Source of the DNA: Candidatus Accumulibacter phosphatis
GTDB taxonomy: Bacteria > Pseudomonadota > Gammaproteobacteria > Burkholderiales > Rhodocyclaceae
Assembly: GCF_012939955.1 (NCBI RefSeq)
Contig: NZ_SPMY01000011.1
Coordinates: 62,001 to 126,000 of the forward strand
Reading direction: 5' to 3'
DNA: 64,000 nucleotides
The position numbers were made by a program, and so were the translations under genes. Of the stretch, positions 1 through 64,000 are shown in pieces. The stretch's first letter is position 1. Each line of letters opens with the position of its first letter. The notes beneath the pieces are model-generated. The model saw only the letters and a list, made by a program, of their open reading frames with translations. It was not told where the DNA came from and searched no databases.

Positions 1-1189
1 TAGCTTGCGGGCCGCGGACGACGAGAACGGCCAGCACCGCCATGCTCAGTGCGACTACCGTCGTCGCGCCGAAAATGACGTTCAGGTCGAGGCCGGCCCG
101 GCTTTGCAGCGGTCCGACGCCGAATGCGGCGATACCGTAACCGATCTGGTAGAAAGCGATCAGCCCGCCGGCCACCGAAGCGGCGATGCTCGGCAGTTGC
201 TGCTGGGCGAAGCTGATTGCCAGTGGCAGCAGCGCCGAGCAGCCGAAGCCGGCGAGCGCGAAAGTCGCAATACCGAGCGCCGGACCGCCCTTCGGCAGCA
301 AGGCGGCGCCGAGCAGAGCGCCAGCGACGACCCACGGCAGGATTTGGCAGCTTCGCTGCGGTGGAAAGAACTTCTCGATGACCGCGAAGAGAATCCGTCC
401 GGCCGTCACCGCACCCCAAAAGACGGTCAGCGCAAGCGAGGCCATGGTCGCACTGGCACCAAGCTCGCGAGTCATGTACAGCGACGCCCAGTTGCCATTG
501 ATCGTTTCGCAAACGCCGTACACCAGCGCGAAGGCGGCGAACAGCCAGAAGCGCGCCGGCAAGCTGTTTCGCCCTTCCGCCCCGCCGTGGACGGTCGCCG
601 GCGCGCCTTCGTTCAAGGGCAGGCGCCGGCTGAAGAGCAGCAGCCCGACGATCGCCACTGCCACGAGCACCGGCAGTCCCCACCAGATTCCCAGGCCGAC
701 GAACAGCGCCACGAAAAGCGGCGCCAGCGCGGTGCCCAGCCCGAGCAGGGCGTTCAGTGCGAGCACCGCCCGGTCCACCCGCTGCGGGAAAAAGGCCGCG
801 GCAAAAGTATTCAGCGTCGGCACGGTAAACCCGAAGCCAACTCCCAGAGACGCTGTGGCGACCAGCAGCAACCCATAGGCCAGCGCATGCTGGCGCATGA
901 GCAGGCTGCTGACGATCAGCAGCGCCATGGCCAGCAGATTGGCGAGCAGGCCGAGCAGGTAGATGCGCTTCGCGCCGAGCCGACGCGCCAGGCCGGCGCC
1001 GAGCAGCGAGGCGGTAATGGCGGTGATCGCCTGCGGCACGAACATGCCCCCGTACTCGGTACTCGAGAGGCCGTAACCAAACTCGTCAGCCCCGGTGAAC
1101 ACCGCGCTGGCCGCCGGGAAGGTGACCAGCGCCACACCCTGCACGACGCCGGCCACATAGACGGCAGCGATCTCGCTACGTTGGGCCAT
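1..1189 (-). CDS. MFS transporter, partial (runs off the window start)
   Basis: The minus-strand frame opened by the ATG at 1189 is free of stops to the window edge, about 396 residues. It reads as a polytopic membrane protein with roughly 11-12 hydrophobic segments. Typical major facilitator features are a loop with RRLGAKRIYLLG after the second segment, a glycine-rich helix (GVGFGFTVP) and a hydrophilic middle loop near residues 190-210. It follows the GMC oxidoreductase gene by 12 bases, so it is probably the last visible gene of the same operon. In-frame GTG codons lie just upstream of the ATG, so the start is not certain. The substrate is unknown; a sugar or sugar-acid would suit the glucosidase and GMC neighbours, but that is inference. 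Confidence 0.8.
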   Translation of the reverse strand, partial: MAQRSEIAAVYVAGVVQGVALVTFPAASAVFTGADEFGYGLSSTEYGGMFVPQAITAITASLLGAGLARRLGAKRIYLLGLLANLLAMALLIVSSLLMRQHALAYGLLLVATASLGVGFGFTVPTLNTFAAAFFPQRVDRAVLALNALLGLGTALAPLFVALFVGLGIWWGLPVLVAVAIVGLLLFSRRLPLNEGAPATVHGGAEGRNSLPARFWLFAAFALVYGVCETINGNWASLYMTRELGASATMASLALTVFWGAVTAGRILFAVIEKFFPPQRSCQILPWVVAGALLGAALLPKGGPALGIATFALAGFGCSALLPLAISFAQQQLPSIAASVAGGLIAFYQIGYGIAAFGVGPLQSRAGLDLNVIFGATTVVALSMAVLAVLVVRGPQA

Positions 1190-1201
1190 CGCCACCACCG
1201 C

Positions 1202-2749
1202 TCAGCGCAGACGTTCGAGCAGGTGGTCGCCGACGCGCAGGGCGTTGGCGATTGCCGTCAGCGAGGGGTTGACCGCGCCGATGCTGGGAAAGAAGCTGGT
1301 GTCCACGACATAGAGGTTATCGACTTCGTGTGCCTTGCAGTTCACGTCGAGGACCGAGTTGGCGGGATCGCTGCCGAAGCGGCAGGTGCCCGCCTGATGG
1401 GCGACACCGGCGATCGGAATGTGTTTCCCGAAGTAGAGATTGTTCGGAATCAGGTGCGAGTGCATGTCCATGTGTTCGAGCATCGACTGCAGTTTATGGC
1501 GCAGGCGATCGAGTGGCTCGAGGTTGGTGAACTCGTAGTGCAGCTTGATCGCGCCCTGCGCATTCAAGGTCACACGGTTCTGCGGCAGGCCCAGGTCTTC
1601 GCTGGTCAGCCAGAAATCCACCGCGTGCCTGGCCATCTGATCGAGCGTGAAACCCGGTGCAAAACTCGGTGCGTCTTCCCTGAACATCGGCCCCTTGGAC
1701 TTGCCGAGCATCTGGATGTTGCCGAGCGGAAACTCGTAATCGCTTGCGCCAAGGTAGAAATCGTTGATGGTCAGCGTTTTCTGAAACTCGGTGTTGTTTT
1801 CGCGTCGGGAGAGCGCGACCAGGGCAATGGCGTTGTGGAACATGTAATGGCGGCCGACCATGTCCGAGCCGTTGGCCAGACCACGCGGATGTTTCGCGTC
1901 GGCCGACATCAACAATAGCCGCGCCGAGTTGGCTGCGCCACAGGAAACGACGACCACTCCGGCAGTGAATTCCTCGCGCCGGCCGTCGCGGTCAACGACG
2001 ACCTTGCTGACCTCGCGGCCGCTGGCACTGGTCTCCAGTCGGTGGACATGCGCGCCGGTGAGCAGTGTCACGTTCGGATATTGCAGGGCGGGACGAACGG
2101 CGATGACTTCGGCGTCGGCCTTGGCGTGCACCAGGCAGGGGTAGCCATCGCAGGAATCACAACGGATGCAGCGGCTGTTCGGCCGATCGGCCTCGTCGAG
2201 CAGGATCGCGCTCGGCGCATACGAGGGGTGATAGCCGGCACGGCGCAGGCCATCGGCGATTTCCGCGATGCGCGGCTCGTGGCTGACCGGCGGATAGGGA
2301 TAAGGTGCGCTGGCCGGCGGATCGGTCGGATCGTCGCCACGCTGGCCGTGCACCTGATAAAGCTGCTCGGCCTGGGTGTAATACGGTTCGAAGTCCGCGT
2401 AGCCGAGCGGCCAATCGGGCGTCAGGCCGTCCGCCGTGCGGTGGGCGGTGAAATCGTGCTCGCGCAGGCGGAACAGCGCCGCGCCATACATCTTGGTCGC
2501 GCCACCGACAAAATAATGGACGCCCGGCTGGAACGGCTTGTCGTCGCGATCATGCCAGGTGTCGCTGGAAACGTAGCGATTCCTGACAAAGACCTCGTTT
2601 ACATCCCAGTTCTGTTTTTCGCGCGGCAGATAGTCGCCCCGTTCAAGAATCAGGATGCGTTTGCCGGCTGGCGCGAGTTTGAGTGCCAGCGTGCCGCCAC
2701 CTGCGCCGCTACCGATGATGATCACATCGTAGGCATGGTCTTTGCTCAT
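1202..2749 (-). CDS. GMC-family FAD-dependent oxidoreductase
   Basis: 515 residues. The N-terminus carries the FAD Rossmann motif GSGAGGGTLALKLA followed by an acidic strand end (ILERGD). The C-terminus has the GMC pattern around SFFPSIGAVNPSLTAIANA, with the conserved His replaced or displaced and Asn retained, and ends with a short helix. A four-cysteine stretch near residues 192-206 (CIRCDSCDGYPC) is unusual for simple GMC alcohol oxidases and resembles bacterial GMC dehydrogenases of the gluconate/sorbosone type. Such enzymes oxidise alcohols or sugars and pass electrons to quinone or cytochrome. The start ATG overlaps the stop of the upstream glucosidase gene by 4 bases (ATGA), which suggests translational coupling. 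The exact substrate cannot be read from the sequence. Confidence 0.85.
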   Translation of the reverse strand: MSKDHAYDVIIIGSGAGGGTLALKLAPAGKRILILERGDYLPREKQNWDVNEVFVRNRYVSSDTWHDRDDKPFQPGVHYFVGGATKMYGAALFRLREHDFTAHRTADGLTPDWPLGYADFEPYYTQAEQLYQVHGQRGDDPTDPPASAPYPYPPVSHEPRIAEIADGLRRAGYHPSYAPSAILLDEADRPNSRCIRCDSCDGYPCLVHAKADAEVIAVRPALQYPNVTLLTGAHVHRLETSASGREVSKVVVDRDGRREEFTAGVVVVSCGAANSARLLLMSADAKHPRGLANGSDMVGRHYMFHNAIALVALSRRENNTEFQKTLTINDFYLGASDYEFPLGNIQMLGKSKGPMFREDAPSFAPGFTLDQMARHAVDFWLTSEDLGLPQNRVTLNAQGAIKLHYEFTNLEPLDRLRHKLQSMLEHMDMHSHLIPNNLYFGKHIPIAGVAHQAGTCRFGSDPANSVLDVNCKAHEVDNLYVVDTSFFPSIGAVNPSLTAIANALRVGDHLLERLR

Positions 2750-5511
2750 TCCTGGTCCTTGCTCGGCATCGCCGCCTTTGCTGCTGGCCGGGCGACCGGC
2801 AGTGAGTCGAACTGGCTGCTGCCGGGCTGAAGAAGTTTCGCCACCAGCCCCGTCCAGCCAGTCTGGTGTGAAGCGCCCAGGCCGCGACCGTCGTCGCCGT
2901 GAAAATACTCGTGAAAAAGAAGGTAGTCGCGAAAATGCGGGTCGCTCGCCAGCTTGGGATGCGACTTGAGCACCGGCCGCTGGCCGTCTTCGCCCTTCAG
3001 GAAGAGGCCGCTCAGGCGACGGCTCAATTCATCCGCCACCTCCTTGAGGTTCAGAAACCTGCCGGACCCGGTCGGACACTCGACCTTGAAATCGTCACCG
3101 TAGTAGTGGTGAAACTGCTGCAGCGACTCGATGATCAGGTAGTTGACCGGCATCCAGACCGGCCCGCGCCAGTTCGAGTTGCCGCCGAAGAGACCGCTTT
3201 TCGACTCGCCCGGCCAGTAGTCAACCTCATAGCTCGCGCCGCCAACGTCGACGCGGAAAGGTTCGCGCTCGTGGATTTTCGAAAGCGCGCGCACGCCGTA
3301 GGGCGACAGGAAACCACTCTCGTCGAGCATGCGCCTCAGCAAGGCCTTGGTACGGTGGCCGCGCAGCAGCGAAAGCAGCACGCGATTGCCGCTGCCCGGG
3401 ACACGCCAGTTCGAGATCAGGGCAGCCAGCGCCGGACGATGCTCGAGGTACCATTCCATGCGCGCCGAGAATTCGGGCAGTTGCGCGACCAGTTCGATGT
3501 CCGCGGGCTGCACGGCAAACAGCGGAATCAGGCCGACGATGGAATGTACGCGCAAGGGAATGTTGCTTCCATCGGGAAGACACAGGTGGTCGTAGTAAAA
3601 CTGGTCGGTCTCGTCCCAGAGGCCGGACGACTCGTCGCCAACGCCGTTGATGGCACCGGCGATCGACAGGAAGTGCTCGAAGAACTTGCTGGCGATGTCT
3701 TCATAGACGTGCTTATGCACCGCCAGCTCGGCGGCGATACGCAAGAGGTTGAGGCAGAACATCGCCATCCAGCTGGTGCCATCGGCCTGGTTGATGAAGC
3801 CGCCGGTTGGCAGGGGCTTGCTGCGGTCGAAGCAGCCAATGTTGTCGAGTCCAAGGAAGCCACCCTGGAAGATATTGCGTCCCTGTTCGTCCTTGCGGTT
3901 GACCCACCAGGTGAAGTTGAGCAGCAGCTTTTGAAAAACGCGTTCGAGAAACACCAGGTCGCCGGGGTCGGACGGATCGCCATGCTCAGCCTCACGTCGC
4001 TGCCGGCGATCGATTTGAAAGACGCGAAACGCCGCCCAGGCGTGCACCGGCGGATTGACGTCGCTGAACTCCCACTCGTAGGCCGGTAGCTGACCGTTGG
4101 GATGCATGTACCACTCGCGGGTCAACAGGACCAGCTGCGACTTGGCGAACTCGGCATCGATCACCGCCAGCGGCAAGCAGTGGAAAGCGAGGTCCCAGGC
4201 GGCGAACCACGGATACTCCCACTTGTCCGGCATCGACAGGACTTCGGCACTGGCGACATGCTTCCAGTCGTGGTTGCGGCCGCGTTTACGCGCCGCCGAC
4301 GGCTGCGGCTGGCTGGCATCGCCGTCCAGCCATTTGTGCACGTCGTAGTGAAAAAACTGCTTGCTCCAGATCATCCCGGCAAAGGCCTGGCGCTGCACGA
4401 GACGCTCGTCGGCGTTGTCGATTTCGCCTTGCAAGTCGGCGTAGAACTGATCGGCTTCGTTTCGTCGTTGGGCGAAGATGGCGTCAAAGTCGGCGAAGGG
4501 CGGCGCGGTTTTCCCGCCTGTCGAGCTCGGTGCCAGTCGCAGCCGCACCCGCACGCTGCCGCCCGCGGGCACGCTCAGTGAGTAAAGCGCGCCGGCCTTG
4601 GTTCCGCTTTGAGCGGGATTCACCGCCGCGGTATTGCCGGCGACGACCAGCTCGTGAAAGGCATCCTTGAAGAAGCCTGTCGCCTCGGGCTGGTCAAAGT
4701 GACGCCTGGCGTTGGTTTCGTTCTCGCAAAAGAGCAGACCGGGCGCGCAATCACTCTCTCCCTCTCCCTCTCCCTCGCCATCGCAGTCCAGGCGGTAGCT
4801 GCCCAGCTCCGGATGCTCGATATTGACGCCTCCAGCCACGGCCGAGAGCATGGGTTTCGGCATTCCCGCCTGCCACGACCAGGTGTTGCGGCAGCACAGC
4901 TGCGGCAGCAGCGACAGCTTCGCCGCCTCGGCGCCGCGATTGTGCACAGTCACCAACATCAGGATGTCATCGGCTGCCGCCTTCGCGTATTCGACGAAGA
5001 CGTCGAAGTAGGCATCATCGTCGAACAGGCCGGTGTCGAGCAACTCGAACTCGGCCTCCTCCGCGCCGCGCCGCTGGTTCTCCTGCAGCAGCCGGGCGTA
5101 AGGGAATGCAGCCTGCGGATACTTGTAGAGCATCTTCAGGAAGGAATGTGTCGGCGTCGCGTCGAGGTAGTAGTACAGCTCCTTGACGTCCTCGCCATGA
5201 TTTCCCTCGCTGTTGGTCAGGCCGAACAGGCGTTCCTTGAGCAGCGGGTCGCGGCCGTTCCACAGGGCCAGCGAGAGACAGAGCAATTGCCGGTCGTCGC
5301 TGAAGCCGGCGATGCCGTCCTCGCCCCAGCGATAGGCACGACTGCGGGCGTGCTCGTGCGGCAGGTAGTTCCAGGCGTTACCGTCGGGGCTGTAGTCTTC
5401 GCGGACGGTGCCCCATTGCCGCTCGGAGACATAGGGACCCCAGCGGCGCCAGTCAGCGCGGCCAGCCTTGTCGTCAGCGAGGCGTTGTTTTTCGGCGGAC
5501 AATGGCTGCAA
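2746..5511 (-). CDS. GH63 / MGH1-like glucosidase
   Basis: 921 residues. The protein matches the large bacterial MGH1-like (GH63) glucosidase family: an N-terminal block with [20 protein letters not shown], then [26 protein letters not shown], and an (alpha/alpha)6 region with [19 protein letters not shown] (candidate catalytic Asp) and [16 protein letters not shown] near the end. No signal peptide is seen, so it is probably cytoplasmic and acts on an alpha-glucoside such as a compatible solute or oligosaccharide. It sits 5 bases after the NodT gene and overlaps the GMC gene by 4 bases. An in-frame Glu-Gly microsatellite (4757-4776) lies in a loop near residue 247. Confidence 0.82.
4757..4776. 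repeat. 6-bp microsatellite inside the glucosidase gene
   Basis: Three perfect TCTCCC units and a partial fourth, encoding alternating Glu-Gly on the minus strand. The period is a multiple of three, so copy changes keep the frame. Confidence 0.8.
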
Positions 5512-5516
5512 GCCTT

Positions 5517-6974
5517 TCAGTGGGCTGAGTCGGGATCATGGTCGTCGGCGAGTGTCACAGGTGACGTCGTCACACCCGGCGTGGCGTCGAAACTGTCGCC
5601 AAGCGCCAGATGCAGGCGGACACGGTTGGCGCCCTGGATGGCACGCAGTTTGATGACCACCGCCTGACCCTGGAACTGCGCCGATTGCAGCTGCGCGACC
5701 CAGAGCAGGTCCCGGCGCCCTGCCCGATACTGAATGGTGGCAATGCGCACGGCGGCGCTACGGCTGAGCACGGCTTGTTCCTCAAAAGGTATGCGCCTGG
5801 CCAGCAACTGCTCGTTGGCCAATCCGCTCTCGACTTCGCGGAAGGCAGTCAGCATGAGCGCGCCGTAAGCGGCGACCGCCTGCGCCTGCTGCGCGCTGGC
5901 GATCTCTATTTCTGCGCGCAGCGCGCCGCCTTCGTAAATCGGGATCGACACCCCGATTCCGGCGGCGGCCAGCCACGGATTGAGGCGCAGCAGCGAGAGC
6001 AGATTGTCGCCGAGTCGGCCAGCGGCCAGTGACAGGGAGAAATCAGGCAGCAGCGCCAGTTGCGCGGCTTCCTGCTGACGGAAAGCGGCGAGCACGGCGC
6101 GCTCGGCGGCGACGATGTCCGGGCGGCGTTCGAGCAGCGCGATGGGGGCCCCGGCAGCGGCGGCTGGCGGCAGCGTTGGGTACGACGACGCTACCGCCAG
6201 CTCGGCGGCCGGATAGCGGCCGAGCAGCACCTCCAGGGCACGGCGGACTTCGCCGGCGGCCTGGCGAGATCCTTCGAGATCGCCCCGTGCCGTCTCGAGC
6301 TTGGCGCGCACGTCAACCACGTCGAGGTCGGAATCCTTGCCGGTGGAACGTCTGATTTCCACCAGCTTGAGCAGCTCCCCGAAGACCTGCACGGTCTGCT
6401 CGCCGAGTTCGACCAGCTGCCGCGTCTCGATCGCCAGGTACCAGGTCTTCGCCACCAGCGCCGCCAGCGATTGCCGGGCATGCGCATAATCGAGCGCACT
6501 GACTTCGAACGCCGCCTCGGCCGCGGCGCGTTGGGCGCGCAGCCGACCCCAGAGGTCGACTTCCCAGGCCACCCCGACGTAGGCCAGCGTGCTGTTGAAG
6601 CTGTCGTCCTGATCCTTGTCGCGAATGCTCCTGGCGCCGAGCTGCCCACCGATCTGCGGCGCCAGCTGCGCGCCGACGACCAGCAGCTGCTGCTCGGCGA
6701 CTCGCACACTCTCCGCGGCCACGCGCAGGTCGATGTTATTGGCAATGGCCTCGGCAACGATGGCCTCGAGCAGCGGATCCTGAAAGGACTTCAGCCAGCC
6801 GTCGGCAACCGGTCCGGCCGTGCTCTCCGCCTGCCAGGCAGCGGGAATGTGCGTCGTCGCCGGCAGCGCCTGCTCGACGACCTCGGATTGCGTCAAGGGG
6901 GCCTGCAAGGCACAGCCGGCCAGGGCGACGAGTCCAAACAGCCCGCCGAGCAGGAGGATGATTGGCGCGCGCAT
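5517..6974 (-). CDS. Outer-membrane efflux lipoprotein, NodT/OprM type
   Basis: 485 residues. It begins with a lipoprotein signal peptide ending in the lipobox LAGC (Cys21), followed by two OEP (TolC-like) repeats. Typical motifs are DGWLKSFQDPLLEAIVAEA (residues ~59-77), WEVDLWGRLRA (~137) and RRPDIVAAERAVLAA (~283). It would form the outer-membrane channel of a tripartite exporter. Its start overlaps the stop of the HlyD-type gene by one base (TGATG), so the two are translated together. No inner-membrane pump of the RND, ABC or MFS drug class is between them, so the energising partner is uncertain. Confidence 0.9.
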   Translation of the reverse strand: MRAPIILLLGGLFGLVALAGCALQAPLTQSEVVEQALPATTHIPAAWQAESTAGPVADGWLKSFQDPLLEAIVAEAIANNIDLRVAAESVRVAEQQLLVVGAQLAPQIGGQLGARSIRDKDQDDSFNSTLAYVGVAWEVDLWGRLRAQRAAAEAAFEVSALDYAHARQSLAALVAKTWYLAIETRQLVELGEQTVQVFGELLKLVEIRRSTGKDSDLDVVDVRAKLETARGDLEGSRQAAGEVRRALEVLLGRYPAAELAVASSYPTLPPAAAAGAPIALLERRPDIVAAERAVLAAFRQQEAAQLALLPDFSLSLAAGRLGDNLLSLLRLNPWLAAAGIGVSIPIYEGGALRAEIEIASAQQAQAVAAYGALMLTAFREVESGLANEQLLARRIPFEEQAVLSRSAAVRIATIQYRAGRRDLLWVAQLQSAQFQGQAVVIKLRAIQGANRVRLHLALGDSFDATPGVTTSPVTLADDHDPDSAH

Positions 6975-8128
6975 CAGCCGTTGAAGGGGTACAGCCAGTT
7001 GAACCAGCTGTAGGCACGGATGCCGATCTTGCGCAACACGACGAAGCCGCTATCGGGGTTGGTGTAGATCGTCGCCCGGCCCTGGGTACCGATCGGAAAC
7101 TTCGCTTGATCCTCGTCATCCAGGTGAATGGCCACCGCGAACTGCCCCTGTGGCACTTCGACCGGCACGTAGGAAAAATTCGGCAGCGTACCGCTCGGCA
7201 GCATCTGCCCGGCACCACTGCCCTGCCCGATGGCCGCAACCTTGCCGCGGAAGATCTGCCCGGGACAGAGATCAATCGCCGCCTCGACGATCTGGCCTGG
7301 CTTCACGTACTTGAGGTTCTCCTGGAAGAAGTTGGCCAGCAGGTAGCGATCGGCATCGCAGATGAAAGAGGCGATGGCGCCGAAACGAATCTCGCCGGCG
7401 ACCATGCCCGGACGTACCTGCAGGTTGATGATGTAGCCATCCTCGGGCGCCACCATCAGCGTGTTATCGAGATAGTAGCGCGCCTGATCGAGGTCGGCCT
7501 GGATCTCGGCGACGGTCGTATTGACGCCATTGATCTCGGAGCGATAGCGCAGCCAGGCGCGCTTCTCCTCGGCCTGCGCTTCCTTGACACCGGCCGCATG
7601 GGCCGCTGCCTGGGCGCTCCATTTCTGGGCGTCTTCCTCGGGGCCGGCGCCCTGCCTGGCCAGCTTGATGGAGAGTTTTTCCTGGTATCTGGCGTACTTC
7701 AGCTCGCTACGCAACTTGACGACCTTCTCGACGCTGATCTCGATGTCGCTTTTCATCACCAGCACGTTCTGCGTGGCCTTGGCCAAGGATGCTTCGAGCT
7801 GATTGACCTTGTATTGATAGGGACGACGGTCGAACTGGAACAGCGGCTGCCCCTTCTTGATCGGCACGTTCGGAGCGACCAGCACGGCGGTCACCAGCGT
7901 CGGTTCGGGTAGCCGCGGGACCAGCTGAATGGTGTGCTGGATGAGCTTCGCCTCGGTGGCATAGGGGGCGACGAAACGCAGGCCGAGCATGAAGATGATC
8001 AACAGATGCAGGCCAACGGAGACAGACACCACCCCCCAGGCGATGTTGAACTTCATCCACTTGAACTTGAAGAACACCAGCCACACCACGAGAGCGTAGC
8101 CAAACAGCAGCACAAAACCGAATAGCAT
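6974..8128 (-). CDS. HlyD-family membrane fusion protein, YibH-like
   Basis: 384 residues. Two hydrophobic segments near the N-terminus (residues ~1-20 and ~28-52) are followed by a biotinyl-lipoyl-like half motif (VLVAPNVPIKKGQPLFQFD), a long alpha-hairpin rich in Ala, Lys and Glu (~115-210) and the second half motif (VAPEDGYIINLQVRPG), then the C-terminal beta-barrel. This is the EmrA/HlyD periplasmic adaptor layout; the double N-terminal segment resembles E. coli YibH. A GAGGAG ribosome-binding site precedes the ATG. It pairs with the DUF3302 gene just upstream, as yibI-yibH do in E. coli. Confidence 0.87.
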   Translation of the reverse strand: MLFGFVLLFGYALVVWLVFFKFKWMKFNIAWGVVSVSVGLHLLIIFMLGLRFVAPYATEAKLIQHTIQLVPRLPEPTLVTAVLVAPNVPIKKGQPLFQFDRRPYQYKVNQLEASLAKATQNVLVMKSDIEISVEKVVKLRSELKYARYQEKLSIKLARQGAGPEEDAQKWSAQAAAHAAGVKEAQAEEKRAWLRYRSEINGVNTTVAEIQADLDQARYYLDNTLMVAPEDGYIINLQVRPGMVAGEIRFGAIASFICDADRYLLANFFQENLKYVKPGQIVEAAIDLCPGQIFRGKVAAIGQGSGAGQMLPSGTLPNFSYVPVEVPQGQFAVAIHLDDEDQAKFPIGTQGRATIYTNPDSGFVVLRKIGIRAYSWFNWLYPFNG

Positions 8129-8143
8129 GGGGATCGCTCCTCG

Positions 8144-8512
8144 TCAGCTCGGCGCGCCGCTGGCGGGTGGGGGCTCGGTCCTTGCCCTGGCCGGCGCGGC
8201 GGCCGGCGTGCCGCTAAGGCGGGCGATATCCTCGTCGATGGCGCGTGCCTCTTCGCGCGGGAAGCGTCGGATGTCGATGATCTCGGTCGGTTTGAACGCC
8301 CAGATGAAGGCTTGTACCCACGGGTAGATCGTCGGCAGGAGGCCCGCCCAGCCCATCAGCTTCACCGCTTCCGCCTCGGGGTGATTGCGCGCCAGAGCAA
8401 TCCGGCCGGGCAACCCGGCAAGCCAGACAAAAATCATCAGCACCGCTACACCGGCGGCAAGGGCAGTGGCGAAAGTCGCGTAATCCCAGAAATCGAGTTC
8501 GAAGCCAAGCAT
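8144..8512 (-). CDS. DUF3302 inner-membrane protein, YibI-like
   Basis: 122 residues with two hydrophobic segments (about 9-33 and 53-72) and a cytosolic acidic tail. The block from LDFWDYATFATALA through LAGLPGRIALARNHPEAEAV to GLLPTIYPWVQAFIWAFKP is characteristic of the DUF3302 family (E. coli YibI). Family members sit next to HlyD-type adaptors; the molecular role is not established. A GGGAGG ribosome-binding site stands upstream of the ATG. It is the first gene of the apparent six-gene minus-strand operon reaching the window start. Confidence 0.82.
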   Translation of the reverse strand: MLGFELDFWDYATFATALAAGVAVLMIFVWLAGLPGRIALARNHPEAEAVKLMGWAGLLPTIYPWVQAFIWAFKPTEIIDIRRFPREEARAIDEDIARLSGTPAAAPARARTEPPPASGAPS

Positions 8513-9168
8513 TCCTGATCCCTCCCAAGAGCTGTGTTCGTATCCGCAGCGGCATCATTCCTCAGTCGCAGACGCGGCTTGCACGGCAAGCCTGGGCGAA
8601 TCTTGCCACGAAAAAGCCCTCGCAACCGCTACCGTCGACGCTAAGCACCGGCGCGTCATCTCTCGCCCGCTGCCTTAACGCTGGTTTCGGCAGCCTTTTC
8701 GGCACCTGGGCCGGGCAAATGCAGGTAAGCGCCCGTGCTCCGACGTCCAACAATCTCGATCGCCAACGAGTGGGCGATCTGGTGTCGAAATAATTTACAC
8801 TCGCTCAAGAAATAGACAAAGAAGAAAGCGAAAACTGTTTCCATATCAATTAATTGCCGAAAAAGGCCTAAATTTTGCTTATTCCTTTCGCCGATTGTGC
8901 AACTGTCTTGAGGCTCACTCTCGGAATGACGGTGGCTGGGTTTCCGGTGCACACACCACGCCGCGGGAATTTGACGATTCAGAAGCATGCAATGATCGGT
9001 TTCACGGTGGTGACCGAGAACGCGAAACACTGCGGGACTGGTGCGCCAATCCAGCGCGATCGAATCAAACGCGTTCCTGTCAGCCGAATGGCCGAGGCAT
9101 TCACAGCGTTGCCGACAGGTATCCCGTTCTCGTGTTCTCCCGACTGCCGATGGCAAGGAGTTTTTGCG
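8513..9168. other. Long gene-free interval upstream of the accessory cluster
   Basis: No convincing gene on either strand. The stretch 8780-8890 is clearly AT-rich relative to its surroundings and could hold promoters for the divergent operons. The rest is GC-rich and reads as non-coding or decayed DNA. The frame leading into the cupin gene stays open through much of it, but lacks a plausible earlier start with a ribosome-binding site and shows no recognisable protein. Confidence 0.6.
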
Positions 9169-10596
9169 ATGTATAAACCGATAAATGAACAAAGCAAAGA
9201 CTTGATTGGCGAGCAAGACATGCTTTCCCGCAGTGCGCTGGACGCTGCGCTGCGTGCTTATGCCGAGCAGCCCCAATTTCGCAGTGCGACCGGGGACGAG
9301 GTAATCTTCGATAACCCTTTTCACCGACCGGTTCGCGCACAGGATTTGTCTTTTCTGGATTTTTCTCGACCTGTCGATCAAGACCACGTTCATGCCTTGT
9401 GCTCACTCATGGGCAACCGCATGCTCTTCAACATCTATGAGGCGGATCTTTCCTTCGTTGGCGAGTCGCTTTCGCAGCAAGCTCACACCGACCGCGCCGC
9501 GTTCTACTCGACTGCTAACCGAGTGCTCGGCGAGCGCGTGCGCGGTGCGCTGGAGCGCCACTGTTTTGCCTGGATTGACGATGCGCTGCACGATACGGAC
9601 GAAGAACCGGCGAGCCTGATCGAGCGCTCGCTCGCCGAGTTCGAGAACTCGGCGAGCGCCGTCGCCCATACGATCGAGGGATCGGCTTCCAGCACCCGCA
9701 TGGCGCAACTGCTAGCGATTCAGATCTGCGGTCCGCTGCGCGCTCGCGACTTCGCACGCCAGCGCTACGTGGTCGCCGGTCTCGATGGTCACTGGAACGA
9801 GTGGATCGCCGCTGCTGCAGGGGTAGTACCCGCCTGGCGCAGAGCCTATCCGGCTTTGGCGAATGCTGCGCAGCTGAGCACAACTCCGCACGCGTATTGG
9901 CAGTTCTACCTGGGATCGCAGCTTGCCGTTGCCAACTATCTGGCTCGCACATTGAGGGCACCGAGCCGCTTCTTTGAAGCTGCGGGCGCCATCGTCGCAG
10001 ATCGACTTTGCTCACTCCAACTCGCCCGCTGTTGGCGCGAGGTTTTTGTTTCGGCATTTGGCAGCGATATGTTCTGGTCGAGCGATGAGCAAGGCGGCGG
10101 CAGCGACGCTCTGTGTAGCGAAGCCCTGAAACTGCTCGAAAAAACGCCGGGAGCAGAGCAAGCGGAGTGCTTGAACGCCTTCAAGCGAGGCCTCCAGGGA
10201 ATGTGCCGGGTTTGGGTCGCTGCCAACGAGGATCTCGGGCGGCAGATCGCTTGGGCGGGTCACCCCGCCGAGCATCGCGCGCTTGCCGAAGATTACATGC
10301 GCATCATCCGTGATCGGGCTTTGGCGGTAGCCATGGAAACCTACGTCGAGCCATCGAGCGAGCGATCGACAACGCACGTTCACGATACCGACCGGCTGTT
10401 GGTCATCGAATCGGGCGAGATGGATTTCTGGCACAGCTACGGCCAGCCCTTGCATTTCGAGCCCGGCGACATGATCTTCGTGCCCAAGCATCGTTTGCAT
10501 GGCTCAGTCGTCACCACTGACCAGTGTGTCTATCACCAGCCGATCGTGGACGCAAAGCTGCGCGAACTCGTCGATCGACTGCGATCAACGCACTAG
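9169..10596 (+). CDS. SznF-like protein with C-terminal metal-binding cupin
   Basis: 475 residues from the ATG at 9169, chosen because AAGGAG lies 8 bases upstream. Residues ~1-390 look all-helical with no clear motif; the block TPHAYWQFYLGSQLAVANYL (~239-258) suggests a heme-oxygenase-like fold. Residues ~395-460 are a cupin with His403, His405 and His444 as candidate metal ligands (THVHD ... PKHRLHG). From memory, the N-nitrosourea enzyme SznF (471 residues) uses His407, His409 and His448 in its cupin: same spacing and similar total length. The diiron ligand set of the SznF central domain is not evident; only Glu211 falls at an equivalent place. It is followed in the same frame by a single TAG and then the adenylation protein. 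Role: probably oxidative rearrangement of an N-hydroxylated guanidine, by inference. Confidence 0.62.
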   Translation: MYKPINEQSKDLIGEQDMLSRSALDAALRAYAEQPQFRSATGDEVIFDNPFHRPVRAQDLSFLDFSRPVDQDHVHALCSLMGNRMLFNIYEADLSFVGESLSQQAHTDRAAFYSTANRVLGERVRGALERHCFAWIDDALHDTDEEPASLIERSLAEFENSASAVAHTIEGSASSTRMAQLLAIQICGPLRARDFARQRYVVAGLDGHWNEWIAAAAGVVPAWRRAYPALANAAQLSTTPHAYWQFYLGSQLAVANYLARTLRAPSRFFEAAGAIVADRLCSLQLARCWREVFVSAFGSDMFWSSDEQGGGSDALCSEALKLLEKTPGAEQAECLNAFKRGLQGMCRVWVAANEDLGRQIAWAGHPAEHRALAEDYMRIIRDRALAVAMETYVEPSSERSTTHVHDTDRLLVIESGEMDFWHSYGQPLHFEPGDMIFVPKHRLHGSVVTTDQCVYHQPIVDAKLRELVDRLRSTH

Positions 10597-10608
10597 CGGC
10601 TTGATGCC

Positions 10609-12732
10609 GTGGATGCGACCCTCCTTTCGGACACTGCCGACCTGGCAACAGCGAATGCCGAACAGTGGCGGTCCAGTCCAGACTTGGCGCTAGACGCGGT
10701 ATGGCTGGCAAGGCACAAGCTGCGCCCTGAGGAACTGCTGATTGCCGCATTCGGGCTCGTCGTGGCGCAGATCCACGACGCCGATTTGGTAAACCTTGGC
10801 GTCGTCCTCGATGGCTCATCAGGAACGCTGCACTCCTTACAGCTGACCACCTCGCCGTCGCAGGATCTCGTTCAGCTATGTCGCGAAATCGGGCGCCAAA
10901 CTCGCCGACGCAGCAGCGACCCGGCAGCGGAAGCCTTCGACGCCCGGCTGACCATCACCCACTCGCGCCGGGCTATTCCGGCTGCCGTGCCCGCAGCATC
11001 TGGCCTTGCTCTCGAGCTTGTTCTCGATGGACTGCGCGTAAGTGAAATCGCGATTACCTACGACGATCGGATCACTGCGCCAGCGCTGCTGGAGTGGCTC
11101 GAGCGCGGATTCCTGCGCGCCATTGCCAGCATTCCGAATTGTTGCGTCAGCAAGGATATCGAGTGGCTCGCTCAGGACGAATACGATCGCATCGTCTATC
11201 AGTGGAATGCGACCAGCGCACCCTACGCCTACGAACAGTGCCTCCATTGGCTTTTCGAAGCACAGGCGCGGCGCACACCCGATGCCGTCGCACTGGAGAT
11301 CGACGGGCAAGCGCTTTCCTACCACGAACTCGAGCGACGTTCGCGTCAGCTGGCCTGCGAGCTGCGTAATCGTGGCGTTGATTGCGACGTGCTCGTACCG
11401 CTGTGCGCTGAGCGCTCGCTGGCCATGGTGGTCGGAATTCTCGGGATACTACGCGCCGGTGGCGCCTACGTGCCGATCGATCCACGCTTTCCTGCCGACT
11501 ACAACGCGCGCGTCGTCGAAGACAGTGCTCCGCGACTGATCGTCACCGAGTCACGATGGCAGGCCCATATGGCGAGCTTCGGGCTGCCGGTGCTGCTGAT
11601 TGACGAACTTCCCGTAGCCGGCGAGCCGGCATTCTGCATGCGACTCGGGCGGCCAGAGGGGCTTGCCTGCGTGATGCATACATCGGGGTCTACAGGAGTG
11701 CCCAAAGGGACTCTCCTCGAACACCGCGCGCTTCTCAACAATCTGTTCTGGTTGCAAGAGCACTGGCCATTGAGTGCTGGCGAGGCGGTACTGCAGAAAA
11801 CGCCCTTCACATTCGACGTCTCGATCAAGGAGTTCCTCTGGCCGCTTTGCTTTGGTGGGCGACTCGTCCTGGCGCAAGCGGGCAAGCATCTGGACATCCC
11901 TTATCTTGGCAAACTCATACAGCAGCACCATGTTGCCGTGGCTCACTTCGTACCATCGATCCTCCAGGCTTTCGTGGCGCTACCGGGCGTTGGCGCCTGT
12001 ACCAGCCTGCGCTTGGTGATGTGTGGTGCCGAGGTGCTTCCGCCTGAATTGGTCAGCCGCTTTTTCGCCGTGCTCGAGGCCAAGCTTCTCCACCTTTACG
12101 GGCCGACCGAGGCAGCCATCTCGGTAACCGGATGGGAATGTGATCCGCGCTCAGAGCCCCTGCGCGCCGTCCCTTTGGGGCGGCCCATGGCCAATGTGCA
12201 AATCCACGTGCTCAATCGGGCGCAGCGCCCAGTTCCTCCTGGTGTCAGCGGCGAGCTTTATATTGGTGGCATCGCCCTTGCACGCGGATATTTGCGCCAG
12301 CCCGGCCTTACCGAGCAGTGCTTCGTTGTCGACCCGTTCGGCGTTCCGGGGAGTGTTGGCCGTCTCTATCGATCCGGAGACCGCGCCCGCTACACCGCTG
12401 ACGGTGTCATCGAGTTTCTCGGTCGCTTCGATCAGCAAGTGAAGATCCGTGGCGCCAGAGTCGAGCCAGGAGAGATCGAGAACACGCTGCGCAAGCACCC
12501 CGCCCTGGCGCGCGTCGCGGTCACTGTGCGCGCCGACCGCAACGGACAGAAGCGCCTTGTCGCCTACGTAGTCGGCAGGGCTGGTCCGGCTCCCGGCCCC
12601 GCCGACCTGCACCAGTTTTGCCGCGCGAAACTCCCGGGTTACATGATGCCCAGTGCTTTCGTGGACCTAGCGCAGCTACCTCTTCTCGCCAACGGCAAGG
12701 TCGACTACGGCGCATTGCCGAACCTGACTTAG
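10609..12732 (+). CDS. NRPS-type adenylation protein with C-terminal half of a condensation domain, no carrier domain
   Basis: 707 residues from GTG 10609. Residues ~35-200 resemble the C-terminal lobe of a condensation domain, ending in the usual linker (YDRIVYQWNAT); the HHxxxDG half is absent. Residues ~210-700 are a complete adenylation domain: A2 at ~279 (GILRAGGAYVPIDP), A3 at 356 (MHTSGSTGVPKG), A5 at 496 (LYGPTEAAI), A7 at 587 (YRSGDRAR), A8 at ~605 and A10 Lys697 (NGKVDY). By hand alignment the specificity residues read D403 V404 K407 H446 M471 G473 L496 I504 S505 K697, a code I do not recognise. The protein stops 10 residues after A10, so a carrier protein must act in trans or none is used. 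There is no clear ribosome-binding site, and the gene is in frame with the cupin gene across one TAG codon. Confidence 0.85.
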   Translation: MDATLLSDTADLATANAEQWRSSPDLALDAVWLARHKLRPEELLIAAFGLVVAQIHDADLVNLGVVLDGSSGTLHSLQLTTSPSQDLVQLCREIGRQTRRRSSDPAAEAFDARLTITHSRRAIPAAVPAASGLALELVLDGLRVSEIAITYDDRITAPALLEWLERGFLRAIASIPNCCVSKDIEWLAQDEYDRIVYQWNATSAPYAYEQCLHWLFEAQARRTPDAVALEIDGQALSYHELERRSRQLACELRNRGVDCDVLVPLCAERSLAMVVGILGILRAGGAYVPIDPRFPADYNARVVEDSAPRLIVTESRWQAHMASFGLPVLLIDELPVAGEPAFCMRLGRPEGLACVMHTSGSTGVPKGTLLEHRALLNNLFWLQEHWPLSAGEAVLQKTPFTFDVSIKEFLWPLCFGGRLVLAQAGKHLDIPYLGKLIQQHHVAVAHFVPSILQAFVALPGVGACTSLRLVMCGAEVLPPELVSRFFAVLEAKLLHLYGPTEAAISVTGWECDPRSEPLRAVPLGRPMANVQIHVLNRAQRPVPPGVSGELYIGGIALARGYLRQPGLTEQCFVVDPFGVPGSVGRLYRSGDRARYTADGVIEFLGRFDQQVKIRGARVEPGEIENTLRKHPALARVAVTVRADRNGQKRLVAYVVGRAGPAPGPADLHQFCRAKLPGYMMPSAFVDLAQLPLLANGKVDYGALPNLT

Positions 12733-12751
12733 GCATCAAAGGAGAACGCGT

Positions 12752-13579
12752 ATGCTTGCCACCGAACCGTCAGTAGCGTCTGACTATCGCGCACGCCTAA
12801 TGCTTGGCGACAGGATCGGCAGAGCCGTTCAGCCACCCGACTGGTTTGCGGAGTCCTACGAGATCTTTCAGGCAATCGTTAGCAATCCCGCGTACCCCTG
12901 CCACTTTGGTAGCGCTGCCGAGAGCCGAGGTGAACTCTATTACACGATTGCCGATTCATGCCCCGGACAAACACTGGCGCGAACCTTGCAGAATTTTCTT
13001 GCCAGTGCCAGGCTCGCCGCGCGCCAGAGGCGAAACCTGACGATATTCTTTCCCCCCGACGAACGGCCCCTTGGCATTACAGACTACCAGGAGCGATTTT
13101 GGTCCACGCTTGAGGCGCTATCCGAAGCCGATCCAAGCCCTTGGCCAGAGCATATTTCGTCGCAGCCCGACAGCCCGGATTGGGAGTTTTGCTTCGCTGG
13201 CGAGCCAATCTTCGTTTTTTGCGGTGCCCCTTGCTACCGGCTGCGCTCCAGTCGCAATCTTGGCCCCGGAATGATTATCCTCATGCAACCGCGCAGCTCG
13301 TTCTTCGGTATCGAAGGCGACTCGCGCGCTGGAATTGAAGCGCGGAAGAAGACCCGCGAACGGCTGGCGCAATGGGACCAAATGCCGGCGCACCCCGACC
13401 TCGGGGTCTACGGCGATGCGGCGAACCGCGAATGGAAGCAATACGCACTGCCTGACAGCAACTCGCGGGTGACCGGCAAGTGTCCCTTTCTCAACACGGG
13501 AGCAGGAGGCCTGGGAAACCCTGACGTCCACATGGGTGATACCGCGCCGGTTAATGGCTGCGAAAGCGGCCATTGGTAG
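12752..13579 (+). CDS. YqcI/YcgG family protein, candidate heme-dependent guanidine N-hydroxylase
   Basis: 275 residues with a good AGGAGA ribosome-binding site, 19 bases after the adenylation gene. Family features are YPCHFGSAAESRGELYYT near the N-terminus, a central LTIFFPP strand (~96-102), the block FCGAPCYRLRSSRNLGPGMI (~156-175) and the C-terminal KCPF (~243-246). The best known member, DcsA of D-cycloserine biosynthesis, is a heme protein that hydroxylates the guanidine nitrogen of L-arginine; related proteins occur in diazeniumdiolate (graminine) siderophore clusters. Pairing with an SznF-like cupin protein and an adenylation domain supports a role in N-oxygenating an arginine-like substrate. 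The C-terminal ~30 residues after CPF are longer than I expect and of unknown purpose. Confidence 0.78.
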   Translation: MLATEPSVASDYRARLMLGDRIGRAVQPPDWFAESYEIFQAIVSNPAYPCHFGSAAESRGELYYTIADSCPGQTLARTLQNFLASARLAARQRRNLTIFFPPDERPLGITDYQERFWSTLEALSEADPSPWPEHISSQPDSPDWEFCFAGEPIFVFCGAPCYRLRSSRNLGPGMIILMQPRSSFFGIEGDSRAGIEARKKTRERLAQWDQMPAHPDLGVYGDAANREWKQYALPDSNSRVTGKCPFLNTGAGGLGNPDVHMGDTAPVNGCESGHW

Positions 13580-13709
13580 ACCTTTGGCAGGGGCTATTCT
13601 CCAGAACACCCTGCTGGGCGTGATTGACCATTCGCCATGCCTCTCCTGCGTCCACGAGTTGCTGAAACGCCACCGAAAGCCCGCTTTGAGCAAGGCCGGA
13701 CAAAACACC

Positions 13710-14612
13710 TCAGAACATCAGCCGCGCCAGCAACAGGCCCGTGGACACGGCGGTAGCGGTGGCCACGAGGCCCGGGATCATGAACGAGGGATTGAGCACG
13801 TACTTGCCGATCTTGGTGGTCCCTGACAAGTCGAAGTTGATCGCCGCAATCAGGGAACCATAGGTCGGAATGAAGAAGTCGCCATTGACCGACGGAAACA
13901 TCGCGATCAGGAATTGCGGTGGAATCCCGAGCACGATCCCCAGCGGCATCAGCGCCCGGGTCGTCGCCGCCTGACTGTAGAGCAGCACCGATGAGAAGAA
14001 GAGGCCAAAGGCAAAGGTCCACGGCGCGACTTCCGCCAGATGCCCGATCGCCGGCACGATGACCTCCTTGTTGGCAGCGATGAAGCTGTCACCCAGCCAC
14101 GCCAGACCGAAAATCCCGATGACCGCCACGACGCCGGCGCGGCGCGTCGCCGTCTTGGGAACTGCGTCGACATTCACCCTGGTCAGCATCAGCATGATCG
14201 CCGCGACGGACATCATCACCACTTCGATCACGATCGGCATGCCGATGGCGCCCTTGGCGCCGCACAGCTGTCGCAAGTCGGGGAAGAAGCCCAGCAAGAC
14301 GACCAGCGCGACACCGCTCAGAAACAGGTAGGCGGAGATTTTGGCTGCTGGCTTGTGCGGCTGTCGATCGGCGGCCGCCTGCGGTGCGGGTATGTCGCCA
14401 GCCGCCAGGCGCGCCCGGTACTCGGGATCGTCCTTCAGATCCTTGCCGAGAAACATCGAGACCAGGGCGCCGGCCACGACACCGGTCAGCGTGGCCGGAA
14501 CGCAAATCATCAAAATCTGCGGCAACCCCCATTGCGTCATCCCCTTTTCGGCGAACAGACCAATCATCGCCGCCGTCGCAGCCGCCACGGGACTGCCGGT
14601 GATCGCAGTATA
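13710..14612 (-). pseudogene. 5'-truncated anaerobic C4-dicarboxylate transporter (DcuA/DcuB family)
   Basis: The frame from about 14612 down to the TGA at 13710 encodes ~300 residues of a Dcu-type antiporter: YTAITGSP, several membrane helices and FFIPTYGSLIAAINFD near the end. Family members are about 440 residues, so roughly the first 140 are missing. Upstream of 14612 the same frame reads non-homologous sequence and reaches a TAG at about 14680. The only starts available are internal (for example GTG 14588). This looks like a gene beheaded by a deletion or insertion and now inactive. It lies convergent to the accessory cluster, 130 bases from its end. Confidence 0.7.
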
Positions 14613-15066
14613 AACGGGCCCAGAAACGATGATCCGCCAATGGTCGGCTCTCCCAAATCGGCGACAGGGAGTTAACGACTAGGCCCGTGTCGACTTCGAC
14701 GACGGGTTCCCGTCGTGGAAGTGCCTCGGCCAGTGGCAAAGACCAGTCAAGGTCAAACCTAGGTGATGAACGTAACCGACAAGAAAGTTGCTGCGGCCTT
14801 ATTGGCCTAGTCACTTCCTACTGAGCATGGCGAACAAAGGAGGCCGGGTGCGCGCTTCCGTTGGACTTTCGATAGAGCAGGCAGGAGTGCTAGCAAACGC
14901 AGGCGCGCCGCTCTTCTGAACCGCTGGTCCTCTTCGACCACGCGGCCAGGCAGGATTCGCGCGACGCCGGCCGCTAATCAAAACACAGGCAGCACAAGGC
15001 TGCTTTCAGCCGGTCAAGCCTGGAGGCGGACTGAATACTGAACCGGTGTCGGCTCGTTCGATCCTC
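14613..15066. other. Gene-free interval beyond the dcu breakpoint
   Basis: No reading frame here resembles a protein family. The interval contains a long near-perfect palindrome (14694-14721) and a short hairpin (GGCTG-CTTT-CAGCC, 14998-15011) downstream of the potassium channel gene. The sequence looks like scar DNA left by rearrangement next to the truncated dcu gene. Confidence 0.55.
14694..14721. repeat. 28-base near-perfect palindrome
   Basis: Arms CTTC-G-ACGACGGG and CCCGTCGT-G-GAAG flank a TT centre, with a single G/G mismatch. It could be a REP-like element, a mobile-element end or a hairpin terminator; no T-run follows, so a simple terminator is less likely. Confidence 0.6.
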
Positions 15067-15516
15067 TCATTTGGCGACCGTGTTCGCCGGATGCCGATGC
15101 CCCTTGGTCAGGTGTTGCACGATGCCGAGCAGGGACGCACTGGTCAGGCCGAGCATCAGGATGCCATTGAGCGCCTCGAGCGGGCCGAGGAGTTTCCGGT
15201 CGGTGCTCATGACCACGTCCCCATAGCCAAGCGACGTAAAATTGACGCCCGAGTGGTAAACCGCCTGATGGAAATCCGCGAACTCTCCGAACCACAAGAA
15301 CAGGGCGCCCCACAGCATGATCTGCAGAAAATTGCCCAGCATCATGACCACCATCGCCATCAAAAGCCTGCGTGTACCCGTGAGCAGTGCACTGCCGAAC
15401 CCCGGCTCGTCCGAGTGGCGCACCACGTAACGGACGCTCCAGAGAGAGAACATCACCTGCAGGGCCAGGCACATCATCATCGTCAGCAAGCCGATTGCCA
15501 GGTTAATCAGTATCAT
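15067..15516 (-). CDS. Small two-TM potassium channel family protein
   Basis: 149 residues. Two or three hydrophobic segments are present and a pore loop near residues 100-110 carries the selectivity filter TSLGYGDVV. There is no RCK/TrkA domain. The start ATG 15516 (MILINLAIG) is preferred over ATG 15525, because GAAGGAG directly abuts the upstream ATG but lies at a normal distance from 15516. It is the last gene of the exporter operon, 14 bases after the DUF2955 gene. It probably conducts K+ or senses envelope stress; its link to export is unclear. Confidence 0.8.
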   Translation of the reverse strand: MILINLAIGLLTMMMCLALQVMFSLWSVRYVVRHSDEPGFGSALLTGTRRLLMAMVVMMLGNFLQIMLWGALFLWFGEFADFHQAVYHSGVNFTSLGYGDVVMSTDRKLLGPLEALNGILMLGLTSASLLGIVQHLTKGHRHPANTVAK

Positions 15517-15530
15517 GCCGAACATCTCCT

Positions 15531-16562
15531 TCAGCTGTGGTGGAAGAACAGGGCCTCGCTTCTCGACGCGCGCCAGCGCTCGAGCAGCCAGACGGTCGCC
15601 CAGGCATAGAGCGCGACGCCGACGAACAGGCAGACACGAACGGCGGACGCCGCGAGCACACCCTTGCCGCTGGCGCTGTCCTCGATCGCCGGCCCGAGCA
15701 GGATCAGCATCGTTATCAGCGCGTTGCTCCAGAATGAGGGCGAGAAGGGCGTCGCCTTGACGCGGAAGAGCCGCGCGCCGGCCCACAGGGCGGCCGCCAT
15801 TATCCACAGCATCAGCATCCACAGGTTCGGCCACAGCGACAGGCCGAACCATACGAGCAGAGCCATCCCCGCCCCCATCAGGGTCGATCCCAGCAGTTCC
15901 CGACCGGCGGAACGGGTATCTGTCGAACCGGCCTGCTGGCCCAGAGACACCGTCTTCATGATCGCCGCCAGATAGAACGAGGGGTCGGTGAGGGCCAGAA
16001 CGAACACTGGCAGCACTACCAGCGTGCCGCGCAGGGCGATCCAGCTTGCCGTCTCACGGCTGGGGCGTGGTGGCTTGGCTGCCTTCGCGGCCGGCTCTTG
16101 CGCGTCGGGAAAGAAGGCATGCGAAAAACCGCCGACCAGGCTGCCAACGGCGATGCCAACGGCCAGCGCCACGCTGATCGCGGTGACGAGCGCCTGGTCG
16201 GCCACCCCGGCGACCGGGATCAGCGTGAAGGCCACGACCAGAATCATTGTCAGCGGGTTGCCGGTGCGGATACCGAAGAAGAACAGCGCGTAAAGGATGA
16301 CCCCCGTCAGAAGCACGCCGGCCAGCGCGTAGTTCTCCAGCAAGGGGACCATCAGCACCCCCATCACCAACAGTCCGGCAAACAGCAGGGCGATGACCAC
16401 GGCCTTGGCCGGCGGGATCGGCGGGCCCGGCTTGCACAGCACCACCATTGCCATCAGGCAGACGATGTACGGAAGCGACAGGGCCAGGCCGTAGGCAATC
16501 AGGACGGCCAGACCGAGTCCGACGGCCAAGCGCAGAACCGCCTTGTCAGCCGGAGCGATCAT
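15531..16562 (-). CDS. DUF2955 membrane permease-like protein
   Basis: 343 residues with about ten hydrophobic segments in two halves, each opening with a compact helix bundle, separated by a charged loop near residues 150-170 (PDAQEPAAKAAKPPRPSRE). Proteins of this family sit beside HlyD adaptors and NodT channels and resemble FUSC/aromatic-acid exporter permeases, so it is a candidate inner-membrane partner. The gene starts 7 bases after the HlyD gene stop with no clear ribosome-binding site, consistent with coupling. Confidence 0.78.
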   Translation of the reverse strand: MIAPADKAVLRLAVGLGLAVLIAYGLALSLPYIVCLMAMVVLCKPGPPIPPAKAVVIALLFAGLLVMGVLMVPLLENYALAGVLLTGVILYALFFFGIRTGNPLTMILVVAFTLIPVAGVADQALVTAISVALAVGIAVGSLVGGFSHAFFPDAQEPAAKAAKPPRPSRETASWIALRGTLVVLPVFVLALTDPSFYLAAIMKTVSLGQQAGSTDTRSAGRELLGSTLMGAGMALLVWFGLSLWPNLWMLMLWIMAAALWAGARLFRVKATPFSPSFWSNALITMLILLGPAIEDSASGKGVLAASAVRVCLFVGVALYAWATVWLLERWRASRSEALFFHHS

Positions 16563-16569
16563 GATCGGC

Positions 16570-17703
16570 TCAGTAGAGGTAGGAGAGCCAGCTCATCAGG
16601 CGGATGTAGGCCGCGCCGAGCGTGTTCATCAGGAAGTTGTCGCCGGTGTAGACCATCACCTCGGCCTGACCGCCGATGCGTACCTTGCCCAGACGCTTTG
16701 CCTCCGTCGCATCGAACTCGACAGCCACCGGGAAGCGCTGCGCCTGGCGCAGCCAGTCGCGACTGTTTTCGATCGTCGGCAGCGTTCCCGGCGGCGCCTG
16801 CTGGGCGGAGCTGACGCCGCTGCCAACGCTGCGCACGCGGCCTTTCAACACTTCGCCGGGGAGCATATCGAGAACGATTGCCACTTCGTCGCCGGGTTCG
16901 AGGTTGCCGAGGTTGTTCTCGGTCATGTCCGCGCTGATCCACAGGTCGCGGATCGCAATCAGCGTCATCACCGGCGCACCTGCCTGTGCGAACTGACCGA
17001 CTTCGGTGCGCAGATCGGCGACACGGCCGCCGGCGGGGGCGACCACTTTCGTGCGCGCCAGGTCGAGCGCGGCCTTTTCGATCGCCGCGCGCGCGCTGCG
17101 CAACTGTGCGTTGTTGTCACCGGCCTCGCCGGCGGCTTCCTGCGCCTTGCGCACGTCGGCTTCGGCAGCCTTTGTCCGGCTGCGCGCCTCGACCCCTGTC
17201 GCCTGTGTGACCTCCAGTCGGCGCACCGATATCGCGCCGGGATCCTCGGCGTAGAGCGCCTCGTGCCGCGCCGCGTCCTTTTCGGCCTTGACTTCATTGG
17301 CCTGCGCTGCCTGCAGCGAGGCGCGCGCGGCGGCCACGGTCTCCACCGCGGCATTGACTGAACTGCGCACCGATTCGAAGTCCGAGCGGCTGCGTTGCAG
17401 CGCGATCCGGTATTGCTCCGGGTCGATGTCGAAGAGCGCTTGCCCGCGCCCCACGTCGTCGTCGTTCCTGACGTGAACCGCGAGCACCTTGCCCGCCACC
17501 TCGGCGGCCACCGGCACCACAAAAGCCTGGACGCGGGCCTGCGAGGAGTACGGAGTGACGCGATCGGCGGCAAAATACCAGAGCAGGCTGCCGCCGATCA
17601 GCGCCAGCACGACCGTCGCGCCGATACGGCTTGCCTTCCCCGCTTGCGGCGCTTCGCTGGCGGCTACGGTCGACGGGTCCTGGCTGGACGATTCCTGGCT
17701 CAT
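16570..17703 (-). CDS. HlyD/EmrA-family membrane fusion protein
   Basis: 377 residues: a short cytosolic N-terminus, one membrane anchor (~27-47), half lipoyl motif (VAAEVAGKVLAVHVRNDDDV), a long alpha-hairpin (~110-210), second half motif (VVAPAGGRVADLRTEVGQF) and C-terminal barrel. This is the canonical EmrA-type adaptor that bridges an inner-membrane permease and an outer-membrane channel. Its ATG overlaps the stop of the upstream NodT gene by 4 bases; the DUF2955 gene follows. Confidence 0.88.
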   Translation of the reverse strand: MSQESSSQDPSTVAASEAPQAGKASRIGATVVLALIGGSLLWYFAADRVTPYSSQARVQAFVVPVAAEVAGKVLAVHVRNDDDVGRGQALFDIDPEQYRIALQRSRSDFESVRSSVNAAVETVAAARASLQAAQANEVKAEKDAARHEALYAEDPGAISVRRLEVTQATGVEARSRTKAAEADVRKAQEAAGEAGDNNAQLRSARAAIEKAALDLARTKVVAPAGGRVADLRTEVGQFAQAGAPVMTLIAIRDLWISADMTENNLGNLEPGDEVAIVLDMLPGEVLKGRVRSVGSGVSSAQQAPPGTLPTIENSRDWLRQAQRFPVAVEFDATEAKRLGKVRIGGQAEVMVYTGDNFLMNTLGAAYIRLMSWLSYLY

Positions 17704-19265
17704 CGTGCTTCCCTCTCTGGTGTGATCTGTGGCGGACCGGCATCGGGTGGCGGCAGAGGCACTGCCAGCATCTCCCGCCAGGCGCTGCGCTCGGCCATCG
17801 TCTCGCGCGTCGCGTCGTCAACCAGCGGCCGCTTGCGCCCCTGCTGCCAGCCACCGCCCATCGCCTTGTATAGCGTGACCAGGCTCTGTGCAACATTTCC
17901 CATGGTGTTGACCTGCCGCTCCTGCTGGCTGAACAGCGCGCGCTGCGAATCGAGTACGCGCTCGAAGCCGGCCATCCCCTCGCGGTACTGGAGGGTGGCG
18001 ATAGCGAGCGAACGCCGCGCCGCCTTGACCGCCTCCTCGAGCAGGGGCAGCTGGTCGCGGTTGGCGACGAAGCCGGCGGCGGCGTCATCGACTTCGCGCG
18101 CCGCCGCGAGCACCGTCCCCTGGTACTGCTCATAGAGTTGCTGGAAGCGAGCGTCCTGGACCAGCACCTCGTTGCTCAGGCGGCCGTGGTCGAAGACGTT
18201 CCAGACCAGGCTCGGGCCTATTCCCCAGGCGAGTGTCCGCGGCGAACCGGACAGCGACGTGGCCGAAAGGCCGAGCGATCCCAGCAAGGCAATCGACGGG
18301 TAGAGGTCGGCGACGCTGACGCCGATCAGCGCCGACTGCGCCGCCAGTTGCATCTCCGCTGCGCGCACGTCAGGGCGGCGGCGCAGCATCCCTGCGGGCA
18401 TGTCGGCGACGACCGCGAGCCCGGTCTGCGGGATGCGTTGCCGGCCTGCCGCCATTTCCGGCAGGGGTCCCGGCGAGCGGGCGAGCAGTACGGAGAGCGC
18501 GTTTTGCGTCTGGCGCAGGCTGCCCTCCAGTTGCGGGATGGAGGCAAGCGTGCTCAGGTACTGCGACTTCGCCTGCTGCACGTCGAGTTCGGAATCGTTG
18601 CCGTGCTTGAACAGCCGTTCAGTGATCTCCAGACTGCGCTTCTGTAGTGCGGCGTTCTCGTGCGCGATCGTCAGGCGCAACTCAAGGGTGCGGATCGCAG
18701 CGTATAGAGAGGCGGTCTGCGCTGCCACCAGCACCTGCATGTCGTCGTACTGGGCGATGCTGGCGAAGTAAGCGGCGTCGGCGGCCTCGATGCTGCGCCG
18801 GAACTTGCCCCAGAAATCGATTTCCCAGCCGACGCCAAAGCCGATGCTGTACGCCGTCAGCGCGCTGTCCGGCCCGCTGCTGGCCTCGCTTCCCGTGCGC
18901 AGTACCGCGCCGGTCACCTGCTGCTGTTGCGGATAGAGCAGGCTGCCGGCGATCGCCAGTTGCGCGCGCGCCTCGAGGATGCGCATGCCGGCTGTGCGCG
19001 CGTTCGGGTTGGCGCGCTGCGCCTCGGCGACCAGCGCATCAAGCACCGGGTCGTCGAAGTTGCGCCACCATTCATCGCCCTCCGGCCGCGGACGCTCGCG
19101 CTTTTCCGCTACCAGCGTCGCCAGCGAGCCACCCGACCAGCCAGCCAGCGCCGGCACTTCGGGCCGCTTGAAGTCCGGCCCGACCGCCACGCAGCCGCCG
19201 AGCAACAGCGCAGCAGCGAGAGCGGGCAGGCGCGGGCCGGTGGCGCCGGCGAAGCACCGCCGCAT
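17700..19265 (-). CDS. Outer-membrane efflux lipoprotein, NodT type
   Basis: 521 residues from ATG 19265, chosen because it gives a clean lipoprotein signal peptide ending LLGGC (Cys~22) and lies 4 bases after the preceding gene; an upstream in-frame ATG gives only a proline-rich non-signal extension. Motifs include VGPDFKRPEVP after the lipobox, DEWWRNFDDPVLDALVAEA, WEIDFWGKFRRSIEA and RRRPDVRAAEMQLAAQSA, all standard for RND-type outer-membrane factors. It supplies the outer-membrane channel for the adaptor encoded next. This is the second NodT in the window; the two differ considerably in sequence. Confidence 0.9.
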   Translation of the reverse strand: MRRCFAGATGPRLPALAAALLLGGCVAVGPDFKRPEVPALAGWSGGSLATLVAEKRERPRPEGDEWWRNFDDPVLDALVAEAQRANPNARTAGMRILEARAQLAIAGSLLYPQQQQVTGAVLRTGSEASSGPDSALTAYSIGFGVGWEIDFWGKFRRSIEAADAAYFASIAQYDDMQVLVAAQTASLYAAIRTLELRLTIAHENAALQKRSLEITERLFKHGNDSELDVQQAKSQYLSTLASIPQLEGSLRQTQNALSVLLARSPGPLPEMAAGRQRIPQTGLAVVADMPAGMLRRRPDVRAAEMQLAAQSALIGVSVADLYPSIALLGSLGLSATSLSGSPRTLAWGIGPSLVWNVFDHGRLSNEVLVQDARFQQLYEQYQGTVLAAAREVDDAAAGFVANRDQLPLLEEAVKAARRSLAIATLQYREGMAGFERVLDSQRALFSQQERQVNTMGNVAQSLVTLYKAMGGGWQQGRKRPLVDDATRETMAERSAWREMLAVPLPPPDAGPPQITPEREAR

Positions 19266-19269
19266 CGGC

Positions 19270-20403
19270 TCAGGCGGTGGTGGAGGAGGAATCGGCAGCA
19301 GGCCGTGTCGATGTCCGTTCCGGATTGTCAGCCACCCAGCGCATGAAGATCTGGTAGCCCAGCGCCAGCAAGGTCGCGCCGATGAACATGCCGAGGATGC
19401 CGGTCGTGGCCATGCCACCGAGTGCGCCGATCAGGATCACCGGCATCGGCGCATCGACGCCGCGGCCGAGCATCAGCGGTTTCAGGACGTTGTCGGCCAT
19501 GCCGCCGACGAACAGCAGAACGGAGTAGGCGGCGGCGGCAACGGTACCGTAGTCGCCGCTCGTCCAGATCCAGCCGATCACCGGCAGCGTGACGAGCAGT
19601 GCTGGCAACTGTGCGATGCCGAGCACGAGGACGACCACGGCCAGCACGCCGGCGAACGGGACGCCGGCGATCATCAGCGCGACGCCGATGATCAGCGCCT
19701 GAATACAGGCGATGCCGATGACGCCCGAGGCGACGGCACGCACCGTCGCCGTCGACAGCGTGGTGAACTCCTTGCCGCGGGCCAGCCCGGCGATACGTTC
19801 GAAAATCTCCAGCATCGCCTTGGCGCCCGCTTCGCCCCAGGCCATCATGATGCCGGCGACGATGAACGAGAAGATGAACATCAGCAGGCCACCGCCGAGG
19901 CCGGCGACCATGCCCAGTGCCTTGCTCGCCAGTTCGCCGATCTTCGGCTGCATGGTCTTGACCAGTGCCGGCAGGTCGGCGTGCGCCTGCGACCAGAACT
20001 CATGCACTTTCTCGCCCACCACCGGCCAGGAAGCCACCTTGTCGGACGGCGCCGGCACCTGGATCGTGTTGTCGCGCACGCCGTGGACCACGCCTTGCAC
20101 CGAGTCGCCGAACTGGCTGGCCAGCATGACGGTCGGCGTGATGATGACCGCGACGGCGAGCAGCACGATGAGCGTCGACGCGAGCCCCTGCTTGCCACCG
20201 ATCCGTGCGGCGAGCATCTGGTGCAGCGGATAGATCGTGATCGCCAGGATCAGCGCCCACAGCATCATCGACATGAATGGCGAGAAGATTTTGTAGCACA
20301 GCAACACCAACGCCAGGACCAGGCCGGCGCGGATAAAGACGTCGAGCAGGCGACGTGACAGACGGTCTTCCAGTTCGTGGTCGGGTTCGCGAGGGGCGGT
20401 CAT
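19270..20403 (-). CDS. AI-2E family transporter (UPF0118 permease)
   Basis: 377 residues from ATG 20403, which has an AAGGAG site; the longer frame upstream is proline/histidine-rich and non-homologous. About eight hydrophobic segments are seen, with the family pattern of paired N-terminal helices (SPFMSMMLWALILAITIYPL), a soluble middle region and a GIAQLPALLVTLPVIGW stretch. Members include E. coli TqsA/YdiK-type permeases with varied or unknown cargo, including Na+/H+ exchange. It is the first gene of the five-gene minus-strand operon. Confidence 0.85.
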   Translation of the reverse strand: MTAPREPDHELEDRLSRRLLDVFIRAGLVLALVLLCYKIFSPFMSMMLWALILAITIYPLHQMLAARIGGKQGLASTLIVLLAVAVIITPTVMLASQFGDSVQGVVHGVRDNTIQVPAPSDKVASWPVVGEKVHEFWSQAHADLPALVKTMQPKIGELASKALGMVAGLGGGLLMFIFSFIVAGIMMAWGEAGAKAMLEIFERIAGLARGKEFTTLSTATVRAVASGVIGIACIQALIIGVALMIAGVPFAGVLAVVVLVLGIAQLPALLVTLPVIGWIWTSGDYGTVAAAAYSVLLFVGGMADNVLKPLMLGRGVDAPMPVILIGALGGMATTGILGMFIGATLLALGYQIFMRWVADNPERTSTRPAADSSSTTA

Positions 20404-20708
20404 CGGGGATCTCCTTCTATGCGGCGGTGAATGGGGCCGGCAACGGTGCTGGCGGCACGCCACCCCATGTGGCGGCGGCGTGAATGTAGCACACCACAGC
20501 GTCGCCACGCATGACATGCCAGCTGACGCTATGAGCTTGATTCATCGGCGAATTCGAAGCGAACGACGAGAACGAAGAGCAACGGGAGCGGCCTGGCGAC
20601 CTGCCGGAAATGCGGCGAGGATTTGGACGAAGCGAACCTATCGAGCAGAGGAGACGGTCGAAGCGTGCTCTGCAGCTGGCGAGCACGGCATTCGACCGCT
20701 ACTGTCAA
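20404..20708. other. Intergenic interval, no gene seen
   Basis: No reading frame with family resemblance on either strand. It should hold the promoter of the AI-2E/NodT/HlyD operon and the end of the small secreted protein transcript. No clear terminator hairpin with a T-run was found. Confidence 0.5.
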
Positions 20709-20978
20709 TCAATACTTGATGTCCCGCTTCTCCTCGCGGCCATCCTGTTTCGTTTCGCGCTTGTCTTGCCGGCACGCGGCGTTGCTCTGCTGGTTGGTGG
20801 CCCGGCAGTCGACCTTCTCCGAGCGCGCGTCCTGTTTGGCTGACTGATTGGTATCGCGACCTTCCTGGCGTTGTTGCGACTGGTCGGTAGCCAGGGCGGC
20901 ACCGGATAGCGCCAGGAGTCCGACGGCGGTCAGCGTCCCGACGGTGCGGCGCCAGATTCCGATTCTTGATTCGCTCAT
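20709..20978 (-). CDS. Small secreted, highly charged protein of unknown function
   Basis: 89 residues from ATG 20978, which has a GAGGAG site. An N-terminal signal peptide (TLTAVGLLALSGAALA, cleavage probably after Ala) is followed by a ~55-residue mature part very rich in Gln, Arg, Lys, Asp and Glu, with two Cys (DCRATNQQSNAACRQ). This composition suggests a disordered periplasmic protein. It starts 11 bases after the aspA stop and is probably co-transcribed with aspA. I do not recognise a family. Confidence 0.65.
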   Translation of the reverse strand: MSESRIGIWRRTVGTLTAVGLLALSGAALATDQSQQRQEGRDTNQSAKQDARSEKVDCRATNQQSNAACRQDKRETKQDGREEKRDIKY

Positions 20979-20989
20979 GTTCACGCTCC

Positions 20990-22390
<1,401 letters not shown>

Positions 22391-22539
22391 TGCGTTTCCT
22401 TTCGCTTGCGTGAGAGGCGACTGCCACAGCAGCTTGACAGCCGTGTTGGAGAAAACCGATCCGGTGCGCCTGCGAAGCCAACCTGCCAGGACACGCCTGC
22501 TGCAAGCTTACGCCACATTCCGGCCCGCGAACGCAGCAC

Positions 22540-22830
22540 TCAGCGGAGTCTGCCCGCCACGACCGCCTTTATTCCAGTCACTGGCTGGACAGGCATAACT
22601 TTCCGGATCGTTTCCAGCACCTCGCGGCTCTCGGAGAGCGGCATTCTCAGCGTGCGCGAAGCAACCGAGACGAATTCGATGAGGATCGACACGCCGATGA
22701 TGCCGCCCGCCTTGATGATCTCCTTAACTCGCCATGCTTTCGCTTCGTCGGATGAAAGCAGGTACAACGTACCCTGCCGGGTAGGCAAGAATCGCTTTTG
22801 GCTGACGTCTGTCTGCCTGAAGCGGGGCAC
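22540..22830 (-). pseudogene. Degraded VapC-like PIN-domain toxin fragment
   Basis: Within this minus-strand frame, about residues 13-85 resemble the first half of a PIN-domain ribonuclease: a segment aligned to the usual FLDTNVLLYLLS strand (here FLPTRQGTLYLLSSDEAK), then IIGVSILIEFVSVASRTLRMPLSE and a following helix. The first catalytic Asp and neighbouring Asn are replaced, and homology ends after about 75 residues, so it is a remnant and not an active toxin. No antitoxin gene was recognised beside it. Confidence 0.45.
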
Positions 22831-22995
22831 TGTCGCCGCTGTAGTCAGCCGGGCAGAAAGCTGTCACCATCGTTGCGGACCGTCGCGTCGCAGGCGATGC
22901 AGTGACCTTGCAGCCGCTCAGCGGTGTCTCGCCGGCAAGCTTGCATGAAATCACTGAGGGTCCTTGCTAACGATCATGACACTCGAGAGACCCCG

Positions 22996-23079
22996 GATGA
23001 TGAAAGTCATGACCGTCCCCCCGGCCCTTCTCCCGCGAGGGGAGAAGGGAGTTTCGTGAGTCGCTTGCGCGACTTTCAC
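22996..23079. repeat. Dispersed palindromic repeat, copy 1
   Basis: It contains the inverted repeat CCCTTCTCCC...GGGAGAAGGG-like core followed by GAGTTTCGTGAGTCGC and a GTCGC-TTGC-GCGAC hairpin. The same arrangement recurs at 40163-40250, with a shorter relative of the core at 60962-60989. Confidence 0.75.
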
Positions 23080-23157
23080 ATTGACAGTTGAACAGGCTCA
23101 CGCGCACCGCCTACTTTGACTGACTCGGCGTACGACGACTCTCGTGACCTCAACGAC

Positions 23158-23240
23158 GCGAACCGCCCGTGCGGACCCGCATGCCTGATGATGTCGGACC
23201 GCTCGGGCAGGAAACGGGCCGACCCTAGCCCGGTTGCACG
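23158..23240. mobile_element. Possible 3' scar of a group II intron
   Basis: The stretch GCGAACCGCCCGTGCGGACC followed by CGCATGCCTGATGATGT resembles the domain V/VI-side sequence at the 3' ends of bacterial group II introns. No reverse transcriptase gene remains. Pattern recognition only; low confidence. Confidence 0.28.
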
Positions 23241-23250
23241 TGGCGAATTC

Positions 23251-24549
23251 TCAGCGACCCTGCAATCGTTGTAATGCCTGCTGAGCAGCCGGGTAATTCT
23301 TATCCAATGTCAGGGTCTTTTCGAATGCCACCGCTGCTTCCTGAGGTTTGCCCATTTCCTGTAATACCACGCCCAAGTGATAGAACACCGAAGCAGGCAC
23401 GTGTTGTAGACGAGTGGCTCGTTGCAAGGACAGCTCGGCGTCCTTTAAATTGCCTCGCGCACGATAAACCCAGGCGAGGGTGTCATGGTAGTCGGCGATA
23501 TCTGGCGACAGTTGCACCGCCTTTTTGGCCCACACCTCAGCCTGTTCGAGGTTTTTTCCATTTTCTGTTTCCATCCAGGCGAGGTTGTTGTAGGCGGCTG
23601 ACAGCTTGAGATCAAGCTTGATGGCCGCCAGATAGGATTTCTTGGCCTCCTCGTACTGGCCTAACTGTTGCTGAATAATCCCCTGCTTCAGCCATGCGGT
23701 AACCAGGTCGGGCTGAGCAAGAACAGCGGCGGAATAGTCTGCCAGGGCTTTGTCCGGGCTGCGACGTGCTTGCTGAATGTCGCCACGCAATTCCAAAGCG
23801 TCGGCCAGTGTCGGCTGGATTGTCAGGGCGCGCTCAAGCAAGATCAGGGCTTCATCCAGTTCCTTCTGTTGCAGGCTCAAACGCGCCAACGCCAGCAGTG
23901 GTAGCGGATTAGCTGGCGCCAGACGGGCGGATGTTTCCAAAGCAGCCCGCGCCTTGGTCAAGTCGCCCACACGCATCAGAGTTACCCCATAGGCGTAATT
24001 TGCGCCGGCGTGATTTGGGTCAATGTCCAGCACCTGTCCGTACAGGGATAAGGCCGCACTCGGCTTGCCAAGCACTGTGGCATAGAGATCGGCCAGATCC
24101 ATGCGCGGCCTGATCAGTTTCGGATCCAGTTCAGCCGCTTTTTTCAACGCTTTCTCGGCCTCTGGATACTTCTTCTGCACAGCCAGCAGGCGGCCCAGCG
24201 AGGCCTGCGCATTAGCGTTGTCCGGTGCGGCTTTGACGGCCTGTTTGATCAGCTTGGCGGCCAACTCCGGATGCTGTCTCTGGTGGGCAATTTCCGCCAG
24301 GCCGAGAAGCGAGTTGGCATGGTCAGGCTGCTTCTTGAGAGCACGATTGAAGGCGAGTTCCGCACCCTCGGTGTCGTTTGCCGCCAGCTTTTTGATGCCT
24401 TCCGCATAGTCCTGGTCTGCCGGCGAGGCGGTCTGGTCCGCAGGGAGGGTCAGGCGCGGGGCAGAGCCAAGTGCCTGCGGAGTGGCATTCGCCAGACAGG
24501 AAAAAAGCGACGAGACGAGCAGGAGAATCAGCGGCCGAATGAATATCAT
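23251..24549 (-). CDS. Exported tetratricopeptide-repeat protein
   Basis: 432 residues from ATG 24549. This start is preferred to ATG 24579 because the latter lies inside the terminator of the upstream gene, and 24549 opens directly into a signal peptide (PLILLLVSSLFSCLANA). Residues ~45-430 are almost entirely TPR units (about 11), with the 34-residue pattern and helix ends such as NNLAWMETENGKNLEQAEVW. It probably acts as a periplasmic scaffold. It follows the PEP-CTERM gene on the same strand; TPR proteins accompany PEP-CTERM export loci, though this one is much shorter than PrsT. Confidence 0.8.
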   Translation of the reverse strand: MIFIRPLILLLVSSLFSCLANATPQALGSAPRLTLPADQTASPADQDYAEGIKKLAANDTEGAELAFNRALKKQPDHANSLLGLAEIAHQRQHPELAAKLIKQAVKAAPDNANAQASLGRLLAVQKKYPEAEKALKKAAELDPKLIRPRMDLADLYATVLGKPSAALSLYGQVLDIDPNHAGANYAYGVTLMRVGDLTKARAALETSARLAPANPLPLLALARLSLQQKELDEALILLERALTIQPTLADALELRGDIQQARRSPDKALADYSAAVLAQPDLVTAWLKQGIIQQQLGQYEEAKKSYLAAIKLDLKLSAAYNNLAWMETENGKNLEQAEVWAKKAVQLSPDIADYHDTLAWVYRARGNLKDAELSLQRATRLQHVPASVFYHLGVVLQEMGKPQEAAVAFEKTLTLDKNYPAAQQALQRLQGR

Positions 24550-24561
24550 GATTGAAAGCCC

Positions 24562-24607
24562 GTAAAAAGAAAAACCCACCGCAGCATCTTACGCCACGGT
24601 GGGTTTT
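24562..24607 (-). terminator. Rho-independent terminator after the PEP-CTERM gene
   Basis: An 11-bp perfect stem (AAAACCCACCG / CGGTGGGTTTT) with a 15-base loop. Read on the minus strand it ends in TTTTTCTTTTT, 60 bases after the PEP-CTERM stop codon. Confidence 0.85.
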
Positions 24608-24666
24608 CCTTCAACGAGCGCTTACCTGCCTCGCCCGCACTGCTACATTGTCGAGAGTGCTATCGA

Positions 24667-25710
24667 TCAGGCTTTCCGGCGGCGGGAAAATCCCAGACCG
24701 GCAAGGCCCAGACCCAACAGCGCAAAAGTGGCTGGTTCAGGAACGTCGCAGGGAGGTTGTCCCGGCAGGCCGCACTCAATAGGTTTACCGCCTACGCCCG
24801 CGAAACCGAAGATGAATGTGGGTGCATCATCATCGGCACTGCCTCCGCTATTGCTCTGCCCAAGCGAATACAGCTCAATGCTTTCAGCGGCGATGGCAGC
24901 GATGGCTGCGGCTTTTCCGCCCGCGGCACCGTAGAAAATATCAAATTCGTACGTTTCGCCATCGGCGATGGAGCCGAAGTTGAAACGGAAGTAGGCGCCA
25001 TGGTCCGATGGCCCGAATGCTTCACAGTCCGAGTCATGGCAGCCGTAACCGCTGTCGGAATAGGGCGCGAGCGGATTGGCGGTGTTGAACCCGTTGGCGC
25101 CTGATTCCTCGAGCAGCGTGGTAGTGGCGGTTCCCTTGATGGTCACAAATTCACTGAACTCGGTCGGCGGGACGTCCCAGTCCATGACGCGTACGTACTT
25201 GACGTCGGAGACCGCAGCACCGGTCGTGTTGGTGATCGTGACGTGATCGCGGAACAATGCGCCCGGCGCATTGGTTGAAGGTTGATAGGCTTGCTTGACG
25301 ACAAGTCCGGGCAGGCTGGTGAGGCTGGTGGTGGTGGTGACCGTGCTGCCTGTAACAGCGGTTGCAGCGCCGAAGGTCAGGTTGTTGGGCCCAGAATCAG
25401 TGGTAACGTTGGCATAGCCGCTATCCGTGCCATTCACCGATACCCCCCAGCCTTCGCAAAAACAGCCGGGCGAGGTGGCGTCACGCCAGTCCGACGCGGT
25501 AGCGCTGCCAAACTGATAGGCCAAACCAGTCACACTAGAATTCACAACGATGTTGGGCGTAGTGTTCAGCGAACCATCATCATTGACCCCCAGCGCGACG
25601 GCGGCGGTAGCGGCAGAGCCGGTGTTGTAAATGACGGTACCGGCCTGGGCCGCACCGGCGGCGAGAAGCAGCGCGGCAGCAATGGCGCTTGTCTTGAACA
25701 TGTTTTTCAT
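24667..25710 (-). CDS. PEP-CTERM sorting-domain exported protein
   Basis: 347 residues: signal peptide (KTSAIAAALLLAAGAAQA), a Thr/Ser/Gly-rich beta-type body, and a C-terminal PEP-CTERM signal with VPEP at ~323, a hydrophobic helix (FALLGLGLAGLGF) and the basic tail SRRRKA. Such proteins are recognised by an exosortase (EpsH/XrtA type) and released to the surface or matrix, often in floc- and biofilm-forming bacteria. Cys residues at ~83-85 and ~217-222 may form disulphides. The gene has its own terminator and a sigma-54-like promoter. No exosortase is in the window. Confidence 0.9.
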   Translation of the reverse strand: MKNMFKTSAIAAALLLAAGAAQAGTVIYNTGSAATAAVALGVNDDGSLNTTPNIVVNSSVTGLAYQFGSATASDWRDATSPGCFCEGWGVSVNGTDSGYANVTTDSGPNNLTFGAATAVTGSTVTTTTSLTSLPGLVVKQAYQPSTNAPGALFRDHVTITNTTGAAVSDVKYVRVMDWDVPPTEFSEFVTIKGTATTTLLEESGANGFNTANPLAPYSDSGYGCHDSDCEAFGPSDHGAYFRFNFGSIADGETYEFDIFYGAAGGKAAAIAAIAAESIELYSLGQSNSGGSADDDAPTFIFGFAGVGGKPIECGLPGQPPCDVPEPATFALLGLGLAGLGFSRRRKA

Positions 25711-25776
25711 TTTGGTCTCCAGGGAAGAAAGGTAGAACGGCGATCGACTTTGATTGGGGAGCTACGCCAGATACAA

Positions 25777-25792
25777 AGCATGATCTGTGCCA
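25777..25792 (-). promoter_or_regulatory. Sigma-54-type (-24/-12) promoter for the PEP-CTERM gene
   Basis: The minus strand reads TGGCACAGATCATGCT. It has the invariant GG and GC separated by 10 bases and a perfect -24 element (TGGCAC); the -12 element is ATGCT against the usual TTGCW. It lies 67 bases before the start codon, which suits a start site near 25766. Confidence 0.65.
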
Positions 25793-25818
25793 CATTTATT
25801 ACTACACAACAAAACAAT

Positions 25819-25834
25819 AACTTAAGAACTTAAG
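25819..25834. repeat. Tandem palindromic 8-mer, possible activator site
   Basis: AACTTAAG repeated twice without a gap, each unit containing the palindrome CTTAAG, about 27 bases upstream of the -24 element. Its position could suit an enhancer-binding protein. Confidence 0.4.
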
Positions 25835-26108
25835 GGAGGTCTTTACGCGGGGGGAGTGTAAAAAAGGTCGACACACTCGCGATCAAGGACAGGGAATTCA
25901 AGGGCCTCAACCAGAGCAACCGTGCTCAGCTTTGATTTGGGTCCTTGTCGTTTCGTGAGCGTTGAGGGCGCGGTCAAGGACGGGCAGCCGCCCGGCGAAT
26001 CGAACCTTGGTAGCGTCAGAAACGCCACTACAATCAATGATTTGTGGCTGGTTGCGATCTTTCGCGCCTCCACCAGCGCGCAAGCGCGTCGCCGCGGCTC
26101 TTCCCTGC

Positions 26109-28400
26109 TTACCGCGTCAGCGCCATGAACAGCTCCGGCAGACGCTCCGGCAGACGCTCGATGTTGTCGATCACCGTATACCGGCGGCCAAAGATGTCCC
26201 CGACGTAGTCGTCGGCCTTGCGGTCGAGGTTGATGCAGTAGCTGAAAATGCCTTGCTGGTCGAGTTCCTCGACCGACTTGCGGGCATCCTCGATCAACAG
26301 GCGCTCGTCATGGACGTCGACGTCGGCGGGCTGGCCGTCGGTGAGCAGCAGCAGCAGTTTCTTGTCGGCTTTCTGCGCCGCCAGGTAGTGTGCAGCGTGG
26401 CGCATGGCGGCGCCCATGCGCGTCGAATAACCGGCCTGCATCGCTGCCAGGCGGGCCTTGACGACATCGCCCCAGCGCTCGCTGTAGCCTTTCAGGTGCA
26501 GGTAGCGGACGTCGTGGCGGCTGTCGGAGTGAAAACCGGCGATGGCAAAAGGGTCGCCGAGTTGCTCGATCGACCAGGCGAGCAAGGACACCGCCTCCTG
26601 ACTCAATTCGAGAATGCTCTGCTCGCCGCCGCTGGCGCCGACCTTGACCTTGTCGGCCAGCGACTGCGAGAGGTCGAGCAGAACCATTACCGCCAGGTTG
26701 CGACCGTCTGTGCGGTGGCTCATGTTGATACGCGGGTCGGGGCTGGCGCCGCCCTTGAAGTCGATCAGCGAACGCAGGGCGACATCGAGGTCGAGTTCGC
26801 TGCCCTCTTCCTGGTAGCGGATGCGGACCTTGTCCTGCGGCTTGAGGATGTCCAGCAGACGCTTCAGGCGCCGAGCCAGGACGGCGTGTTTTTCAAGCAG
26901 GCGATCGATCTTGCTGGCCTCGCCGGCGGGGTGCAGCGATTCGTAGAGGCTGACCCAGTCCGGCCGGTAGCTCTGGCTCTGGTAGTCCCACTCGGGATAG
27001 TGGCGCGGCGGCAGGCGATCGACATCGGCGGCGGCTGTCGTCGGACGCTGTTCGTCGAACATTTCCTCGTCGTCGCTGAGTTCGTGGAAGCGCCACAGGT
27101 GGCGGTTGTCGTCGCGATAGCCGACCTCGCTGTCGGCGAAATGGATATTGGCCAGCTGGTCGCTCTGGCGGCGGGTGCGGGCGATGTAGGCCAGAGCCAG
27201 CTCGGCGATTGCTTCGCTGCCGGATTCGCCCTGGGCCATCGTCTCGTGGAAGTGGCGAACGAACTTCAGCAACTCTGCCTCCTGATAGCCATGTTCGGCA
27301 TCGAGCAGCGCGCGCGAGAACATGCTCAGGCGATGCCGCAGGCAGGAGGTGGTTTCGGGGTCGCAGGCGCCGGCGCGCGGCGTCGGGTGCAGCGCCAGGA
27401 AGATGCGGCGCATGCCGGGGTAGGCGCGCATGACCAGCGTCTCGATGCGGCTGTCTTCGAAAACCTCGATCGCCAGGCGCTGCATCGGGCTGCAGTTGTC
27501 GGCGAACATCGGCGTGCTCCAGCGGCGATGGCCGGCAATGTGGGCCAGGGTTGCGCGGTAGCGGTCGATGCCGGAAACGCCGTGCGCATCGTCAAGGACG
27601 TCCGGCAGGCGGATGCCCGAAGCGTCGTAATACGGCAGCGGTCGCTGCTGCGGTTCGTCGGGATCGGCCGGATACGGCACCAGTTGCGTGCTGTCGCCCC
27701 ACAGCCCGCGCAGGTAGAGGTCGAGCAGGCGCTCCTTGTCGACCAGCAGCGTGCCGCGGCGCTCGCGCTGCAGCACGGCGCGGCTGTCCGCCGACTTGAG
27801 GCTGAAGTAGTCGCGTTGCCGCTCGGGATGATTCGGGTAGTTGCGGATGCCGTAATCGACCCAGTTGCGCAGCCCGGAGATCGACAACTGATTGAGCAGG
27901 GTCGGGGCCTGCGCAAGGAAATCGGGCAGGCCGGGGCTGGCGAAAGTTTGATGAATGCCGTGGATCGAACCTGTGGTGCGCGCGGTGAACTCCTGCGTCA
28001 GGTCCAGGTAGCGCTGCAGCTGCTGGCGCGACGGCAGCCGCCGGGCGACGGCGGCCAGGCTCTGCAGGAAGGGGGTTATTGCCTTGGCATTCGGTGATTT
28101 CCAGAGCGCATGCATGCTGGCGGTAACCGCCGGCAAGGCCGCTTCGCCGACCAGCTTGGCAATCGGCGGCCACTCCTCGAGGAATGCCAGTAGCGGCTCG
28201 ACGCCGCGGCCCATGCCGCCGAGGAAGCGCGCCGTATCGAGATAGCCGGCGACGCCTTCGGCCGAGAGGACGGCCAGCGCTTCGCGCATGCAGTCTTCGA
28301 AGACTTCGCCGACCTGCGGGAAGCCGCAGGCGAGCTGCTCGCGGTAGCCGCGCAGGCGCTCGTCCCAGGAAGGGGCGGCGGTATCGTCGGGAGGGGTCAT
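26109..28400 (-). CDS. cbbO: CbbO, von Willebrand A-domain RuBisCO activase component
   Basis: 763 residues from ATG 28400 with a GAGG site; an upstream open extension overlaps cbbQ and is non-homologous. The C-terminal ~190 residues form a vWA domain with the MIDAS motif DLSQS (VMVLLDLSQSLAD) and LLTDGQPADVD. The N-terminal two thirds are helical, typical of CbbO/NorD. CbbO binds the hexameric AAA protein CbbQ and recruits it to RuBisCO to remove inhibitory sugar phosphates. It lies 28 bases downstream of cbbQ. The order cbbM-cbbQ-cbbO excludes a NorD (nitric oxide reductase) role. Confidence 0.9.
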   Translation of the reverse strand: MTPPDDTAAPSWDERLRGYREQLACGFPQVGEVFEDCMREALAVLSAEGVAGYLDTARFLGGMGRGVEPLLAFLEEWPPIAKLVGEAALPAVTASMHALWKSPNAKAITPFLQSLAAVARRLPSRQQLQRYLDLTQEFTARTTGSIHGIHQTFASPGLPDFLAQAPTLLNQLSISGLRNWVDYGIRNYPNHPERQRDYFSLKSADSRAVLQRERRGTLLVDKERLLDLYLRGLWGDSTQLVPYPADPDEPQQRPLPYYDASGIRLPDVLDDAHGVSGIDRYRATLAHIAGHRRWSTPMFADNCSPMQRLAIEVFEDSRIETLVMRAYPGMRRIFLALHPTPRAGACDPETTSCLRHRLSMFSRALLDAEHGYQEAELLKFVRHFHETMAQGESGSEAIAELALAYIARTRRQSDQLANIHFADSEVGYRDDNRHLWRFHELSDDEEMFDEQRPTTAAADVDRLPPRHYPEWDYQSQSYRPDWVSLYESLHPAGEASKIDRLLEKHAVLARRLKRLLDILKPQDKVRIRYQEEGSELDLDVALRSLIDFKGGASPDPRINMSHRTDGRNLAVMVLLDLSQSLADKVKVGASGGEQSILELSQEAVSLLAWSIEQLGDPFAIAGFHSDSRHDVRYLHLKGYSERWGDVVKARLAAMQAGYSTRMGAAMRHAAHYLAAQKADKKLLLLLTDGQPADVDVHDERLLIEDARKSVEELDQQGIFSYCINLDRKADDYVGDIFGRRYTVIDNIERLPERLPELFMALTR

Positions 28401-28428
28401 TGCCTGAACCTCTACTCGGCAAGCGCAC

Positions 28429-29232
28429 TCAGGTGAAAGTGGCGTCGATCGCGTGGTCCAGCGTGTCGCGAATGTCGCGATCGTCGGTGATCGGGCGCAC
28501 CAGCGCCATGCGACAGGCATCGACGGGAGCGACACCGCCCTTGATCAGGGTTGCAGCATAGACCAACAGGCGCGTTGAAACCCCTTCGTCGAGGCCGTGC
28601 CCCTTGAGGCGCCTTGCCGCGGCGCCGATACTTACCAGCTGCGCAGCGGTCGCTGCGTCGATACCGCTTTCGCTGGCCAGGATGGCGATCTCCAGCGCCG
28701 CATCGGGGTAGTCGAACTCGAAAGCAGTGAAACGCTGCTTGGTCGACTGCTTGAGGTCCTTCATCAGGCTCTGGTAGCCGGGGTTGTAGGAGATCACCAG
28801 CTGAAAGTCGGCATGCGCGCGCAGCAACTCGCCCTTCTTGTCGAGCGGCAGGGTGCGCCGATGGTCGGTCAGGGGGTGGATGACGACCGTCGTGTCCTGG
28901 CGCGCTTCGACGACTTCGTCGAGATAGCAGATGGCACCAATGCGCGCCGCGGTGGTCAGCGGTCCGTCGAGCCAGCGCGTGCCGTTGGCTTCGAGCAGGT
29001 AGCGCCCGACCAGGTCGGACGCGGTCATGTCTTCGTTGCAGGCGACGGTGATCAACGGCCGTTCGAGCTTCCAGGCCATGTATTCGATGAAACGCGATTT
29101 GCCGCAACCGGTCGGCCCCTTGACCATCACCGGCAGACGCGCCGCGTAAGCCGCTTCGTAGAGCGCGACTTCCCTGCCCTGCGCCTGATAGAAAGGCTCG
29201 TCGCGAACCTTGAACTGCTCCTTGTCGGTCAT
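28429..29232 (-). CDS. cbbQ: CbbQ, MoxR-type AAA+ RuBisCO activase
   Basis: 267 residues, the usual CbbQ size. Walker A GPTGCGKS is at about residues 39-46, Walker B-like AICYLDEV at ~94-101, followed by [15 protein letters not shown] and the sensor region [10 protein letters not shown]. Together with CbbO it remodels inhibited form II RuBisCO using ATP. It follows cbbM on the same strand after 115 bases and precedes cbbO. Confidence 0.93.
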
Positions 29233-29347
29233 GGCCTGTTCCTGTTCCTGTGGCTATCGCTGTTCTGAAGAAAGCGACACGACGGGCAGGTCTGGGGGTC
29301 TGCGCATATTCCCGCGTTAGCCCCTCCTGGCCCGCCCGCCGCGCCTG

Positions 29348-30727
29348 TTAGCGATGGGCGGCGAGCTTGTCGCGCCAGCCGGGATAGAGAGTATCGGCGT
29401 CGCCCGGGAAGGACGCAAAAGCACGCGCAAATTCCTGGTGCTCGCGAGCCCATTCGATCGGGTCGGCGCCGGCTTGCCAGCACTCGTAGGCCTGGCGCAG
29501 TGAAATCGCGCCGGCGGCGGGGCTGTCGATGTGGCCGTAGGAACCGCCCCCCGAGGTGTTGATGACGTTGCCGTGGCCGAGGTTGGCGAAGAAGCCGGGC
29601 AGGCGCAGGGCGTTCATGCCGCCGGAGATGATTGGCGTCGTCGGCTTCATGCCGTACCACTTCTGGAAATAGGCCGGGCCCTGATATTCGTCGCGTTCGA
29701 TGATGTAGGCGATCGCCCGGTCGTCGGCCGTGCCTTCCATCTTGCCGTAGCCCATGGTGCCGACGTGAATTCCCGAGGCACCCTGCAGACGTGCCATCTT
29801 GGCCAGCACGTAGGCATCGTAGCCGCGCTTCGAGCTTGGCGAGGTGACCGCGCCGTGCCCGGCGCGGTGGTAATGCAGGTACTGGTTGGGGTACTGGCGG
29901 CGAGCGGTGGTGACCATGCCCGGACCGCCGACATAGCCGTCAACCAGGAACGCGACCTTGTCGGCGTCGGGCCCGAAAGTTTCGAGGATGTAGTCGGCAC
30001 GGGCGCACATTTCGTAGTGATCGTCGGCGGTGATGTTGGCCGAGAACAGTTTCGCCTGCCCGGTCTCGTCCTGCGCCCGCTTCATCGCGTCAGCGACCAG
30101 CGGCATGACTTTCTTCATCGGCGCGAACACCTGGTTGCCCTGCGGCTCGTCGTTCTTGATGAAGTCACCGCCGAGCCAGAACTGGTAGGCGGCCTTGGCG
30201 AAGGGTTCGGGGCGCAGCCCTAGCTTGGGCTTGATGATCGTCCCGGCAATGTAGCCACCGTCCTTTAGCGGGCGACCGAGGATCCGCCACATGTCGGAAA
30301 TGTCCTTGGCCGGACCGTCGAACAACTGCAGCGCGCGCTCGGGCACGTAGAAGTCATAAATCTTGGCGTGCTCGATGTCACCCATGCCCTGATTGTTGCC
30401 GATCACCAGGGTCAGGAAGGAAACGATCATCATCCGTCCGTCGGTGACGTTGCGATCGAAAAGGTCGACCGGATAGGCGATGCGCATCTCTTCGCTGGCT
30501 TCGTCGATCAGATAGACCAGGGCATCGACACCGCGGGTGAAATCGTCGGTGGTACACACCTCGACGTTGGTGCCGGTGGACGACTCGGCGGCGAAATGTG
30601 CAGCCGCCTGCAGATAGTCGTAACCGGCCTTGGGCTTCATCTTGTAAGCCACCAGGATATGCTTGCCGCCACTGATCAGATCGTCTTCCCTGAGGCTGAG
30701 GTCGGCGTAACGATTCGATTGGTCCAT
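29348..30727 (-). CDS. cbbM: Form II ribulose-1,5-bisphosphate carboxylase/oxygenase
   Basis: 459 residues from ATG 30727 (GGAG site); an upstream open frame is the cbbY stump region in another context. The form II signature is clear: catalytic Lys in [12 protein letters not shown], the carbamylated Lys and metal ligands in [10 protein letters not shown], His in HYHRAGHGA, loop 6 [10 protein letters not shown] and [11 protein letters not shown]. It carboxylates ribulose bisphosphate to two 3-phosphoglycerates in the Calvin cycle, as a dimer or higher oligomer. Form II enzymes suit low O2 and high CO2. It is first in cbbM-cbbQ-cbbO and diverges from tkt-gap. Confidence 0.97.
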
Positions 30728-30760
30728 GCTTGTCTCCGTGTCGAGTAATGGTGAAGGGCA

Positions 30761-30968
30761 ACTTGCCGCAGGTGACGACCGACCACTCCCAGCCCGGGCC
30801 AAACTGCGCAAAGGCGCGGTTGAAGGCCAGGCGGTGAGCGTCGCGTTCCGTCTCGGCGAGTGCCCCGTCAACGTCGAAAATGAGCGCCTGCCGCTTGACC
30901 GTTTGCCGCCGCGCCGCGCGGAAAAGGAGGCTGCTGCTCATGGGGCGTTCGGCCGGCGGGTTGTGCAT
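30761..30968 (-). pseudogene. cbbY remnant (HAD phosphatase N-terminus)
   Basis: The minus-strand frame encodes [20 protein letters not shown] followed by [17 protein letters not shown], matching the start of CbbY-type phosphatases (usual motif DVDGTLAETE). The Thr after DxDG is Ala, and homology ends after about 45 residues where a normal CbbY needs ~200 more. It lies directly upstream of cbbM on the same strand, so it looks like a deletion relic within the cbb operon. Confidence 0.7.
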
Positions 30969-31009
30969 TCGGGTCGCCTGGCGTCGTTCAATGCTGGCCA
31001 GTGTAGGCG

Positions 31010-31045
31010 GCGCAATAGATAATTAAAAGTTAAACTTTTTTCTGT
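31010..31045. promoter_or_regulatory. Possible CbbR (LysR-type) binding site between cbbM and tkt
   Basis: An AT-rich patch in otherwise GC-rich DNA contains TAA-N7-TTA and the inverted repeat AAAAGT-TAA-ACTTTT (31025-31039). This fits the loose TNA-N7-TNA pattern of CbbR boxes. No cbbR gene is in the window. Confidence 0.35.
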
Positions 31046-31217
31046 TTATGGTTAGCTTTTACTATTCAAAAGAGAGCAGCGTAAGAGCAATGCCTATCTG
31101 TAGTGACAAGCAGACCCCTCCTCGCGCTGCGTCACAAGGGGAGGTGGCAATGCCCGCTGTTTTGGCGGATAATTTGCCCATGCTACCCATCGCCCCACTC
31201 CTGATCGGTTAATTATC

Positions 31218-34225
<3,008 letters not shown>

Positions 34226-34235
34226 ACTGCCGTTC

Positions 34236-34265
34236 AGGGGCGCCTTCGGGCGCCCCTCGTGTTTT
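34236..34265 (+). terminator. Rho-independent terminator after gap
   Basis: A 9-bp GC-rich perfect stem (AGGGGCGCC / GGCGCCCCT) closed by a TTCG tetraloop and followed by CGTGTTTTC, 10 bases after the gap stop codon. Confidence 0.88.
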
Positions 34266-34561
34266 CTTCCCTTCTCTTTCCCCGCTTCCTCGATCGACGC
34301 TTTCCTGTGCTTGTGCTTTTTCAGTGCAGGTTTTTTGCGCCACTTCGGCGCTTGATGGATCTGCTCGGTGCAGCCCTGACCCTGCAGCCGTCGTCTTCGC
34401 CGTCGCCGTCGATCGCCGACAAGATCAGAAATCCTCGTTGAACCTGATGATGCCCATCGCTGTCCCACGCAGCGGCAGGAAAGCCTGCTCGTGCCCCTGG
34501 TCAGCGCCCTGAAACAGGCCCCAGACAAAACCACTGTCTGTACAAGAATAATAGGAAGCTC
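34266..34561. other. Interval between gap and pyk, no gene seen
   Basis: About 300 bases with no coding resemblance on either strand. A phosphoglycerate kinase gene would be expected here in many related genomes, but no pgk motif can be read. The pyk ribosome-binding site AGGAAG is at its end. Confidence 0.6.
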
Positions 34562-36001
34562 ATGCCCCGCGATACCAAGATCGTCGCCACCCTCGGTCCG
34601 GCCTCGTCGGATCCCGATGTACTCGAACGAATGATCCGCGCCGGCGTCGACGTCGTGCGCCTCAATTTTTCCCACGGCAAACCGGCGGATCATGTTGCGC
34701 GTGCGCAACTGGTTCGCGAAGTAGCCGCCCGCGTCGGACGCCCGGTAGGCATCCTCGCCGATCTGCAAGGCCCGAAGATCCGTGTCGGCAAGTTCGCCGA
34801 GGGCAAGATCCGGCTGGAGCAAGGCGCGCCCTTCATCCTCGACGCCAAGTGCGAGTTGGGCAATTCCGAACGCGTCGGCCTCGACTACAAAGACCTGACG
34901 CGCGACGTCTCACCTGGCAGCGTCCTCCTGCTCGATGACGGTCGCATCGTGCTTGACGTGCAGCGCGTGCTCGGCTCCGAGATTTTCACGGTTGTTCGCC
35001 ATGGCGGCGACTTGTCCGACAACAAGGGTATCAACCAGCAGGGAGGTGGCCTTTCGGCACCCGCACTGACCGCCAAGGATATGGAGGATATCCGCACGGC
35101 GGCCGCCATCGACGTTGACTATGTAGCCATCTCGTTTCCCAAGAGTGCGGCCGACATGTACATGGCCAAGCAACTGATCCATGCCGCGAACGGACATGCG
35201 CAGACCATTGCCAAGATCGAACGCCTCGAAGCCGTGGCCGCACTCGCCGAGATCATCGCCGCTTCGGACGGGATCATGGTCGCCCGCGGCGACCTCGCTG
35301 TCGAAGTCGGCGACGCCGCCGTACCTGCGCTGCAGAAGCGCATGATCCACATGGCACGCGAGAACAACAAGCTGGTGATTACCGCTACGCAGATGATGGA
35401 GTCGATGATTGTCTCGCCGAACCCGACCCGTGCCGAAGTCTCTGACGTCGCCAACGCGGTTCTCGACGGCACCGACGCGGTGATGCTCTCGGCTGAAACC
35501 GCTGCCGGCAGGTATCCGGTGGAGACTGTTGAAGCGATGGCGCGAATCTGCCTGGAGGCCGAAAAATCCTCGGAAGTGACTCTCGAGCGTGAGTTCCTCA
35601 ATCGAGTTTTCACGCGCATCGACCAAACGATTTCGCTGGCCGCCATCTGGGCGGCTCACCACCTCAAGGTCAAGGCCATCGCCGCGCTCACCGATTCCGG
35701 TTCGACGGCTCTCTGGATGAGCCGCCTGAACTGTGGTGTGCCGATCTACGCGCTGACGCCGCGGGCTGAGGCGGTAACCAAGATGAGTCTCTATCGGGCC
35801 GTTTCCCCGGTACACATGAGCCATCAGCCAAGCTCCCGCGATGAACTGCTCGACGCGGCGGAGCAACAGTTGATCAAGGAGGGCGTGGTCGAAAAGGGAG
35901 ACTTCATCGTCATCACAGCCGGTGAGCCGATGGGCAATAGCGGCGGCACCAATACGATGAAGATTGTTCGCGTCGGCGAAAAGAAGGGTCCCGCGGCCTG
36001 A
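34562..36001 (+). CDS. pyk: Pyruvate kinase
   Basis: 479 residues. N-terminal [25 protein letters not shown] (substrate region), the central [12 protein letters not shown] (~238-249) and [11 protein letters not shown] (catalytic/ADP region) are all present, and the C-terminal regulatory domain runs to [18 protein letters not shown]. It makes pyruvate and ATP from phosphoenolpyruvate. The start has an AGGAAG site. Confidence 0.96.
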
Positions 36002-36167
36002 GCGGAAGGCGTGCCGCAGAACCCGTCACGGAAATCGCCGCCGGGCCGTTCCGGTTGGCGAAACGCGGCGGACCGACGCCGCGCTCGTGGCAGCCAGGAT
36101 GTGTCCTATAATCCCAACGCTCGACTTTCGCACTGGCGACGACCCATTTCCTAACCGGATCAGCAAC

Positions 36168-37106
36168 GTGACCGATGCCCTCTTTGAATCGACGATCAAG
36201 AGCCTGCCCCTGCTAGGCCGCGGCAAGGTGCGCGACATTTACGCCGTCGGCGACGACAAGCTGCTGATCGTCACCAGCGATCGCCTCTCGGCCTTCGACG
36301 TCATCCTGCCCGACCCGATTCCCGGCAAGGGCCGACTGCTCACCCAGCTGGCCTGCTTCTGGTTTGAAAAACTTGCGGCCATCGTCCCCAACCAGATGAC
36401 CGGGATCGACCCGGAGAGCGTGGTCGCGGACGACGAGCGCGCCCAGGTCCGTGGCCGCTCACTGGTCGTCAAGCGCTTGCGGCCACTACCGATCGAGGCC
36501 GTCGTGCGCGGTTATCTGATCGGTTCGGGGTGGAAGGATTACCAGGCCACTGGGGCCGTCTGCGGCATCCCGCTGCCGCCGGGGCTGTGCCTCGCCAGCC
36601 GCTTGCCGGAGCCGATTTTCACGCCGGCGACGAAAGCCGCCATCGGCGATCATGACGAGAACGTGTCGTTCGAGCGCGCGCAAGCCGACTGTGCGAGCGC
36701 GCTCGCCGACCTCCTTGCCGTCGCCGGCAAGAGCGGCGCCGAGATTGCCACGCAGACACGCGCCGTGGCGATCGCACTTTACACCGCCGCCGCCGAGCAT
36801 GCTGCTACGCGCGGCATCATCATTGCCGACACCAAATTCGAGTTCGGCCTCGATGCTGCCGGCACGCTACACCTGATCGACGAAGTACTGACTCCGGACT
36901 CGTCACGCTTCTGGCCAGCCGATGACTACCGCGAGGGCAGCAATCCGCCCTCCTACGACAAGCAGTACATCCGCGACTATCTGGAAACACTGCCCTGGAA
37001 CAAGCAGGCACCCGGCCCAAGCTTGCCACTGGCGGTGATCGCCGGAACGCGTGCCAAGTACGCCGAGGCCTTGCAGTGCCTCACCGGAGAGAAGCCTGTC
37101 CAGTGA
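36168..37106 (+). CDS. purC: SAICAR synthetase (phosphoribosylaminoimidazole-succinocarboxamide synthase)
   Basis: 312 residues from GTG 36168; the open frame extends upstream into non-homologous sequence, and homology begins with [20 protein letters not shown]. Other motifs are [48 protein letters not shown] and [13 protein letters not shown]. It joins CAIR and aspartate in purine synthesis. The ~310-residue length matches the proteobacterial/yeast-like long form. The ribosome-binding site is weak. Confidence 0.94.
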
Positions 37107-37164
37107 CCGCCGCGCAGGCGCGGCGCATGACATTCGGCCGACGCCCCGTCAGCAAGGAGACCGC

Positions 37165-37983
37165 ATGGGTCTAGAAGCCACGTCATCCGAGCGGCGCCAA
37201 GCACCGCTGAAGGTTCGCAGCGTCGCCGTCGGCCAGCCCCTGGTATGGTTGGCCGCGGGCTGGCGCGACATGCGCGCCAATCCCATCGCCAGCCTCTCGT
37301 ATGGCCTTCTGTTCGCCATCTTTGGCGACCTGATCACCATCTTTGCCTGGCGGCAAGGCCACCTCTTCATTGCCGCCACTTCCGGCTTCCTGCTCATTGC
37401 GCCGATGCTCTGCGGCGGACTGTACGAGATCAGCCGCCGCCGCCAGGCCGGCCAGTCTTCGACTTTTCTCGAATCGCTGGCGGGTGGCCGCCGCAACGCC
37501 CGCGAACTGATCAAGCTCGGGCTGCTCCTGGCCATCATCGGACTGTGCTGGGAACGCGTTTCGACGCTGCTCTTCCTGGTCCTGGCACCACATATCCCGC
37601 CTGACCTGCTGATCTTGCTGGCCGAGATGCCCAAGCTGCCGGAAAATCGCGATCTGATGATCATCTGGTTGATGAGCGGTGGCAGTCTGGCTTTACTGGT
37701 CTTCGCCATCACCGTCGTCTCGGTGCCGCTGCTGCTCGATCGCCAGGTGGACTTCATCGTCGCCATGCGCACCAGCCTGAGTGCCGTCGATGCCAACATA
37801 CGCTTGATGGTCTTCTGGGCGACACTGGTTGCAACGCTGACCGTGCTTGGCATCGGCACGCTGTTTTTTGGCTTGATCGTGCTCATGCCCTTGATCGGGC
37901 ACGCCTCCTGGCACGCCTATCGCGACCTTGTAGAACAGCGAGCTGCCAGCGACCATCCGGACAGCCAGACAGCCAGACGCTAG
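37165..37983 (+). CDS. DUF2189 integral membrane protein
   Basis: 272 residues from ATG 37165 (AAGGAG site). About six hydrophobic segments are seen, with the family start LVWLAAGWRDMRANPIASLSYG and a cytosolic loop YEISRRRQAGQ near residue 96. DUF2189 proteins are widespread in proteobacteria; their function is unknown. It lies between purC and prlC on the same strand, without overlap. Confidence 0.82.
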   Translation: MGLEATSSERRQAPLKVRSVAVGQPLVWLAAGWRDMRANPIASLSYGLLFAIFGDLITIFAWRQGHLFIAATSGFLLIAPMLCGGLYEISRRRQAGQSSTFLESLAGGRRNARELIKLGLLLAIIGLCWERVSTLLFLVLAPHIPPDLLILLAEMPKLPENRDLMIIWLMSGGSLALLVFAITVVSVPLLLDRQVDFIVAMRTSLSAVDANIRLMVFWATLVATLTVLGIGTLFFGLIVLMPLIGHASWHAYRDLVEQRAASDHPDSQTARR

Positions 37984-38047
37984 CCCTGCCCGGAACAAGC
38001 GCTCTGCGCTCGGCGAGCACCCTCCCCCTGCACCCACGGAACCCTTG

Positions 38048-40135
38048 ATGACTGCCACCACCCCGTCCGACAACCCTCTTCTTGACCTGTCCGGCCTGCC
38101 GCGCTTCGATGCCATCGCGCCGAGCGACGTGCAGCCGGCGATCAGCCAGCTGCTCGATGACTGCCGAGCGCTGATTGTGCGGCTGACGTCGCCAGGCGCC
38201 GCGACGACCTGGAACGACTTTGCCGCCGCCCTGACCGACGGCCTCGAACCGCTGTCGCGCGCCTGGGGAATTGTCGGCCATCTGCACGCGGTCAATGACG
38301 TCCCCGAATGGCGCGCGGCGTATAACCGCATGCTGCCTGAAGTGTCACGCTTCTACGCCGAGTTCGGCCAGAACCTAAAGCTCTTCGCCGCCTACCAGGC
38401 AATCGCCGAGAGTGCTGAATACGCACGCCTTTCGCCGGTGCAGCAGCGCATCATCGACAACGAGATTCGTGATTTCCGACTTGCCGGTGCGCAGCTGCAG
38501 GACGATCAGAAGCCACGCTTCCAGGCGATCTCCGAGGAACTCTCGCAGCTCTCGGCCAAATTCTCGGAAAACCTGCTCGACGCCACCAACGCCTTTGCCG
38601 AGTGGGTAAGCGACGAGGCCGAACTTGCCGGCCTGCCCGAAGACACTCGCCAGGCGGCGCGCGAGGCGGCCGAGAAAGACGCTCAGAGCGGCTGGAAGTT
38701 CACTCTGCACATGCCCTCCTACTTGCCGGTAATGCAATACGCCGACAGTCGCCGCCTGCGCGCACAGATGTACCGTGCCTACACCACCCGCGCCGCCGAA
38801 TTCGGGCCTGCCGAGCTCGACAATACGCCGCTGATCAGCCAGATCCTCCGCCTGCGCCGCGAAGAAGCGCAAATGCTTGGCTACGCCAACTTCGCCGAAG
38901 TCTCGCTGGTACCGAAAATGGCCGTGTCGGTGCCACAGGTCCTCGACTTCCTGCGCGAGATGGCGGTCAAGGCCCGGCCTTTTGCCGAACGGGATATCGC
39001 CGAGCTGCGCGCCTTCGCGCGTCGCGAGCTGCAACTCGAAAGCATGGAAGCCTGGGATATTGGCTACGTTTCCGAAAAGCTCTTGCAGAAGCGCTACGCC
39101 TTCTCGGAGCAGGAAGTAAAGCAGTATTTCACCGAAGAGAAAGTCCTCAGCGGTCTCTTCAAAGTCATCGAAACGCTGTTTGGCGTCTGCCTGAAGCCTG
39201 ACAGCGCAGCGCTCTGGCACCAGGACGTCCGCTTTTTCCGCATCGAAACGCCGGCCGGCGAACTCCTTGGCCAGTTCTACCTCGACCTTTACGCCCGCGA
39301 AACGAAACGTGGCGGCGCCTGGATGGACGAAGCAATCACTCGCCGCCGACGACCGCCGGGATCAGTGGCGAGCGACAACATCCAAAAACCGGTGGCCTAT
39401 CTCAACTGCAACTTCTCGCGGCCGATCGGCAGCAAGAATGGCCAGGCACGGCCGGCCCTGTTCACGCACGACGACGTGATCACCCTTTTCCACGAGACGG
39501 GTCACGGCCTGCACCACTTGCTGACCCGCGTCGATGAACTGGCGGTCGCCGGCATCCACGGCGTCGAGTGGGACGCCGTCGAACTGCCGTCGCAGTTCAT
39601 GGAAAACTACTGCTGGGAGTGGAGCGTCGTGCAGGGGATGAGCAGCCATGTCGACACTGGCCAGCCGCTGCCGCGCGCGCTGTTCGACAAGATGCTGGCC
39701 GCCAAGAACTTTCAGAGCGGTATGCAAACGCTTCGCCAGATCGAGTTTTCGCTGTTCGACCTGCTGCTGCACAGCGACTACGACCCGGCTGACGAGCGCA
39801 GCGTCCTTGACCTGCTCGGCGACGTGCGTCGCGAAGTTGCGGTTCTCGTGCCGCCCGCGTGGCATCGCTTCCCGAACAGTTTCGCGCACATCTTTGCCGG
39901 TGGTTATGGTGCCGGCTACTACAGCTACAAGTGGGCGGAGGTCCTTTCGGCCGACTGCTTCGGCGCTTTCGAAGAGGCCGGCGACCCCTTCGACCAAGAC
40001 ACCGGCCAACGCTTCCTGAACACCATTCTGTCGGTCGGCGGCAGTCGTCCGGCGATCGAAAACTTCCGCGCCTTCCGCGGTCGCGAGCCGCAAGTCGACG
40101 CGCTGCTCAGGCACAGCGGCATGGTTGGCGTGTAA
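38048..40135 (+). CDS. prlC: Oligopeptidase A (M3 metallopeptidase)
   Basis: 695 residues from ATG 38048 (a TTG codon lies immediately before). The zinc motif HETGH (FHETGHGLHHLLTRV, ~482) is present, with the third ligand Glu in the following helix (VELPSQFMENYCWEW). An N-terminal helical half and the C-terminal YSYKWAEVLSADCFGAFEE match PrlC/OpdA. It degrades short peptides and signal-peptide fragments in the cytoplasm. Confidence 0.95.
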   Translation: MTATTPSDNPLLDLSGLPRFDAIAPSDVQPAISQLLDDCRALIVRLTSPGAATTWNDFAAALTDGLEPLSRAWGIVGHLHAVNDVPEWRAAYNRMLPEVSRFYAEFGQNLKLFAAYQAIAESAEYARLSPVQQRIIDNEIRDFRLAGAQLQDDQKPRFQAISEELSQLSAKFSENLLDATNAFAEWVSDEAELAGLPEDTRQAAREAAEKDAQSGWKFTLHMPSYLPVMQYADSRRLRAQMYRAYTTRAAEFGPAELDNTPLISQILRLRREEAQMLGYANFAEVSLVPKMAVSVPQVLDFLREMAVKARPFAERDIAELRAFARRELQLESMEAWDIGYVSEKLLQKRYAFSEQEVKQYFTEEKVLSGLFKVIETLFGVCLKPDSAALWHQDVRFFRIETPAGELLGQFYLDLYARETKRGGAWMDEAITRRRRPPGSVASDNIQKPVAYLNCNFSRPIGSKNGQARPALFTHDDVITLFHETGHGLHHLLTRVDELAVAGIHGVEWDAVELPSQFMENYCWEWSVVQGMSSHVDTGQPLPRALFDKMLAAKNFQSGMQTLRQIEFSLFDLLLHSDYDPADERSVLDLLGDVRREVAVLVPPAWHRFPNSFAHIFAGGYGAGYYSYKWAEVLSADCFGAFEEAGDPFDQDTGQRFLNTILSVGGSRPAIENFRAFRGREPQVDALLRHSGMVGV

Positions 40136-40162
40136 CGGTCATGCCATGTCGATGCTCTCCAC

Positions 40163-40250
40163 ATCATGAAAGCCACGACCGTCCCCCTCTTCCCCGACCC
40201 TTCTCCCGCACGGGGAGAAGGGAGTTTCGTGAGTCGCGTGCGCGACTTTG
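40163..40250. repeat. Dispersed palindromic repeat, copy 2
   Basis: It shares with 22996-23079 the order ATGAAAGYCAYGACCGTCCCC, the CTTCTCCCGC...GGGGAGAAGGGAG palindrome, TTTCGTGAGTCGC and a GTCGCGTGCGCGAC hairpin. It lies between prlC and the downstream exported protein gene. Confidence 0.78.
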
Positions 40251-40270
40251 CCAGCAAAGGAAACTCAGCC

Positions 40271-40789
40271 ATGGACACGACAAGCGCCCTGCGTTTCGCC
40301 TGCATCGCCACGGCATTGCTTGCCGCGACCGCCGTCAGCGCACAAACCACTTACCGCTGGGAGGACCCGCGCAGCGGCATCACGGTGATCTCCGACCGGC
40401 CCCCGCCACCGGGAACGCGCGACGTGACCGTCACTGAAGGACCCAGCATCGCCGCCGAACAGCAGCAAATGCCCTACACCATTCGCCAGGCGAGCGAAAA
40501 ATTTCCGGTGACCCTGTTTACCAGCGCCGACTGTGGCGCCTGCGAGCAAGCACGCGCACTGCTCAATGGCCGTGGCGTTCCCTTCTCGGAAAAGCTGCTC
40601 ACCAGCCAGGAAGAGCTGACAGCGCTTGGCCGCCAATTGGGCGGCGACGCCGTACTGCCCAGCATCAGTGTCGGTCGGCAGCATGCGACCGGCTTTGCGC
40701 CCCCCAAATGGAACGAGCTGCTCGACTTCGCTGGCTATCCGGTCAGCGCGCCCTACGGCTTCAAACCTGCCGCTGCGCCCAGCCAATGA
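40271..40789 (+). CDS. Exported DUF4124/glutaredoxin-like protein
   Basis: 172 residues from ATG 40271. A signal peptide (CIATALLAATAVSA) precedes a DUF4124-like strand (TTYRWEDPRSGITVISDRPP) and a thioredoxin-fold domain with a CxxC motif (TSADCGACEQARALL, ~91-94), then LPSISVGRQHATGF. It is probably a periplasmic thiol-disulphide protein. The stop overlaps the xth start by four bases (ATGA). A dispersed repeat occupies the upstream region. Confidence 0.82.
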   Translation: MDTTSALRFACIATALLAATAVSAQTTYRWEDPRSGITVISDRPPPPGTRDVTVTEGPSIAAEQQQMPYTIRQASEKFPVTLFTSADCGACEQARALLNGRGVPFSEKLLTSQEELTALGRQLGGDAVLPSISVGRQHATGFAPPKWNELLDFAGYPVSAPYGFKPAAAPSQ

Positions 40790-41562
40790 AAATCGCCAGC
40801 TGGAACGTCAATTCACTCAAGGTCCGCCTGCCGCAGCTGCTCGACTGGTTGGCGGCGCGGCAACCCGATGTCGTCTGCCTGCAGGAAACCAAGCTCGACG
40901 ACCCTTTTTTCCCGGCGCAGGAGCTCGCGGCCGCCGGTTATCACGTCGCCTTCTCCGGACAAAAAACCTACAACGGCGTTGCTCTGCTGAGCCGCGACGC
41001 GCCGACAGATATCGTTTGTGGCAACCCCCTTTACGCGGATCCCCAGAAGCGCCTGCTGGCGGCAAGCGTGAACGGGATTCGTGTCGTCTGCGCCTACGTG
41101 CCGAATGGCCAGGCGGTGGGCAGCGACAAGTACGCCTACAAGCTCGCCTGGCTGGAGGCGCTGGTCAACTGGATAGGCGCTCAACTGGCCGACAACCCAC
41201 GTCTGGTCCTGGCCGGTGACTTCAACATCGCCCCCGACGACCGCGACGTGCACGACCCGGCGGCCTGGGCCGGACAGATCCTGTGCTCCGAACCCGAGCG
41301 AGCCGCTTTCCAGCGCCTCCTCGGCCTTGGCCTGGAGGACAGTTTTCGCCTTTTCGAGCAGCCGGAGAAGAGTTTTTCGTGGTGGGACTACCGAATGCTC
41401 GGCTTTCAGAAGAACCGCGGCCTGCGCATTGACCACGTCCTCCTCTCGAACGCACTCGCCGAGCGCTGCACGCTGGCCGGCATCAGCCGCGAAGTACGCA
41501 AGCTCGAGCGGCCATCGGACCACGCACCGGTGACTGCGGAACTGGCTGACTGGGCCGACTGA
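40786..41562 (+). CDS. xth: Exodeoxyribonuclease III family AP endonuclease
   Basis: 258 residues. Motifs: ASWNVNSLKVRLPQLLDWL, CLQETKLDD (catalytic Glu ~35), AGDFNIAPDDRDVHDP (Asn/Asp pair) and the C-terminal PSDHAPV catalytic Asp-His. It cleaves at abasic sites and removes 3' blocking groups in base-excision repair. The start ATG overlaps the upstream stop (ATGA) and the stop overlaps the next start by one base (TGATG), so three genes are coupled. Confidence 0.95.
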   Translation: MKIASWNVNSLKVRLPQLLDWLAARQPDVVCLQETKLDDPFFPAQELAAAGYHVAFSGQKTYNGVALLSRDAPTDIVCGNPLYADPQKRLLAASVNGIRVVCAYVPNGQAVGSDKYAYKLAWLEALVNWIGAQLADNPRLVLAGDFNIAPDDRDVHDPAAWAGQILCSEPERAAFQRLLGLGLEDSFRLFEQPEKSFSWWDYRMLGFQKNRGLRIDHVLLSNALAERCTLAGISREVRKLERPSDHAPVTAELADWAD

Positions 41563-42242
41563 TGCCTGGCACGCCAGCGGGCAGCCTGCCGCCATCCCTG
41601 CTCGCGCTCTATCCAAGCCTGCGTTCGCTAGCGGCCGAACAACTGGCGGCCCTCGGCCAGCAAATGACTCAGCGCGACCTGCCCGCCGGCACGCAACTGT
41701 TCAGCGAGCGGCAGGACTGTATGGGTTTCCCGCTGCTTCTCGCGGGCACGATCAAGGTCGTGAAAAGTACCGCCGGCGGTCGCGAAATGCTGCTCTACCG
41801 CGTCGAACCGGGCGGCTCGTGCATCATCAGCTCGAGTTGCCTGCTCGGTCACACGCCGTATTCGGCGCGTGGCATTGCTGAAACCCCCCTGTCGCTACTC
41901 CTCTTGCCGATCGCGACTTTCGAAAAACTACTCGCCGAACATGCGAGCTTCCGCAGCTTCGTCTTCCACCTGTTTGCCGAACGCATCGCCGAACTGATGC
42001 AACTGGTCGAAGAAGTCGCTTTCCACCGCCTCGATCAACGCCTGGCAAAACTGCTCCTCGCCAAGGGTGACACTATCCATGCCACCCACCAGGCACTGGC
42101 GGAGGAACTCGGCAGCGTCCGCGAGATGATCAGCCGTTTGCTCAAGGGCTTCGCCCTACAGGGACTGGTCAGGCTGGGTCGTGAACAGATTACGGTGATC
42201 GACCCGAGCGGGCTGCAGCAACTGGCCGACGGCTCTCGCTGA
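41562..42242 (+). CDS. Crp/Fnr-family transcriptional regulator
   Basis: 226 residues: a cyclic-nucleotide-like beta-roll (~20-130), dimer helix (FVFHLFAERIAELMQLVEEV) and a C-terminal winged helix with recognition segment SVREMISRLLKGF. That segment keeps the Arg-Glu-xxx-Arg set that CRP uses for TGTGA half sites, plus Ser-Arg as in FNR. Cys residues at GGSCIISSSCLLG could bind an iron-sulphur, heme or thiol signal, but the FNR N-terminal cysteine cluster is absent. A CRP-type palindrome lies 89 bases downstream, before a DUF2892 gene. Confidence 0.88.
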   Translation: MPGTPAGSLPPSLLALYPSLRSLAAEQLAALGQQMTQRDLPAGTQLFSERQDCMGFPLLLAGTIKVVKSTAGGREMLLYRVEPGGSCIISSSCLLGHTPYSARGIAETPLSLLLLPIATFEKLLAEHASFRSFVFHLFAERIAELMQLVEEVAFHRLDQRLAKLLLAKGDTIHATHQALAEELGSVREMISRLLKGFALQGLVRLGREQITVIDPSGLQQLADGSR

Positions 42243-42330
42243 CAGCGTCTGGCCGCGTGCGTGCTTGCCAGGCCGCACGCTCTTTGCCGCGCGGCCCCTG
42301 GACTCCCTATCCTTTGTCTCCGCTTGCCTC

Positions 42331-42346
42331 TGTGACTGCAGTTACA
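42331..42346. promoter_or_regulatory. CRP-type operator upstream of the DUF2892 gene
   Basis: TGTGACTGCAGTTACA matches the CRP consensus TGTGA-N6-TCACA with one mismatch and is centred about 70 bases before the DUF2892 start. The Crp/Fnr-type gene just upstream is the obvious candidate binder. Confidence 0.6.
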
Positions 42347-42408
42347 TACAGCTAGGCCGCCGCGACGTACGCTGTCGCCTTCACTCAACACGGTTAACGG
42401 AGCCAATC

Positions 42409-42606
42409 ATGAAAACAAACGTCGGTGGAATCGACAAAATCCTGCGTATCGTCGTCGGTATCGCGCTCGTCTCGATGGCTGCTCTGGGCGTCGTCGGCGC
42501 CTGGGGCTGGATCGGTGTGGTACCGCTGCTGACCGGTCTGTTCGGCGTCTGTCCAGCCTACTCGCTGCTCGGAGCCAATACCTGTGCGGTCAAGAAAAGC
42601 GGCTGA
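42409..42606 (+). CDS. DUF2892 small membrane protein
   Basis: 65 residues from ATG 42409 with an ACGGAG site. It starts MKTNVGGIDKILRIVVGIAL and has two hydrophobic segments separated by GAWGWIG, ending with a FGVCPAYSLLG-NTC motif, as in the membrane part of YgaP-like rhodanese proteins. Members often sit beside sulphur-transfer or redox regulators. A CRP-type site is in front and a terminator follows, so it forms a single-gene transcript probably under the neighbouring regulator. Confidence 0.87.
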   Translation: MKTNVGGIDKILRIVVGIALVSMAALGVVGAWGWIGVVPLLTGLFGVCPAYSLLGANTCAVKKSG

Positions 42607-42626
42607 ACGGCGAGCAAACCGAGCGC

Positions 42627-42656
42627 ACGGCGTAGCCAGTCTCGGTACGCCGTTTT
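42627..42656 (+). terminator. Terminator between DUF2892 gene and rsmA
   Basis: An 8-bp stem ACGGCGTA / TACGCCGT with an 11-base loop, followed by TTTT. It lies between convergent genes and could serve both directions. Confidence 0.75.
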
Positions 42657-43435
42657 CATGTCAAGGTGTTGGCCAGGCGAACATAGTCGGCAACCGACAG
42701 TTCCTCTGCCCGGCAGGTCGGCGAAACGCCAAGCGCCGCCAGCTGATCCTCGTCAAGGATGCCCCTGAGGCTGTTGCGCAGCATTTTGCGGCGCTGCCTG
42801 AAAGCAGCGGCGACCAGCGCAGCGAAGTGCGCTTCGTTCACCACCGACAAGGCTTCCGGGGGACGCGGAATCAGGCGCACCAGCGCCGAGTGCACCTTGG
42901 GCGCCGGATCGAAAGCCTCTGGCGGCACGTCGAGCAGGCGCTCGACGACGAAACGGTATTGCAGCATCACCGTCAGCCGGCCGACGTCGCCACTTCCCGG
43001 CTCGGCGACCATGCGCTCGACGACTTCCCTTTGCAGCATGAAATGCATGTCGCGCACGCAAGTACCATAGCCAGCAAGATGAAAGAGCAGCGGCGTCGAG
43101 ATGTTGTACGGCAGATTGCCGACAATGCGCAGCTGGCCACCAGCGGCGCTGGCCAAGCGGCCAAAATCGAAAACCAGCGCATCGCCCGCGTGCACCGTCA
43201 GTTGCTCGGTCGGATAGCTTTTCGCAAGCCGGGCAACAATGTCGCGATCGATCTCGACGACGTGCAGGTGATCAAGCCGTCGCGACAGGGGCGCGGTCAG
43301 GGCGGCCAGCCCCGGGCCAATCTCGACCACCGTCTCGTCACGCTGCACCGCCAGCTGGTCGATGATCGCCGCGATGACCTGTTGATCGACCAGGAAATTC
43401 TGGCCAAAGCGCTTGCGCGCGACATGCGTCCTCAT
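42656..43435 (-). CDS. rsmA: 16S rRNA dimethyladenosine transferase (KsgA)
   Basis: 259 residues. N-terminal RKRFGQNFLVD, SAM motif VEIGPGLAALT (~38-48), the NLPYNISTPLLFHL catalytic motif (~109) and the C-terminal FRQRRKMLRNSL are all present. It dimethylates the two adjacent adenines in helix 45 of 16S rRNA. The start overlaps pdxA by four bases (ATGA), last in the lptD-surA-pdxA-rsmA operon. Confidence 0.96.
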   Translation of the reverse strand: MRTHVARKRFGQNFLVDQQVIAAIIDQLAVQRDETVVEIGPGLAALTAPLSRRLDHLHVVEIDRDIVARLAKSYPTEQLTVHAGDALVFDFGRLASAAGGQLRIVGNLPYNISTPLLFHLAGYGTCVRDMHFMLQREVVERMVAEPGSGDVGRLTVMLQYRFVVERLLDVPPEAFDPAPKVHSALVRLIPRPPEALSVVNEAHFAALVAAAFRQRRKMLRNSLRGILDEDQLAALGVSPTCRAEELSVADYVRLANTLT

Positions 43436-44481
43436 GCGCTCACTTGCTTGCTGCCGCCGGGTCGAGCGAGCGGAGCCACCGGAGCCGCCCTAGCCACCAT
43501 CTCGATGGCCTGCTCGATGGCCACCAGCAAGCTGCCGGGATCGGCTCGTCCGCTGCCCGCCAGTTCCAGCGCTGTGCCATGGTCAACCGAGGTGCGAATG
43601 ATCGGCAGGCCCAGCGTGACGTTGATGCCCTGGCCAAAACTCGCGTACTTGAGCGCCGTGAGACCCTGATCATGGTACATGGCGAGAACGCAGTCGCCGC
43701 GTTCGAGGAGCGGCGGAGAGAACATCGTATCGGCTGGCAACGGCCCGAGCAGGGCCATGCCTTCGGCACGCAGGCGCTCGAGGACCGGCGTGATCACTTC
43801 GATCTCTTCACGGCCCAGGTAGCCTCCCTCGCCAGCATGTGGATTGAGACCGGCAACCAGAATGCGTGGGCGGGCAATCCCGTACTTCGCCGCCATCTCG
43901 CGATGCAGAATGCGCAGGGTTTCCTCGACAGCGCCTTGGGTAACCGCCGCCGGCACGTCCCGCAGCGGCAGATGCGTGGTCACCAGGGCCACCCGCAAAC
44001 CGCCACCAGCGAGCATCATCACCACACGTGGCGTTGCCGTCTTTTCCGCCAGATACTCGGTGTGCCCGCTGAAGGGAATCCCGGCATCATTGATGATGCC
44101 CTTGTGCACCGGCGCGGTGACCATGGCCGCAAACTCACCGCTCTGGCAGCCGTCCAGGGCCCGGTCCAGCAGCGCCAGCACGTAAGGGGAATTGGCCGCA
44201 TCAAGTTGACCGGGCCTGACCGCGGCAGCTAGCGGCAGATGCAGAACGTCCAGGGTGCCGACCTGTGGCGACCGGGCCGCTTGCCACTCACGCAGTGTGC
44301 AGGGAAAGTGCAATGCCGCCGCCCGCTCGGCGAGCAGCGAGCGATCCGCCAGAACAACGATTCGCGCCGCAAAGCGAGCGTCCAGCGAGCAATCGGCGAG
44401 GCGTAGACAGATCTCGGGACCGATGCCGGCCGGTTCGCCACTGGTGACGGCAATCACCGGCGGGCACGACATGGCGCTCAT
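43432..44481 (-). CDS. pdxA: 4-hydroxythreonine-4-phosphate dehydrogenase
   Basis: 349 residues. It begins with PVIAVTSGEPAGIGPEICL; metal-binding His residues occur in TAPVHKG, FSGHTEYLA and AMYHDQGLTALKYASFG. It oxidises 4-phosphohydroxythreonine in vitamin B6 synthesis. A second ATG four codons in is a possible start. It overlaps surA upstream and rsmA downstream by four bases each. Confidence 0.95.
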   Translation of the reverse strand: MSAMSCPPVIAVTSGEPAGIGPEICLRLADCSLDARFAARIVVLADRSLLAERAAALHFPCTLREWQAARSPQVGTLDVLHLPLAAAVRPGQLDAANSPYVLALLDRALDGCQSGEFAAMVTAPVHKGIINDAGIPFSGHTEYLAEKTATPRVVMMLAGGGLRVALVTTHLPLRDVPAAVTQGAVEETLRILHREMAAKYGIARPRILVAGLNPHAGEGGYLGREEIEVITPVLERLRAEGMALLGPLPADTMFSPPLLERGDCVLAMYHDQGLTALKYASFGQGINVTLGLPIIRTSVDHGTALELAGSGRADPGSLLVAIEQAIEMVARAAPVAPLARPGGSKQVSA

Positions 44482-45785
44482 CTTTCCTCCAGGCGAAGCT
44501 CCACGTAGGCGCGGTCTCGCATCTGGCGCAGCCAGTCCTGATAGGCCTCATCCCGCTTGCGCTCGCGTAGCACCTGCCGTGCCGCAGTGCGCTGACGATC
44601 ACTCGACACATCCTGGACGCGACGTTCGGTGACCTCGATCAAATGGAAACCAAAAGGCGATTTCACCGGCTCACTGAGCTGGCCAGGAGCCAGTTGATTC
44701 ATCGCCCCCTCGAACTCCGGTACCGTATCACCGGCGTAGATCCAGCCAAGATCCCCACCTTTCGACGCCGAGCCGTCCTGCGAGAAAAGCCTGGCCAGAT
44801 CGGCAAAGTTCTCGCCGTGCTTGATGCGCTGGTGCAGGGTTTCCACGGTATGTCTGGCCTCCGGTTCCGAGACCACTTCGTTGACCTTGATCAGAATGTG
44901 CCGGGCGCGCGTCTGCTGAACGGCCGGCAAGGCACCACCGCCCCGCTTGCCGAGCAACTTGACCAGATGAAAGCCGTTCGAGCTGCGCATGACCGGCGAC
45001 ACCTCGCCCACCTGGAGCTTCGCGGCCACTTCGGCAAACATCGTCGGCAGGCGATTGAGTGAACGCCAGCCAAGATCGCCGCCACGCAGACCATCCGGCG
45101 CATCCGAATAAGCAGCAGCCAGTTGGGCGAAGTTCTCGCCTTGGCGCAGCCGCTCAACGATCTGATCGCTCTTTGCGCGTAGCTGTTGAATCTGCTCCGG
45201 GCTTGCCGACTCGGGGGCACGCAGCAGGATGTGCGCCATCTGGTACTCTTCACCACCGGCCTGCCCCGCCTCGCCCGCCAGATAATTGTCGATCTCACCT
45301 TCGGAAATGAAAATCCGGCTGTCAACCTCGCGCTCACGCAAGCGCGCGATAGTCATTTCGGCGCGAATCTCCTCGCGAAAGCTGGCAAACGCAATACCGT
45401 CTTTTTCCAGCGCCACCCGGAACTGCGCGAGCGTCAGTTTGTTATTGCTGGCAATACGTTGCAGCGCCTGGTCAAGCTGTGCATCGTCGACGCGCAAGCC
45501 CACCTCGCGGGCAAACTGCAACTGTACCTTGTCGATGACCAGGCGTTCGAGCATCTGCTTTTCGAGCACCTCCCGCGGCGGCAGGGCGGTCCCCTGTCGC
45601 TGCAGTTGCCCCAACGCGGAATCGAGACGCGAACGCAACTCGTGATGCGTTATCACCTCGTCATTGACGACGGCAACGATACGGTCGGCAGCCAGCGGCT
45701 GGCTGCTTGGCTTTGCAGCGCCTTGTGCCGCCGCCACCCCGACGAGAACAAGGGAGAGCAGCAACGCGCGAAATATAAGCATCAT
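44478..45785 (-). CDS. surA: Periplasmic chaperone and peptidyl-prolyl isomerase SurA
   Basis: 435 residues from ATG 45785, preferred over GTG 45791 because AAGG lies six bases before it. Signal peptide (ALLLSLVLVGVAAAQ), SurA N-domain (IVAVVNDEVITHHELRSRL), then two parvulin domains with MAHILLRAP and ARHILIKVN, each with the QLAAAYSDAPDGLRGGDLGW-type block. It escorts outer-membrane proteins such as LptD to the BAM complex. It sits two bases after lptD, whose product is a known SurA client. Confidence 0.95.
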   Translation of the reverse strand: MMLIFRALLLSLVLVGVAAAQGAAKPSSQPLAADRIVAVVNDEVITHHELRSRLDSALGQLQRQGTALPPREVLEKQMLERLVIDKVQLQFAREVGLRVDDAQLDQALQRIASNNKLTLAQFRVALEKDGIAFASFREEIRAEMTIARLREREVDSRIFISEGEIDNYLAGEAGQAGGEEYQMAHILLRAPESASPEQIQQLRAKSDQIVERLRQGENFAQLAAAYSDAPDGLRGGDLGWRSLNRLPTMFAEVAAKLQVGEVSPVMRSSNGFHLVKLLGKRGGGALPAVQQTRARHILIKVNEVVSEPEARHTVETLHQRIKHGENFADLARLFSQDGSASKGGDLGWIYAGDTVPEFEGAMNQLAPGQLSEPVKSPFGFHLIEVTERRVQDVSSDRQRTAARQVLRERKRDEAYQDWLRQMRDRAYVELRLEER

Positions 45786-45793
45786 GGTCACCC

Positions 45794-48772
45794 TTACTGT
45801 TCGGCCAGAGCCGAATCGGTCTGCGGCTGATTAGCGACGCCGTAACCGGGAATCCTGCGCTGCAGGAGGTTGATCGGACTCGATCCCAGGCGCGAAAAAT
45901 CGCTCAGTTCAAGTTGCACAAAGGCTCTCGTCGTCGCGTCCGCCTCGGTGGTCTGCAGACGCTGACCGACGACGCGCACCACCCAGCAACCCGCGTTGTA
46001 TTCCAGGCCACCGATAATCTCGATCGGCTGCTTCTGAAGAAACGAGTAGTTGTAGCGACCTACCGCCTGCAAGCGGCCGTTGATCGGCCACTGCCCCGAA
46101 ATGTCGACCTGTTTGATCGGCGTCACCGCCTGCGGATTGTAGCTGTAGGAGGCGTTGACCAGCTTGCCGGCTGCCGGGAAATAGCGCGTCCCGATCGAAA
46201 AGCGGTCGGTCTGCTGATTGTCCACGTCGTACTGTAGCGCCGCGTCGGCATAGACTCGAGGCAACACCTGCCCGGTAAAACCGGCCAGAAAATCAGATCG
46301 GCCCCACTCGCGAGTGGTCGCTCCCGGCAGCGCTACCTTGTCGTCGGTGAAGTAAAGTCGCTGCCCGATCATGCCGCGCATGATCTCACTCCCGGAGGCC
46401 GGATCGATCAGGCGCGAAGACAGAGCGGCGGTCAATTGATTGGCGTTGTTGATACGATCCCAGCCGGAGAACTGGTTGTCGGCAAAAATCTGCGCGAAGT
46501 TGAAGTCGGCCAGCGCGGTATCGAAGATCGGGATGTCATTCTGATCTTCGTACGGGATGTTGAGATAGTAGAGACGTGGCTCGAGGGTCTGCGTGTAGTC
46601 GCGACCGAACCAGTTACTGGGGCGCTCGAAAGTCATCCCCGAATCGACGCTGAAGATAGGCAGGTTGCGATTGATCGAAGTCGGGAGGACGTTCGCCGAG
46701 CCCGGATAGGACAATGCATAGTGCGTGACGTTGACCCCGAGCCGCGGCGTGACATACCACCCTGGCGTCACATAGGGAATTGAAATCTGCGGCTGCATGA
46801 CTGTCCGCTGTCCCTCGACGGTCGACGCATCGGGACGAACAAAATCAGTGTACTGCCCGAAGAAGGCGCTGTCGGTCGAGTAGAAGTCCGGTTGCCGCGC
46901 GTTTAATGTGATTTGCGGCATGAGCTGATAGGGTGGCGTGACCGGATTCTGGGGGTCCGGCTGCAGCGTCTGAAAGGACTGCACGTTGGCCGTCGCGGTC
47001 CACCACCCCCCACCGCTGTAGGTCACCAAGCCTTGCTGCAGAAGCTGCGTTTCAGACGTCTGGGTGATCTCGCTCGACAGGTCAGTGTAGTAGTCGCTGT
47101 CCGAGACCCGGTTGTAGTTAACCGCGCCAGAAAAGCCGTTGCCCGCGACCTGGCTATGCGTCAGCGCCACACCCCAGCGATCCCTGTCCGCCACGCGATC
47201 ATTAGGAAGATACTCGGCGCGCAGGTTGCCGAAATAGGTCCCACCATACGCGGCGTTGAGGTAGCGGAAGTCGGTGCCCATCAGCAGGCCACGTTTGGTG
47301 AGCAGCGTTGGCTCAAACGTGGCGTCCATGTTCGGTGCAATATTCCAGTAGTACGGCAGCGTAAACTCGAAACCGCTGTCACTACTGGAACCATAGCTTG
47401 GCGTCAGAAATCCCGATTTACGCTGGTTGTTGAGCGAAAAGGAAAACCACGGCGCGTAGAGAATCGGCACCCCGAGGAAATGGACGGTGGCGTCGTTACC
47501 GCTGCCCACCTCATTGTCGTAGTCGAGATGCAAAGCGGCGGTACTCAGATACCAGTCGTCATTGCCGGGCTTGCAGGTGGTGTAGGTGGCCGAGTTCAAA
47601 CGGATCTGGTTCTCGCCTTCGAAGTCGATGCGCTGCGCCGTGCCGCGTGCTTCCGTCGTGCCACCATTTGCGCCATCGTGATACTTGAGCGTGGTCTGCC
47701 CGGGCGCCACGCCATAGAAACGGGGTGCCGCAAAACCGCTGGTGAATTCGCTGCCGAGCTCGGTTGACGCCTGGTCGTGAGCCCCCGCGCCGCCAGATTC
47801 CGCGCCCGCCACCGGGCGGGGTGGGCGCTTCACGAGATAGGAAGCATCGTCGAAGAAACCAAATTGATCTTCGAGCCGCATCCGCATCCTGGTACCCGAA
47901 ACGACGTCATCACGCTGCTGAAAGCGCGCACTCCCGACCGCCTCGACTTCGTCGTCCACCGGCCAGTAGGTCATGCGGTCGGCGGTCAATACCTTGTCGA
48001 GCTGGCGCAATTCGGCATTGTCCTGAGCAATGAGCTCCCGGTCGACAATGCCCGATATCCTCTGCGCGCTCAGAAAGGTCGCTTGCGACCCGGCTTCCGT
48101 TTCAGCTGACTGCGGCCTGACGCTTTCCGGCGCCGACGGCGCGGCAGCTGCTTCGGCTTGCGTGGCCGGCACCGGTGCGGGCGCAGGCAAGGACATCGTC
48201 GTGGTGCTCATGGTGGCCGCCGCTGCGTCGGGCGCGTGCGTCGGCGCCACGCTCGCCCGGACATCAGCCGCACCGGCCTCCGGCATCTCCTCGAGCGGCT
48301 CGGCCAGGCGTTGATCGGGCTGGCTGATAACCGGCAGCGGCTGTTCGGCATCCTGCACCAGCGCTGGTTCCGGTTGCACTTCCGGTTGCACTTCCGGTTG
48401 CACTTCCGGTTGCACTTCCTGCCTGGACGCCGTGTCAGGCGTAGCGACGGTTTCGACCGACGGCTGCTTGCTGACTTCGGCCGCAGCTGGCAGCGGCTCT
48501 GCCGTGCTTGTCGGCGCAGGCACGGGTTGCGCCTCGATGAGCGGAGTCAACTCCGGCTTGCTCGCCGCAGGCACGCTCTTTACCTTCGCCACCGGCGGCC
48601 GCTCGAGCGGCACGGCGGGTGCCGCTGCCGGCAAGCCAAGCAAGGCGGGATCGACGCGCAGCGCTGGTTCGGTCTGCGCCTGTGCGAAGCCAGGCAAGCT
48701 GCCGACAAGCGCACTGGCGACACTGCAGCAAAAGATCAAGGTCAGCGGCTTGCGCCGAAAGGGAAACGTCAT
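45794..48772 (-). CDS. lptD: LPS-assembly protein LptD
   Basis: 992 residues, clearly longer than the usual ~750-850. A signal peptide ends around GFAQA; residues ~33-230 are a low-complexity Ala/Pro/Glu/Val region, including four VQPE units. An OstA-N beta-taco follows (~245-325, MTYWPVDDEVEAVGSARFQQ), then the beta-barrel from ~385 with APWFSFSLNNQRKSGFLTP and C-terminal strands ending in PGYG. LptD with LptE inserts lipopolysaccharide into the outer leaflet. The long disordered insert before OstA-N is unusual and may reach into the periplasm; its function is unknown. Confidence 0.94.
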   Translation of the reverse strand: MTFPFRRKPLTLIFCCSVASALVGSLPGFAQAQTEPALRVDPALLGLPAAAPAVPLERPPVAKVKSVPAASKPELTPLIEAQPVPAPTSTAEPLPAAAEVSKQPSVETVATPDTASRQEVQPEVQPEVQPEVQPEPALVQDAEQPLPVISQPDQRLAEPLEEMPEAGAADVRASVAPTHAPDAAAATMSTTTMSLPAPAPVPATQAEAAAAPSAPESVRPQSAETEAGSQATFLSAQRISGIVDRELIAQDNAELRQLDKVLTADRMTYWPVDDEVEAVGSARFQQRDDVVSGTRMRMRLEDQFGFFDDASYLVKRPPRPVAGAESGGAGAHDQASTELGSEFTSGFAAPRFYGVAPGQTTLKYHDGANGGTTEARGTAQRIDFEGENQIRLNSATYTTCKPGNDDWYLSTAALHLDYDNEVGSGNDATVHFLGVPILYAPWFSFSLNNQRKSGFLTPSYGSSSDSGFEFTLPYYWNIAPNMDATFEPTLLTKRGLLMGTDFRYLNAAYGGTYFGNLRAEYLPNDRVADRDRWGVALTHSQVAGNGFSGAVNYNRVSDSDYYTDLSSEITQTSETQLLQQGLVTYSGGGWWTATANVQSFQTLQPDPQNPVTPPYQLMPQITLNARQPDFYSTDSAFFGQYTDFVRPDASTVEGQRTVMQPQISIPYVTPGWYVTPRLGVNVTHYALSYPGSANVLPTSINRNLPIFSVDSGMTFERPSNWFGRDYTQTLEPRLYYLNIPYEDQNDIPIFDTALADFNFAQIFADNQFSGWDRINNANQLTAALSSRLIDPASGSEIMRGMIGQRLYFTDDKVALPGATTREWGRSDFLAGFTGQVLPRVYADAALQYDVDNQQTDRFSIGTRYFPAAGKLVNASYSYNPQAVTPIKQVDISGQWPINGRLQAVGRYNYSFLQKQPIEIIGGLEYNAGCWVVRVVGQRLQTTEADATTRAFVQLELSDFSRLGSSPINLLQRRIPGYGVANQPQTDSALAEQ
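48368..48415. repeat. 12-bp tandem repeat in lptD
   Basis: Four perfect head-to-tail copies of TTCCGGTTGCAC, encoding repeated Val-Gln-Pro-Glu on the minus strand. A copy-number change would keep the frame. Confidence 0.95.
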
Positions 48773-48922
48773 TCCAGAGTCGTCAGTGGAGGAGGATGCG
48801 ACGGATTGCTCGGGTGCCAGGCTGTGGAGTCATTGGCTTCTTGCCTGTGACGGCGCTTCAAGCCGTACCCGGATGGTAAAATCGATCGCACATTTTAGCA
48901 TCATCGTTCAAGGAGAAGCGGC

Positions 48923-49954
48923 ATGCCGCGTACCACCCTGCTGCGCAACTGGCTCGGCCAAGTCTTCGCGCCGGCTTTCCCCGGCTGGGATGTGCACCTC
49001 GAAGCGGCCTCGGCCGACGCCAGCTTTCGGCGTTATTTCCGCGTTCTGCTTCCCGATCAAACGACGCGCATCGTCATGGACGCGCCCCCAGAGAAAGAAG
49101 ACTGCCGCCCCTTTGTCCAGGTCGCCGCGCTGTTTCGCGAGGCCGACGTGCATCTGCCCGAGGTCCTCGCCAGCAATGTCGAACAAGGCTTTCTGCTGCT
49201 CTCCGACCTCGGCAGCACCACTTACCTGAGCGCCCTGCAGGATAGAAGCGTGGCGCCACGACTCTACGCCGATGCCAACCGGGCACTGCTCGCCATCCAG
49301 CTCGCCAGTCGCCCCGACGTCCTGCCGGCATACGACCGCGGGCTCCTCAGCCGCGAGCTGGCTTTGTTTCCCGAGTGGTACCTGCGCCGCCACCTCGGAG
49401 TGAGCATCGACGAAGGCATGCAAGGCACTTTGCAAACGGTGTGCGAAGCGATCCTGGTGAATAACCTGCAACAACCACAGGTATACGTCCATCGCGACTA
49501 CCACTCGCGCAATCTGATGCTCGTCGGCGAGCCCACGCCCGCTTTTCCGAGCAACCCCGGCATTATCGATTTCCAGGATGCGGTCTACGGGCCGCTGACC
49601 TACGATCTCGTCTCGCTTTATCGTGACGCCTACATCGACTGGCCGGAAGATCAGGAGCTCGACTTCGTGATCCGCTACTGGGAAGGGGCGCGCCAGGCCG
49701 GACTGCCGGTACAGACCGATTTCCACGACTTTTATCGCGACTATGAATGGATGGGCGCGCAACGCCAGCTCAAGGTGCTCGGCATCTTTGCCCGCCTCTG
49801 CCATCGCGACGGCAAGAGCGATTACCTGGCCGACATGCCGCGCGTGCTGAGCTATCTGCGTCGTACCTGCGAGCGCTACAGCGAACTGCGGCCGCTCGCC
49901 CGCCTGCTCGACGTGCTCGAGAAGCGCCCGGTCAGCGTCGGCTACAGCTTCTGA
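48923..49954 (+). CDS. amgK: N-acetylmuramate/N-acetylglucosamine anomeric kinase (AmgK-like phosphotransferase)
   Basis: 343 residues with an AAGGAG site. Aminoglycoside-phosphotransferase fold: DASFRRYFRV near residue 32, catalytic VHRDYHSRNLML (~190) and IIDFQDAVYGPLTYDLVSL (~214). In many betaproteobacteria and pseudomonads such a gene is paired with murU. AmgK phosphorylates MurNAc at C1 and feeds the recycling bypass to UDP-MurNAc. The stop overlaps the murU start by one base. It diverges from lptD. Confidence 0.87.
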   Translation: MPRTTLLRNWLGQVFAPAFPGWDVHLEAASADASFRRYFRVLLPDQTTRIVMDAPPEKEDCRPFVQVAALFREADVHLPEVLASNVEQGFLLLSDLGSTTYLSALQDRSVAPRLYADANRALLAIQLASRPDVLPAYDRGLLSRELALFPEWYLRRHLGVSIDEGMQGTLQTVCEAILVNNLQQPQVYVHRDYHSRNLMLVGEPTPAFPSNPGIIDFQDAVYGPLTYDLVSLYRDAYIDWPEDQELDFVIRYWEGARQAGLPVQTDFHDFYRDYEWMGAQRQLKVLGIFARLCHRDGKSDYLADMPRVLSYLRRTCERYSELRPLARLLDVLEKRPVSVGYSF

Positions 49955-50646
49955 TGAAGGCCATGATTCTCGCCGCCGGCCGCGGTGAACGCCTGCGGCC
50001 GCTCACCGACAGCACCCCCAAACCACTGCTAATGGCTGGCGGCAAAGCGCTGATCGTCTGGCATCTGCAAGGCCTGGCAAGAGCCGGCTGGCGTGAAGTG
50101 GTGATCAACCACGCCCATCTCGGCGAACAAATCGAGGCCGCACTGGGCGACGGCAGCGATTTCGGCCTGCGTATCGCTTACTCGCCCGAACCGGTCGGAG
50201 CGCTGGAAACCGCCGGTGGCATCGCCACGGCACTGCCACTGCTTGGCGAGGAAGCCTTTCTGGTGGTCAATGGTGACATCTGGTGCGACTGGGACTTTGC
50301 GCAGGCCAGGCGCATCGCCAGCGCAGTCGACCAGCGCCGCGCCCACCTGCTGCTGGTCGACAATCCAGCGCACCATCCCGGCGGCGACTTCTGCCTCGAC
50401 GGCGAAGACCTGCGCACGGCAGTCGGAACGTGCGACGGAGCGCTCACCTACGCCGGCATTGGCGTTTTCTGGCCCGATTTCTTTGCCTCTGTGGCGGCCG
50501 GCGTGAAGATGAAGCTGCGCCCCTTGCTTGACGCCGGTATTGCCGCAGGTACCGTCACTGGCCAACGCCATGAAGGCCGCTGGGTGGACGTTGGCACCAG
50601 CGAGCGCCTTGCCGAACTCGACCTGGAGCTGGCGCAAAACCGATGA
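49954..50646 (+). CDS. murU: N-acetylmuramate-1-phosphate uridylyltransferase
   Basis: 230 residues. Nucleotidyltransferase start MILAAGRGERLRPLTDSTPK, VVNGDIWCDWDF metal site (~108) and the late EGRWVDVGTSERLAELD. Size and coupling to the AmgK-like kinase identify MurU, which makes UDP-MurNAc in peptidoglycan recycling and bypasses the fosfomycin-sensitive step. A general sugar-1-phosphate nucleotidyltransferase is the alternative. It overlaps pepP by four bases (ATGA). Confidence 0.87.
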   Translation: MKAMILAAGRGERLRPLTDSTPKPLLMAGGKALIVWHLQGLARAGWREVVINHAHLGEQIEAALGDGSDFGLRIAYSPEPVGALETAGGIATALPLLGEEAFLVVNGDIWCDWDFAQARRIASAVDQRRAHLLLVDNPAHHPGGDFCLDGEDLRTAVGTCDGALTYAGIGVFWPDFFASVAAGVKMKLRPLLDAGIAAGTVTGQRHEGRWVDVGTSERLAELDLELAQNR

Positions 50647-51950
50647 GCCACACAACCCACGCCAAACGTCGCCAACGCGTACTCGACAGCCTCGGTGACG
50701 GCGTCGCTGTCCTGGCCACGGCACCCGAGCGTCTGCGCAACCGCGACTCCCATTATCCCTACCGCTTCGACAGCTACTTCTGGTACCTGAGCGGCTTTGC
50801 CGAGCCCGATGCGGTGATGGTCCTGGTGGGCGGCGAGCGCGCGAAAGCGATTCTCTTCTGCCGCGAGAAAAATGAGGAACGCGAAACCTGGGACGGTTTC
50901 CGCTACGGACCTGACGCCGCCGCCGCGGCCTTCGGCTTTTGCGAAGCGCACCCGATCGGACTTCTTGACGACATGCTGCCCAAGCTGATCGCCAACCGCG
51001 CGGCCCTGTGGCACTCGCTGGGTCACGACAGCGAATGGGACCGGCGCATCACCAGCGCGCTGAATACGGTTCGCACTCAGGGGCGCAGTGGCACGCGCGC
51101 GCCCGGAGAAATCCGCGACCTGCGCGGCTTGCTCGACCAGATGCGACTGATCAAGGATGGGCACGAAATCGAGCTCATGCGCCGTGCCGCCGACATTGCT
51201 TCGGCCGGCCACAGCCGCGCCATGCGTGCCTGTCAACCGGGCATGGCCGAGTACGAACTCGAAGCCGAATTGAGTTACGAATTTCGCCGCCGCGGTGCCG
51301 ACGGCCACGCCTACACGCCGATCGTGGCCGGCGGCGCCAATGCCTGCATCCTGCACTACGTCGACAACAACAAACTGCTGGCCAGTCAATCGCTGGTCCT
51401 GATCGATGCCGGCTGCGAGGTCGCTGGCTACGCCTCGGACATCACCCGTACTTTTCCGGTAAGCGGACGCTTTAGCGCCGCCCAACGCGAGGTCTATGAA
51501 ATCGTCCTCGCAGCGCAGCAGGCGGCGATTGCCGCGGTACGCCCGGGTGCCTCGTTCGCCGCCTATCACCAGGCAGCGCTGCGCGTCCTGTCACAGGGGC
51601 TGATCGATCTCAAGCTGCTCAGCGGCAGCGTGGACGGCGCCATCGAGAGCGAAGCCTACAAGCCGTGGTACATGCACCGCACCGGCCACTGGCTCGGCCT
51701 GGACGTTCACGACGCCGGCGAATACAAGACTGGCAGCGCAGACGACGACTGGGTCAGGCTGCTTCCCGGCATGACCCTGACCGTCGAGCCGGGCCTCTAC
51801 TTGCGGCCCGGCAGTGCCGTCCCGGAGCATCTGCACGGCATTGGCGTGCGCATCGAGGACGACGTCCTGGTGACCAGCGACGGCTGCCTGACCTACACCA
51901 ACGCGCCACGAACGATCGCCGAAATCGAGGAAGTGATGCGCCATGAGTGA
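50643..51950 (+). CDS. pepP: Xaa-Pro aminopeptidase P
   Basis: 435 residues. The N-terminal aminopeptidase-P domain contains FRYGPDAAAAAFGF and YFWYLSGFAEPDAV; the C-terminal creatinase fold has metal ligands in IDAGCEVAGYASDITRTFP (two Asp), HRTGHWLGLDVHD (His), MTLTVEPGLY (Glu) and GVRIEDDVLVT (Glu). It removes an N-terminal residue before proline. It overlaps murU by four bases and ubiH by eight, as in the conserved pepP-ubiH pairing. Confidence 0.95.
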   Translation: MSHTTHAKRRQRVLDSLGDGVAVLATAPERLRNRDSHYPYRFDSYFWYLSGFAEPDAVMVLVGGERAKAILFCREKNEERETWDGFRYGPDAAAAAFGFCEAHPIGLLDDMLPKLIANRAALWHSLGHDSEWDRRITSALNTVRTQGRSGTRAPGEIRDLRGLLDQMRLIKDGHEIELMRRAADIASAGHSRAMRACQPGMAEYELEAELSYEFRRRGADGHAYTPIVAGGANACILHYVDNNKLLASQSLVLIDAGCEVAGYASDITRTFPVSGRFSAAQREVYEIVLAAQQAAIAAVRPGASFAAYHQAALRVLSQGLIDLKLLSGSVDGAIESEAYKPWYMHRTGHWLGLDVHDAGEYKTGSADDDWVRLLPGMTLTVEPGLYLRPGSAVPEHLHGIGVRIEDDVLVTSDGCLTYTNAPRTIAEIEEVMRHE

Positions 51951-53166
51951 GCAGCTGAAGGATACCGAAAGCACCACCGGCGCCAGCGATGAGAGCAGCG
52001 TCGACGTCGCCATCATCGGTGCCGGGCCGGTCGGCATGGCGCTCGCCCTGGCGCTGGCGGCGGGGCCGCAGCGCGTACTGCTGCTCGACAGCCGCGCGCG
52101 TGCTGCCTGGTCCGGCGATCCGCGCGCCTTGGCGCTGGCGCATGGCAGCCGCCAGCTCCTCGAACACCTCGGCGCCTGGAACACCGCTGCGGCGACGGCA
52201 ATCGAGAGCATCCACGTTTCGCAGCGCGGTGGCTTCGGCCGCACGCTGATCGACGCCAGGGAATATGGGATTGCCGCACTCGGCTACGTGATGCGCTACC
52301 GCGATCTCGCGGCCACCCTCGATGCGAGCATCGATGCGCACAGCACGGCAACTCAGCGCCTGTACAGCCGTACCGTGCTGGGCATCACCACCGACAGCGA
52401 GGCTGCCGAGATTACTCTGGCCGAGCCAGCCGCAGCAGCCGGCAACACCGCCGCACCACGCCGTATCCGGGCCAGACTCGTCGTCCATGCCGAAGGCACT
52501 CCCGCCAGTGACCCCGCGGTGCGCGTGTACGATTATCGGCAGCACGCCATCGTCGCCGAGGTTCGCCCCGTTCCTGGCCACCAGCATCGGGCATGGGAAC
52601 GCTTCACTCCCAACGGTCCGCTGGCGCTGCTGCCGCTGGCCGAGGACTACTCGCTGGTGTTTACCGTAGCGCCGGAAGAAGCCGCTCGCTTGCTCGACCT
52701 CGACGAGGAGGCTTTCCTCGCCGCCTTGCGTGCACAGTTCGGCAGCCGCCTCGATTTTGTCGCCAGCAGCCCGCGCGCCAGCTTTCCTCTTGCGCTGCGC
52801 GTCCGCGAGCAGCTGGTCGACCCACGCCAGGTATGGATCGGCAACGCCGCACAAAGCCTGCACCCGGTCTCCGGCCAAGGCTTCAATCTCGGCTTGCGCG
52901 ACGCCTGGGCGCTCGCCGCCGCGCTGCTTGCCAACGCCAGCGGCGACGCGGGTGATGCCGCCACCCTGGACAGCTACGCGCGCGCGCGCCGCCTTGACCG
53001 CAAGGGCAGTATCGCTTTCACCGACGGCATCGTGCGCGTCTTTGGCAATGACCTGGCACCGCTACGCATCGCTCGTGGCCTCGGACTGCTGGCGCTCGAC
53101 GTCTTGCCACCTCTACGCCACTTCGTTGCCAGGCGAATGATCTGGGGCGCCCGCGCCTGGCCCTAG
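51943..53166 (+). CDS. ubiH: UbiH/UbiF-family FAD monooxygenase
   Basis: 407 residues. FAD motif AIIGAGPVGMALALALA (~19), a DS/DG-type middle block (VYDYRQHAIVAEV), and the second FAD motif with GNAAQSLHPVSGQGFNLGLRD (~299-319). It belongs to the ubiquinone hydroxylases; the pepP-ubiH overlap favours UbiH. Ring-position specificity cannot be decided from sequence alone. Confidence 0.9.
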   Translation: MSEQLKDTESTTGASDESSVDVAIIGAGPVGMALALALAAGPQRVLLLDSRARAAWSGDPRALALAHGSRQLLEHLGAWNTAAATAIESIHVSQRGGFGRTLIDAREYGIAALGYVMRYRDLAATLDASIDAHSTATQRLYSRTVLGITTDSEAAEITLAEPAAAAGNTAAPRRIRARLVVHAEGTPASDPAVRVYDYRQHAIVAEVRPVPGHQHRAWERFTPNGPLALLPLAEDYSLVFTVAPEEAARLLDLDEEAFLAALRAQFGSRLDFVASSPRASFPLALRVREQLVDPRQVWIGNAAQSLHPVSGQGFNLGLRDAWALAAALLANASGDAGDAATLDSYARARRLDRKGSIAFTDGIVRVFGNDLAPLRIARGLGLLALDVLPPLRHFVARRMIWGARAWP

Positions 53167-53315
53167 ACCATCCCCGGAGAACTAGTAGCGCCGACTGAGC
53201 GCTCGCGCCAGCCACCGCAGGCAAGGAAAATCTCGTCGCTTCAGTTCGCTTTTGCGGGTGATTCCGCTAGACTTCGTCGCTTCCCCAGTCCCTGCCAAAG
53301 CGCCCTGACGATCCC

Positions 53316-54212
53316 ATGCCGCAAAACAACATTACCCCACCGCTGATAGAGTTCAAGGGAAGCACCCTGCCGGTCGTCACGGTCAGCCTGCGATCCCTGC
53401 AACTGGGCGAACTCGGCGAAGCAGCCAACGCCCTGTTCGGTGACGATCCGTTTTTCGATGGCGAGGCGGCGGTGCTCGACTTGTCACAGGCTGGCGCGGT
53501 GTCGTCGGCGAAATGGCAGTTTTTGAAAGAGCTTTTCCGAGCCCACGGGCTGAATGTGATGGGTGTACGGGGCGGCAGCGACGAGCTTCGCCAGAGTGCC
53601 CGCACTGCCGGCCTGCCGACCTACGCGGCGGTCGACCGTTCGGCACGCGCACTGCCGCCAGCTGATGAGGAGCGTTCAGGGCCCGCGCCAACCGGCGCGC
53701 CGGCAATGGCGGCAGCAGCGCCGCCGCCAGCGCCTCCGGCAGCGAAACCCGAGCCCACTGCCAGTACGCTTGCAAGCACCAAGTCGGCGACACTGTTCCT
53801 CACCCGGCCCTTGCGTTCCGGGCAACAGATCTATGCTCGTGGTGGCGACCTGGTCGTTCTCGCCGCGATCAACTCTGGTGCCGAAGTGATCGCCGACGGC
53901 CACATCCACATCTACGCCCCCTTGCACGGTCGCGCGCTGGCAGGCGCCAGCGGCGACACCGAGGCGCGCATTTTCAGCACCCGTTTCGATGCTCAACTGG
54001 TCTCGATTGCGGGCCTCTACCGGACTTTCGACAGCGGCGTTCCGGCCGACCTGGCAGGCCAGACGGTACAGGTCAGGCTCACTGAAAAAAACTGGCGACA
54101 GCTTAGGGAAACTCATCGTCGAGCCGATCTAGACGGATTAACAACGATGCAGGCACTGGCAATAGCATTGCAACGACGGCGCCAGTCAACAGAACTCCCA
54201 TTCTGCGGGTAG
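53316..54212 (+). CDS. minC: Septum site-determining protein MinC, possibly frameshifted at its 3' end
   Basis: 298 residues as read. The N-terminal domain (~1-110) precedes an Ala/Pro linker (~130-155) and the beta-helical C-domain (FLTRPLRSGQQIYARGGDLV, GRALAGASGDTEARIFSTRFD). It inhibits FtsZ assembly with MinD. The last ~40 residues after VQVRLTEK are atypical. A run of seven A at 54084-54090 ends homology; removing one A would give RLTEKLATA and a TAG at 54104-54106, a normal-looking MinC end. Confidence 0.9.
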   Translation: MPQNNITPPLIEFKGSTLPVVTVSLRSLQLGELGEAANALFGDDPFFDGEAAVLDLSQAGAVSSAKWQFLKELFRAHGLNVMGVRGGSDELRQSARTAGLPTYAAVDRSARALPPADEERSGPAPTGAPAMAAAAPPPAPPAAKPEPTASTLASTKSATLFLTRPLRSGQQIYARGGDLVVLAAINSGAEVIADGHIHIYAPLHGRALAGASGDTEARIFSTRFDAQLVSIAGLYRTFDSGVPADLAGQTVQVRLTEKNWRQLRETHRRADLDGLTTMQALAIALQRRRQSTELPFCG

Positions 54213-54243
54213 AATCCCAGCTTTAACCTGCGGGGAAAGATCT

Positions 54244-55065
54244 GTGACACGTATCGTCGTCGTAACGTCCGGCAAGGGTGGGGTCGGCAAGACCACCACC
54301 AGCGCCAGCTTCGCATCAGGCCTCGCTCTGCGTGGTTACAAAACTGCGGTCATTGATTTTGACGTCGGCTTGCGCAACCTCGACCTGATCATGGGCTGCG
54401 AGCGCCGTGTGGTCTATGACCTGGTCAACGTCCTCAACGGCGAGGCAACGCTCACTCAGGCGCTGATCAAGGACAAGCATTGCGAGAACGGCAATCTCTT
54501 CGTCTTGCCAGCTTCACAGACTCGCGACAAGGACGCGCTCAGCGAAGAAGGAGTGGAGAAAGTTCTCAAGGAACTCGAACACATGGCCTTCGATTACGTC
54601 ATCTGCGATTCACCGGCGGGCATCGAGCGCGGCGCAGTTCTGGCCCTGACCTTTGCCGACGAGGCGCTGGTGGTCAGCAATCCCGAGGTGTCCTCGGTAC
54701 GCGACTCAGATCGTATCCTGGGCATCATCCAGGCCAAGTCACGCCGCGCCCTGAGCGGCGGCGAGCCGGTCAAGGAGCATCTGCTGATTACGCGCTATTC
54801 GCCCAAGCGCGTCGAGGACGGGGAAATGCTCTCGTACAAGGACGTGCAGGAGATTCTGCGCGTGCCGATCATCGGCGTCATTCCCGAGTCCGAGGTGGTA
54901 CTGCAATCGTCAAACGCTGGCTCACCGGCGATCCACCTTGCCGGTAGCGACGTTGCCGGCGCTTACCTTGACGTGGTTGGCCGTTTCCTCGGCGAAACCA
55001 TCCCGCTACGTTACGTCGACTACGAGAAGCCCGGCCTGTTCAAGCGATTCTTCGGGGGGAAATAA
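54244..55065 (+). CDS. minD: Septum site-determining ATPase MinD
   Basis: 273 residues, starting with GTG behind GGGGAAAG. Deviant Walker [10 protein letters not shown] (~11-19), [28 protein letters not shown] and the membrane-targeting C-terminal helix ([11 protein letters not shown]). It recruits MinC to the membrane and cycles with MinE. minE follows after two bases. Confidence 0.97.
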
Positions 55066-55067
55066 GG

Positions 55068-55337
55068 ATGTCCCTGTTCTCCCTGATCTTCGGCGGCAGC
55101 AAGCCCAGGACGGCGTCCATTGCCAAGGAACGCCTGCAACTGATCATTGCCCACGAACGCAACGGCAGCAACAACACGCCGGACTTCCTGCCAGCCTTGC
55201 AGCAGGAATTGATGGCCGTGATTTCCAAGTACATCTCGGTCAACCCCGACGACATCAAGGTGTCAATCGAGAAGCAGGGAAACATGGAAGTTCTCGAGGT
55301 GAACATCGTCATGCCGGACACCGCCAGCAAGACCTAG
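55068..55337 (+). CDS. minE: Cell division topological specificity factor MinE
   Basis: 89 residues. Membrane-binding start (SLFSLIFGG), the anti-MinCD segment [12 protein letters not shown] (~22-33) and the C-terminal beta/alpha domain ending in [10 protein letters not shown]. It stimulates MinD ATPase and drives pole-to-pole oscillation. Confidence 0.96.
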
Positions 55338-55582
55338 GTTGAGGCTCAACGGCCAAGCTGGGCGCCACGGCGCCAGAATGAGAGCCGGAGGCTGCCGCCT
55401 CGCACCCCGAAAACGGGGCTTGACTACCTTGCCTGAGAGTGCCGCTTGGTGATTGGTCTGCGGGCCACGCGATATCGGGAAACCCGACTGATGAATCTCG
55501 TCGGCAGGCAAGATCGTCTGTTTTTCGGGCGCCAATCGCGGTAGAATTCCGATCTTGCCTTGCGCCCCGGCACCTCACCGCC
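55338..55582. other. Interval between minE and dusB with hairpins
   Basis: No gene. It contains several GC-rich inverted repeats, including GGCGCC-ACG-GCGCC and CCCCG-AAAA-CGGGG (55405-55418), without a T-run. They may end the min transcript. The dusB-fis promoter should lie at the right end. Confidence 0.5.
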
Positions 55583-56635
55583 ATGGAATTCCTCGGATTT
55601 ACGCTTCGCAACAACCTGTTTGTCGCGCCGATGGCAGGTGTGACCGATCGACCTTTCCGGCAACTTTGCAAGAGCCTGGGCGCCGGCCTCGCGGTCTCCG
55701 AGATGGTGACCTCGAACTCGCTGCTCTACGGTAGCGCGAAGACTCGCCGGCGCGCCAATCATGAAGGCGAAGTGGCCCCGATCTCGGTGCAGATCGCTGG
55801 CGCCGACCCCGCAATGATGGCAGCTGCCGCACGCTACAACGTCGATCGCGGAGCACAGATCGTCGACATCAACATGGGCTGCCCAGCCAAGAAGATCTGC
55901 AACGTCATGGCCGGCTCGGCCCTGCTCCGCGACGAGCCGCTGGTGGGAAAGATCCTCGCGGCGGTGGTCAATGCGGTCCCGCAGACGCCAGTGACCCTGA
56001 AGATCCGAACCGGCTGGGACACCAGCAACCGCAACGCCCTGAGCATTCTGAAGATCGCCGAGCAGTCGGGTATCCGGGCACTGGCGATGCACGGGCGGAC
56101 ACGCGCCTGTGGCTACAGCGGACACGCCGAGTACGACACCATCCGCGCGGTGAAGGCCGCGGCCCGCATTCCGCTGATCGCCAACGGCGATATCGTCTCA
56201 CCGGAAACGGCAAAGTTCGTTCTCGACAGCACCGGTGCCGACGCTCTGATGATCGGCCGTGCGGCCCAGGGCCGCCCCTGGCTGTTCCGTGAGATCGAGC
56301 ATTTCCTGAAAACCGGCACACATCTGCTGCCGCCCCGAGTCACGGAAATTCATCGCATTCTGCTTGCCCACCTGGAAGACCTTTATCTCTTTTATGGCAC
56401 AGAGACCGGCGTGCGCATCGCGCGCAAGCATATCTCCTGGTACACCAAGGGTCTGGTCGGATCGGCCGCATTCCGCCACATGATGAACCAATTGCCGACC
56501 ATCGCCCTGCAGCGGCAAGCGGTCAACGACTTTTTCCTGACGCTCGCCGAGCATCACGAGCACCTGCCCTACGTCAATAGCGATCCGGCCGCGCCGGTGC
56601 TAAGCAACGCCCATTGTGAGGATCTCGCCGCATGA
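55583..56635 (+). CDS. dusB: tRNA-dihydrouridine synthase B
   Basis: 350 residues from ATG 55583; homology begins at MEFLGFTLRNNLFVAPMAGV and the upstream extension is unrelated. Motifs: VDINMGCPAKKICNVMAGSA with the catalytic Cys (~103), KIRTGWD, MHGRTRACGYSG, ANGDI and DALMIGRAAQGRPW (FMN phosphate). It reduces uridines in the tRNA D-loop. It overlaps fis by four bases, the classic dusB-fis pair. Confidence 0.95.
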   Translation: MEFLGFTLRNNLFVAPMAGVTDRPFRQLCKSLGAGLAVSEMVTSNSLLYGSAKTRRRANHEGEVAPISVQIAGADPAMMAAAARYNVDRGAQIVDINMGCPAKKICNVMAGSALLRDEPLVGKILAAVVNAVPQTPVTLKIRTGWDTSNRNALSILKIAEQSGIRALAMHGRTRACGYSGHAEYDTIRAVKAAARIPLIANGDIVSPETAKFVLDSTGADALMIGRAAQGRPWLFREIEHFLKTGTHLLPPRVTEIHRILLAHLEDLYLFYGTETGVRIARKHISWYTKGLVGSAAFRHMMNQLPTIALQRQAVNDFFLTLAEHHEHLPYVNSDPAAPVLSNAHCEDLAA

Positions 56636-56883
56636 AGCGACATCACGACGAGGAAGAAGATATTGCCAGTTTCGTCCGCAAGGCACTGGAAAGCTATTTC
56701 CTGCACCTTGACGGCGAAAAGCCGGCGCCGGTTTACGAGATGGTGATCAAAAGCGTCGAACGCCCGATGCTCGAAGTCGTTCTCAAGCAGGCCGGCGGCA
56801 ACCAGACTTTCGCTGCCGAGATACTCGGAATCAACCGCAACACGCTGCGCAAGAAGCTGGTCGATCACCGGCTAATCGCCTGA
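56632..56883 (+). CDS. fis: Fis-family nucleoid protein
   Basis: 83 residues, slightly shorter than the 98 of E. coli. The C-terminal helix-turn-helix is strongly conserved ([22 protein letters not shown]). It acts as a growth-phase nucleoid and transcription factor. The start ATG lies in the dusB stop (ATGA). Confidence 0.94.
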
Positions 56884-56947
56884 ACGATCATCGCCTGAAC
56901 GGCCTTCTTGCTCCAATCCTCCTTCCCCTGCCGCAAACCTGCCCACC

Positions 56948-58513
56948 ATGAAAATACGTCAAGCCCTGATCAGCCTCTCCAACAAGAATCATGCTCTCGA
57001 ATTTGCCCAGGGCCTGGTCGCCCACGGTGTCAAACTGCTATCGACCGGCGGCACGGCAAAAATCCTGCGTGATGCCGGGCTGGAGGTGACCGAGGTCGGT
57101 GATTACACGGGCTTTCCGGAAATGCTCGACGGCCGCGTAAAGACACTGCATCCGAAGGTGCACGGCGGCATCCTGGCCCGCCGCGATCTGCCAGAACACC
57201 TGACGACCATTGCGCAACATGGCATTCCGACCATCGATCTGGTTTGCGTCAATCTCTATCCTTTCCGGGAAACGATTGCCAAACCCGAGGTGACGCTCGC
57301 CGAGGCAATCGAGAACATCGACATCGGCGGCCCGGCAATGCTGCGTTCAGCGGCCAAGAACTACACCGGCGTAGCCGTGGTCACCGATCCTGACGACTAC
57401 CCGGCGCTGCTCTCGGAAATGGCGGCCAACGAAGGCGGTCTGACGGCGGCCACGCGCTTCGCCCTGGCCAAGAAGGCCTTCGTACACACCGCGCGCTACG
57501 ACGCGGCAATCGCCAATTGGCTGACTTCTCTCGACGAAAACGAGCAGGTACAAGCCTTTCCCGAGCGCCTGCAACTCGCCTTTGATCGCGGCGAAACGCT
57601 GCGTTACGGCGAGAACCCACACCAGCAGGCCGCTTTCTACCGTGATCCAGAACCAGTTTCCGGTTCGATCGCCAACTACCAGCAGCTGCAGGGCAAGGAG
57701 CTCTCGTACAACAACATCGCCGACGCCGATGCCGCCTGGGAGTGCGTCAAGAGCTTCGCGACCCCGGCCTGCGTGATTATCAAGCACGCCAATCCCTGCG
57801 GCGTCGCGGTCAGCACCGATCTGCTGTCGGCTTACGAAAAAGCTTTCCAGACCGACTCGACGTCGGCTTTTGGCGGCATCATCGCTTTCAACGGCACGGT
57901 CGACACCGACGTCATCCTGGCCATGAACTCGCGCAAGCACTTCGTCGAGGTCCTGCTCGCTCCCGCGTTCACGGCTGCGGCCCGGGAACTGCTGTCCGGA
58001 AAGCAGAACCTGCGCGTCCTGGAGTTGCCACTGGCCAGGGTCTACCACGGCTTCGAGATGAAGCGCATCGGCGGCGGCCTGCTGCTACAGACGCCCGACA
58101 AGTTCAACGTTCAGGCGTCCGACCTCAAAGTCGTCAGCACCCTGGCGCCGAGCGAGTCGCAAATTGAAGACCTGCTTTTTTCCTATCGCGTCGCCAAATT
58201 CGTCAAGTCCAATGCCATCGTCTTCTGTGGCCATGGCATGACCCTGGGCGTTGGTGCCGGCCAGATGAGCCGCGTCGACTCGACCCGAATTGCCGTAAGC
58301 AAGGCGCAGAGCGCCGGCCTCGATCTGGCCGGCTCGGTGGTCGCTTCGGACGCTTTCTTCCCGTTCCGCGACGGTATCGACGTTCTCGCGGCCGCCGGTG
58401 CCAAGGCGGTCATTCAGCCCGGGGGATCGATGCGCGACGAGGAGGTGATTGCCGCCGCCAACGAGCATGGACTGACAATGGTGTTCACCGGCGCCCGCCA
58501 CTTCCGGCACTGA
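56948..58513 (+). CDS. purH: Bifunctional AICAR formyltransferase / IMP cyclohydrolase
   Basis: 521 residues. The N-terminal MGS-like cyclohydrolase domain ([48 protein letters not shown]) is followed by the formyltransferase domain ([44 protein letters not shown]). It performs the last two steps to IMP. It lies 64 bases after fis. Confidence 0.97.
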
Positions 58514-58654
58514 GCAAATTTCAACGAAGGCGGCGGCAGTGAAGGGTATGCCAGGCTCTTTTGAGCCAACCTGGATATCCGAAGCCAGATGGCAATCGTC
58601 CTGCTGCGGACCAGCAGCAGGCCGCCATGACCACTCTGAGGGGAGAGGATTTTT

Positions 58655-59962
58655 ATGAAACTACTGGTCATCGGTTCAGGCGGTCGCGAGCATGCACTCG
58701 CCTGGTGTCTGGCGAAGACGCCTGGCCTGCAGAAGGTCTTTGTCGCGCCGGGCAACGCCGGCACGGCTGCGGACCGAGCGCTTGAAAATGTCGCCATCAC
58801 CGATCTCGACGCCCTCGCCGATTTCGCCGAAGAGCAAAAGGTGTCGCTGACCATCGTCGGCCCCGAAGCGCCCCTGGCTGCCGGTATCGTCAATCTCTTT
58901 CGCGCCCGTGGCCTGAAAATCTTCGGCCCAAGCAAGGAAGCCGCGCAGCTCGAAAGCTCGAAGGACTTCGCCAAGCGCTTCATGGCCAGGCACGGCATTC
59001 CGACGGCGCGCTTCGCCACCTTTAGCGAGCGCGCTCCGGCGCACGCCTACATAGACCAACAGGGTGCGCCAATCGTCATCAAGGCCGATGGTCTAGCCGC
59101 CGGAAAAGGGGTGGTGGTGGCGATGACTCGCGACGAAGCGCACGCCGCGCTTGACCGCATGCTGCCGGCCGAAAGTACGTACGCGCCGACGGGCAGCACG
59201 CCAGCGCAGGTGGTCATCGAAGAGTTCCTGGAAGGCGAAGAAGCCAGCTTTATCGTCATGGTCGACGGCAAGGACGTACTGCCACTGGCATCGAGCCAGG
59301 ACCACAAGCGTATCGGCGACGGCGACAGCGGCCCCAACACCGGCGGCATGGGTGCCTACTCGCCGGCCCTGGTGGTGACGCCAGAGGTTCACGCCAAGGC
59401 GATGCGCGAAATCATCCTGCCGACGGTCCGGGGAATGGCTGCCGAGGGCACCCCCTACACCGGTTTCCTCTACGCCGGACTGATGATCGGCAAGGACGGC
59501 TCGGTGAAAACGGTGGAGTTCAATTGTCGCCTGGGCGACCCGGAAGCCCAACCCATCCTGATGCGCCTGAAGTCCGACCTGTTCACGCTGCTCGACCACG
59601 CGGTCGCCGGCAAACTCGACCAGGTCGAAGCCAGTTGGGATCGCCGCGTGGCACTGGGCGTCGTGCTTGCCGCAGCCAACTACCCGGGTACACCGCGTAC
59701 AGGGGACGTCATCAGCGGTCTGCCGAAAGTCAGCGAATACAGCGAATACAGCGAAGATAGCGAAGACAGCCACATTTTCCACGGCGGGACGAGCGAACGC
59801 GATGGTCAGACGGTCACCGCCGGTGGCCGCGTACTTTGCGTCACGGCGCTCGGCGACAACGTCAAGCGAACGCAGAAACGCGCCTACGACCTGATTGTCG
59901 GGATTCACTTCGACGGCATGCAATATCGCCACGACATCGGCCACCGCGCCGTACCGCGATGA
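58655..59962 (+). CDS. purD: Phosphoribosylamine-glycine ligase
   Basis: 435 residues behind GGGGAGAGG. N-terminal [23 protein letters not shown]-grasp region ([16 protein letters not shown]) and [11 protein letters not shown] (metal binding, ~291). In the C-domain, between DVISGLPKV and IFHGG, four nine-base repeats insert (SerGluTyr)2(SerGluAsp)2, about 12 residues longer than typical. It ligates glycine in the second purine step. Confidence 0.96.
59732..59767. repeat. 9-bp tandem repeat in purD
   Basis: Four head-to-tail units: AGCGAATAC twice, then AGCGAAGAT and AGCGAAGAC. The repeat is in frame. Confidence 0.92.
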
Positions 59963-60005
59963 GCAATGCAGCAAGGCAGGGCGGCTCGGCCAGCGAAAGC
60001 TTGCG

Positions 60006-60923
60006 ATGATCGACACGGCACTCCTGAGGAGCTACTTCACCGGCCTGCAGACGCGCATTGTCGCGGCGCTCGAAGATATCGAGGGCACTCCTGGGCCAGC
60101 ATTCCGTGCCGATGCCTGGCAAAAAGCGGAGGGCGAACCGCTTGCCGGCAATGGCTGCACCAGCATTATCGAGGCTGGCCGCGTATTCGAGCGCGGTGGG
60201 GTTGCCTTCTCGCAGGTCAGCGGTTCCGCGCTACCCGCTTCGGCGACCGCCAAGCGCCCCGAACTGGCCGGTCGCGCTTTTGAAGCCATGGGTGTTTCCC
60301 TGGTATTACACCCGGAAAACCCTTACTGCCCGACCGCGCACATGAACGTGCGCGCGCTGGTGGCGAGCAAGGCCGATGCGCCAGCGGTGTGGTGGTTCGG
60401 CGGCGGCATGGACCTCACCCCCTACTATCCGGTCAGTGAAGACATCCGGCATTTCCACGCCACCTGCAAGAAAGCCTTGCAGCCTTTCGGCGATGACGTC
60501 TACGGCCGGTACAAGAAGTGGTGCGACGAATACTTTTTCCTCAAGCACCGCAAAGAGCCCCGCGGGGTCGGTGGCGTATTCTTCGATGATCTGAGCGAGG
60601 GCGGCTTTGAGCGCTGCTTCGCCCTGACACAAGCCGTCGGCGAAGCGTTTACCGAAGCCTACCTGCCGATCATCGACAAGCGCCGGGACCTACCCTACGG
60701 TGAACGCGAGCGTGACTTCCAGGCCTATCGGCGCGGGCGCTATGTCGAGTTCAATCTGGTCTGGGACCGCGGCACTCTTTTCGGCTTGCAGTCGGGCGGG
60801 CGAACGGAATCCATCCTGATGTCACTGCCGCCGATTGTCAAATGGCGTTACGACTGGCAACCCACCGCCGGCAGCCCGGAGGCCGAACTCTACGAGATGC
60901 TGCAACCGCGCGACTGGGCCTAG
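60006..60923 (+). CDS. hemF: Oxygen-dependent coproporphyrinogen III oxidase
   Basis: 305 residues from ATG 60006; upstream extension is non-homologous. Conserved stretches are [63 protein letters not shown] and [10 protein letters not shown]. It converts coproporphyrinogen III to protoporphyrinogen IX using O2, indicating aerobic heme synthesis. It converges with hemY. Confidence 0.97.
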
Positions 60924-60961
60924 CTAGCCTAAGGTGCAAGTCGTAGACGCGGTTCACGAAC

Positions 60962-60989
60962 GTCCCTTCTCCGCTGCGGGAGAAGGGAC
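60962..60989. terminator. Bidirectional hairpin between hemF and hemY
   Basis: An 11-bp perfect stem GTCCCTTCTCC / GGAGAAGGGAC with a six-base loop directly abuts the hemY stop. No T-run follows. The stem resembles the core of the dispersed repeat at 22996 and 40163. Confidence 0.6.
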
Positions 60990-62234
60990 TTAGCCGGGCA
61001 ATCGAGGTACTGACTGTGACTGCTGAGCTGAGCTGACCGCCAGTCGAAGCAGCGGCGTCGCAGGGCGCAGGGCGACCTGCTCGGCAGCTGCCCGGTAGTG
61101 CGGCATGGCCTCATCCCAGCGTTCGGTCTGTTCGAAGAGGCGGGCGAGTTCCAGCCTGACCGCGCGCTGATCGACCAGCGATAGCGAAGCCTCGAGGTAG
61201 ATTTGCGCCTTGCCCCACAAGCGCTGCTGCAAGCACAGGCGGCCCAAAGTGAGTAGTAGTTGTGCGTCCTCGGGATGCTGCGGCAGCCATTTCTCGGCGC
61301 GCGCAATACAGGAGGTCAGGTCGCGGCCCCGCACCTGGCCATAGAGTTGTATCAGATCCGAATCCCACTGCGTGTCGAGTTGCTTCTCGATCATCCGCTG
61401 CGCCTCATCGTCAACCCCGTGTTCGAGCAAGGCTTGGCAAGAGGTTTGCGTCAGCCGCAGGCTACGTTCCTTGGCCGGAATAGCGCGCAGGTAGGCCAGC
61501 AATTGGCCCTCGTCCGCCGCCTGCTGCTGGCGGATGGTTTCCTGATGTGCCTGGGTCTTTATTTCCTGCACCAGTTCAGGCGGCAAAGCGTCGCGCTTCT
61601 CGAGTACGCGCGCCAGTTTCAGGACCTCCGGCCAGTTTCCGCAACCCTGCTGGGCACGCAGTTCAAGGCGCAGTGCTGCGATGTGCCGACCAGAGATGTT
61701 CTGCAGCGCCTGCAACACGCTTACGGCCTCACCGTATTGCTCATGGTCAATGGCCATCTCTGCTTCCAGCATCAGCCGTGCAGGGTCGAGACGCGGGTTG
61801 TTAACGCGACCGAGCCACTCCTGCTCTTTCTCGGGTTCGCGCAGACCATGCGCCGCTCGCGCTGCCAACAGCGCTGCCAAGCCCGGATCCTGCCCGGCAG
61901 CGTAGGCCTCACCGGCTTTCTTCAAGGCCTGCGTGAAACGCCCTTCTAAAAGCAGGCGAATGGCCTCGTGAAAAGACGCCGTGGCTTTCTCACGACGGCG
62001 ACGCGCGCGATAGCCAGAAACCCGACTTGGCAGGGAGAGCGTCAGGCCAATGGTGCGCAGCACCAAGAACAGCAGTACGAAGGCGAGAACAAAGAGGATG
62101 ATCGCCAGACTGAGGGCGACCTCAATACGATACGGTGGTACGATCAGCAGCACATAGCCGTCGTTGACCCGTGCTGTCAGCGAAACGCCGACAGCCATGG
62201 CAGCAAGTGCCAGTAGCCAAAGTAGTCCTCTCAC
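60990..62234 (-). CDS. hemY: HemY-like heme-biosynthesis TPR membrane protein
   Basis: 414 residues. Two N-terminal membrane helices (LWLLALAAMAVGVSL and LSLAIILFVLAFVLLFLVL) precede a long TPR-type helical region. The family accompanies hemX and hemD in gamma- and betaproteobacteria and is thought to assist protoporphyrin or heme synthesis; it is not the Bacillus HemY oxidase. It starts with GTG overlapping the hemX stop (GTGA). Confidence 0.9.
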   Translation of the reverse strand: MRGLLWLLALAAMAVGVSLTARVNDGYVLLIVPPYRIEVALSLAIILFVLAFVLLFLVLRTIGLTLSLPSRVSGYRARRRREKATASFHEAIRLLLEGRFTQALKKAGEAYAAGQDPGLAALLAARAAHGLREPEKEQEWLGRVNNPRLDPARLMLEAEMAIDHEQYGEAVSVLQALQNISGRHIAALRLELRAQQGCGNWPEVLKLARVLEKRDALPPELVQEIKTQAHQETIRQQQAADEGQLLAYLRAIPAKERSLRLTQTSCQALLEHGVDDEAQRMIEKQLDTQWDSDLIQLYGQVRGRDLTSCIARAEKWLPQHPEDAQLLLTLGRLCLQQRLWGKAQIYLEASLSLVDQRAVRLELARLFEQTERWDEAMPHYRAAAEQVALRPATPLLRLAVSSAQQSQSVPRLPG

Positions 62235-63703
62235 TGGCGCTCCTGACCAAGCTTGACGGTCTTGACTGCAGACCTGCTTTCGTTAAGCGTCGGCATCTCG
62301 ATGTTGATCTCGGTGGCGATGAGCTGTTCGAGATTGGCTTGCGCGGTCTGCAACGAGGCAGCGCTGGAATCGAAATAGCGATTCATCCACGCCTGAGCAT
62401 GCTTGAGCTCGTTCTGGAAAGTCCATTGATCACGGGCCAGCAGAGCGAGGCGAGCATTCAGCAAACGCAACTTGAGATTTTCGCGCAGAAAGAACGCCTG
62501 ACCGGGCGTCAGCAAGGCCGGCTCATCGCGGTCAAAACGCTGGATGCGGACCAGGGATTTCACTTCGCCCCAGACCTCGCGGCCCAACCGCTGCCACAGC
62601 TCGGCGCTGACCAGTTTCTGCCAGAAGTCGACACTGGTCAGCGCAGGCCATTCGGCAGGCACTGGCGCTGGGGCGGCCTGCGCGGCATCTTTCGCGTCGT
62701 CGCCATGCGCCGGGGAACGCCCATCGACGGCCAGAGGAATCGTATCGAGCGCATTGATGACGCTTTCCAGGCGCAAGCTCATGGCCGCAACATCGATCTG
62801 CGGCAAGGCGCGCAGAAGTTCGAGATCGCTGCTCAAAACCTTGCGCAGACTGACGAACTGTGGTCGGCTGCTTGCCGCCAAACGGGTTTCGGCACTTTGC
62901 AGGGCGAGGACGGCGGCCTGCACATTACCTGCCAGCTGCAACTGCTGAGCAGCCAGGGTCAGGCTTTGCTCGACCTCGGCCAGCGCCAACTCATCCCGGC
63001 TGCGAGCCACATCCTGGTATAACTTCTCGAGCATCGCCTGCTGGCTCTGCGATTCGCCAACCTTCGCCTCAAGCGCAGCGAGGCGCCCGAGGAGGCCAGC
63101 CATCTGATCGCTCGCCCCCTTGGACAGGGCGCGGACTTCCGCGCCACTCGAATCGCTATCGGCCAGGCGGCGAGCCAACTCCTGCTGCGTATCGGCCATC
63201 TTCTGCCGGGTTTCGAACCACTGCCAGGCCACCAGACCAAGGACTATCAGCACCACCAGCAACCAGGGATTGCGCCAGTCAGGCGACTGCTGACTCGCCG
63301 CGGCCGGATTAGCCGCTGGCCCGCTTGCCGCCGGCTGCTCGCTAGCAACTGACGCACCGTCAGACACCGGCTCACTAGCCACGGCTGGCGTCGCTGCAGG
63401 ATCCTCGACAGCGGCGGGTGTCGCTGCGGCGGGGGTGGAGCCATCGAGCGTTGCCTGCGCGTCCGGCAAGGGCTTCTGTTGGGCCAGGGGCTCGGCTTCC
63501 GATGCCGCTTGTTCGGCCTCCGGCAAGGAGTCCTTTTCGGGCAGCGGATCCGTCTCCGGCCGCTGCTCACTCGCGGGGAAAGACTCGCTTTCCAGCGATG
63601 TCCGAGAACCCGGCGGCGGCTCGTCTGCTGGCGGCTTGCCAGCCGACTCAGCGGCAGCCTGCTCGGGGAGTGAAGACCTTGGGTCGATTTTTTCTTTCAT
63701 CAT
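62231..63703 (-). CDS. hemX: HemX-like uroporphyrinogen-locus membrane protein
   Basis: 490 residues from ATG 63703, chosen because it overlaps the hemD stop as ATGA; a TTG further upstream is unlikely. A ~160-residue Pro/Ala/Glu/Ser-rich cytosolic N-terminus is followed by one membrane helix (NPWLLVVLIVLGLVAWQW), a coiled coil and a helical periplasmic domain. This matches HemX of hemD-hemX-hemY operons, often (mis)annotated as uroporphyrin-III C-methyltransferase; no SAM motif is visible. Its exact role is uncertain. Confidence 0.88.
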   Translation of the reverse strand: MMKEKIDPRSSLPEQAAAESAGKPPADEPPPGSRTSLESESFPASEQRPETDPLPEKDSLPEAEQAASEAEPLAQQKPLPDAQATLDGSTPAAATPAAVEDPAATPAVASEPVSDGASVASEQPAASGPAANPAAASQQSPDWRNPWLLVVLIVLGLVAWQWFETRQKMADTQQELARRLADSDSSGAEVRALSKGASDQMAGLLGRLAALEAKVGESQSQQAMLEKLYQDVARSRDELALAEVEQSLTLAAQQLQLAGNVQAAVLALQSAETRLAASSRPQFVSLRKVLSSDLELLRALPQIDVAAMSLRLESVINALDTIPLAVDGRSPAHGDDAKDAAQAAPAPVPAEWPALTSVDFWQKLVSAELWQRLGREVWGEVKSLVRIQRFDRDEPALLTPGQAFFLRENLKLRLLNARLALLARDQWTFQNELKHAQAWMNRYFDSSAASLQTAQANLEQLIATEINIEMPTLNESRSAVKTVKLGQERQ

Positions 63704-64000
63704 GACCGCCAATTATATACGTTCAGAGCAGCAATGATCCCAGCATCTGCCGGTTCGGTCAGAATCACCCGCTGCAAACCAAGTTTCCGCGCCAGCTCGG
63801 CAATTCGTGGGTGTGGCACGAACACCGGAGTAGTGCGCAGAGACGCACGCGCGGGGGCGTCGAGCAGGTCGACCAGGTTACGCAACCCCTCGCTGGATGA
63901 AACTGTGAGCGCGTCAAGCTGCTCGCTGCGCCACAGCGCTTCAAGCACTGCCGCGCTGTCGGGCGCGGAGCGCTGATAACAACTTACATAGTCGACCTCG
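63700..64000 (-). CDS. hemD: Uroporphyrinogen-III synthase, C-terminal part (runs off the window end)
   Basis: The minus-strand frame is open from the window edge to the TGA at 63700, about 99 residues. It contains VDYVSCYQRSAPDSAAV, then LTVSSSEGLRNLVDLL and the C-terminal FVPHPRIAELARKLG, which match the second lobe of HemD. It closes the tetrapyrrole ring with D-ring inversion. It overlaps hemX by four bases. Confidence 0.87.
   Translation of the reverse strand, partial: EVDYVSCYQRSAPDSAAVLEALWRSEQLDALTVSSSEGLRNLVDLLDAPARASLRTTPVFVPHPRIAELARKLGLQRVILTEPADAGIIAALNVYNWRS

Follow-up and report, generated by a model that had tools for sequence, protein, structure and literature searches.

The cassette and its three products

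The window, by which we mean the whole stretch of 64,000 nucleotides analysed here, sits on contig 7 of a Candidatus Accumulibacter phosphatis genome (5,044,133 bases, 149 contigs, 97% complete). Accumulibacter are wastewater bacteria. As the sequence-only reading had it, the window holds three adjacent plus-strand genes (Table 1). They form one tight operon, with 12 nt between gene 1 and gene 2 and 19 nt between gene 2 and gene 3. Shine-Dalgarno-like sequences precede the first and the third gene, and by eye none was seen upstream of gene 2. No sigma-70-like site was found in 8500-13900, and no clear promoter motif common to the window and its relatives was seen. These relatives are a genus-mate (Candidatus Accumulibacter, genome G297, locus L002) and a Propionivibrio (genome G195, locus L003), which carry the same three genes in the same order, at 66-71% protein identity to the window and within different flanks. 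The sequence-only reading had made its case depend on such co-occurrence elsewhere.

Table 1. Features of the three-gene cassette and of its right flank, in window coordinates.
Feature	Position	Strand	Description
Gene 1	9169..10596	+	SznF-type protein, 475 aa; dead HDO domain, intact cupin site; proposed N-N-bond-forming step
Gene 2	10609..12732	+	NRPS-type adenylation protein, 707 aa; GTG start; no carrier domain; code DVKHMGLISK
Gene 3	12752..13579	+	YqcI/YcgG protein, 275 aa; C50 in YPC motif; proposed heme arginine N-oxygenase
Shine-Dalgarno-like AAGGAG ahead of gene 1	9155..9160	+	Read directly
Shine-Dalgarno-like AAAGGAG ahead of gene 3	12738..12744	+	Read directly
DcuA/DcuB transporter fragment	13710-14588	-	Profile positions 144-368 of 368 only; N-terminal part missing from ORF

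The gene 1 product aligns to SznF over nearly its whole length (residues 20-456, E 5.8e-43). Its predicted model is moderate (mean pLDDT 68.5, with stretches below 50), and a structure search with it returns SznF chains as its first 12 hits (best E 8.8e-21, TM 0.73). The structural match on which the earlier claim hung was thus found. That claim spoke of an SznF-like cupin protein. The likeness to SznF stands; the cupin-only description does not, as we are dealing with a whole SznF-like protein that has lost the metal site of its oxygenase domain (HDO). We scored seven HDO ligand positions, among them E189, which we take to be one of those of SznF. With the SznF numbering anchored on the cupin motif, the expected letters stand at all 11 positions. 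Six of the HDO residues and the four cupin residues are named in PMC11705231 (papers are cited here by PMC identifier).

All four cupin catalytic residues are kept in gene 1 (H403, H405, H444 and Y455), and their positions in SznF numbering (H407, H409, H448 and Y459) are kept in each of the window, L002 and L003. HDO diiron ligands are kept at 1/7 positions in the window (D315), 0/7 in L002 and 1/7 in L003, where the single positions of such dead proteins move between alignments and none keeps more than two. Ten other SznF homologues keep 7/7. With the HDO ligands lost and the cupin residues kept, the gene 1 product should not oxygenate arginine and may still carry out the rearrangement. An SznF-like N-nitrosourea synthase was considered for gene 1 and ruled out, since the metal site of a functional diiron HDO is gone.

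Gene 3 encodes a YqcI/YcgG protein (PF08892, 1.7e-65; 221.2 bits for a cut-off of 27). Hence the SznF and YqcI/YcgG homologies claimed from the letters hold, and the families of the cassette had been correctly named. DcsA is a heme N-oxygenase of the same family. A search of solved structures up to E 5 finds AglA chains only (E 1.4e-42). C50, in a YPC motif, aligns with the AglA cysteine and is kept in 4/4 aligned proteins. The GntA model of NCBIfam scores far under its cut-off (34.3 bits vs 145). A Tistrella graminine-cluster protein comes first of the 48 plasmid records that match gene 3 (45.1% identity), and no YqcI match was found in phages. In ChmN, Cys47 is the axial ligand, and the products are N-delta-hydroxy- and dihydroxyarginine (PMC10849742). 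We infer that C50 is the equivalent of Cys47 and propose that gene 3 encodes a heme arginine N-oxygenase.

The product of gene 2 matches AMP-binding (3.7e-79) and AMP-binding_C and, up to E 1, neither a carrier (PP-binding included) nor a condensation domain, which agrees with its earlier description as a carrier-less adenylation protein. All three copies stop shortly past motif A10, with no carrier (T) domain of an NRPS module, and all three keep the catalytic A10 lysine; the L003 copy deviates at motif A7 (YRTRD). Alignments of EntF and PvdL begin at residue 149, so the C-A linker is present. Residues 1-148 gave nothing significant (no Pfam hit; only weak, unrelated matches in NCBIfam and the PDB). 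We also considered a condensation-domain remnant for this N-terminal part; hhalign aligned a portion of it to the ends of Tistrella condensation domains, though not significantly (probability 1.4%, E 0.038), and the part stays unassigned. The structure model of gene 2 is uninformative (mean pLDDT 35.3).

The specificity code DVKHMGLISK is identical in the three copies. It is not the code of graminine-activating A domains, DVHRTGLVAK (PMC10391617), with which it shares 5/10 positions. Both codes are basic at positions 239 and 278 (K and H in gene 2, H and R in the graminine code), and the corresponding pocket residues K407 and H446 would suit an anionic diazeniumdiolate side chain. Against graminine as substrate, the A domain is no nearer to the Tistrella graminine module (identity 0.35) than to the other three complete modules (0.36-0.38). 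As a control, the code procedure recovered the published codes, that for graminine among them, for 4/5 A domains of the Tistrella ORF; the fifth is interrupted and gives no usable code. Graminine may still be the substrate of gene 2, because the code of ChmO is likewise reported to differ from the usual graminine code (PMC10849742).

Pairing with the proposed heme enzyme, spread and probable transfer

We found a YqcI/YcgG gene in the fetched stretch at 5/5 loci with a dead HDO and at 0/10 loci with an intact one, among 15 SznF-homologue loci that are not independent (the window, L002 and L003 belong together, and the pairs L025/L026 and L027/L028 each come from a single genus) and whose fetched stretches span 17-41 kb, so that a YqcI gene further away would be missed. 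The loci counted are the window, L002-L006, L015, L025-L028 and L030-L033; duplicates (L007-L009, L016, L017, L019 and L020) and weak partial matches (L018, L021, L022 and L039) were left out. In 3/3 cassettes the YqcI/YcgG gene lies in the same operon as gene 1. In published work, graminine biosynthesis is marked by an HDO-dead SznF homologue next to a heme oxygenase of the YqcI/YcgG family (PMC10849742, PMC6771848, PMC9679993). There, 107 ChmN homologues are said to colocalise with SznF homologues predicted to be HDO-inactive, the logic being that the heme enzyme stands in for the HDO domain (PMC10849742); our counts match it. Hence the N-N chemistry cannot be called undescribed, as it had been at first, since the pairing is that of GrbD/GrbE and ChmM/ChmN.

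Isotope work derives graminine from arginine and shows that its N-N bond links N-delta to N-omega (PMC9679993). Graminine makes up for the loss of grbD or grbE, and in a root-protein assay the free amino acid released nitric oxide (PMC6771848). The activity of ChmM is described as unreconstituted in PMC10849742, and the cupin step therefore rests on knock-outs and homology.

The intact homologues include four plasmid loci (L030 9881-11628, L031 9863-11637, L032 9896-11619 and L033 9302-11003; HDO 7/7). In all four a Rieske 2Fe-2S gene directly follows, and in three (L031-L033) an ATP-grasp gene lies within a few genes after it. They make up a second cluster type, likely with its own electron donor.

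Gene 1 occurs in 2/28 genomes of the genus and in 3/395 of the family draw; counts in the order, phylum and class draws are 4/399, 5/398 and 2/369 (own genome included throughout; memberships overlap). The last three draws gave no further three-gene set, leaving aside the weak partial matches L018, L021, L022 and L039. The full-length homologues that they did give (L016, L017, L019 and L020) keep HDO 7/7 and have no YqcI gene when fetched wider (L025-L028). No relative was found in viral contigs.

When the first 25 kb of the window are compared with the two 21-kb relatives, the cassette is all that is shared, with blastn similarity over 9245-13498 (L002) and 9245-13489 (L003). PurH identity is 86.8% between the window and G297 and 80.4% between G297 and G195; for the cassette proteins the values are 65.6-70.6% and 81.0-87.2%. 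The cassette thus disagrees with the one core gene tested. Third-position GC is 0.66-0.69 in the cassette, compared with 0.80-0.86 in seven flanking genes, which bears out an earlier remark on composition. Disagreement and composition together speak for horizontal transfer, as had been suggested. The flanking scars invoked at the same time fare less well. The DcuA/DcuB fragment right of the cassette fits the idea; the 16-nt direct repeat with one mismatch that brackets the cassette (8542-8557 and 13936-13951) may be chance, as short two-copy repeats often are.

Ka/Ks is 0.17-0.25 per gene (three genes, three pairs), 0.13-0.17 for the A domain of gene 2, the lowest of the parts measured, and 0.39-0.56 for its faster-evolving residues 25-180; these ratios are rough, because Ks approaches or exceeds 1 in comparisons involving the window. 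Judged by them, the cassette is under purifying selection, with the A domain kept most strictly. Together with the recurring gene order, they make the cassette more than a chance assembly.

A setting without an assembly line

Above the cut-off, condensation domains are absent from 3/3 cassette genomes. The own genome, 97% complete, has no match of any kind; G297 has one sub-cut-off match (23.8 bits vs 30.6), which counts against an NRPS-free reading. Five PP-binding (carrier) matches were found in the own genome, all on other contigs and some in large proteins. Large carrier-domain ORFs lie at L023 (G000 C57 27000-35000) and L024 (C27 29500-37500); among them are a frame of 1181 aa, seemingly PKS-like on inspection by eye, and an ORF of 956 aa that weakly resembles A domains (26%). 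TonB plug matches number 3, 1 and 2 in the three cassette genomes, those of the own genome again on other contigs. The early view that the locus has neither an NRPS nor a receptor beside it is thereby confirmed. A local siderophore locus was accordingly set aside: the own genome has no condensation match, TonB plug matches are few (3/1/2), and the compared stretches share no other gene.

Genes for an outer-membrane efflux protein and a HlyD-type adaptor flank the cassette on both sides, at 5517-8128 and 16570-19418 (-). They were considered as part of the cassette and rejected, being not common to the flanks of L002 and L003. Likewise, L002 has a gene for an Orn/Lys/Arg decarboxylase upstream of its cassette (6472-8709, minus strand), one not common to the flanks of the other two copies. 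Further along the window, a RuBisCO large subunit gene adjoins a transketolase gene (29348-33203).

The graminine branch of the antiSMASH rule for NRP metallophores, as quoted, asks for condensation and AMP-binding domains in one gene, along with GrbD and GrbE (PMC12971057). We found no condensation match in the own genome or in gene 2, hence no such gene, and under this rule the cassette would not be flagged. The open-access literature searched gave no account of such an NRPS-free graminine cassette, and the papers that one such search brought up do not mention Accumulibacter. The N-N chemistry is already known; the NRPS-free setting and the carrier-less A protein are what is unusual.

A proposed route to graminine, its rivals and known systems

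We consider it probable that the cassette, horizontally acquired, converts L-arginine to L-graminine or something closely related to it, with no NRPS assembly line involved. The gene 3 product, a thiolate-heme enzyme, would hydroxylate the arginine guanidine at N-delta and then at N-omega, as its family suggests. The cupin metal site of gene 1 alone would then turn the dihydroxyguanidine into graminine, by a rearrangement that bonds N-delta to N-omega and expels carbon and nitrogen; family and conserved residues point this way, and the oxygenase domain would be a structural leftover. The gene 2 product may adenylate the outcome and hand it directly to an amine acceptor or to an unlinked carrier protein. 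This role is the weakest step of the proposed pathway: none of the three copies has a carrier gene beside it, and no acceptor was identified. The pathway would end in graminine or a small conjugate of it, at once a metal ligand and a nitric-oxide donor, which may, as first suggested, be a free amino acid or a small signal. More tentatively, one might speculate that this is a mobile and self-contained NRPS-free pathway in which the A protein, having no carrier, attaches graminine straight to an amine. A diazeniumdiolate amino acid would then be used carrier-free, and the result would be a small signal that diffuses and either donates nitric oxide or binds metal.

A domains of the NRPS type normally work with a carrier, and the own genome encodes five PP-binding matches, large proteins on other contigs among them. 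Gene 2 might thus load graminine or a precursor onto a carrier encoded elsewhere, with another enzyme system finishing the product and the cassette acting as an input module; N-nitrosation of a carrier-bound substrate has indeed been raised as a possibility (PMC10849742). Yet there is no carrier beside the cassette in 3/3 copies, no condensation domain above the cut-off and no gene beyond the trio shared in the compared stretches, and we think this scenario rather unlikely.

We give still less credence to the idea that the cassette is what decay has left of an NRPS cluster for a graminine siderophore, in which case genes 1 and 3 may still work and gene 2 is a useless stump. The missing carrier, the C-A linker, the faster N-terminal part (Ka/Ks 0.39-0.56) and the deviant A7 motif of L003 would fit decay, but the frames are intact, the truncated shape is the same and the code is the same, each in 3/3 copies, and the A domain evolves slowly (Ka/Ks 0.13-0.17). 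Finally, a product other than graminine, such as hydroxyarginine, a free nitric-oxide source or an N-nitrosourea-like compound, would accord with the N-nitrosourea made by the SznF cupin (PMC11705231), with the hydroxyguanidine kept in some YqcI/YcgG pathways (PMC10849742) and with the differing code of gene 2, but seems improbable, given that a dead HDO with YqcI is tied to graminine in each named case (gramibactin, tistrellabactin and chalkophomycin) and that, of the named plasmid relatives of gene 3, the tistrellabactin protein comes closest.

Graminine-type chemistry has so far been described within large gene clusters for metal-binding peptides. If the preferred reading of an NRPS-free graminine pathway is true, this chemistry reaches beyond NRPS metallophore clusters and can travel as three genes. 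The three-gene pathway would also offer a compact system in which to reconstitute the cupin N-N bond step, still open in PMC10849742. It raises the question of why these bacteria would make a nitric-oxide-donor amino acid.

The closest known systems are GrbD/GrbE of gramibactin and MobE with the N-terminus of MobF of tistrellabactin, which pair the same dead-HDO, live-cupin SznF homologue with a YqcI/YcgG protein to turn arginine into graminine. We compared the Tistrella copies (L015) directly, at 31.6% identity for gene 1 and 45.1% for gene 3, with HDO 1/7 and cupin 4/4, and gramibactin by description. These genes sit in NRPS siderophore clusters (PMC6771848, PMC10391617), whereas the cassette has no condensation domain in its genome and a carrier-less A protein. 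MbtH and fhuF lie near the Tistrella genes, and the Tistrella YqcI/YcgG segment (L015 21319-22176) is in frame with the start of a long NRPS ORF, as also reported in PMC10391617. ChmM, ChmN and ChmO of chalkophomycin, likened here by description, also bring together a dead-HDO SznF homologue and a heme arginine N-oxygenase, and ChmN would be the first case of a hydroxyguanidine that does not remain in the final product (PMC10849742). ChmO, however, is a C-A-PCP protein in an NRPS/PKS cluster (PMC11085572), where the cassette has a bare A protein.

SznF/StzF of streptozotocin shares its overall architecture and cupin catalytic residues with gene 1. Yet SznF has a full diiron site and oxidises methylarginine itself, whereas gene 1 keeps 1/7 ligands. 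AglA and GntA have the family domain and the YPC cysteine in common with gene 3, AglA being the best solved match and GntA falling below its cut-off. For gene 2, a precedent by function is found in McbA, reportedly a carrier-free amide synthetase that forms amides in an ATP-dependent manner. Synthetases of this type would show how an adenylate can be used without a carrier; gene 2 differs from them in being an NRPS-type A domain.
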